In this document: positions 1-35,428 of the stretch, piece by piece
Position numbering within the stretch: the first letter of the stretch is position 1
Layout: every line of letters starts with the position of its first letter
Source: Methanolobus sp.
GTDB taxonomy: Archaea > Halobacteriota > Methanosarcinia > Methanosarcinales > Methanosarcinaceae
NCBI RefSeq assembly: GCF_030682845.1
Contig: NZ_JAUXNK010000097.1
Span: 1 to 35,428, forward strand
Direction: 5' to 3'
DNA length: 35,428 nt
Position numbers and translations under genes: made by a program
The notes under the pieces: model-generated
What the model was told of the DNA's origin: nothing
Database searches by the model: none
The model's input: only the letters and a program-made list of their open reading frames with translations

Positions 1-85
1 CTCTCTTTCTCCCGACAAGAGGTTGTGGTGGTAAATGTGATTTAATGAACTTCCACTGTTCATCAGAGAGTTCTCTGAATTCCAT
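1..85 (-). CDS. IS5-family transposase, N-terminal fragment cut by window edge
   Basis: Reading the minus strand from an ATG at 85 gives 28 residues that run off the left edge. They begin MEFRELSDEQWKFIKSHLPP and continue into a QPLVGRKR segment, the typical N-terminal helix-turn-helix opening of IS5-group transposases (the DUF4096-type start, E-L-x-D-x-Q-W followed by L-P-P and a G-R-K/R). A GGGG stretch about six bases upstream could act as ribosome binding site; a second in-frame ATG lies at 91. The catalytic DDE domain would lie outside the window, so intactness cannot be judged. The upstream end of the element should lie between about 92 and 200, but I could not identify a terminal inverted repeat. 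Confidence 0.75.
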   Translation of the reverse strand, partial: MEFRELSDEQWKFIKSHLPPQPLVGRKR

Positions 86-91
86 TAACAT

Positions 92-412
92 CCCCACAAT
101 ACCATTATGGGAAATAGTATTTATAATTTTGACATGGGCTCTCTATGAATACTACTGACCAGTGGAATCGCATATAAATCCATGTATCGGATAATAATCT
201 GCTCAAGACACGGATTTACACAGATGAACACGGATTTTGAAAGATATGAGATGCATTAAGTTAAAGTCGGGATTTTATGAGCCAATTTCAGATCTTCAAG
301 GGATATTTAGAAGTTATAATCGAAAATATAAAATAGGCTACCCATATAGTATCCGAACAAAACATGGAAAAGTATTGAAATCACATAATCGGTTTTACCA
401 GGTTGATCAAAA
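92..412. other. Intergenic region between IS5 transposase and hisS
   Basis: About 320 bases without a convincing gene. It should contain the left end of the insertion sequence. A direct repeat of acacggattt occurs at 208-217 and 228-237 (20-base period, separated by acagatga). An AT-rich box around 321-335 (aaaatataaaatagg) is the best candidate TATA element for hisS, giving a leader of roughly 60 bases. Short open frames on either strand here lack coding character. Confidence 0.5.
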
Positions 413-1687
413 ATGACAATTAGCAGACCACGAGGTACCAGGGACTTCCTCCCGGAGGATACCAGGTGCAGAAGGAATGTAGAGAACATCTTACGCAAGG
501 TGGTCAGAAACTGGGGATTTCAGGAAATAATCACGCCCACCTTCGAGTCACTTGAGCTCTTTACATTGAAATCAGGAGAAGGCATAGTCGGGGAACTGTA
601 CAATTTCACCGACAAGGGAGAGAGAGAGATGACCCTGCGCCCGGAACTCACCGCACCTGTCATGAGGATGTACGTTAACGAGATGCAGGCCCGCCAGAAG
701 CCCCTCAAGTTGTTCTATTTTGAGAACTGCTTCAGGTATGAGCGCCCGCAGAAGGGACGCTTCAGGGAATTCTGGCAGTTTGGGGTAGAGCTTATTGGAA
801 GTGATAAGGCAGACGCTGATGCGGAGGTCATTGCTCTGGCCAGTGAGATGCTTAAGTCAGTGGGCATCCGGGGAGACCTGCATGTGAACCATCTGGGAGT
901 CATCAGACACCTGCTCAGCGTCCTTGAGACAGAGCAGCAAAGCCGGATAATGAGGCTTGTGGACAAAAAAGAGCAACAGGGACTTGAAGACTACCTTGTG
1001 GAGATCAGTGCGCCTGCAGACCTGCGCATGAAGCTCGTCGAGCTTATCACCCTTACAGGCAGCGATGCAATCCAAAGGGCGCGGATGCTTGTTGGCGACA
1101 TACCGGAGCTTGCAGTTTACCAGGAACTTCTTACACTGCTGGATACCTACGGGGTCGAGTACACGATAGATTTTGGCATCGCTAGGGGACTGGATTACTA
1201 TACAGGTACGGTTTTTGAGATATACGCAGAGGGACTCGGTGCCCAGAAGCAGGTATGTGGAGGCGGATCCTACCAGCTCATCAAGCTCTTCGGGGGTGGA
1301 GACGTTCCCTCCACAGGCTTTGGACTGGGCTTTGACAGGATAATGGAAGTATGCACAATCGAGCCGGAGGAAGCAAAACCAGTAGTTATCATCGCGATGG
1401 AAACTACAAGACTTGATGCTGTAAAGATCGCCGTGCAGCTTCGCCCTTACATGCCGGTCCATGTAGACCTGATGAAGCGCAACTTCAAAGCCCAGCTATC
1501 CTATGCGAATTACCTCGAGGCAGGATACGCCATAATCATAGGTGAAAAGGAGGCCAGCGCAGGTAAGGTCATGCTAAAGGACATGCACAGCGGAGAACAG
1601 GAACTTCTCACGGTTGTGGAGGTCATCCGCAGGCTCGGTGACCAGGGTTCTAAAAATGGCTCTGCGGTACAAGAACATATTGAGTGA
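413..1687 (+). CDS. hisS: Histidine--tRNA ligase (HisRS)
   Basis: Class II synthetase that charges tRNA-His in the cytoplasm. The 424-residue length is normal. The N-terminus has the typical [12 protein letters not shown] opening; class II motif 2 with the R-Y-E and F-R-E-F-W-Q core lies at about 107-122; the histidine-binding HisA motif RGLDYYTG is at 258-265; a GGGSY motif follows at 273-277. The C-terminal anticodon-binding domain occupies about 330-415. The ATG at 413 is preceded by an aggttgatca stretch and fits the family start. The 3' end overlaps the following pilin-like gene by 32 bases, so the two are probably co-transcribed. Confidence 0.97.
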
Positions 1688-2141
1688 TGAAAGGGCCGCA
1701 GATGCCCTGCCCATGAGGTTCACAGTCGCATCAATTGTGCTCTTGATAGTAGTATTGCTCTGCGCTTCAGCCATATCCACTATGCTGGAGAATGAGCGTA
1801 TCCGGGATGCAGGAGCAGTTCTTTCCCGGATAGACTCGAATGCAAAAATGATGTCGTCCCAGGGAGAGGGGAGCAGAGTCACAATTGATATCAATATCCC
1901 GGCGAAGGTCACACTTGTCCTGGGAGGTTTACCTGGTCATGAAAATAAGTGGCCTGAGGATGCACGCAACCATTACATCAGGGCAGGCAGCAGACAGATA
2001 ACAGGAGAATCCACTGCATCTTATTCAAACGGCGGGCTTAACGGAACCATGGTACTTGGTCCCGGGCAGCACAGGATAACACTGGAAAGTGTTAAAAGGA
2101 CTTCTGACAATAGAATTTTCGTGAAAGTGTATGAAAGTTAA
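1656..2141 (+). CDS. Pilin-like single-pass membrane protein (first of four)
   Basis: A 161-residue protein of unknown function. A charged N-terminus ([13 protein letters not shown]) is followed by one long hydrophobic helix ([17 protein letters not shown]), then an extracytoplasmic part with a predicted beta-rich region and repeated glycine and asparagine residues. This layout matches archaeal type IV pilin-like or pseudopilin proteins processed in front of the hydrophobic helix, but I cannot name the cleavage site with confidence. The ATG at 1656 lies inside the end of hisS; an in-frame ATG nearer the helix is the alternative start. It overlaps the next gene by 11 bases. The four genes through 4485 share the same architecture and overlap or abut, so they probably act together on the cell surface. 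Confidence 0.75.
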
Positions 2142-2781
2142 GCCATGCTCGCAAAAAAGTACTCCCCAAAAATATCGTTTTCACTTTATTGCAGACGATA
2201 GGGGCTGGATAGATCTGCTTCTTTCAAAGGTCGCCCTTATTTTTGCGAGTATCATTATACTGGCTGCTCTCTATCATCTGGCCGCAGATGCCGGGCGCAT
2301 GAATCAGGACAGGCAGCTTGATGCGATTGCACAGGATTTCCGCTCTGCTATTGACAGTGCAGGGAAAAGCAGCTATGAGGCTGGTGGAAAGGTCTACTTT
2401 TTTGATGCATACAAAAAACATGGCAGTTTCAGTTCCGGGCTCAACGCCTCCGTATCCGGAGAGTACGTGAGCGTGTCCTTTCAGGAGAAAGGAAGAAGAT
2501 ATAGTTCAGTAAAGCCTCTCACGTACAAAACCCTGCCACTTTCGGAAGATGAGGTCCGCGGGGAGCTCACTGGTGCTTTTTCAGCAAACGGCAATATCAG
2601 CCAGCCAATACCGGCATCCTATGGGTACACAGCCGTTACCGGGTTTCTTGCGGCTCTCGGAACAAAAGAAGAAAATTTAAATACAAGTATAGAAGTTCAC
2701 ATTGAAAAGACCTTGATATACATCCATAATTTAAACGGGACTGAGGTTAAAGAACTTGAGTACATACTTGTTCATCAGTGA
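2131..2781 (+). CDS. Pilin-like single-pass membrane protein (second of four)
   Basis: A 216-residue protein. Residues 1-25 are polar and basic and end in DDRGWIDLL; one hydrophobic segment (KVALIFASIIILAALYHLA) follows at about 33-51, then an extracytoplasmic domain with repeated serine, glycine and lysine residues. No catalytic motif is visible. The ATG lies 11 bases inside the previous gene, which indicates translational coupling. The acidic-glycine motif just before the hydrophobic helix resembles class III signal peptides of archaeal pilins. The function is inferred only from architecture and gene order; I do not recognise the exact family. Confidence 0.75.
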   Translation: MKVKPCSQKSTPQKYRFHFIADDRGWIDLLLSKVALIFASIIILAALYHLAADAGRMNQDRQLDAIAQDFRSAIDSAGKSSYEAGGKVYFFDAYKKHGSFSSGLNASVSGEYVSVSFQEKGRRYSSVKPLTYKTLPLSEDEVRGELTGAFSANGNISQPIPASYGYTAVTGFLAALGTKEENLNTSIEVHIEKTLIYIHNLNGTEVKELEYILVHQ

Positions 2782-2794
2782 TGAAAAAGCATTC

Positions 2795-3262
2795 ATGGAA
2801 CCGCACAACGACATCATATCAACTGCGATGGTCGTGATAGGTTTTGTAATCTTCGCCGCAATACTCTTAAAAACATACCTTACATACAATGATAATTCCC
2901 TAGCCCTAGAGAACTATCGTCAAGCGGCCCTGATAGCAAATGATGTTGCCGGTTATCCTGCCATCCAGGGAAGCCGTCAGGACCTGATATCAGCCCATGC
3001 TCTGGATTCCATTGCCATGCCTGCTGCAGACAGGGAGATGCATAGTGACTTCTTTCACAGGTTCTCATCAAATGCCGACTTCTTTGTGGATGTGCGCACA
3101 GATGACGGAAGCCATACCTGGATAATAGACAGGTATGAAACATCCTCCCCTGAAGGAGACATTATTGCCGCCTCTGTACCCGTTGTGATCGAACTTGGTA
3201 ACAATGCCCGCTGCGTTCCCGGAACGGTGACTGTCAGGTTAAGAAAGAACAAATGGACCTAG
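2795..3262 (+). CDS. Pilin-like single-pass membrane protein (third of four)
   Basis: A 155-residue protein starting at ATG 2795, 13 bases after the previous stop. A TTG at 2756 would add 13 residues but lies inside the previous gene and gives a poorer N-terminus. Residues 1-6 are polar, and the hydrophobic helix (IISTAMVVIGFVIFAAILL) begins almost at once, as in minor pilins. The following segment (ALENYRQAALIANDVAG) looks like the extended pilin helix. The C-terminal part is a beta-rich domain. It overlaps the next gene by 10 bases. Confidence 0.75.
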   Translation: MEPHNDIISTAMVVIGFVIFAAILLKTYLTYNDNSLALENYRQAALIANDVAGYPAIQGSRQDLISAHALDSIAMPAADREMHSDFFHRFSSNADFFVDVRTDDGSHTWIIDRYETSSPEGDIIAASVPVVIELGNNARCVPGTVTVRLRKNKWT

Positions 3263-4485
3263 GAATGAATCGAGGGAGAGCAGAACCGATGGTAAGGAAA
3301 ACAAAGAAAACGCTTGCTGATAGTGAAGATGCATTCACTTCAAACATGGACTCACTTTTGTTCCTTACGCTTGTATCCGTATCTGCGATAATACTCATGC
3401 CAGCTATCATGGCCGAATATCAGTACCTGTCTGCAGGCTATGTGTCCCAGCAGGATACTGACACACTGCTTCTAAGCTCTATGCTTAACAGCAGGAGCGG
3501 GGAAGTGGTATATATTTATAAACCCGGAGAACTTGCCGGCCTCAACCTTTCCCTTCCCCCCGGATCCATGCTGAGGGACGCCGAAGAGACCCTGTACTGG
3601 AGGCAGCAGAAACACCGCACATTTGCAGACCTTGTTGCCGAGGACCTTATCCTTGGACTGGCTGTCAGTAAAAATGGTAACAAGGTGTTTCTCAATCCCA
3701 TGGCAAAGATGCACCGCACAATGACGGAAGAGGCTATAAGGAATTACCTTGATGCACGTGTCGGTGGAAGATATCATTACAGGTTTGAAGTTCATTGGTA
3801 TCCCGTAAGCGGTTATAATACAGGCAGTGATATCGAGATAGGAGGACCTGCACCCATAGATGCCTCCAGGCAGAAGAGCAGGGTATCATTACCTTTGGGT
3901 TGCTCACCTTCCCATGAAGAATTCCTTGGGTCTATGAATGCCACCACCTTTTGGAATGCAGTTAATTCATCTGACCCTTCGGCACGCTTGCATGAAGGAT
4001 ATAACATGAGCATTGAAACCGCATCCTGGTCCGCGGCAGAGACTATCACTTCAGTGATCTTTCCTGCGGATTACCTGCTCTCGCTAAGCTCAACGCAGAG
4101 CAGCCTAAAAAGCGAGCAACTGTCACTTATATCAAGCCCGATGGCCTCCAATATGCCAAACCCTGAGTATCTGGTAGCCCTCCACAGTATCAACAACACA
4201 GTTAATGGAATATTCGGCCTGAACATTACCATTCCCCTGGAAAATCAGATGATTGGGATGAATGTAGTGGATGATATCGAGAACAGCCTGATACAGTCTA
4301 ACAGCGCTATGATCTCAACATACCTTAAATCGGAAATGCAACCGGAAATCGAAAGAACTATATCAGATATATTGAATTCCACTGATCAGGATGCCATGCT
4401 TGAACTGCATGAGAGGCAGATGCGAGCCATTTACAGCAGAGTAGATAATGGAGGCGCAGATATGATACTATACCTGTGGCAATAG
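3253..4485 (+). CDS. Large pilin-like membrane-anchored surface protein (fourth of four)
   Basis: A 410-residue protein and the largest of the set. A basic N-terminus of about 30 residues precedes a hydrophobic helix (SLLFLTLVSVSAIILMPAIM) at about 35-54. The remaining 350 residues look extracytoplasmic, with several N-x-S/T sequons that could be N-glycosylated (for example NIT, NNT, NST). No enzyme motif was seen. The ATG at 3253 overlaps the previous gene; in-frame ATGs at 3265 and 3289 are alternatives. It probably closes the hisS-led transcription unit, because a promoter region for the next gene follows. Confidence 0.75.
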   Translation: MDLGMNRGRAEPMVRKTKKTLADSEDAFTSNMDSLLFLTLVSVSAIILMPAIMAEYQYLSAGYVSQQDTDTLLLSSMLNSRSGEVVYIYKPGELAGLNLSLPPGSMLRDAEETLYWRQQKHRTFADLVAEDLILGLAVSKNGNKVFLNPMAKMHRTMTEEAIRNYLDARVGGRYHYRFEVHWYPVSGYNTGSDIEIGGPAPIDASRQKSRVSLPLGCSPSHEEFLGSMNATTFWNAVNSSDPSARLHEGYNMSIETASWSAAETITSVIFPADYLLSLSSTQSSLKSEQLSLISSPMASNMPNPEYLVALHSINNTVNGIFGLNITIPLENQMIGMNVVDDIENSLIQSNSAMISTYLKSEMQPEIERTISDILNSTDQDAMLELHERQMRAIYSRVDNGGADMILYLWQ

Positions 4486-4575
4486 GTAGGGTATAATCGG
4501 TTGGGCATGTTCCATAAGATCAGGTACCTGACATTAAAAGATAAAAGTGGAGTTCATTTGAGGTACCAATCACAA

Positions 4576-4746
4576 CATATATATTTGATAATGCTTTTTT
4601 ATGAGCACTTCGCCCATTACATCTGACATCCGCACAATCAGGCTCTCCTGTTCGTTCAACATGTCTGAGGACTGCGGTAACCATAAGAACAAATCATATC
4701 TTAATAAGGATTCAATCAGGAATTATAATTATCAGGAGGAATTTGC
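4576..4746 (+). promoter_or_regulatory. Promoter and leader region of the uS15 gene
   Basis: A TATA-like box (catatatatttg, 4576-4587) is followed by a T6 run that may also end the pilin transcript. A second AT-rich box (tcttaataagg, about 4697-4707) lies closer to the gene, so the leader is either about 135 or about 20 bases. A strong Shine-Dalgarno (aggagg, 4734-4739) sits eight bases before the ATG. A short open frame starting at 4601 overlaps the uS15 start and is considered spurious. Confidence 0.5.
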
Positions 4747-5205
4747 ATGGCAAAAATGCACACCCGGAAAAGAGGACAGTCCGGATCCACAAGACCACTT
4801 CGCACTGAACCACCAGTATGGTCCACTATGAGTGAGGAAGAGATCACAAAGGTCATAATGGACATGTGGAAACAGGGAGTTAGTACAAGTGTGATTGGAA
4901 TGACACTGAGGGACAAATACGGAGTTCCCGATGTCAAGGTCGTCACCAAGAAGAAGCTTGGCCAGATCATAAAAGAGAAAGGAGAGCAGTCTGCTGTTCC
5001 TGAAGACCTGTACAACCTAATAGTTAAGGCAATAGGAATCAGGAAGCACATTGTAGGCAACCACAAGGATGTTCACAACAAACGCTCCCTTCATAACACA
5101 GAGGCCAAGATCAGAAGGCTGGTCAAGTACTACCAGTCCACAAAGATTCTCTCTGCAGACTGGAAATACAAACCAGAAACCGCAGAAATGCTGATCACAA
5201 GATAA
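4747..5205 (+). CDS. rps15: 30S ribosomal protein uS15 (S15), archaeal type
   Basis: Small-subunit ribosomal protein binding 16S rRNA at the central domain. It has 152 residues, the long archaeal/eukaryotic form with an N-terminal extension ([17 protein letters not shown]) before the S15 four-helix core. The core carries the conserved stretch [20 protein letters not shown], and the C-terminus ends in a YYxxTKxL-type segment. In many archaea this gene stands next to recJ-like, pcc1 and eS1 genes. Here a hairpin terminator and a UDP-GlcNAc operon come between it and the recJ-pcc1 pair. Confidence 0.97.
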
Positions 5206-5226
5206 ACAGGAATATATTTACTTCAA

Positions 5227-5262
5227 AGTCCGGCCAGCAGGCCGGACTCAGGTTTTTCTTTT
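5227..5262 (+). terminator. Hairpin terminator after uS15
   Basis: A perfect 9-bp stem (agtccggcc at 5227-5235, ggccggact at 5240-5248) with an AGCA loop is followed by caggtttttctttttt. This resembles a bacterial intrinsic terminator and is unusually strong for an archaeon. It separates uS15 from the sugar-nucleotide operon. Confidence 0.8.
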
Positions 5263-5341
5263 TTACATTGTTTTTACTGTGAGAGACTTCACCTTTTAAG
5301 AATGACTATAGTTCCTATTGACAGGCCTGCCTGCCAAGGCA

Positions 5342-5350
5342 AGTTATAAA
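5342..5350 (+). promoter_or_regulatory. TATA box of the UDP-GlcNAc operon
   Basis: agttataaa is centred about 30 bases before the ATG at 5376, so the transcript would be leaderless or nearly so; no Shine-Dalgarno is present. A GC-rich element just upstream (aggcctgcctgccaaggc, 5323-5340) contains a short CTGC tandem and could be a regulator site. Confidence 0.55.
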
Positions 5351-5375
5351 TTGTTTTAAAGAGCAATAGTACTCC

Positions 5376-6593
5376 ATGAAAGCTGTTGTTCTCGCGGCCG
5401 GGGAGGGTAGAAGATGCCGTCCGCTTACACTTACACGATCAAAGGTCATGTTGCCGGTGGCAAACAAGCCAATCCTGGAACATGTAATAAACGCACTCGC
5501 CAAAAACGATGTTCAGGACGTCATACTCATTGTTGGGTATGAAAAAGAACGCGTGATGGACTATTTTGGAGATGGGGGCGAGTTCGGAGTGAAGATCCGC
5601 TACATCGAACAAAAGGCACAGATAGGGACCGCACATGCCATACTCAAGGCCCGGGATAGTATAGACCCTGAAGATGAGGCCTTTCTGGTTGTCAACGGAG
5701 ACAATATCATTGAACCCGATACCATCCGCGACCTTTTGAAAAGCTCTGGAGGCGATGCGACCGTCCTGGCATGCAAGAAAGAGAATGCCACAGGATACGG
5801 GGTTATAGTAGTTGACGGGCAACGCATCAAAAAAATAGTTGAGAAACCCCCGCACATGGTGAGCCACCTTATCAACACAGGGATATACCTCTTCAGGCCG
5901 CAGATATTTGAAATAATAGAAAGGACACCGCTTACACACACCGGCGAGTATGCTATCACGGACACTCTTCAGATAATGATCGATGAGGGAATGCGGGTGA
6001 TGATGGCGAACACATTCTCCGACTGGCTCGATGCGCCTTATTCCTGGGACCTCTTAAAGGCTAATCCGATAGTTCTTGGGGAGTTCGAGCAGGATCTGCA
6101 GAAAGGCACAATTGAAGAAGGGGCGGTGGTTAAAGGGAGCGTTTCCATAGGTAGCAATACAACCATCCGTTCAGGATGCTACATCGTAGGACCCGTGGTG
6201 ATAGGAGATAACTGCGATATCGGTCCCAATGCCGTCATATTACCGTCAACAAGTATCGGGAACAATATTTCTATTGCCTCGTTCACACAGATACAGAACA
6301 GCATAATAATGAGCGATGTCCGTATAGGGACACATTCATTGATTTCCAACTCCGTGATTGGAAGCAATATCACGATAGGTTCGCATTTCGTCACTGAGGA
6401 AAAAGAAAAGCTCATGATAGAGATAGAAGGCAGCCTCCACTTTTCGGACAAACTGGGAACGATCATAGGCGATGACACTGAAATTGGCAGTAATGTACTT
6501 GTAAGAGCAGGGATTATGATATATCCAAATTGCCGGATAAACTCGGGCAAGATACTAACAGAAGCACTGGCTCAAAACTCACTTGTCATATAA
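5376..6593 (+). CDS. GlmU-like sugar-1-phosphate nucleotidylyltransferase, acetyltransferase motifs lost
   Basis: A 405-residue protein with two domains. The N-terminal nucleotidyltransferase (about 1-235) has the signature LAAGEGRRCRPLT at 6-18, the metal-binding NGD around 107-109 and a conserved VEKP at about 155-158. The C-terminal left-handed beta helix (about 245-400) shows hexapeptide repeats such as [10 protein letters not shown]. It is a paralogue of the protein at 9759. Aligned with that protein, the positions equivalent to the four acetyltransferase residues of Sulfolobus ST0452 are changed: His to Thr319, Tyr to Leu322, Asn to Glu342 and Lys to Ile348. It may therefore only transfer a nucleotide, perhaps for another sugar. 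It is first in the operon, 14 bases before glmS. Confidence 0.9.
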   Translation: MKAVVLAAGEGRRCRPLTLTRSKVMLPVANKPILEHVINALAKNDVQDVILIVGYEKERVMDYFGDGGEFGVKIRYIEQKAQIGTAHAILKARDSIDPEDEAFLVVNGDNIIEPDTIRDLLKSSGGDATVLACKKENATGYGVIVVDGQRIKKIVEKPPHMVSHLINTGIYLFRPQIFEIIERTPLTHTGEYAITDTLQIMIDEGMRVMMANTFSDWLDAPYSWDLLKANPIVLGEFEQDLQKGTIEEGAVVKGSVSIGSNTTIRSGCYIVGPVVIGDNCDIGPNAVILPSTSIGNNISIASFTQIQNSIIMSDVRIGTHSLISNSVIGSNITIGSHFVTEEKEKLMIEIEGSLHFSDKLGTIIGDDTEIGSNVLVRAGIMIYPNCRINSGKILTEALAQNSLVI

Positions 6594-6607
6594 AGGGATG
6601 GGGTAAA

Positions 6608-8440
6608 ATGTGTGGTATAATAGGGTACGTTGGCAAAGAACCAGCCGCACCGATCTTACTGGAGTCGCTGAAAAGACTCGAATACAGAGGATACGATTCT
6701 GCAGGGATCACAGTCCTTAACAGCACGATCGAGACATACAAGACAGTAGGAAGGATAGCAGACCTGGAAGTGGTCCTGCCTGCAGAAATAATTGCCAACG
6801 TGGGAATAGGCCATACCAGGTGGGCAACCCATGGAAAGCCAGAAACACGGAATGCGCATCCGCATCTTTCATCCGGTGTTTCGGTAGTACATAACGGGAT
6901 CATTGAGAATTACCTGGAGCTAAAAGAAAGACTCATAGGGCTTGGATATGAGTTCGAGTCGGATACGGACACCGAGGTCATCGTCCATCTGCTCCATTAC
7001 AATATGAACAACGGCGGCAATAGTATAGATCTGCTTACAGCGATGCGCAAAACTATCAGAGAACTCGAGGGTTCCTATGCCATAGCATCCCTATGCTGTA
7101 ACGAGCCTGATAGTGTAGTTTTTGCCCGCAAGGACAGCCCGCTAGTGATAGGGATTGGCGAAACCGGGAACTATGCAGCTTCAGATGTAACTGCGTTCCT
7201 GAAACATACAAAGAATGTCATCTATATCAGCGACCATGAGGTAGGCTGCATACACCCTGACGCTATAAGAATATACGATCTTGATGGCAACCTGCTGGAA
7301 AAACCTACAGAGGTCATTGAGTGGGATCTTGAGGCTGCCGAGAAATCGGGTTATGAGCACTTCATGCTTAAAGAGATACATGAACAACCCACATCCATCC
7401 AGAGCACCTTTGCAGGAAAACTGATGGAGCTTGAAGGCACTGTCAAAATGGATGAGCTTTATCTTAATCATGAGCAGATCAAACACCTGCGTAGGGCCAC
7501 GATAGTTGCCTGCGGGACATCATGGAATGCCGGGATACTCGGAAAATACCTTTTTGAAAAACTTGCAGGTATTCATACAGATATCGAAACAGCCTCAGAA
7601 TTCAGGTACGGAAATCCTGTGCTGTGCGGAGAGGAACTTACCATTGCCATCACGCAGTCCGGGGAGACCGCAGACACACTTGCTGCCGCGAGGAGTTCCA
7701 AATCCTACGGATGCAGAACAGTAGCCATCACCAATGTTGTGGGAAGCACTATCACAAGAGAGTCCGACAGTGTTATATATACGCGTGCAGGGCCGGAAAT
7801 AGGGGTTGCTGCCACAAAGACCTTCACAGCGCAACTGATCACGCTCTACATGCTTGCCATCCACATGGGAAGAATAAGAGGAGTCATCACAGCAGACGAG
7901 GCAAAGAACCTCATAGTGAACCTCAAACGCCTTCCGGGCCAGATACAGAGGATACTTAGCAGGAAAGAGAAGATAAAGGAGTGTGCCGAGCAGTTCGCTG
8001 ACAAGAGGGATTATTTCTTTATCGGACGCTACCTCAACTACCCCGTAGCCCTGGAAGGAGCTCTTAAGCTCAAGGAGATCTCCTATATACACGCTGAAGG
8101 ATATGCCGCAGGAGAACTGAAGCACGGGCCGCTTGCACTCATCACAGAGGAGACTCCGGTAGTTGCCATTGCCACCAAGGGGCACACATATGACAAGATA
8201 CTCAGCAACATCAAGGAAGTCAAAGCCCGCAATGCTGTTGTGATAGCTGTCGCTAATGAGGACGATAAGGAAATTGAAAAGTATGCAGATGTAGTGCTAA
8301 GGATTCCCGCCTCTCACGAAATGACCTCTCCTGTGCTCTCTTCCGTTGTACTCCAGCTGCTCGCATATTATACCGCACTTGCAAAGGACTGCTCCATCGA
8401 TAAGCCGAGGAATCTTGCAAAGAGCGTCACTGTTGAATGA
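6608..8440 (+). CDS. glmS: Glutamine--fructose-6-phosphate aminotransferase (isomerizing)
   Basis: Converts fructose-6-phosphate and glutamine to glucosamine-6-phosphate, the first committed step to UDP-GlcNAc. The 610-residue protein must start at ATG 6608 because the catalytic Cys2 (MCGIIGYVG) has to become N-terminal; an upstream in-frame ATG at 6530 is inside the previous gene and would bury this residue. The glutaminase domain has RWATHG, NAHPH and HNGIIENY. Two SIS isomerase domains follow, with a SGETADT phosphate-binding motif and an AGELKHGPLALI motif, and the canonical C-terminal tail LAKSVTVE. It lies between glmU-like and glmM genes in one operon. Confidence 0.97.
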   Translation: MCGIIGYVGKEPAAPILLESLKRLEYRGYDSAGITVLNSTIETYKTVGRIADLEVVLPAEIIANVGIGHTRWATHGKPETRNAHPHLSSGVSVVHNGIIENYLELKERLIGLGYEFESDTDTEVIVHLLHYNMNNGGNSIDLLTAMRKTIRELEGSYAIASLCCNEPDSVVFARKDSPLVIGIGETGNYAASDVTAFLKHTKNVIYISDHEVGCIHPDAIRIYDLDGNLLEKPTEVIEWDLEAAEKSGYEHFMLKEIHEQPTSIQSTFAGKLMELEGTVKMDELYLNHEQIKHLRRATIVACGTSWNAGILGKYLFEKLAGIHTDIETASEFRYGNPVLCGEELTIAITQSGETADTLAAARSSKSYGCRTVAITNVVGSTITRESDSVIYTRAGPEIGVAATKTFTAQLITLYMLAIHMGRIRGVITADEAKNLIVNLKRLPGQIQRILSRKEKIKECAEQFADKRDYFFIGRYLNYPVALEGALKLKEISYIHAEGYAAGELKHGPLALITEETPVVAIATKGHTYDKILSNIKEVKARNAVVIAVANEDDKEIEKYADVVLRIPASHEMTSPVLSSVVLQLLAYYTALAKDCSIDKPRNLAKSVTVE

Positions 8441-8460
8441 TGTAATTACGGAGGCATTTA

Positions 8461-9762
8461 ATGAAACTGTTCGGTTCTTCAGGTATAAGGGGAGTTACAA
8501 ATAAAGACATTACAATTGACCTTGCCCTTAAAGTTGGCATGGCGCTTGGAAAGTCAAAAAAGAATGCAGTCATTGGGAGAGATCCGCGGGTTGCAGGCGA
8601 GATGATAGAACATGCATTGATCAGCGGGCTTGCCAGTTCCGGATGCAGAGTCGTCCGTGTGGGAATCGTGTCAACTCCCACACTTGCGTATGCTGCACGG
8701 GATTATGACTGTGGGGTCATGATAACGGCATCCCACAACCCGGCAGAATATGTGGGAATCAAGCTATGGAATCCCGACGGCATGGCTTTTGATTCAAAAC
8801 AGCAGGAAGAAATTGAATCAATTATAGAGAGTGAAGATTTCGTGCGTGTGAGATGGGATAAGACAGGCAATATAACATCACACGATAATGCCGTCAGGGA
8901 ACACATGGACATGATCCTGAAGAATGTCGGAAGAGCATCCATGAGAGTTATCCTCGATTGCGGCTGCGGGGCAGGAGGGACCATCACTCCCTTCCTTCTA
9001 AGGGAAATGGGATGCGAGGTCATCACACTTAACAGCCAGCTTGACGGGCATTTCCCCGCCCGCAACCCGGAGCCCAATGAAAAGAACCTCGTATTGCTTA
9101 GGAAAGCGGTAGTTGAGTTCGATGCCTGTCTGGGAATCGCCCACGATGGTGATGCCGACAGGATGATGGCTGTTGACGAGAAGGGCAACTTCGTATCAGG
9201 TGACGAGTTGCTTGCTATTTTCGGGCACTACGAGTGCAAAGGCGGGGCGAAGGTATGCGTGCCGGTGGATACTTCCCTTGTGGTCGATGATGCCCTTGAA
9301 GGCTCCGAGATAATACGAACAAGGGTTGGGGATGTGTATGTAGCCGAAGAGATGAAGAAGCACATCACAGACTTTGGTGGAGAGCCTTCGGGAAGCTGGA
9401 TCTTCCCAAGGATATCCTATTGCCCCGACGGAATATATGCCGCTGCGAGACTTGTTGAGATAGTCCGGGAAACAAAGCTCTCACAGCTCAGGGAAGCACT
9501 TCCCCAGTACCCGACCCTCAGGGGTACTATCCCATGTGCAGACTGTGCAAAAGAAGGAGTTATGGAAGCGATCAAGTCAAAACTTCAGCCCCTTGGAGAG
9601 GTTTCGGATATTGACGGTATCCGGGTAGAGATGGATAACGGCTGGGTGCTTGTCCGGCCTTCGGGAACCGAGCCCAAGATACGTATCACTGCCCAGGCAA
9701 GGGAGAATGTGGAAAAACTGTACGCAATGACTGAGGGTATAGTAAAGGAGAGCCTTAAATGA
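8461..9762 (+). CDS. glmM: Phosphoglucosamine mutase
   Basis: Interconverts glucosamine-6-phosphate and glucosamine-1-phosphate. The 433-residue protein belongs to the alpha-D-phosphohexomutase family. The catalytic phosphoserine is Ser91 in TASHNP, the magnesium loop DGDADR is at 229-234, and the phosphate-binding loop RPSGTEPK lies near the C-terminus. Archaeal members may also act on glucose or mannose phosphates, but the place between glmS and glmU supports the glucosamine role. A GGAGG Shine-Dalgarno precedes ATG 8461. The stop overlaps the next start as ATGA. Confidence 0.93.
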
Positions 9763-10967
9763 AAGCAGTAATCCTTGCTGCTGGCGAAGGTACAAGGATG
9801 CGACCGCTCACTGCATCCAGGCCGAAGGTGATGCTTCCGATAGCTAACAAGCCAATGATGGAGCACACCATAGATGCAGCGGTCAAAGCCGGAATAATGG
9901 ACTTTGTTATCATCTCAGGTTATTGCGAGGATTCTATCAAGGGTTATTTTGGTGATGGCAGCATAAAAGGGATAAGGATTGAATATGTGCATCAGGATGC
10001 TCAGCTTGGTACTGCCGATGCCATCGGATATGCCAAAGGGCACGTTGACGGCCGGTTCGTGGTGCTCAACGGGGACATGCTGATAAGTTCCGAGCATATC
10101 AGACACCTGATATCTATAGATAAAGATGCAGTCATCACCGTGAAAGAAGTCGATGACCCATCCCATTTCGGAGTGATAGAGACCGAAGATGACAGGGTTG
10201 TAAGGATAATCGAGAAGCCCCAGCACCCACCAAGCAACCTGGCCAATGCCGGCATATACCTTTTTACAGAGGCCATTTTCGACTTCATAGCAAAGACGCA
10301 GCTATCCCCAAGAGGAGAACTTGAGATAACTGATTCACTGCAAATGATGATAGACAGCGGCTACAATGTAGGGTATGAGGTACTTGACACGGACTGGATA
10401 GATATCGGCAGGCCCTGGGACCTGCTTGACGCAAACACGGTGCTGCTCGGGAATATAAAAGGCCAGTGTGAAGGTACTGTAGAGTCCTACGCCACCCTGC
10501 ACGGAGAGGTCATTATCGGGAAGGGCACACTAATACGCAATGGTTCTTATATCATTGGTCCGGTAGTGATTGGCGATAATTGCGATATCGGGCCTAACTG
10601 CTTTATCAGGGCATCCACTGCTATCGGTAACAATGTCCATATAGGCAATGCGGTGGAAGTCAAGAACAGCATCATCATGGACGACACCAAAATAGGACAT
10701 CTGACCTACCTCGGGGACAGCGTCATAGGGTTCAAATGTAATTTCGGCGCCGGTACAAAGATAGCTAACCTGAGGCATGACGGAAAGAACATCAAGTGCT
10801 CTGTTAAAGGCAAGATAGTGGATACCGGCAGGAGAAAGCTTGGGGTCATCATGGGCGATGACGTGCATACAGGCATCAATACCAGCATCAATGTGGGCAT
10901 GATGATGGAAGCAGGCAGCTTCAGCCATCCCGGAGAAGTCGTTACGCCTGGCAGAAAAACTAATTAG
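9759..10967 (+). CDS. glmU: Bifunctional GlmU: glucosamine-1-phosphate acetyltransferase / UDP-GlcNAc pyrophosphorylase
   Basis: Makes UDP-GlcNAc from glucosamine-1-phosphate, acetyl-CoA and UTP. Of the 402 residues, the first 230 form the nucleotidyltransferase ([16 protein letters not shown] at about 104-106, VEKP-like IEKP at 151-154). The rest form a left-handed beta helix. Unlike the paralogue at 5376, this copy keeps all four residues implicated in acetyl transfer in Sulfolobus ST0452: His314 and Tyr317 in [11 protein letters not shown], Asn337 in TKIANL, and Lys343. It is therefore the better candidate for the full bifunctional enzyme. It is translationally coupled to glmM through an ATGA overlap. 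Confidence 0.93.
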
Positions 10968-11000
10968 GTGTTTTGTCATTTTTATCTATTGATCTATTGA

Positions 11001-12338
11001 GTGATACCATTGAACTTTAACGTCGAGACCCAAAAACTGAAAGACATGGCCAGGCAGGCTGCTGGTGTAATAGAAGACCATGAACATGTACGGGTCATAT
11101 CCCATAACGATGCCGATGGGCTCACATCTGCATCCATCATCTGCCAGGCTCTTCTGAGAAAGGGCATCCGGTTCCATACCACTATAGTCCCAAGACTGGA
11201 CAGTTCCGTGGTCGATATGGTCATTTCAAGTGCCAGAGAGAAAGACCTGGTAGTTTTCTGTGATATGGGGAGCGGGCAGTCTGACATCCTTTCAGGAATA
11301 AAGAACAGTATCGTCATCCTTGACCATCATGTTCCGGTGGGTAACTCACCCGCCAAGGTGGTCGTAAATCCTCATCTTGCAGGAATCGATGGTGCAATGC
11401 ACATCTCTGCTTCCGGGACCACATACCTGGTAGCAAAGGCACTGGACCCGGCCAATGTGGACCTTGCGGGTCTGGCCATCGCAGGCGCTGTAGGGGACAA
11501 ACAGTTAATGGACACTGTTAACGGCACAATCCTTAAGGAAGCAATCGAAGCGGGCGTTGTGTCTGTCAGGAAAGGGTTGAGAATGGGGGATGGCAATATA
11601 GCAGACGTGCTTGAATACACTCCGGAACCCTATCTGGATATAACCGGGGACAGGCAGAAGATCGATGAGTTCCTGGACATCCTCGGACTGCAGGGGAACG
11701 TCAGCGAACTTTCGGGCGAGCAGATGAAGAAACTGGCATCGGCCATTGCCCTGAAACTGGCAAAGAAATCAACTTCAGAAGCCATAGAGGCTTCTATTGG
11801 GGATGTATACTGTCTAAACAAAGAGCCTGTGAAGAATGTCTACGACATGGTGGCTATCTTTAACACTTGCGGCAGAATGGAAAAAGCCGGTGTCGCCCTT
11901 TCTATTGGTATGCGGGATAAGACACATCTTGAAGAAGCCCGGAAGATGGCGATCGGATATCAGCGATCCATCGTCGGGAACATCAAGGTTGCTATTGATA
12001 TGCTTCGCATCGGACAGAACATAGGCTATCTTATCACAAAAGACATGGAATCCACGGGAATGGTTGCAAGCACCATGGTCAGGTACATCAATCCCGACAT
12101 GCCCTTTGTGGCTGTGAACCAGGTGGATGACATTGTCAAAGTCTCTGCAAGGGGTACAAGAGCGCTGGTCACAAAAGGTCTTGACCTTGCATTCGCCCTG
12201 AGGGAAGCCTCAAAGGCCGTGGGCGGAGAAGGAGGAGGCCATAATGTAGCATCGGGAGCCTCAATACCCCCCGGTACTGAGGAGCAGTTCATCAATAAGG
12301 TGGACGAGATAGTGGGACAGCAGCTCGGGAAAAGATGA
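11001..12338 (+). CDS. Archaeal RecJ-like single-strand DNA exonuclease (DHH family)
   Basis: A 445-residue DHH-DHHA1 phosphoesterase related to bacterial RecJ and to the archaeal GINS-associated nuclease. Metal-binding motifs are HNDADG at about 35-40, DMGSG at about 88-92 and LDHH at about 107-110. The C-terminal DHHA1 domain carries the glycine-rich GGEGGGHNVASGASIP motif. It probably works in replication or repair on single-stranded ends. The start is GTG 11001, 33 bases after glmU; a TTG at 11010 is an alternative. The neighbouring order RecJ-Pcc1 is conserved in many archaea. Confidence 0.9.
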   Translation: MIPLNFNVETQKLKDMARQAAGVIEDHEHVRVISHNDADGLTSASIICQALLRKGIRFHTTIVPRLDSSVVDMVISSAREKDLVVFCDMGSGQSDILSGIKNSIVILDHHVPVGNSPAKVVVNPHLAGIDGAMHISASGTTYLVAKALDPANVDLAGLAIAGAVGDKQLMDTVNGTILKEAIEAGVVSVRKGLRMGDGNIADVLEYTPEPYLDITGDRQKIDEFLDILGLQGNVSELSGEQMKKLASAIALKLAKKSTSEAIEASIGDVYCLNKEPVKNVYDMVAIFNTCGRMEKAGVALSIGMRDKTHLEEARKMAIGYQRSIVGNIKVAIDMLRIGQNIGYLITKDMESTGMVASTMVRYINPDMPFVAVNQVDDIVKVSARGTRALVTKGLDLAFALREASKAVGGEGGGHNVASGASIPPGTEEQFINKVDEIVGQQLGKR

Positions 12339-12352
12339 GGAGCACGATTCCA

Positions 12353-12625
12353 ATGAAGATAAGGACCACTCTCGAGTTCATTGACGAGGATGCACATGAG
12401 ATAGCTGAAAAAGTTGCAAGCTCGCTGGCTCCGGACAACCTCACCAGCATGCATACAGAATCACGCGATGGAAGTGCAAGGATACACATTTCTACGGAAA
12501 AGATCATCTCGCTTATAGCAACCCTTGATGACCTGCTCATGAACGCAAAGGTCGCGGAAGAAGTGCTGAGCGAGGCGGAGAAATGCAAAGCAAAGGAATA
12601 TAAGAAAAGGGAAACGGGAAAATGA
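12353..12625 (+). CDS. pcc1: KEOPS complex subunit Pcc1
   Basis: A 90-residue protein of the Pcc1 family, the dimerisation subunit of the KEOPS complex that makes N6-threonylcarbamoyladenosine at position 37 of ANN-decoding tRNAs. It opens MKIRTTLEFIDEDAHEIA, followed by the usual RISTEKIISLIATLDDLLMN-like core split over residues 45-65. The ATG at 12353 has GAGGAG ten bases upstream; ATG 12335, overlapping the recJ-like stop, would add six residues. Its TGA abuts directly on the stop of the convergent glycosylase gene. Confidence 0.9.
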   Translation: MKIRTTLEFIDEDAHEIAEKVASSLAPDNLTSMHTESRDGSARIHISTEKIISLIATLDDLLMNAKVAEEVLSEAEKCKAKEYKKRETGK

Positions 12626-13213
12626 TCATTCCCACAGGTACCTGTTAGTATCTATGAGCGTTTTTTGCTCTTCTATCCTTGAGCGCTGGTATATCATGGC
12701 TGCCGGATGGTAGATCTTCAATATGCTGATACCTCCGGATACCTTCGGAATGCCCCATTCAAGCTTCTTGCTACGGCAGAAAGCTTCCTCTGCAGTATTG
12801 CCAAGCAGGATGATGACCTGCGGGTCCAGCATCTTTATCTGGGCCATCAGGAATGGACGGCAAAGCTCGATCTCACCTTTCAGGGGCTTGCGGTTGTTCG
12901 GAGGACGGCACTTCACTGCATTGATGACTGCGTAATCCCCAGCTGACAGGCCCATGTATCCTATCATCTCATCCAGTTTCTTTCCGGCCCTCCCGCTAAA
13001 GGGGATACCCGTCATATCCTCGGTCCTGCCCGGAGCCTCGCCGATGAACAGCACCCTGGGATTGCGCGAGCCTTTCATAATCACGGGATTAGTGGCACCT
13101 TCACGAAGGGCGCAGTCCGAACATTGCAGGATAGACTCCTCCAGATGTCCAAAACCTGCACTGGCCATTTCCTCAACCACTGCGGAGATATCAATACTTT
13201 GTAATTTTCCCAT
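12626..13213 (-). CDS. Uracil-DNA glycosylase, family 4 (iron-sulfur)
   Basis: Removes uracil from DNA at deaminated cytosines. The 195-residue protein has the family-4 GEAPGRTED active-site motif at 58-66 and a HP dipeptide at 169-170 matching the C-terminal motif. Four cysteines, Cys31, Cys34, Cys102 and Cys118, match the spacing of [4Fe-4S] ligands in thermostable UDGs. It is convergent with pcc1 with no base between the two stop codons. The start ATG 13213 gives the normal N-terminus. Confidence 0.93.
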   Translation of the reverse strand: MGKLQSIDISAVVEEMASAGFGHLEESILQCSDCALREGATNPVIMKGSRNPRVLFIGEAPGRTEDMTGIPFSGRAGKKLDEMIGYMGLSAGDYAVINAVKCRPPNNRKPLKGEIELCRPFLMAQIKMLDPQVIILLGNTAEEAFCRSKKLEWGIPKVSGGISILKIYHPAAMIYQRSRIEEQKTLIDTNRYLWE

Positions 13214-13355
13214 GTCTTAGCCTCATTTTTTCCGGATCACTTCTCAACCTGGCATTTGTACATAGATAAGCTCCGTTAAAAGGATAACTAAAAAGACTAA
13301 CGGAATAAAAATATGGACATCAGCCCAAAAAAGAGAAGCCCTTAATTATTAAAAA

Positions 13356-13400
13356 ATACATCTGGCATAAGATACATCTGGCAAAAGATGCATCTAAGAT
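13356..13400. repeat. Short 16-bp tandem repeat upstream of serS
   Basis: Two adjacent copies of atacatctggcaWaag (13356-13371 and 13372-13387) differ at one base; a decayed third copy (atgcatctaagat) follows. They lie between the divergent glycosylase and serS genes, about 85-130 bases before the serS ATG. Confidence 0.7.
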
Positions 13401-13485
13401 ACCATAATCAGGTGTAGAAGTAATTTGCAAATTAATGTGAATGCAGCTCGCTTATTCATATCATCATTTCAGGAACGGAATAAGA

Positions 13486-15054
13486 ATGGAAGTTAAAAAG
13501 AGAGATAATTGCTGTCCGCAGGATGAAATCAGATGTGGCAACTCAATTGGATTGAAGTTCAGGCTGGAATGTGCTATCAAGACCAGTTCCGATGCCACAC
13601 CGGCAAAGGATGCCATAAACGCCTTAATAGATGAATCCAACAAGACCATATTCACAAAAGGTGCTCCGGAGGGGCAGGGAGCAAAGGTGGTGGATTGGAG
13701 CGTTGAGGGAGACAGGATCAATCTCACTATTGAATCCGGCAGGCATGTAAGAGTGCACGATGCAATCATGCGTCTGAAAAAGCCCCTTGCTGCAAAACTT
13801 GGAAAGGATTTCCGGATAGGAGTACGCGGTACTGAAGTAGGCTCGTTCACTATAGAGATGCCTTCGGAAAAGCCGCTTGCTGAAGTAAAGATCCCTTATG
13901 TGAGATCTATCACTTATAATGAGGGAATCCTCAGGCTGGACCTTGATGTTGATGACTCTGCCATGTCAAACCGTGTTCCTGACAGGATACTGTCCCTGAT
14001 GGAGGAGAAGATAGAGCAGCAGTCCTATGGCGGAAAGGCCGAGCACTGGCATGTGCTCTGGCAGAGCGAAAACAAGGAGCACAAGTTCTCGGGAGACCCC
14101 ACGCAGGCGATGGTGGATGCCGGCTGGATAAAAAGAGGAGCCAGCAGGGGACAATGGATACACGGCCCGCAGTCTACGAAGATGTTCAGGGCTTTTGAGA
14201 GGATAGTTCTCGAGGAACTGCTCCAACCATTGGCATACAGGGAGATGATCTTCCCAAAGTTAGTCCCATGGGAAGTCTGGCAGAAATCCGGGCATGCAAA
14301 AGGCGTCTATCCCGAGATATACTATGTCTGTCCCCCCAAGACCAGGGATCCAAAATACTGGGAAGAGGTCATTGACCATTATAAAGTAACCCTTGAGGTC
14401 CCTACATCTCTTATCAAAGAGAAGATAGGTGATCCGATAGGTGGAATGTGCTACGCGCAGTGCCCTCCTTTCTGGACATACCTGCAGGGTGAAACAATAC
14501 CCACCGACGAGTTCCCTATAAGGGTGTTTGACAGGTCAGGCACCTCGCACAGGTACGAGAGCGGCGGCATCCACGGCATGGAGCGTGTGGATGAGTTCCA
14601 CAGGATAGAGATCGTCTGGGTGGGAACCAAAGATCAGGTGATAAAAGCCGCTAACGAATTGCACGAAAGGTACATGCATATCTTCAACGAGATACTCGAC
14701 CTGGAGTGGCGGAAAGCATGGGTCACACCATGGTTCATGGCGCAGGAAGGACTTACAGGAGTTGCTGAACAGACCGAAGCCGGTACAACCGATTATGAAG
14801 CAGTCCTGCCTTACCGCGGACCGGATGGCGAGTGGCTGGAATTCCAGAATGTCAGTGTAAATGGGAACAAGTACCCTTCAGGATTCAATGTAAAATGCCA
14901 GACCGGTGAAGAACTCTGGTCAGGCTGTTCCGGTGTCGGCCTTGAAAGATGGGCATCGGCATTCTTTGCACAGAAGGGACTGGACCCTGCCAACTGGCCC
15001 GAGGAATTCAGGAAAAGAGTGGGAGAGATCCCCAGAGGAATCAGGTTCCTCTGA
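13486..15054 (+). CDS. serS: Serine--tRNA ligase, methanogen (type 2) form
   Basis: Charges tRNA-Ser. This is the rare zinc-dependent SerRS of methanogens, not the ordinary bacterial type. The idiosyncratic N-terminal domain is about 1-165 and shows [10 protein letters not shown] and [10 protein letters not shown]. The class II core includes [52 protein letters not shown] and [12 protein letters not shown]; cysteines in GGMC and SGC and a core Glu fit the two-Cys one-Glu zinc site described for Methanosarcina barkeri. The C-terminus ends in GIRFL. The start is uncertain: ATG 13486 gives 522 residues, ATG 13441 gives 537, and the family's usual N-terminus would correspond to around 13546-13552 (ATT or TTG). 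I chose 13486 because a TATA-like box lies about 30 bases before it. Confidence 0.95.
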
Positions 15055-15123
15055 TTCTTCTTTTTAAACCCGGCAGTAAGCATTCTGAGCAAACTTAAAA
15101 GTAAGAATAACAGGAAAGGTTCC

Positions 15124-16059
15124 TTAAGCTATTTCTATTACAACTTTTCCTTTCACACTTCCGCTGCGCTGATACTCCAGAGCCTGTCCTGTTTCTTCCA
15201 GAGGGAATACCCTGTCAATAGTGACTGTGACGACTCCACTGTCAAAGAGCTCTGCTAACTTCTTTAGTTGATGGCTATTGATTTTGGTAGATTGCCCCAG
15301 TGCATTCACCTGATACTTATCCATCAGCTCCTGGTCAGGCTGCTCAAGCATTGAGACGATGATGCCTCCTTTCTTAAGAACCTTAAAGGACCTTTTGTAA
15401 GTATCCTCACCTACCGTATCAAAAACTGCATCGAAATCTTTCAGCTTTTCTTCAAAGACCTCGTCCTTATAGTCGATAATCTCATCTGCTCCAAGGGCCT
15501 TGAGATATTCGCTCTTATCTTTCCTGGCGGTTGTTGCCACATGGGCGCCCAGATATTTTGCCATCTGGATTGCCATTGAACCGATTCCTCCCGAACCCCC
15601 GTGTATGAGTATCTTCTGTCCTTTCTGCAACTTCATTTTGTCGAAAAGAACATCCCATGCACTCACACCTGTAAGGGGCAGCGCGGCAGCTTCCAGGTAG
15701 CTTGCCTTTTCCGGCTTTAGGGCTGTCAGCTTCTCTTCAGCTAATACGAATTCAGCAAAGGCCCCCGAGCCCCCTGAGAGGATAAGCCCGCTGCCATATA
15801 CGTAATCACCTGTCCTATACAGGGTTACGCCCTGGCCGACATCCATTACCGTACCGGCAAAATCTCCGCCGAGTGTTATCGGAAAACTGAATTTGTTAAC
15901 AGAGGGCACGTACCCTTCACGTATTTTCCAGTCAAAGGGATTCACACCTGCAGCATGTACCTTCACAAGAACCTTTCCCGATGCAATCTCGGGCGTATTG
16001 ACATTACGGTTTATCACGACAACATCTGTTCCGTATTCATTTATCTGGGCGGCTTTCAT
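15124..16059 (-). CDS. Zinc-independent MDR-family NADP-dependent oxidoreductase (quinone oxidoreductase-like)
   Basis: A 311-residue member of the medium-chain dehydrogenase/reductase superfamily. The GroES-like N-terminal domain has VNPFDWKIREG and LGGDFAGTV. The Rossmann domain has the nucleotide-binding motif HGGSGGIGSMAIQMAK at about 150, and ALGADEIIDY. Zinc-ligand cysteines are absent, as in quinone reductases and enoyl reductases. ATG 16059 is chosen because GAGGAG lies five bases upstream; a GTG two codons earlier overlaps that site. The substrate cannot be told from sequence. It is convergent with serS. Confidence 0.85.
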   Translation of the reverse strand: MKAAQINEYGTDVVVINRNVNTPEIASGKVLVKVHAAGVNPFDWKIREGYVPSVNKFSFPITLGGDFAGTVMDVGQGVTLYRTGDYVYGSGLILSGGSGAFAEFVLAEEKLTALKPEKASYLEAAALPLTGVSAWDVLFDKMKLQKGQKILIHGGSGGIGSMAIQMAKYLGAHVATTARKDKSEYLKALGADEIIDYKDEVFEEKLKDFDAVFDTVGEDTYKRSFKVLKKGGIIVSMLEQPDQELMDKYQVNALGQSTKINSHQLKKLAELFDSGVVTVTIDRVFPLEETGQALEYQRSGSVKGKVVIEIA

Positions 16060-16205
16060 AATCACTCCTCTACTACTAAAATGCGCAACACATCTAGTTA
16101 CATATTACGGATAGTCGTTTACCCAGAAAAGATTACCTGCAATGAATAGAACGGGTGGCAGCGAACATACCTGTTGCCACCATCCCCACATCGTGGTACT
16201 GCACC

Positions 16206-16697
16206 TTAGTTCGCCTTTAAGGTTTCCTGGTGTGCAATCATTATGTCGTCGAGCTTCATTATGAGGTTCCCTTCTGAAACATTATAAGGGATACTTTCCT
16301 TGGGATATGCCACACAAGCTCCTCCAATGCCCATGCCCGTGGATGCATCAAATGTGGTGGTGCATGCATCACATACAAGTGTGCTCCTATCAAGTGCAAA
16401 TCCAATAGAACCGCATGGAGGACAAACATTGGACCTGATGGAGATCTCATCATCAAGCATGTATGCCATTACCGCAAGCTCACCAATGTCAGTATTCACC
16501 TTGAAGTGGACATTTGTATGCTTATCCACTGCTGCAAGAGGTATGGAAACAGTGTCCTCTGTCGTCAGGGAGCTTATCCATGTGGCTTCCACAGGCTTTG
16601 CAGAGCCCTTTAACGCAGAATCAGTTCCCGTACACCCAAGTGCAAGTACAGATATCACAAGCACCGACAAAACCACACCGATCAATTTTAAATTCAT
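16206..16697 (-). CDS. DUF2318-type cysteine-rich lipoprotein
   Basis: A 163-residue exported protein with a lipoprotein signal (VLALGC, lipid-accepting Cys22). The C-terminal half has a CPPCG motif (Cys92, Cys95), Cys109-x2-Cys112 and Cys128, the pattern of DUF2318, whose members are predicted to bind metal or an iron-sulfur centre outside the membrane. It is last in a minus-strand operon after an FtsX-like permease and an ABC ATPase, five bases behind the ATPase stop. In Campylobacter the corresponding set (Cj1658-Cj1663, P19 system) handles iron; the Ftr1 permease and P19 are missing here, so the substrate is open. Confidence 0.85.
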   Translation of the reverse strand: MNLKLIGVVLSVLVISVLALGCTGTDSALKGSAKPVEATWISSLTTEDTVSIPLAAVDKHTNVHFKVNTDIGELAVMAYMLDDEISIRSNVCPPCGSIGFALDRSTLVCDACTTTFDASTGMGIGGACVAYPKESIPYNVSEGNLIMKLDDIMIAHQETLKAN

Positions 16698-16702
16698 GTT
16701 AC

Positions 16703-17371
16703 TTACTCCGCGATATTCCCGTCCACTAAGTTCACAATCCTGTCAGATAACATGGCAAGCTCCCTGTTGTGAGTGACCATGATCACTGTCATCTCGCCGG
16801 CCAGCGACCTGAGCAGGGAGATTATCATAGAACCCGTGGTGCCATCCAGTGCTCCGGTGGGTTCATCAGCCAGTAATATTTTCGGCTTCATGACAATTGC
16901 GCGCGCAATTGCGACCCTCTGCTGTTCACCTCCACTCAGCTCAGCCGGCTTGTGCTCTTTACGATGGGACAGCCCCACCCGCTCCAGAGCAATATCAACA
17001 GCACCGTTATCCTTTTCTCCGGCAAATACCAGCGGCAGGGCAACGTTCTCGTAGGCTGTGAGCGAGGGTATGAGATGAAACTGCTGGAACACGAAACCAA
17101 CGGTCCTGCGCCTCAATCCTACCAGCTCTTTCTGGGGCTTGAGAGTGATGTCATTCCCATCGATGAGGATAGTCCCTTCACTTGGACTGTCAAGCATGCC
17201 GATGAGATTCATCAGGGTGGTTTTCCCGGAGCCGGACTGGCCCATTACGGATACGAATTCGCCTTTCTTCACATCCAGACTGATACCTCGCAGTACCTCC
17301 ACTTCACCAGCTCCCATGGGATATCTTTTACCTGCACCCTGAATACGGATCATATTGTTACCATCAGACAC
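16703..17371 (-). CDS. ABC transporter ATP-binding protein (MacB/LolD type)
   Basis: A 222-residue ATPase with Walker A GQSGSGKTT (about 44-52), Q-loop FVFQQFHLIPSLTAYEN, signature LSGGEQQR and Walker B ILLADEPTGALD. This subfamily pairs with FtsX-like permeases in mechanotransmission-type complexes rather than in classical import. The GTG at 17371 overlaps the permease stop by eight bases and has GAGGTG upstream; ATG 17353 is an alternative. It is coupled to the permease and followed by the DUF2318 lipoprotein. Confidence 0.93.
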   Translation of the reverse strand: MSDGNNMIRIQGAGKRYPMGAGEVEVLRGISLDVKKGEFVSVMGQSGSGKTTLMNLIGMLDSPSEGTILIDGNDITLKPQKELVGLRRRTVGFVFQQFHLIPSLTAYENVALPLVFAGEKDNGAVDIALERVGLSHRKEHKPAELSGGEQQRVAIARAIVMKPKILLADEPTGALDGTTGSMIISLLRSLAGEMTVIMVTHNRELAMLSDRIVNLVDGNIAE

Positions 17372-18539
17372 TTCTCAACACCTCTGCCGGATCAACACCA
17401 AGAGCCCTTTTTGCAGGCAGGATGGATGCCAGCATGCCGGTAAGGACACATACACCTGTCACCGGAAGCAGGATCGACCACATTGGCAAAGGTGTCACCT
17501 GCACCAACAAAGGAGCGGCAATGGACGAGGCAATAGTTCCCATCACAAAGCCAATGATGCCTCCCACAGCCCCTATAATCGCACCTTCGAAGAGCAGCAT
17601 GGATACAACCTGAGCATCGCTCGCACCAACCGCACGCATAATACCTATCTCCTTCAATTTCTCATTCACTGAAGCGAGCATGGTAGAAGCGACAGTCAAT
17701 GTGCTCACCAGCAGGGTGATAATTGAGACTGCCATTGCAGAAGACCGGATGTGTTCGACAATAGCCAGTTCGTTGCGGACTATCTGGCTCATGGAGCGGG
17801 CTTCCAATCCCGGAAATTTCTCTTCGATCTGCATGCTGATCTCCTCAACCGGGCAAGTATTGCACAATGCTCTTACCTCCAGACTGCTTACTTTTCCCTC
17901 CCTGCCGAGCAGATGCTGGGAAGCAGCAAGCGGAAGTATCACATATGCATCCTCATTGCCACCTGTGCTTTCTATCACACCGGTGACCTGGGCATCCATC
18001 GAGATATTGCCATTACGGAGGGTTATGGAGGAGCCTTCGGTAAGTCCCATGGGTGTGGCTACGTCCGAACCAATCATAACTTCAGTCTGCCCGGCGCCTT
18101 CTGTGGATATCCAGTCTCCTCTGACCTTCCACCAGGACTTGAGCTTCCTCTCCTCTTCCGGATCCACGCCCATTATGACAACCGATGCGTTACCAAGCTC
18201 TGCAACCCCGTATAATCGTGGTGCCACAGCTGAAAGCTTGGAGCTATCCATAATGGTGTATATCCGGGGAATCTCTGATTCCTCTATGTAGTTCTCTCCC
18301 ACCAGAAGAGAACCCATTGAGGTTGAGCCAGCCAGCAGAGGAATGGTTTTGACCTCCGGCCGGACTATGATATTTGCACCGAAATTATTGGATTCTTCGT
18401 AAAGGCTATCTGTAGCTGCTGAAAATGTTGTGACCACAGCCACCAGTGCCGCAGAGGCTACGGCCACGCCGAGTACAGCCACCAGAAGTTTTATTTTTCT
18501 GCGGGATATGTCTTTCAGGACCAAAGAGTGTAAACGCAT
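17364..18539 (-). CDS. ABC transporter permease, FtsX-like
   Basis: A 391-residue protein with the MacB/FtsX layout: one N-terminal membrane helix (about 15-40), an extracytoplasmic domain of about 220 residues, then three C-terminal helices (about 262-285, 312-335 and 350-375). The conserved KEIGIMRAVGAS cytoplasmic motif precedes the third helix, and the C-terminus has PAKRALGVDPAEVL. The extracytoplasmic domain has a CNTCPVEE motif with two cysteines that might form a disulfide or bind a thiophilic ligand. It is first in the operon, divergent from the blaI-like gene, with GAGGT seven bases before its ATG. Confidence 0.93.
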   Translation of the reverse strand: MRLHSLVLKDISRRKIKLLVAVLGVAVASAALVAVVTTFSAATDSLYEESNNFGANIIVRPEVKTIPLLAGSTSMGSLLVGENYIEESEIPRIYTIMDSSKLSAVAPRLYGVAELGNASVVIMGVDPEEERKLKSWWKVRGDWISTEGAGQTEVMIGSDVATPMGLTEGSSITLRNGNISMDAQVTGVIESTGGNEDAYVILPLAASQHLLGREGKVSSLEVRALCNTCPVEEISMQIEEKFPGLEARSMSQIVRNELAIVEHIRSSAMAVSIITLLVSTLTVASTMLASVNEKLKEIGIMRAVGASDAQVVSMLLFEGAIIGAVGGIIGFVMGTIASSIAAPLLVQVTPLPMWSILLPVTGVCVLTGMLASILPAKRALGVDPAEVLRSV

Positions 18540-18597
18540 AAGTAAACCTCAAAATATATAACCGGGACTTTTCCGACACGGGTTGCTTCCAACGTGC

Positions 18598-18667
18598 TAT
18601 ACATTAAGTGTAAACAACCGGTTTGACAATAAGTGTAAATCTATTTTAACTTTACGCCAGGTGTAAA
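18598..18667. promoter_or_regulatory. Three operator-like elements upstream of the permease operon
   Basis: Three 17-bp elements of the form T-W/T-T/G-A-C, six variable bases, TGTAAA lie in tandem: TATACATTAAGTGTAAA (18598-18614), TTGACAATAAGTGTAAA (18623-18639) and TTTACGCCAGGTGTAAA (18651-18667). The third is a good inverted repeat (CTTTAC/GTAAAG). Starts are 25 and 28 bases apart, two to three helical turns. They are the likely binding sites of the divergently encoded BlaI-type repressor, whose bacterial relatives bind TACA/TGTA dyads. Confidence 0.7.
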
Positions 18668-18787
18668 GCAGCTGGATGTTTCTTCCTTGTCTTGAAATAA
18701 AGCCCGGGGTACCCAGGAGAACTTTGACCAAGCCTGAACCGCGGCCACTGTTAGCAGCAAAAAGATGACATATCCATGATGATTAAA

Positions 18788-18817
18788 CTTATATCATTAT
18801 ACACCTGTTGTAAACAC
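18788..18817 (+). promoter_or_regulatory. Promoter of the blaI-like gene with overlapping fourth operator
   Basis: A TATA box (cttatat, 18788-18794) lies about 27 bases before ATG 18818, implying a leaderless transcript. The fourth operator copy, TATACACCTGTTGTAAA (18798-18814), fills the space between TATA box and start, an ideal place for autorepression. This spacing also argues against a start at the upstream ATGs (18776, 18779), which precede the promoter. Confidence 0.7.
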
Positions 18818-19174
18818 ATGGTAAAACTTGACCGGATAAACATTTCAAATGAAGGTCTGACCAAGTTCTTCAGTCCGATTGAGGCTCAGATAATGACGGT
18901 CCTGTGGGAGAATGGAGAGTGCACCACGCCGGATATCACCGAGAGGACAGGCATTCCTTTATCCAGCGTAGCCGGGACACTTGACAGGCTCGTTAAGGCA
19001 GGCTATGCCAAAAGGACTATTGATAAGAACGGGCAGAGGGTCAGATACCTGTATTCTGCAAGCGAGTCAATGGACAGGACGGCAAATTCTATCACGCGTA
19101 AAGTACTGGACAGTCTTGTTGATACTTTTGGTAAAGTAGCCATAGACAACTTCCATAGTTACGAGAAGAAATAA
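18818..19174 (+). CDS. BlaI/MecI/CopY-type winged-helix repressor
   Basis: A 118-residue regulator. After a short tail it shows FSPIEAQIMTVLWENGE, TTPDIT, SSVAGTLDRLVKAGY and a wing with KRTIDKNGQRVRYLY, the pattern of the BlaI/Penicillinase repressor family; a C-terminal helix for dimerisation follows. Bacterial homologues are inactivated when a membrane protease (BlaR1/MecR1) senses a signal. Here the next gene encodes a membrane metalloprotease, and operator-like sites surround the promoter, so self-regulation and control of the divergent ABC operon are likely. The start follows from the TATA-to-ATG distance. Confidence 0.9.
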   Translation: MVKLDRINISNEGLTKFFSPIEAQIMTVLWENGECTTPDITERTGIPLSSVAGTLDRLVKAGYAKRTIDKNGQRVRYLYSASESMDRTANSITRKVLDSLVDTFGKVAIDNFHSYEKK

Positions 19175-19218
19175 GAGCTCAGAGAAAAAAATCATGAAGA
19201 TGTCCTGGAGCGTTGAGC

Positions 19219-19914
19219 ATGTTTTCCATACAGGATGAAGTTGGGTGTTATATAGCCTGTGTCGCTGATTCCGGTCTGCTGCCGTGGCTAATGGCATCAC
19301 TGTTCATGGCCTTGCTGCTGTTCGCATTCTATCTTAAAGCCAGAAGCTCCCGGAGCCGGATATCCTCATTCATTGCTGCACAACTATGCATGCTCGCTTC
19401 TATCGCAATGGTGGTTTCGTCCATGCAGTGCAGCCGGATGCTTACCATTGAGATATACACAGCCTATGTGTTCCTCTCAACTATGCTTATCCTGTTCTTG
19501 CCACGGATATATTATAGGATCCTAATCAAAAGATACAGGGCCCGTCCAGTCGCAGAGCTTATGGAGTGGCCACAGGTATTTGTGAACAGTCTTAAAGAAC
19601 AGTACAAAACGCCTGGCATGTCAGAGGTTTATTATTACAACTCTGCAGTTCCCAGGGCTTTTGCTTCAGGAAAGACCATATTCCTTTCCATGGGGCTGCT
19701 CGAGATCATGGACAAGGCTGAGCTGAAGGCAATACTTGCGCATGAAGTGTGGCACCTGCGCCACAATACCCGGACGCCCATACTCAGGCATCTTTCTATG
19801 ATAACCTTCACACGAAACTTCTCAGAGAGCGAACTCGAGAACATGGCAGATATATTTGCAGCAGATGTTGTAAGCAGGAGAGCAGTGGAATCAGCAAGGT
19901 CCAAAATGAGCTAG
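19219..19914 (+). CDS. Membrane metalloprotease, M48/M56 type
   Basis: A 231-residue protein with three membrane helices (about 20-40, 50-70 and 80-103) and a cytoplasmic zinc-protease domain: PRAFASG, then HEVWH at 175-179 and a third ligand Glu207 in ENMAD. The sequence before HExxH resembles HtpX/M48; position after a BlaI gene resembles BlaR1/M56. No extracytoplasmic sensor domain is present. It is short at the C-terminus and ends with TAG soon after the ligand helix; another frame stays open to 19967 with a coiled and then hydrophobic reading, so a frameshift is possible. ATG 19219 is preferred over TTG 19213 because CTGGAG lies eight bases upstream. Confidence 0.85.
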   Translation: MFSIQDEVGCYIACVADSGLLPWLMASLFMALLLFAFYLKARSSRSRISSFIAAQLCMLASIAMVVSSMQCSRMLTIEIYTAYVFLSTMLILFLPRIYYRILIKRYRARPVAELMEWPQVFVNSLKEQYKTPGMSEVYYYNSAVPRAFASGKTIFLSMGLLEIMDKAELKAILAHEVWHLRHNTRTPILRHLSMITFTRNFSESELENMADIFAADVVSRRAVESARSKMS

Positions 19915-19967
19915 AAAAAGAAGCAGCCCTCATGGGTGCAATTATGAGCTCACTTATCTTGGGATGA

Positions 19968-20618
19968 CTAATACACATCATCTTTTGTTTTGCGAATGAT
20001 ATTAATGAAATCCGTGGTTTCCTTATTTACATCATCACTGCACACAATTGCTGAAATTGCAACCAGACTGTCGGCGCCTTCCCGGACCACACTAATACTG
20101 TTTTCCTTGTTTATACCGCCGATGGCGACTATAGGGATGTTCAAAGCATTCTTCACACCCCTTATACTTTCAGGGCCGATTCCCTTCCCCGCATCCTTTT
20201 TGGTTGAAGTGTCGAATATAGGGCTGAGGCCGACGTAGTCAGCGCCATCCTGCTCGGCCTCCAGCGCCTCTCTCAGATTATGAACAGTAAGGCCAATTAT
20301 CTTATCATTGCCCAGAAGCTGTCTTGCTATTGCTATTGGCATATCGTCCTGGCCGATATGGACGCCGTCGGCATCCACAGCCATGGCAACATCGATGCGG
20401 TCATTGACAAGGAAGATGGCTTTGCCCTCGCATATTTCCTTAATGAGGAAAGCCTCCTTCACCATCTCCTTCGTGCTCCGGTCTTTTTCACGGTATTGAA
20501 CTATCCTGCATCCTGCCTCCACCGCGTTACGTACATCAGACAAGGTCCCCTTCTTAGAGAGACCTGAATCCGTGACAAGATAGAGGTCTATCTTGCCAAG
20601 CAGCTTCCTTTTATCCAT
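19968..20618 (-). CDS. thiE: Thiamine-phosphate synthase
   Basis: Joins hydroxymethylpyrimidine diphosphate and thiazole phosphate to thiamine phosphate. The TIM-barrel protein (216 residues) has [20 protein letters not shown], the [15 protein letters not shown] loop and the AIGGI phosphate-binding motif. ATG 20618 is chosen because GGGGA lies five bases upstream; ATG 20630 and TTG 20636 are in-frame alternatives. It follows thiM, about 47 bases behind it, in a salvage operon. It is convergent with the metalloprotease gene. Confidence 0.95.
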
Positions 20619-20665
20619 ATCTATCCCCATGATCAATTCGGTTAAGGCCGGGAAGCATTGAGAGT

Positions 20666-21451
20666 TCAGAGTGTTTCAAAGTTCATCAGGGGCTCTGCTT
20701 TCTCATCTGAGAGGTTGTATACCTCATCATACAGGTGCATCTTGAAGCTTCCGGGACCATCGGATCTTGCAGCAGCCAGCTCACCGGCTAAACCGAAGTA
20801 GCATAAAGCATCCTTTGCAGCATCACTATAATCGCGGTTGACCGCTGCAAATGAAGCTATTACCGATGCGGCCATGCATCCGGTTCCGACAATGGAGCCC
20901 ATCCGTTCGTGGCCGTTCCTCACAACAAAAGTCCTTCCACCATCACTGATTATGTCCTCTTTGCCGGTCATGACAACGACACATGACCTGGCTTTTGCTA
21001 ATGCCGCTGCGACCTGCCTTGGATCTGCATCTATTGAAGTCGCCTCGACTCCCTTAGTCTCAACGTGTTCTCCTGCAAGTCTTGCCACTTCGGAATAATT
21101 GCCTTTGATAATGTCAACATTAACGGAATTAAGAATCTTCGCGGCCATATCGTCCCTGAATTTCGTGGCACCGACACCCACTGCATCAAGCACTACCGGA
21201 ATGTCCTTCTTGTTTGCCGCAGACGCCGAGATGATCATGCAGTCAATAAGTTCAGTTGTCAGGGTGCCGATGTTGATCACAAGTGCGGATGATATATTGG
21301 TCATGTCTGCGCATTCCTCGGGCGCATGTGCCATCACAGGGAGTGCACCGAATGCTCGGGTCATGTTCGCACAATCGTATATTGTCACCCAGTTCGTTAT
21401 GTGGTGTATCAGCGGTCTAGTATCCCTTAGTGTCTTGAGTGGGTCCTTCAT
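20666..21451 (-). CDS. thiM: Hydroxyethylthiazole kinase
   Basis: Phosphorylates 4-methyl-5-(2-hydroxyethyl)thiazole, feeding the thiamine phosphate synthase encoded next. The 261-residue ribokinase-fold protein has the N-terminal [10 protein letters not shown] segment, [15 protein letters not shown] and the catalytic GTGCMAASV anion-hole motif. GAGGG precedes ATG 21451. I looked at the roughly 90 bases upstream for a TPP riboswitch and saw none. Confidence 0.95.
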
Positions 21452-21687
21452 AATAGCCCTCTATAGATTTTTTGATGGTATTGTAACCAAGATATTCTGA
21501 TAGTTCTATCCATTTGTTGACCTGCTATAGCGCTTATCATGTATTAATCATACGCATGCCAGCCTGGTTCGACAGCGATAACACAGCAGCAAGGCGTGGC
21601 GGTATTCCATTGTGGTAAATTGTTTCGAGTTCATATAATTTCTTGCTTTCTAAGGCAATGTTGAGAATAAATACAAGTAGATATTTT

Positions 21688-21722
21688 AAAAAAGGAATTC
21701 AAGGACTTAAAGTCCTTTTTTG
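21688..21722. terminator. Bidirectional hairpin terminator
   Basis: An AAGGACTT / AAGTCCTT inverted repeat at 21701-21717 is flanked by an A6 run on the left (T6 on the minus strand) and a T run on the right. On the minus strand it coincides with the stop of the relic membrane-anchor frame. Confidence 0.6.
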
Positions 21723-21802
21723 TTCTTCTGTCTGTTTACAACTATAATTCCCAGACCAAGAACAATTGCTAAACCGACGATCCAATAAAGAAATATAATA
21801 TA
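21707..21802 (-). pseudogene. Relic C-terminal membrane anchor of a surface protein
   Basis: The minus strand reads FLYWIVGLAIVLGLGIIVV followed by NRQKNKKGL and TAA (21707-21709). A hydrophobic helix followed by a basic tail is the standard C-terminal anchor of large archaeal S-layer-like or secreted proteins. A TGA stop lies in frame at 21803-21805 and there is no start codon, so only the last 30 or so codons survive. A terminator hairpin overlaps its stop codon. Confidence 0.5.
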
Positions 21803-22114
21803 TCACCTTGAAATAATGTGTGAATCTAAGCACAAGATATCCATACGACCTTAAGTGATGGCTGCATTATAGCATATGGTATTGGCCAGGCCCTGCATTC
21901 ATTCCGTATCCAATTATCCATATTCCCTGCATATGTTGCGTAGCGGCACTTTATAAAATACCGGACGAACCGATTTCTTTATATATGGACATGACTAGTA
22001 TACAAAGCCAAACTAATGCATAGGTTATTTCATATCATGACCGAACGTCGAACACTTACACTAATCATGTTAATTTACTAATATCATAAGATTACACTCA
22101 TCCGGAGGAATTCC

Positions 22115-22705
22115 TTGGCAAAGAAAGTTCAGAGAAAGTTAGACAAATGGAAGTCAAAGACCTGGTACAATGTAGAGACACCCGAATTCATCAGCAGGAC
22201 AAACATCGGAGTAACCCCTGCAGAGGAACCCGGACAGCTCATTGGCCGTATCGTTGAGACTACTGTCGGAGAGATCGCAAACGATTTCACAAAACACAAC
22301 ACCAAGCTCATACTCGAGATCAATGAAGTCAACGGTGATGTTGCCAGCACCAGATTCATGGGTCACGAGATCACAACCGATTACCTTCGCTCCATTGTAA
22401 AGCGCCAGACCTCAAGGATCGACACCAACCTCGATGTGACCACAAAGGACGGTTACGTCATAAGGGTGAAGCCTATCTGCTTCACGGTCAAGAGGGCAAG
22501 GACAAGCCAGATCAAGTCCATCAGGGAGATCATGGACAGGATCGTCGTCGAGCGTGCAGCTGAACTCAACTTTGAGCAGTTCATCGAAGAAGCTATCATG
22601 GGCAAGCTTTCCGCAAACATCTACAGGAATGCTAAGTATATCTACCCCCTCAGAAGGGTCGAGATCAGGAAGACCGAAGTAAAGGCATTTCCTGTAGCAG
22701 CTTAA
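22115..22705 (+). CDS. rps3ae: 30S ribosomal protein eS1 (S3Ae)
   Basis: Archaeal/eukaryotic small-subunit protein, 196 residues (typical for methanogens). It begins [20 protein letters not shown] and has the family stretch [20 protein letters not shown]. The start is TTG 22115: GGAGGA at 22104-22109 sits at ideal distance and no in-frame ATG matches the known N-terminus. It lies more than 9 kb from the RecJ-like and Pcc1 genes that adjoin it in many other archaea. Confidence 0.97.
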
Positions 22706-22728
22706 TTCCAAAAGACCTGAAGACTTTA

Positions 22729-22765
22729 TGGGTATCAATTCAATGATACCCAAAATCACTTATTT
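22729..22765 (+). terminator. Hairpin after eS1
   Basis: A 9-bp perfect stem (tgggtatca at 22729-22737, tgataccca at 22744-22752) with an attcaa loop is followed by an AT-rich tract containing TTATTTTAATT. Confidence 0.6.
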
Positions 22766-22874
22766 TAATTGCTTATCCCCACATATTCTAAAATATCCCA
22801 TATCCTAATCCTTACATCTTCAAATGTTGTTATACCCTAACGTGAGGTATCAATAATTGTACTCAGAGTTATAC

Positions 22875-23126
22875 TCAGAGTGCTGTGTTACGTTCCTTAT
22901 TATCGTATTCTTTACGGATCAGTCTGGCCATCTCTTCGTTGGCCTCGACAATGAAGGAACCTATGTAGCCGCAATGCTTACAGTGATACAAACCCTCGAC
23001 ACCGCCAGCTTCATAGTACAGATCGATGCTCCCGCAGACAGGACAGACCTGCACTGCATCTTCCAGATCATCATCTTCAATTTCCAGAAAATCGACATCC
23101 TCATTTTCCCGAATCTCATCTTCCAT
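22875..23126 (-). CDS. Small zinc-ribbon protein
   Basis: An 83-residue protein of unknown function. The first 25 residues are strongly acidic (EDEIRENEDVDFLEIEDDD). A zinc ribbon follows with CPVCG (Cys28, Cys31) and CKHCGY (Cys49, Cys52), and the tail is helical. Such proteins may bind RNA or partner proteins, but nothing here tells which. A CAGGGG stretch lies about nine bases before ATG 23126. It lies behind the DUF523-DUF1722 gene with a 65-base gap and could be co-transcribed. Confidence 0.8.
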   Translation of the reverse strand: MEDEIRENEDVDFLEIEDDDLEDAVQVCPVCGSIDLYYEAGGVEGLYHCKHCGYIGSFIVEANEEMARLIRKEYDNKERNTAL

Positions 23127-23191
23127 TTTGCATTACCCCTGATAACCGGACATGCCAGTTATCCCATATGATACTATGAAGTCCAGACATA

Positions 23192-24160
23192 TCAAACTTG
23201 CCGCAAACTCCCTGACAGTTCTTCAGGATAGGGACAAAAATAGGTCTGTTTCAAGAGGTATTCCACATTGTAGCGCAGTATCCAGGACATGAACATCTTT
23301 TTCAGCTCACCCAGAACAGCATCATTCTGCCGGTACTCCCGGAACCGATCTTCAAGAAGAGCTTTCTCATCAGGGTCCAGACTGTCCGAAAAGTAGCCTG
23401 CCGCATGCATGAGCACATTGATATTTGGCCCGGTACCGGCTGGCCGTGAAAGCATTTTTAGGAGGTATCGCCCATATTCCTGTATGACCTCGCCGAAAGG
23501 ACGCTTAACGCGGTTAGCCACGGTATCACCCATCATAGTCATCGCTTCCTTATCATAAGCCATCAGCAGCAATTTGTTACGCGTGTGATATTCCACAAGC
23601 TTGTGCATCTTTCCCGATTCAGCTACTTCCCTGAATGTGGCCAGGGCAAAGATCCGCGTCAGGAAATGGTCCCGCATCGCAGAGTCTGCAATCTGTTCTT
23701 CATCAACGACAGGCAGATAAGGAAAATGACCCGTCAGGCCTTCAGCAAATAATCCTGTGCCCCGGCGGTGCAGGCAATTCCTGCTGCTGGCAGAAGCGAA
23801 TACTTTCGTACTCCCGGTACCACAGGACGGCGATTTGGATTTGAGGATGGCTCCATCTACATTGGCAAGCTTATTCAGGTATGCGGCCGTAAAATCAGCC
23901 ATATCTTCGGTCAGGTCCAGTTCAGTAGCCGGCTGTATCAGTGTTTCCTTTTCCCCGAATTCCCCCCTTTCAAGAACGATACGTATGGGTTTCCTCGGAA
24001 CACCCAGCCCAATCTCACATTCCGGGCATACTGTGATGAAACTGACATAAGGTTTAAGGACATTCGCTGCAGGAAAAGAGATCATCTTTCCATCATACCT
24101 GCAGGGTGAGAAGCCCAGGCATTTGCTTATGATTACTGTGGGAGGAGGGCAGGCAGGCAT
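23192..24160 (-). CDS. DUF523-DUF1722 fusion protein (TudS-like plus YbgA-like)
   Basis: A 322-residue two-domain protein. The N-terminal DUF523 part (about 8-150) has SKCLGFSPCRYDG, CPE at 45-47 and KSPSCG at 108-114; the cysteines Cys14, Cys48 and Cys113 could carry the [4Fe-4S] cluster known in TudS, a 2-thiouracil desulfidase of this family. The C-terminal DUF1722/YbgA part (about 165-315) has the conserved F-x-R-x-F and K-L-V-E-Y-H-x-R-N-K-L-L-L-M-A-Y pattern. The fusion order is the usual one in bacteria and methanogens. The combined function is not established; tRNA or nucleobase desulfuration is a plausible role. Confidence 0.85.
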   Translation of the reverse strand: MPACPPPTVIISKCLGFSPCRYDGKMISFPAANVLKPYVSFITVCPECEIGLGVPRKPIRIVLERGEFGEKETLIQPATELDLTEDMADFTAAYLNKLANVDGAILKSKSPSCGTGSTKVFASASSRNCLHRRGTGLFAEGLTGHFPYLPVVDEEQIADSAMRDHFLTRIFALATFREVAESGKMHKLVEYHTRNKLLLMAYDKEAMTMMGDTVANRVKRPFGEVIQEYGRYLLKMLSRPAGTGPNINVLMHAAGYFSDSLDPDEKALLEDRFREYRQNDAVLGELKKMFMSWILRYNVEYLLKQTYFCPYPEELSGSLRQV

Positions 24161-24288
24161 AACTATCTTTATCCGGTTGGTGCTGCGAGGATATATAGGA
24201 GCTCTTGCGGGAAAAAGACCAGCATTAGAAGACTAGTGATCATACTCGATGAAATCAATAAGATTCGTCGCATATAAACGAAAGAGCA

Positions 24289-24314
24289 TAAAAAAGAAAG
24301 CGAAAAGAGGAAAA
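24289..24314 (-). terminator. T-rich termination tract after gltX
   Basis: Immediately after the gltX stop the minus strand reads a series of T runs (TTTTCC, CTTTTCG, CTTTCTTTTTT) without a hairpin, the usual archaeal terminator form. Confidence 0.5.
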
Positions 24315-24322
24315 CACCCTTT

Positions 24323-26032
24323 TCACTTATGTGTATAATATGCCACCACTTCCTTACCCACTGAGTCGATCCGGCAGAACCCGAACCTTTCAAACTGGAC
24401 CACCTTATCCAGTTCAGCGGTTATCTGTTTCTCCCCGATTCCTTTGAACTCGCCATCGGGAGAGAGGACCTTCACAGGTACACCGTCAACCGGCGCCCAG
24501 TGGATGATCTTCATCTTTTCCTTCTTCGCGGATTCGATGGCATCGTTGAGGTAATTTGCCTGGAGAGGCTCCATAGAGGTTACTTCCACATTATAGAGAT
24601 CCTTGAGCCTGACCTTTGAACCCTCTGTAAGCTTTTCAACATCTTCCCTGCACACAAGTACTTTTGTGCTCACATCGATTTCACGGCAGCCGCGATTCTC
24701 CGTGGGATGCAGCGGTGGATTTGCAGTGCAAGGGTCTGCGCCTGTTACTTCCAGCTCCACTGGGTCCCATACGAAGAAATACCTGTTGGCCTTTGGTTCC
24801 ACAAGCTTCCTGTTCTCGGCGTAGAGGGTGTCAAGGCTGATACTGATATCTGTTTCACCAACGCCCATGTCTATCATGAACTTACGGACAGCTTCAGGCT
24901 GAATGCCACGCCTTCTTATGGCGCGCACCGTCGGCAGGCGTGGATCGTCCCATCCATCATACTCACCTTCCTCTATAGCACGACGAAGCCCGCTTGTGCT
25001 GAACTTACCAAACTCGTGCATCTTCACACGTCCCCAGTGGGTCGTAATGGGATAGTCCCAGCCGAGGTATTTGTAGATATAGGTCTGGCGCTTCTCGCTG
25101 TCCATCAGATCTTTGCCCCTGATTATGTGGGTCGTGCCAAGAAGATGGTCCTCAATGGCGCCTTCAAAGTCAAGCAGCGGCCAGACGATATACTTGTCCC
25201 CTACCTCCTGCCGGGGATGAGGCATCTTCAATATCCTGAAAGCACCGAAATCACGCAGTGCAGGGTCCTTGTGCATGATATCGGTCTTGATGCGCAGCAC
25301 TGCCGACTTCTCAGGATATCCTCCTAAGAGCATCTTATCCCAGTGCTCCAGGTTCTCCTGAGGCGATGTGTCCCTGTGAGGACATGCCTCTTTTGCATCC
25401 TTGAGCTTCTTGAAAGTCTCGCTCTCACAGAAGCACACGTAAGCGTTCCCGCCTTCAATGAGTTTTCTTGCCTGCTCATAATAGAGCGGTATCCTGTCGG
25501 AAGCGATGATTATCTCATCGGGTTTGGCGCCAAGCCAGTTACAGTCTTCGATATACCAGTCGTAGGCTTCCAGCATCGGGCGCTTTGTCTGCGTATCGGT
25601 GTCATCGAAACGAAGGATGAACTTGCCTTCATACTTTTTGACATACTCGGAGTTCACGATGATACCCCTGGTGCTTCCAAGGGTAGGCGGCCCGTTAGGG
25701 TTTGGAGCAAAGCGCATCACGACTTTTCTGCACTCAGCCTTCTCCAGGGGTTTGAGTCCCTTATCAGGCTCCTTTTTGGTACAAAGCTCCTCTATGAGTT
25801 CGGGAGCTATCTGTTCAAGGCGGGCCTGCCACTGCTCAGGGCTTCCTTTTGTAACATCTCCAAGGATCTCCTGAATGAAAGGAGTAACGTCTTTAGCCTT
25901 ACAACGCAGATGCGGGCATTCACCCATAACACGACCCATCACGGCAGCTATCTGAGGTGCCTGGCCGTACTTCACAGCATTTTGGAGAGCATATTTCTCA
26001 ACGGTCTTTTTGTCATCCTCTGTTAGTGTCAT
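24323..26032 (-). CDS. gltX: Glutamate--tRNA ligase, archaeal type
   Basis: Class I synthetase of 569 residues with the long archaeal N-terminal extension (about 1-100). The HIGH signature is degenerate: residues 113-120 read NGPPTLGS, as I recall for Methanosarcina homologues. Other features are RFDDTDTQTKRP, the LLDFEGAIEDHLLGTTHIIRGKD segment (split family motif) and GRVKMHEFGKFSTS in place of KMSKS. The C-terminal beta-barrel anticodon domain is of the GlnRS-like kind. In archaea the enzyme is generally non-discriminating, charging tRNA-Gln also. GGAG lies six bases before ATG 26032. Confidence 0.96.
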   Translation of the reverse strand: MTLTEDDKKTVEKYALQNAVKYGQAPQIAAVMGRVMGECPHLRCKAKDVTPFIQEILGDVTKGSPEQWQARLEQIAPELIEELCTKKEPDKGLKPLEKAECRKVVMRFAPNPNGPPTLGSTRGIIVNSEYVKKYEGKFILRFDDTDTQTKRPMLEAYDWYIEDCNWLGAKPDEIIIASDRIPLYYEQARKLIEGGNAYVCFCESETFKKLKDAKEACPHRDTSPQENLEHWDKMLLGGYPEKSAVLRIKTDIMHKDPALRDFGAFRILKMPHPRQEVGDKYIVWPLLDFEGAIEDHLLGTTHIIRGKDLMDSEKRQTYIYKYLGWDYPITTHWGRVKMHEFGKFSTSGLRRAIEEGEYDGWDDPRLPTVRAIRRRGIQPEAVRKFMIDMGVGETDISISLDTLYAENRKLVEPKANRYFFVWDPVELEVTGADPCTANPPLHPTENRGCREIDVSTKVLVCREDVEKLTEGSKVRLKDLYNVEVTSMEPLQANYLNDAIESAKKEKMKIIHWAPVDGVPVKVLSPDGEFKGIGEKQITAELDKVVQFERFGFCRIDSVGKEVVAYYTHK

Positions 26033-26181
26033 CCTATTCTCCGCAAAGATATTAGTTTAAGTGGATACAAGATAAGATATTTAGGTTATATGGCGCTCTA
26101 AGATATTCCAAAATTTCAGGAGTGTTTTTTGGTTTATTGAAGAACAGGTTTGAATTGCGATAACCGGATTTAAATGTGCGC

Positions 26182-26481
26182 TCACTGAGACTTGCCCAGC
26201 TCCCTGATGCGGGCTGCCTTTGACACCACATCACTGATACTGGCATCAAAACCGCAAAGGAACTCTTCTACAGCATCACCTGCAACAGCTCCCTGGGTTG
26301 AGGGCCTGATGAGTTGCTCCTGCTCCAGAATTCGCAGTGAATAGCGCACTTTATGCGTAGGCATGCCTGTTTCTTCGGCTAGTTTCAGAATGCCTATAGG
26401 TCCGCGCTCGACCACTGCCCTCAGAACCATTAAATGGCGCTCTGCGAGTTCCAGTTCTTTGTTGACCTGATCAAACAGCAT
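26182..26481 (-). CDS. Small winged-helix transcriptional regulator
   Basis: A 99-residue protein with a winged helix at about 12-65: ERHLMVLRAVVERGPIGIL, LAEETGMPTHKVRYSLRILEQ and a short wing with LIRPSTQGAV. A C-terminal helix may mediate dimerisation. The family is a small archaeal regulator group without known ligand. Its ATG shares the last A of the upstream hydrolase stop (TAATG), so the two proteins are made together and may be functionally linked. Confidence 0.8.
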   Translation of the reverse strand: MLFDQVNKELELAERHLMVLRAVVERGPIGILKLAEETGMPTHKVRYSLRILEQEQLIRPSTQGAVAGDAVEEFLCGFDASISDVVSKAARIRELGKSQ

Positions 26482-27212
26482 TATACAACCTCATTCCTTA
26501 AGGTTCCTATTCCCTCGATCTCTACTTCCACAGTGTCACCCGGGTTGAGCTCCCCGATTCCAGGCGGAGTGCCGGTGGCGATGATGTCACCCACCTCAAG
26601 CGTCATTATGCCGGATATGAACTCTATGAGGTAAGGCACATCAAAAATAAGATTAGAAGTGTTTGAGTCCTGCTTTACCTCTCCATTGACCCTGGCTTTT
26701 ATAAAGGCATTATCCGGATCAAAATCACTTGTCGGTATAATGAAAGGTCCCACGGGAGCAAAGGTATCAAAGCTCTTGGCCCTTGTCCACTGGACGTCCC
26801 TGCTCTGGAGGTCACGGGCGGTCACATCATTGAAACAGGTGAATCCCGCAATAACATCACAAGCCCTTTCATACTCAATGTTCTTGCATCTCTTGCCAAT
26901 TATCACCGCAAGCTCTGCTTCGTAATCCACTCTATGGCTGCACCGGGGATACATTATCTTATCCCCGTGCCCTATAACCGCAGAAGGCGGCTTTATGAAA
27001 AGAACCGGTTCATCGGGCACCTTCATACCGACTTCAGTAGCATGATCATGATAGTTAAGTCCCACACATACTATCTTGCTGGGATTGCTGGGAGGAAGTA
27101 CTTCCAGTTCCTCCATCTCATATGTTTTTCCATCACCATCGCGGGAAGTCACGATTCCGTTATTTATCTCTCCGTAGAACAAATCATCCATATACTTGAA
27201 TCGTCCAAACAT
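26481..27212 (-). CDS. Fumarylacetoacetate hydrolase (FAH) family protein
   Basis: A 243-residue protein with the FAH fold. The N-terminal part has KIVCVGLNYHDHATEVG; the metal site is EAELAVIIG with acidic ligands, and FNDVTARDLQ and GTPPGIG follow. Members cleave or decarboxylate acylpyruvates or oxaloacetate and tautomerise 2-oxo acids. No aromatic catabolism genes are nearby, so oxaloacetate decarboxylase, tautomerase or acylpyruvase activity is as likely as any other. A TATA-like box at 27240-27248 lies about 28 bases before ATG 27212 (near-leaderless). Confidence 0.9.
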   Translation of the reverse strand: MFGRFKYMDDLFYGEINNGIVTSRDGDGKTYEMEELEVLPPSNPSKIVCVGLNYHDHATEVGMKVPDEPVLFIKPPSAVIGHGDKIMYPRCSHRVDYEAELAVIIGKRCKNIEYERACDVIAGFTCFNDVTARDLQSRDVQWTRAKSFDTFAPVGPFIIPTSDFDPDNAFIKARVNGEVKQDSNTSNLIFDVPYLIEFISGIMTLEVGDIIATGTPPGIGELNPGDTVEVEIEGIGTLRNEVV

Positions 27213-27741
27213 TATTCAAACTCTTCGCTTTCATTCTAGATAAGTATAGATGCCTTCATGGGAAAACAGGCTTCTCACAGAGTTTTATCCACACTGACAG
27301 AGAAGAATAGCAATAAAATAATAAAAGAATTAATTATAACTAGTTATTATTTAAACTATTTAATAGATATATATATATATATAGATACAGATTGAAACAT
27401 TCATAGATATATAGAGGATATTACATGATCCCCCGGAAGTATCTGTTAACAGAAAAAAAACTATTTCCATTATAATATGAAGTTAAAATGCAATATACAC
27501 AGGAACGCCATGAAACATTGTACGGACTGCGCGAGCATGACAAGTTCGACTATTCAGTAGACCTTGTTTTTAAGGAGTTCGACGAAATAAAGATGCATTT
27601 ATACTAAGTGGGATTAATGCACGAAAACCTGCCGGGAAAACAGAACCTTATTCCTGCATGTTTCAATATCCTACTCTGCAATGATCTTGAAATTGCAGTG
27701 AGGATAAGTATTTAATCACCATTCCGGATTGTAACATCTTA
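27213..27741. other. AT-rich intergenic region with a short orphan ORF
   Basis: About 530 bases between the FAH gene and the transporter gene. The left part is very AT-rich, with an (AT)n run near 27367-27382. The centre has a 39-codon open frame described separately. The right end has a TATA-like element (agtatttaatc, about 27705-27715), about 30 bases before the transporter ATG. I see no RNA gene. Confidence 0.5.
27488..27607 (+). other. Short open reading frame or gene remnant
   Basis: ATG 27488 to TAA 27607 encodes 39 residues beginning MQYTQERHETLYGLREHD and ending EFDEIKMHLY. The composition is protein-like (many charged and aromatic residues) but no clear Shine-Dalgarno precedes it. 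It may be the N-terminal end of a decayed gene or a small real protein; no homologue is recognised. Confidence 0.3.
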
Positions 27742-28980
27742 ATGATGTTACCCGTAATCATACTAGCACTGGTTTTCCTCCTGACTGCCGTAAGACAGGT
27801 AGGGAACATCAGGCTTGGGATATGGCAGATAATGTCGCTGGGCGCCCTTGGAGTGCTCGTGACAGGAAATATATCGATTCCCAATGCCATCCATTCCATC
27901 AATCTGGACGTCATGCTCTTTCTCTTTGGAATGTTCGCCATCGGACAGGCACTGGAAATGAGTGGCTATATGTCTCACCTTTCATATCGCTTTTTCAAGA
28001 ACGCGGGCACAGTTGATGCGGTAATACTATACGTCCTGTTCGGGATGGGACTCGCCTCCGCATTCCTTATGAACGATACACTGGCAATAATAGGCACACC
28101 GGTAATGCTGCTCCTTGCCCGGGAACACAACATCGATCCAAAAGTACTGCTGCTGGCGCTGGCTTTTGCCGTAACCACGGGGAGCGTAATAAGTCCTATA
28201 GGGAACCCGCAGAATCTCCTTATAGCCCTGGGCGGGAATGTGGAAAATCCATTTATCACCTTCGTAAGATACCTGTTACTCCCGACTGTCGTAAACCTGC
28301 TGATAACATACTTGCTGCTTAAAATATTCTACAAAAAACATTTTTCCCCGGTGCCCCTTGATCACTCTGCGCCAAAGATCACCGACCACATACTTGCCAG
28401 ATGGTCAAAGATCTCTCTTTTCCTGGTCATCGTGCTGGTCGCTGCAAAGATAGCTGTCACAACGGCAGGCATCCCTTTCAATTTCAGGCTGACCTATATA
28501 GCCCTCATCTCCGCGCTTCCGGTGCTTGTTTTGAGCAGCCGGAGAAAAGAGATAATAGCAAAGATGGACTGGCATACGCTTGTGTTCTTTGCAGCGATGT
28601 TCATACTAATGGAAAGCGTGTGGGACTCCGGGTTCTTCCAGAATATGATTGGCGCTCCGGGAGCTGACATTAACTCGGTCCCCATGATACTTGGGATAAG
28701 CGTGTTCCTCAGCCAGTTCATCTCCAATGTCCCGCTGGTAGCCCTCTACCTGCCTATCCTGTCACAGGCAGATATAACAGTCGTCCAGATGATGGCACTT
28801 GCAGCTGGAAGCACTATTGCAGGAAACCTGTCAATCCTCGGGGCTGCAAGTAATGTCATTATCATCGAGAATGCAGAAAAGAAAGGTAACATCACTTTAA
28901 AGTTCACAGAATTTGCGATGATAGGCGTACCCCTGACCATCATTCAGGTCTGTGTCTACTGGCTGTTCCTGTCAGCCTGA
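27742..28980 (+). CDS. Anion/citrate-type permease of the ArsB/NhaD/SLC13 superfamily
   Basis: A 412-residue integral membrane protein with about ten to twelve helices in two repeats. Typical elements are GLASAFLMNDTLAIIGTPV in the first half, GSVISPIGNPQNLL with the re-entrant SPxGNPQN motif, and SQFISNVPLVALYLP with GNLSILGAASN in the second half. The ion-transporter superfamily moves arsenite, sodium/proton or dicarboxylates; the substrate cannot be fixed here and there is no arsenic or acid catabolism gene beside it. The gene has its own TATA-like box and probably a leaderless transcript. Confidence 0.88.
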   Translation: MMLPVIILALVFLLTAVRQVGNIRLGIWQIMSLGALGVLVTGNISIPNAIHSINLDVMLFLFGMFAIGQALEMSGYMSHLSYRFFKNAGTVDAVILYVLFGMGLASAFLMNDTLAIIGTPVMLLLAREHNIDPKVLLLALAFAVTTGSVISPIGNPQNLLIALGGNVENPFITFVRYLLLPTVVNLLITYLLLKIFYKKHFSPVPLDHSAPKITDHILARWSKISLFLVIVLVAAKIAVTTAGIPFNFRLTYIALISALPVLVLSSRRKEIIAKMDWHTLVFFAAMFILMESVWDSGFFQNMIGAPGADINSVPMILGISVFLSQFISNVPLVALYLPILSQADITVVQMMALAAGSTIAGNLSILGAASNVIIIENAEKKGNITLKFTEFAMIGVPLTIIQVCVYWLFLSA

Positions 28981-29059
28981 TGTGAGAAATGGTTTGCAGC
29001 AGGCGGATTAAAACCACCTGCTTCAAAATACAAACTCAAATAGAACTTCAAGGTAACTA

Positions 29060-30049
29060 TCAGATATAGGTCATTATTTTGAATGCTATCAGTATCGCAA
29101 CAATGCCAACTGCCCAGAACTTGAGCGTTTCACTTACAGGTATCCTGATATCCATACTCTGGAGACTTCCTTTTCCAGGACTTAATGTCGCAGGCTGTGT
29201 TCCCGCGTGTGGACTTTGTGGTTTTGTTCCTTCCAGAGTCCTTACCTTAGTCTGTTTTTTAGGCTTAGCTCCCTTTTCCGGAGAAAGCATCCCGGTATTA
29301 TCCAGAGACTCCGTCTTCGGTTCCTTCAGCCCTTCATGGGAGGAGTCTTTCCAAATATCCGCTTCTGAGGCAGTGGGTGATACAGCAATAGTCCCAGTAT
29401 CTTCAGTTTCTGTCCCGGAGTCCATATCTACCTGCAAGGCTTCCTCATCATGAACCGTTGTGAATAAAGGAATTTCAGCGTCTTGTGACATCTCCAGGGA
29501 AGTCTTGCCATGATCAGAATCGTCTGAATCAGATTCTGAATCAAAGTCAGTATCCATATCTGGCATACTATGCTCTTTCGCACGCAGAGTGCTGAATATG
29601 GATTCATCTCCTGTTGGAGGCTTATAGGCAGAATCACTCATTTCTGGATCCTCTGCGACCCATTCATCTTCCGGCTGGCCTTCCAGTTGCTCTTCCAGCT
29701 CCTCTGCCAGTGAAACCTCTTCAGGCATCCTGTTCTCCGGGAATACAGAATTTTCCTCATAGTCTGCAGGTGTTTCTGAACCGTATTGCTTTTTCCCGAC
29801 AAGTCCCTGATAATCGGGATCTATCTCTGTTGCAAGGTCAAAGCATCTTTTTGCCTCTTCAAAGTTCCCCATTTTTTCCAGGACCCTTCCCTTTTTGAAC
29901 CATGCTTCTGCATTATATGGATTGGCGTCCAGAGCTTTTGTAAAATATTCTACCTGCTTTTCAGGGGTTTTAGCGTTTTCAGCCATTTTAAGCCAGTTCT
30001 GGGCGGCTTTGATTTTACCCTTGGATTTGACTTCATTAAGCATTCCCAT
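29060..30049 (-). CDS. TPR protein with acidic linker and C-terminal membrane anchor
   Basis: A 329-residue protein. Residues 15-85 hold two tetratricopeptide repeats (EYFTKALDANPYNAEAW and GNFEEAKRCFDLATEIDP). About 200 residues of low-complexity, strongly acidic and Ser/Asp-rich linker follow (DTDFDSESDSDDSD), then a basic Pro/Lys stretch. A single hydrophobic helix (FWAVGIVAILIAFKIM) ends the chain. The layout is tail-anchored, with the TPR module facing the cytoplasm. The partner is unknown. A GGTG lies five bases before ATG 30049. Confidence 0.8.
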   Translation of the reverse strand: MGMLNEVKSKGKIKAAQNWLKMAENAKTPEKQVEYFTKALDANPYNAEAWFKKGRVLEKMGNFEEAKRCFDLATEIDPDYQGLVGKKQYGSETPADYEENSVFPENRMPEEVSLAEELEEQLEGQPEDEWVAEDPEMSDSAYKPPTGDESIFSTLRAKEHSMPDMDTDFDSESDSDDSDHGKTSLEMSQDAEIPLFTTVHDEEALQVDMDSGTETEDTGTIAVSPTASEADIWKDSSHEGLKEPKTESLDNTGMLSPEKGAKPKKQTKVRTLEGTKPQSPHAGTQPATLSPGKGSLQSMDIRIPVSETLKFWAVGIVAILIAFKIMTYI

Positions 30050-30286
30050 AGCAACACCTTAGATCAACAATAGCAGACCACACCCTAAATATTCAGGAGC
30101 CTAATAGCCTGTACCTGAACTTATATGAGATTATATAAATAATTACCTGAATCTATTTTAGTTCTATACTTATTAATAGTTATTTATGGCCCATTCAAGT
30201 GCACTATTCTGCCTGCTGCCTGGCCACCACAATTTTCTTCAAAACATATTTGTGCCATGCCCTACAGCTTATCTTATAGGGAAGTT

Positions 30287-30748
30287 ATGGACGAGACACC
30301 TGAAGACGAACTTATTACAGAGACGGAGAGAAAACAACTCCTTGCAGCACTGCATGCGCGCCTCTTCTGGGTAGGTAAAGAGATACCTTATAATTGCGAT
30401 ATAAAAGGGAAGATGTGCAATCTTCACAGTATCGTATGGGAGTTGCTAAAGAAAGAGGAACTTGATGAACAGGACCGGAGTCTAATTAATAAGTGTATTC
30501 TATACATCACTGAAAAAGCGAAAGAAGACGAGCTGGAACTGGCGACCGGACAGCTTACGCGGGAAGAGGCAGACAAGCTTTTCGATGAAACTGCAGGACT
30601 CATGCGCACGGTGATGGACCTGAGGGAGATCAAAGAAGGTACATCCAAAGAAAAGGAAAAGCAGTTCCATGAAACATTCTCCCGTGAGAGAGTCGCTGAG
30701 GCCCGGCGATGGCTGAGATTCCTAAAGGAGACAGGCGAGGTCAAATAG
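30287..30748 (+). CDS. DUF5788 family protein
   Basis: A 153-residue, mainly helical, charged cytoplasmic protein. ERKQLLAALHARLFWVGKEIP and DIKGKMCNLHSIVWELLKKEEL, then QLTREEADKLFDETAGL and MDLREIKEG match a family of unknown function found in haloarchaea and methanogens (DUF5788). A C-terminal helix is extra. ATG 30287 has AGGGA four bases upstream; ATG 30257 would add ten residues. Confidence 0.7.
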   Translation: MDETPEDELITETERKQLLAALHARLFWVGKEIPYNCDIKGKMCNLHSIVWELLKKEELDEQDRSLINKCILYITEKAKEDELELATGQLTREEADKLFDETAGLMRTVMDLREIKEGTSKEKEKQFHETFSRERVAEARRWLRFLKETGEVK

Positions 30749-30812
30749 GAAAAGAGAAGTTGACACATTTAAGAATAGATACTCAGATGCAGTGAGTTCC
30801 AAGCTTAACCAC

Positions 30813-31361
30813 TTAAACAGGCCCGGGTTCTGTATCTGCTGTTTCATATTTAAAAGCCCACATTGGGAGCCCTTCTATCTCAATATGTTCCAGGTGCTCC
30901 ATTTCGTGGGCAGCATAGAACGCGGATGGGCCCGTAAACATCACCACCTTTTCCCCTACCTCGTGTACAAGGATCTTCCTTTTCTCGGTGCTGATACGTG
31001 CCGCAATTATCCTCTCAGCCCTGATGGTTATGGAATATGGCCGCGTTAGCAATACTCGTTCCTCCTGGTTTCCGCATTTCTCCAGACGGTTCACCACCCC
31101 CTCTTTTGCTACAGTTTCAGGGTTCACCAGCAGGTAGATCACTTCAAGTGTATTACCGGTCTTTGTTCTCTCATCATAGTTTGTATGAACCTGCATTACT
31201 GAGATACACTTAAGATGCTCTGCCGAATAGCTCCATGCTCCACCGATCTTAAGTGACAGCAGCATCGGATGGAAAGCATCCCGTGGAAGATCAAATTTCC
31301 TAAAGACCGCTTCCTCTCTTGCGCTCATTACCAGCGTGGACCTCAGGTCACTTACTTTCAT
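30813..31361 (-). CDS. Divergent peptide-deformylase-like metalloenzyme
   Basis: A 182-residue protein resembling peptide deformylase: HEMEHLEHI at 152-160 stands for the HExxH metal motif, and Cys96 in LEKCGNQE would be the third ligand (the EGCLS cysteine in bacteria). The first deformylase motif, GxGxAAxQ, is not conserved. Archaea do not formylate initiator methionine, so the true substrate must differ. Start ATG 31361 (MKVSDLR) is preferred: a TATA box at about 31389-31398 lies some 30 bases before it; upstream codons would cover this promoter. Confidence 0.7.
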   Translation of the reverse strand: MKVSDLRSTLVMSAREEAVFRKFDLPRDAFHPMLLSLKIGGAWSYSAEHLKCISVMQVHTNYDERTKTGNTLEVIYLLVNPETVAKEGVVNRLEKCGNQEERVLLTRPYSITIRAERIIAARISTEKRKILVHEVGEKVVMFTGPSAFYAAHEMEHLEHIEIEGLPMWAFKYETADTEPGPV

Positions 31362-31405
31362 GATTGTTATGATTATTGTAGAAGAGAAGATAAATAACTT
31401 GGCAA

Positions 31406-31437
31406 GGGAAAAAGACATGATGCTTTACAGCATCATG
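31406..31437 (-). terminator. Hairpin terminator of the LEA14-membrane protein operon
   Basis: A perfect 9-bp stem (catgatgct at 31416-31424, agcatcatg at 31429-31437) with a TTAC loop. On the minus strand it is followed by TCTTTTTCCC. It ends the unit 31486-32457 and borders the promoter of the deformylase-like gene. Confidence 0.65.
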
Positions 31438-31485
31438 TGATTAGATTCTTATTCTCTTTTTGATCCACTTAAGAACATATGCTCT

Positions 31486-31878
31486 TTAATCTGTTCCGAA
31501 GGCTTCCCGGGTTCCTGGCAACAGGACATAGATAAGGATAAGTGCATTCAGTATCACTGAGATGTTTATGTCGTACCATGACCCTCCTGTTATCAGTATA
31601 ATGAAACCAAAGCTCAGGTTCATAACTGTAATGAAGAGCAGGAACGTCCATGCCTGAGGATCGACCTCCCAGAGCATTCTTGTCACCCAGAACCAGATAT
31701 AAGCCAGCAGGCCATAAAGCAATGCGTACCATATACTGAATATGCGGACGTCTACAATATCTACAGGCCCTATGAAGGGCAAAAAACCCAAAAACCTGAG
31801 AGTTATAATTGCATTTATCACACAGAGGATTCCGGCCAGGATAGCCAGGATCGTTACACCTATAGGTCTTTCTACCAT
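31486..31878 (-). CDS. Small four-helix membrane protein
   Basis: A 130-residue hydrophobic protein with about four membrane helices. It opens VERPIGVTILAILAGILCV, a motif common in a group of small archaeal membrane proteins without assigned function. ATG 31878 is chosen because GGGGG lies about eight bases upstream; a TTG three codons earlier (31887) is excluded by this site. It follows the LEA14-like lipoprotein gene by 15 bases, so the pair is co-transcribed. Confidence 0.8.
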   Translation of the reverse strand: MVERPIGVTILAILAGILCVINAIITLRFLGFLPFIGPVDIVDVRIFSIWYALLYGLLAYIWFWVTRMLWEVDPQAWTFLLFITVMNLSFGFIILITGGSWYDINISVILNALILIYVLLPGTREAFGTD

Positions 31879-31893
31879 AATATTCAACCCCCT

Positions 31894-32457
31894 TTAAGGT
31901 ACGGAAACGTTATCGGATTCTGATGTACTTGATGACTCAGAAGTGTTCTCAGTCTCTGAGATGTTATCGGACTCTGAAGCATTGTTTGTATCTGAGATAT
32001 TCCCGGAGAATGGCTGTTCAATTGCTCCCAACGGAGTATCAAAATACATTACTCCTTCAATAGTCCATACAACCATTCCTTCTGACAGAGCGCTAACAAT
32101 CGTGGAAGGTATGGATGTTGTTTGCGCAATGAAGTTAGTCGATGTCCTTCTTCCCTCCTGAGGGGGTATCTCAACGGATTCCTCAAAGGTTCCATTTCCG
32201 ATGAATACTTCATTCGCATAAATGCTATAGTTCATTCTTTCAAGTCTGGCAGTAACGTTGTTGGGATTATATATGTCCATAGTGATATTCAGATCGATCA
32301 CTTCAGAGCTAATATCATTTACCTCAATTTCCCTTACGGTGATCTCTGTATCCTGCAAGGCTTCAATCTGTTCCTCCCGTGTTTCACAACCCATGCTTGC
32401 AATAGTTGCCAGCAAAAGGAGGATTATTAACCCCATATATGTAGAAATCTTTCCCAT
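31894..32457 (-). CDS. LEA14/WHy-domain lipoprotein
   Basis: A 187-residue exported protein. The signal peptide ends in a lipobox (ASMGC, Cys24). Residues about 38-150 match a late-embryogenesis-abundant type 2 (LEA14/WHy) domain: DLNITMDIYNPNNVTARLER, YSIYANEVFIGNG and a PPQEGRR-type turn. The tail of 35 residues is a run of Ser/Asn/Glu with several N-x-S/T sequons (NIS, NAS, NTS, NVS) and semi-repeated SESDN units, likely glycosylated. Archaeal members are thought to protect or bind at the cell surface, but the role is unknown. AAGGAG sits eight bases before ATG 32457. Confidence 0.8.
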   Translation of the reverse strand: MGKISTYMGLIILLLLATIASMGCETREEQIEALQDTEITVREIEVNDISSEVIDLNITMDIYNPNNVTARLERMNYSIYANEVFIGNGTFEESVEIPPQEGRRTSTNFIAQTTSIPSTIVSALSEGMVVWTIEGVMYFDTPLGAIEQPFSGNISDTNNASESDNISETENTSESSSTSESDNVSVP

Positions 32458-32640
32458 CTAAACAACTCCTTTGTACACTATCAAACCTATATAAAAAAAA
32501 AGAATAGATAGCCATAAATAAGATTAGGAAATTTTGCTCCTTACTTTTTTGAATGCAGAGTAGTCTAATTATATGAAATAGTTCATAGTAACAAAAATGA
32601 ATAAACCAGCAAGACCTTTGAAGATACGCAGAGAAACTAT

Positions 32641-32649
32641 CTTTATATC
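32641..32649 (+). promoter_or_regulatory. TATA box of the DUF1059 gene
   Basis: ctttatatcc (from 32641) lies about 50 bases before ATG 32695; the leader would be near 25 bases and carries GGAG eight bases before the start. Confidence 0.5.
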
Positions 32650-32694
32650 CTACTACTTTTATTAGTTTTTATCAGATCAAACGGAGCATGCATA

Positions 32695-32922
32695 ATGAAA
32701 ATAAGGCTTGTGAAATGCGGAGATATAGGGATTGCTAATTGCAATTACATGGCAATTGGCAACAACCTGGATGATGTTGAGAAGAACATGCTGGAACACA
32801 TCGAAAAAGAGCACAAGGATTTGCTGGAAAGTATGACCGATGATGAAATTCACCAGCTCAAGCACAGGGTATCAACCTTCCTTGGAAGGAGCTGCGGCTG
32901 CGGCCATCTGCCAAAACCCTGA
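32695..32922 (+). CDS. DUF1059 family protein
   Basis: A 75-residue small protein of the DUF1059 family: KCGDIGIANCNYMAIGNN followed by VEKNMLEHIEKEHKDLLESM. The cysteines at 8 and 16 and the H-x5-H pattern in the helix suggest metal binding. A further CGCGH at the C-terminus is an extra. The function is unknown. It stands alone, with its own promoter. Confidence 0.85.
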   Translation: MKIRLVKCGDIGIANCNYMAIGNNLDDVEKNMLEHIEKEHKDLLESMTDDEIHQLKHRVSTFLGRSCGCGHLPKP

Positions 32923-33239
32923 ATTCTCTAATGCGTCTTTACTGTATGTAAGAAGCAGATGCCTCCCAATTCATGCATAGCTTGTGATATGTAGCTTGAA
33001 CTGCGAGGCATCCACGGAAGGGGGGTGTTTTCTCTTCAAGGCACAGCTGTACAATTTAAGTTAGGAACTATAGATATAAAAAAACCTAAGTAATATTGAT
33101 ACTGAAAACTTTGATAAGTACTAGTATTTACCATTGGAAGGACACTGCGATCAAAGTGATACTGCAGAATGTTCCATTCTTCGATGTCCTCCCTGCCATA
33201 AGTTACATATAATCCACGCCCAGAGTACTATGCACCAAC
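32923..33239. other. Intergenic region with an 8-bp inverted repeat
   Basis: A stretch of 317 bases. An inverted repeat, gatgcctc at 32958-32965 and gaggcatc at 33005-33012, encloses 39 bases and is followed by a G-run and TTTTCTCTTC, so it may be a terminator or a small RNA. A TATA-like box (gttacatataatcc, about 33203-33216) lies some 30 bases before the next ATG. Confidence 0.45.
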
Positions 33240-33764
33240 ATGGGAGTAGGTGTTTTGAAAGCATTAATATTTGGAGCAGATGGGTTTGAGGATGTGGAAC
33301 TTATCTACCCTTACCACAGGCTGAAGGAAGAAGGAGTGGATACACAAATAGTGTCCATGGAGAAAGGAAAGATCACAGGCAAGCATGGGTACTCTGTGGA
33401 GGCTGATGCAGCATTCCGGGAGATAGACCCTTCTAAATACGACCTGCTGGTGATATCGGGAGGAAAAGGGCCTGAAAAGATGAGGCTTGATGAGAGCGCG
33501 CTGGAAATTACCAGGCATTTCTTTAATCAGAACAAACCTGTCGCAGCAATCTGCCACGGCCCCCAGGTGCTCATATCGGCGGGAGTTGTCAGCGGAAGAA
33601 AAGCCACAGCTTGGCCGGGGGTAATTGATGACCTGAAAGCGGCCGGTGCCCGGACAGAGGACAGGGAAGTGGTTGTCGATGGCAATCTGGTGACTTCCCG
33701 CGGCCCGAAGGACCTTTACGCCTTTGGCAGGGAAATGATGAAGAAAGTGAAGGAAGCCACTTGA
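33240..33764 (+). CDS. PfpI/DJ-1 family protein (intracellular protease or deglycase-like)
   Basis: A 174-residue DJ-1 superfamily protein. FEDVELIYPYHRLKEEG matches the PfpI N-terminus; the catalytic nucleophile is Cys105 in AAICHGPQ with His106 beside it, and Glu17 is the acidic partner. YDLLVISGGKGPEKMR follows the standard layout. Reported activities in the family are peptidase, glyoxalase and deglycase, and the actual substrate is open. ATG 33240 is about 28 bases after a TATA-like box, implying a leaderless transcript. Confidence 0.92.
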   Translation: MGVGVLKALIFGADGFEDVELIYPYHRLKEEGVDTQIVSMEKGKITGKHGYSVEADAAFREIDPSKYDLLVISGGKGPEKMRLDESALEITRHFFNQNKPVAAICHGPQVLISAGVVSGRKATAWPGVIDDLKAAGARTEDREVVVDGNLVTSRGPKDLYAFGREMMKKVKEAT

Positions 33765-33845
33765 CAGGAGATCAGCCTATATAATGGGATTTAGATTTTG
33801 TGAGTGAGAAGCTGTTAAGTGATCCTGGGAATGACTTATAGGAAT

Positions 33846-34715
33846 TCAACCCAGCTCAAAAGTAGTCACCCCAAAAACCTTTTTTAGTTCGATATCAGGC
33901 GCTTTGCCCCTGTACATGCGTATGGTCTCAAAACAAACCGACATATCGTACTTATTTGCCAGTTCAAGGGCATCTTTGTTAGGTTGTGGCACATCAAGGA
34001 ATAGAGGCTCATGCTCAGATACAGTGCTCCTCAATGCAAGGAAAAGTATCTCAGCTACGGACATATCCTCTGCGAAAAGAGGTCCGATCTTATACCCGTT
34101 ACGGCATTTTCTCACAAGTCCATAGCCCTGCACACATCCATCCTTAACAGAAGCAAAGGCTGATGACCCTTCCTGTCCTGCCCAGCATGCCAGAAAATCC
34201 TGACGCATCTGTGAAAACAACAGGCTGTCATAAGCTAGTATATTCTCAAAAGGTACGTCACAGAGAGGAAACAGGCCATAAGGCATCACTCCGCCCCCCT
34301 TACCCTCAAATCGCATGTTCCTGTAACATGGAAGGAAACCATGCCTTGAATAATAGGACTCCTGCTCAAGAACGCCATCAAGTCCTATCACTTGCCCTTC
34401 CAGTCTTGCCATAGCAACGCTCCAGAGGGATGAACCTATGCCTTTTCCGCGATAATCTGGCTTTACAATGAACAAGCCAATAAATCCAAAAGAGCCGTTG
34501 TAGGATACTGCAGAAATGCAGCCAACGGGCTCTCCATTAAGCTCAGCAAGGAAGAAGCCATCTGTGTCGGCGTGGTAAAAACACTCCCCGTCATGAATTC
34601 CGGGATTCCATCCCTCATTCTCTGCCAATCCTATGACAAATTCAATCTCATCTGGCTTCGCAGCCCTTATACGCAGCCCCGGGAATTTTGTAGTTTCACA
34701 CTTTTTTACATTCAC
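33846..34715 (-). CDS. GNAT-family N-acetyltransferase with C-terminal extension domain
   Basis: A 289-residue protein. The first domain (about 15-140) is a GNAT with IVKPDYRGKGIGSSLW, the acetyl-CoA-binding R/Q-x-x-G-x-G/A motif, and an EQESYYSRHGF segment before the end. The second part (about 160-285) resembles the C-terminal GNAT-like domain of DUF1248-type proteins (YGLVRKCRNGYKIGPLFAED). The substrate is unknown. The start is GTG 34715 with no strong Shine-Dalgarno; no nearby in-frame ATG exists upstream of the domain. Confidence 0.85.
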   Translation of the reverse strand: MNVKKCETTKFPGLRIRAAKPDEIEFVIGLAENEGWNPGIHDGECFYHADTDGFFLAELNGEPVGCISAVSYNGSFGFIGLFIVKPDYRGKGIGSSLWSVAMARLEGQVIGLDGVLEQESYYSRHGFLPCYRNMRFEGKGGGVMPYGLFPLCDVPFENILAYDSLLFSQMRQDFLACWAGQEGSSAFASVKDGCVQGYGLVRKCRNGYKIGPLFAEDMSVAEILFLALRSTVSEHEPLFLDVPQPNKDALELANKYDMSVCFETIRMYRGKAPDIELKKVFGVTTFELG

Positions 34716-34930
34716 AATAACACTTCTTGTCAGATCAATGACTTAAACATATTCAATTCGAATATTAAATTCATAATATAAATAGCGATTATCACAGCTA
34801 CTCACATAATACTTTCACCGCGCTTTCTAGAAGTATATATGCAGAGACATAGATTTGCACACTATAGCAACTTGTTCATGCATATATTTTACAATAAATT
34901 GGCACTCAACCGGATAAGGAGAGTATTTCA

Positions 34931-35149
34931 ATGGAAGGCAATATACACAACCGATGTCATGAAAGCGTCAGAATAGCAAACCGATGTCAGGGACTACTTA
35001 AACCAGGTAAGGTGAAAGACAAATCCGACATGCAGAAAATCAAGCATCTTACCACGAAAATGAGTGGCATCTTCAAGAAACAGGCGGTTGATGACAACAT
35101 TTTCAAATCTGCAAGTTGCAGGTCTTACCAAGGTATAGAGTATGCTTGA
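34931..35149 (+). CDS. Small hypothetical protein
   Basis: A 72-residue ORF starting ATG 34931 with AAGGAG about ten bases upstream and a TATA-like box (catatatttta, about 34879-34889). It is basic and cysteine-bearing (NRCHESVRIANRCQGLL) with a helical middle. No family is recognised. The regulatory signals in front of it make it more likely a real gene than chance. Confidence 0.45.
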   Translation: MEGNIHNRCHESVRIANRCQGLLKPGKVKDKSDMQKIKHLTTKMSGIFKKQAVDDNIFKSASCRSYQGIEYA

Positions 35150-35188
35150 TTCTGTTGCGAACTTTCAGAGAGGGACACAACAGACATA

Positions 35189-35428
35189 TCACTTATTATG
35201 CTTTTTCATTTGTTCTACTTTGTTGTAGATGAACTTTATCAGTTCTTCGAAACTTGTAATTTGTTGTTGATAGTTTTCAAAAATAGCAAGTCTCTTTCGT
35301 TTTTCTTCATTAGAAGCTTCTTTTCGGTACCTGTCTATGAGGGGTGATATCTTATTTCGGGCAATATTTAGCTCGGCCTCGTATCCGTTCTTTATCTGAA
35401 GGGTGAAAGCATCCAGGAGATCCTTTTC
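35189..35428 (-). CDS. C-terminal part of an unidentified coding region, cut by window edge
   Basis: The minus strand is open for 79 codons from the right edge to TGA at 35189-35191. The residues (for example KDLLDAFTLQIKNGYEAEL and EEKRKRLAIFENYQQQI) are charged and strongly helical, compatible with a coiled coil. The start and most of the gene lie outside the window. No family is recognised. Confidence 0.6.
   Translation of the reverse strand, partial: EKDLLDAFTLQIKNGYEAELNIARNKISPLIDRYRKEASNEEKRKRLAIFENYQQQITSFEELIKFIYNKVEQMKKHNK

Follow-up and report, generated by a model that had tools for sequence, protein, structure and literature searches.

A candidate BlaR1-like switch for extracytoplasmic redox, iron and cytochrome functions in Methanolobus and related archaea

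Introduction

Do a BlaI-type repressor, a membrane metalloprotease and an FtsX-type transporter operon that lie side by side in an archaeal genome belong to a single regulatory system, and, if so, which functions does that system control? This question is raised by a locus of Methanolobus sp. within a stretch of 35,428 nucleotides (contig NZ_JAUXNK010000097.1 of assembly GCF_030682845.1; hereafter, the window). A preliminary description of this DNA had proposed a circuit in which the protease controls a repressor of a metal or redox-related exporter. In the open-access literature searched, we found no description of an archaeal counterpart of BlaR1-type signalling or of the regulation of archaeal cytochrome c maturation; there, BlaI together with Methanoperedens gave no match, and BlaI together with Methanosarcina or M48 gave nothing relevant. 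If such a pathway exists, a single regulator and a single operator motif, together with a list of targets (ccm, thioredoxin, DsbD, FTR1 and FtsX-FtrD), would couple gene expression in methane-making or methane-oxidising organisms to the extracellular state of thiols, heme and iron. Methanosarcina strains that carry the module are genetically tractable, which makes the pathway open to testing.

Results

All five genes that had been assigned to two divergent units were found where the preliminary description placed them. The left operon, on the minus strand, begins with an FtsX/MacB_PCD-type permease (17364..18539; Pfam FtsX, 68.8 bits; MacB_PCD, 61.2 bits), whose gene overlaps by 8 bp with that of a MacB/LolD-type ABC ATPase (16703..17371; ABC_tran, 130.9 bits), and continues with an FtrD-like/DUF2318 lipoprotein (16206..16697; PF10080, 36.8 bits against a cut-off of 26.3). 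The plus strand encodes a BlaI/MecI-type winged-helix repressor (18818..19174; Penicillinase_R, PF03965, 38.0 bits, cut-off 22.6) and an M48-like membrane metalloprotease (19219..19914; Peptidase_M48, 37.8 bits, cut-off 20.3). The reading frame of the repressor opens at 18776, and alignments point to the ATG at 18818, with a conserved MVK, as its likely start; they likewise favor ATG 19219 for the protease, although its residues are numbered here from the TTG at 19213, where the reading frame begins. A scan for sigma-70 promoters and terminators is of no informative value for archaea.

The same divergent five-gene order occurs in 14/14 Methanosarcinaceae loci, and the genes flanking it in the window are common to only 3 of the 13 others; the complete module is also present in family f7 (L135, L157). 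Co-occurrence of the two units, which the preliminary description had itself put forward as a test, thus held in all these Methanosarcinaceae loci and in 2/2 loci of a distant family, but it is not universal: in other families the BlaI-M48 pair stands with other targets, and eight genomes have the transporter without BlaI. The pairing of BlaI with the protease is near-strict over five families, with the two genes often overlapping, even where every other neighbor differs. A protease search of the genome contigs returned one close named relative, a Methanolobus metagenome-assembled genome.

The divergent region (18598-18814) contains four copies of a 17-bp dyad, TTTAC(A/G)-N5-(T/C)GTAAA, at 18598..18614 (TATACATTAAGTGTAAA), 18623..18639 (TTGACAATAAGTGTAAA), 18651..18667 (TTTACGCCAGGTGTAAA) and 18798..18814 (TATACACCTGTTGTAAA), so that both transcription units are preceded by operator-like dyads. 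By chance, 0.15 copies would be expected, and none of 100 shuffles reached four. Dyad 4 sits between a TATA-like box (18789-18794) and the start codon of BlaI at 18818, and this autoregulatory position is kept in families f1, f5 and f2, where nearly all loci have one dyad immediately 5' of the BlaI start. These four dyads had escaped the preliminary description.

Every one of the 14 Methanosarcinaceae loci has dyads, two to four per module, and they are found again in the distant family. Adjacency to BlaI is not needed: in two f2 genomes (G001, G005), the FtsX operon and the BlaI-M48 pair lie on separate contigs, and the dyads are retained at the start of the FtsX operon. None was found in eight genomes (g5) that carry FtsX-ATPase-FtrD and no BlaI. 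Conversely, the BlaI-M48 pair stands without a dyad at both f34 loci and at two f9 loci. Judged by their letters, the dyads appear to provide TACA/TGTA half-sites in cis as well as in trans, with a spacer of 5 bp rather than 2.

In relatives, the dyads lead to a wider set of genes. Each f5 genome holds 10-21 exact dyads, versus 1-3 for the reversed control, many of them preceding ccmE-ccmF-ccmH, thioredoxin, PCYCGC, DsbD_TM and MacB/FtsX genes, with FTR1 adjoining; some f5 and f2 dyads may belong to BlaI paralogs, since the genomes of both families hold such paralogs. Genome G140 combines the module with a ccmE-Trx-PCYCGC-DsbD-FTR1 operon that is preceded by two dyads, and 12 of the 15 BlaI-M48 loci of family f9 adjoin ccmF-ccmH, with a strong dyad in 11 of those 12. 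The commonest dyad targets in relatives are ccmE/F/H, DsbD and thioredoxin, and the inferred pathway would there act on the maturation of cytochrome c and on thiol redox outside the cytoplasm. The Methanosarcinaceae regulon seems to be confined to the module. The housekeeping ccm genes of this family were considered as members and rejected, because their ccmE loci (L140-L148, L151) contain no dyads.

The protease has three predicted transmembrane helices, an HExWH motif (H177-H181) and the downstream ligand E209, which together with the Pfam score place it in M48; the M56 domain typical of BlaR1 scored 19.0 bits, below the Pfam cut-off of 31. Its catalytic domain is nearest to HtpX (3cqb, E 2e-7) and is predicted to be cytoplasmic. 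The structure model is poor (pLDDT 68.9), and the topology was therefore assigned from hydrophobicity and the positive-inside rule. The protease had been described as having no sensor domain, and this is correct for a penicillin-binding domain, for which there was no Pfam match and for which a protein of ~231 residues leaves no space; nevertheless, three invariant cysteines are predicted to face the outer side. C12 and C16 are present in 56/56 protease sequences and M71-x-C73 in 57/57, drawn from five family-level groups.

Alignment of the repressor revealed no conserved Cys or His usable for sensing and hence no CopY-type C-terminal CxC metal-binding motif. The N-F pair cut in bacteria corresponds in the alignment to N101-F102, which is invariant in 42 sequences; in a wider set, the Asn is Tyr in 13/59 and Ser in 3/59 sequences, and in a global HMM alignment the BlaI C-terminus falls elsewhere. 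A PDB search with the single sequence returned no BlaI or MecI, and a profile search found them weakly. The fold model matches MecI (1sd6) with a Z of 10.8, no better than it matches many MarR/TrmB winged helices, and fold therefore cannot decide membership in the BlaI family.

In the transporter operon, the extracytoplasmic core domain of the permease has a CxxC pair (C226, C229) that is invariant over 23 sequences. The lipoprotein carries CxxC-x13-CxxC-x15-C (C92, C95, C109, C112, C128), which matches the published DUF2318 motif CxxC-x13-CxxC-x14/15-C (PMC6083913) and, together with PF10080, identifies it as a DUF2318/FtrD-FetA protein. FTR1 and P19, noted earlier as missing from the locus, are in fact absent from the whole genome (PF03239, PF10634), and the locus thus departs from the FetMP-FetABCDEF type in lacking an FTR1-type permease and P19.

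Discussion

Taken at the level of sequence, these observations suggest that the five genes probably constitute one regulatory-effector unit, a BlaR1-like archaeal switch for extracytoplasmic redox, iron and cytochrome functions, to which we assign a probability of roughly 0.6. BlaI dimers would bind the dyads and repress both transcription units, while the outer CxxxC/MxC cysteines of the protease would read an extracytoplasmic signal, which may be the thiol-disulfide state, heme or a soft metal. The activated protease might then inactivate BlaI, probably by cutting its C-terminal dimerisation helix, by analogy with BlaR1. Derepression would raise the levels of protease, repressor and the FtsX-ATPase-FtrD complex, the last of which may handle redox and iron outside the cytoplasm as a FetABCD-type module without FTR1 or P19; across the phylum, the wider pathway would control both thiol redox outside the cytoplasm and the maturation of cytochrome c/heme. 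The circuit of protease, repressor and redox/metal transporter originally proposed thus gains from conservation and above all from operator evidence that is independent of adjacency, but its designation as a metal or redox exporter was too narrow, given that, in relatives, the targets belong to the maturation of cytochrome c and to thiol redox outside the cytoplasm, and there is no sign of export. A broader proposal, which we hold tentatively and at slightly less than even odds, is that proteolytic transmembrane signalling of the BlaR1-BlaI kind operates in archaea through a minimal three-cysteine sensor in an M48-like protease. On this view, its ancestral role in methane-cycling archaea and related lineages would have been to control the maturation of cytochrome c and thiol/iron redox outside the cytoplasm, whereas in Methanosarcinaceae it would act mainly on the FtsX-FtrD module.

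The closest parallel is offered by BlaI-BlaR1 and MecI-MecR1 of Staphylococcus and Bacillus, which share with this locus a BlaI-family repressor, a membrane zinc protease, TACA/TGTA-type half-sites, an autoregulated divergent layout and, in Methanosarcinales, the N-F dipeptide at the cleavage-site position. However, the bacterial proteases belong to M56 and carry a penicillin-binding sensor domain, whereas the archaeal one is M48-like with three outer cysteines; BlaI here lacks the last helix, the operator spacer is 5 bp instead of 2, and redox/cytochrome genes take the place of beta-lactam resistance targets. HtpX (M48B) has a comparable catalytic domain with HExxH and Glu ligands, but the present protease differs in its three N-terminal helices with outer cysteines, in having no evident transmembrane hairpin after HExxH and in the pairing of its gene with a repressor. 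It is nevertheless this likeness, along with the M48 and M56 scores, that allows for another explanation, in which BlaI represses the operon, BlaI or another factor senses, and the protease is an HtpX-like quality-control effector within the regulon that leaves BlaI untouched. The N-F site is not conserved in every sequence, f5 genomes hold a second, HtpX-like M48 gene adjoining the pair, and a few orphan BlaI loci (L048, L069) have no protease; against these points stand the near-strict pairing over five families and the invariant outer cysteines of a protease whose partner has no conserved Cys or His, and we regard such an arrangement as unlikely. Accidental neighborhood without any functional link is scarcely credible: the units are separable, as seen in the eight transporter-only genomes and in f5 and f9 loci that have the pair without the transporter, but dyads are conserved both in cis and in trans (G001/G005) and are missing from the g5 genomes that lack BlaI, which contradicts it.

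Two further explanations concern copper and iron. CopY/CopR is also a BlaI-type repressor with related operator half-sites, and the CxxxC/MxC set of the protease could bind Cu(I), and the regulon would guard against extracytoplasmic copper and mis-metallated thiols in parallel to CopY. The Cys/Met ligands, the homology of BlaI and CopY with their TACA/TGTA operators, and the PCYCGC, cupredoxin-like and YHS-like genes near f5 dyads (the latter two read from sequence without Pfam) are consistent with this; yet the spacer differs, the commonest targets are not copper exporters and the Methanolobus module contains none, which makes copper sensing quite unlikely. CopY also differs in sensing metal itself, through C-terminal CxC motifs that this BlaI lacks, and in having no partner protease that controls it. 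The transporter might instead be chiefly an iron-uptake system like that of Campylobacter jejuni, where fetA-D are required under iron limitation (PMC10783030, PMC6083913), with the switch answering iron limitation. The C. jejuni fetMP-fetABCDEF locus (P19 iron locus) has the five-cysteine DUF2318 motif, an FtsX-type permease and an ATPase in common with the window, and relatives likewise have FTR1, thioredoxin and FtsX/MacB genes behind or beside dyads. However, the absence of FTR1 and P19 from the entire genome and the prevalence of cytochrome c maturation among shared targets in relatives render iron uptake an improbable main role. The C. jejuni locus also differs in having two permeases rather than one, a DUF2318 protein with eight transmembrane segments rather than a lipoprotein, and Fur rather than BlaI-type control.

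Conservation of the module and its operator-like dyads

The minus strand of the window carries Pfam-assigned genes for a DUF2318/FtrD lipoprotein (16206-16697), an ABC ATPase (16703-17371) and an FtsX/MacB permease (17364-18539), and the plus strand carries those for a BlaI-type repressor (18818-19174) and an M48-like protease (19219-19914), which bears out the two divergent units of the preliminary description. The co-occurrence of these units elsewhere, which that description had proposed as a test of their association, was indeed found: the five-gene module is intact in 14/14 Methanosarcinaceae loci with a close BlaI, the window counted in, and recurs with three dyads in family f7 (L135, L157). 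The genes that flank the module in the window are found at only 3 of the 13 other Methanosarcinaceae loci.

The 278-bp divergent gap contains four 17-bp dyads, TTTAC(A/G)-N5-(T/C)GTAAA (18598, 18623, 18651 and 18798), as identified by sequence pattern, versus 0.15 expected in the window, and these predicted BlaI sites are the most conserved stretch of the gap across the 14 Methanosarcinaceae loci. The position of the fourth dyad, after a TATA-like box (18789-18794) and ahead of the conserved BlaI start, would fit repression; a dyad adjoining BlaI recurs in nearly all loci of the Methanosarcinaceae and of families f5 and f2.

Two natural experiments probe the link between repressor and operon independently of adjacency. 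In two f2 genomes (G001 and G005), the FtsX-ATPase-FtrD operon and the BlaI-M48 pair are on different contigs, and the operon start still has two dyads. Conversely, eight genomes of genus g5 have the operon without BlaI, and no dyad was present in the stretches read at these operons. A genome-wide scan of Methanosarcinaceae genomes located dyad clusters at the module only. A regulatory link between the BlaI-M48 pair and the operon is a well-supported prediction from sequence.

Repressor, protease and effector

A search of an open-access library turned up no account of this pathway; proteolysis of BlaI by the protease, the signal and the effector chemistry of the operon are what we infer. The pair would work like BlaR1-BlaI, although its protease lacks the two defining features of BlaR1, the M56 domain and the PBP sensor. 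In the alignment, neither a Cys nor a His that could give BlaI a sensing role is conserved. Its C-terminal N125-F126 aligns with N101-F102, the known cut site of S. aureus BlaI (PMC9834060; reference sequence identical to PDB 1sd4); this pair is invariant in one 42-sequence set, but other families have Y or S in place of N, and we therefore count it only as a lead for a cleavage site.

Across an alignment of 57 protease sequences that covers five family-level groups, H177, E178, H181 and E209 are kept as expected (numbered from the TTG at 19213; E209 in all but one gapped row), C12 and C16 are invariant in all 56 rows covering them, and M71 and C73 in 57/57. By hydrophobicity and charge, the catalytic domain is predicted to face inward and the N-terminus and TM2-TM3 loop to face outward, and a structure model, poor overall, has three long helices in this N-terminus/TM2-TM3 region. 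Since its proteolytic domain is predicted to be cytoplasmic and its outer CxxxC/MxC set is invariant, the protease could plausibly be a one-piece sensor. Its only close named relative is from a Methanolobus MAG. Most f5 genomes (L047, L049, L055 and others) have a second, HtpX-like M48 gene after the BlaI-M48 pair.

The window DUF2318 matches the published cysteine motif exactly (CxxC-x13-CxxC-x15-C), and the predicted outer domain of FtsX carries a further CxxC that is invariant. The operon shares parts with the Fet system of C. jejuni, whose homologues fetA-D are required for growth when iron is limiting and are proposed to hand on reducing power (PMC10783030). However, a genome-wide search confirmed the earlier claim that FTR1 and P19 are both missing, so that a Campylobacter-type iron-uptake role cannot simply be transferred; our best guess for the effector is extracytoplasmic redox or iron/heme handling.

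A proposed wider regulon of cytochrome c maturation and thiol redox genes

Genomes of f5, probably Methanoperedens-like (ANME-2d), contain 10-21 exact dyads each, versus 1-3 for the reversed control pattern, and many precede ccmE-ccmF-ccmH, thioredoxin-like, PCYCGC, DsbD_TM and MacB/FtsX genes, with FTR1 adjoining. In f2, dyads precede ccmE and also a thioredoxin-PCYCGC-DsbD operon whose divergent neighbour is a BlaI paralog; in G001 this is a second paralog (L103:2997-3431, about 30% identical), and since the dyads at its neighbouring operon are the same, paralogs may share one operator. In f9, probably Archaeoglobaceae-like, ccmF-ccmH adjoins the BlaI-M48 pair in 12/15 loci, 11 of these 12 with a strong dyad; two BlaI-M48 loci of its genus g46 are without ccm genes, and neither has a dyad. 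Genome G140 combines the two arrangements: two dyads precede a ccmE-Trx-PCYCGC-DsbD-FTR1 operon, and the five-gene module is present as well.

No dyads were found at the housekeeping ccmE loci of Methanosarcinaceae. Every intact module in this family is in a ccmE-positive genome, a raw correlation that ignores phylogeny. In the one genome with module traces and no detectable ccmE (G115; L079, L080), these traces are broken, consisting of FtrD fragments and a protease with stops.

Dyads stand in front of archaeal ccmE-ccmF-ccmH or ccmF-ccmH operons that encode CcmH (PF03918) (L088:411-833, L089, L100 and L101 in f5; L129:5687-6121 in f9; Pfam assignments for L088 and L129). These genes run counter to its reported universal absence in archaea (PMC9084895); another study places archaeal CcmH only in Ferroglobus placidus (PMC4429474). 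Family f34 (L126, L127) has the BlaI-M48 pair with no dyad, and in L126 a direct repeat, perhaps another operator type, lies upstream of BlaI instead.
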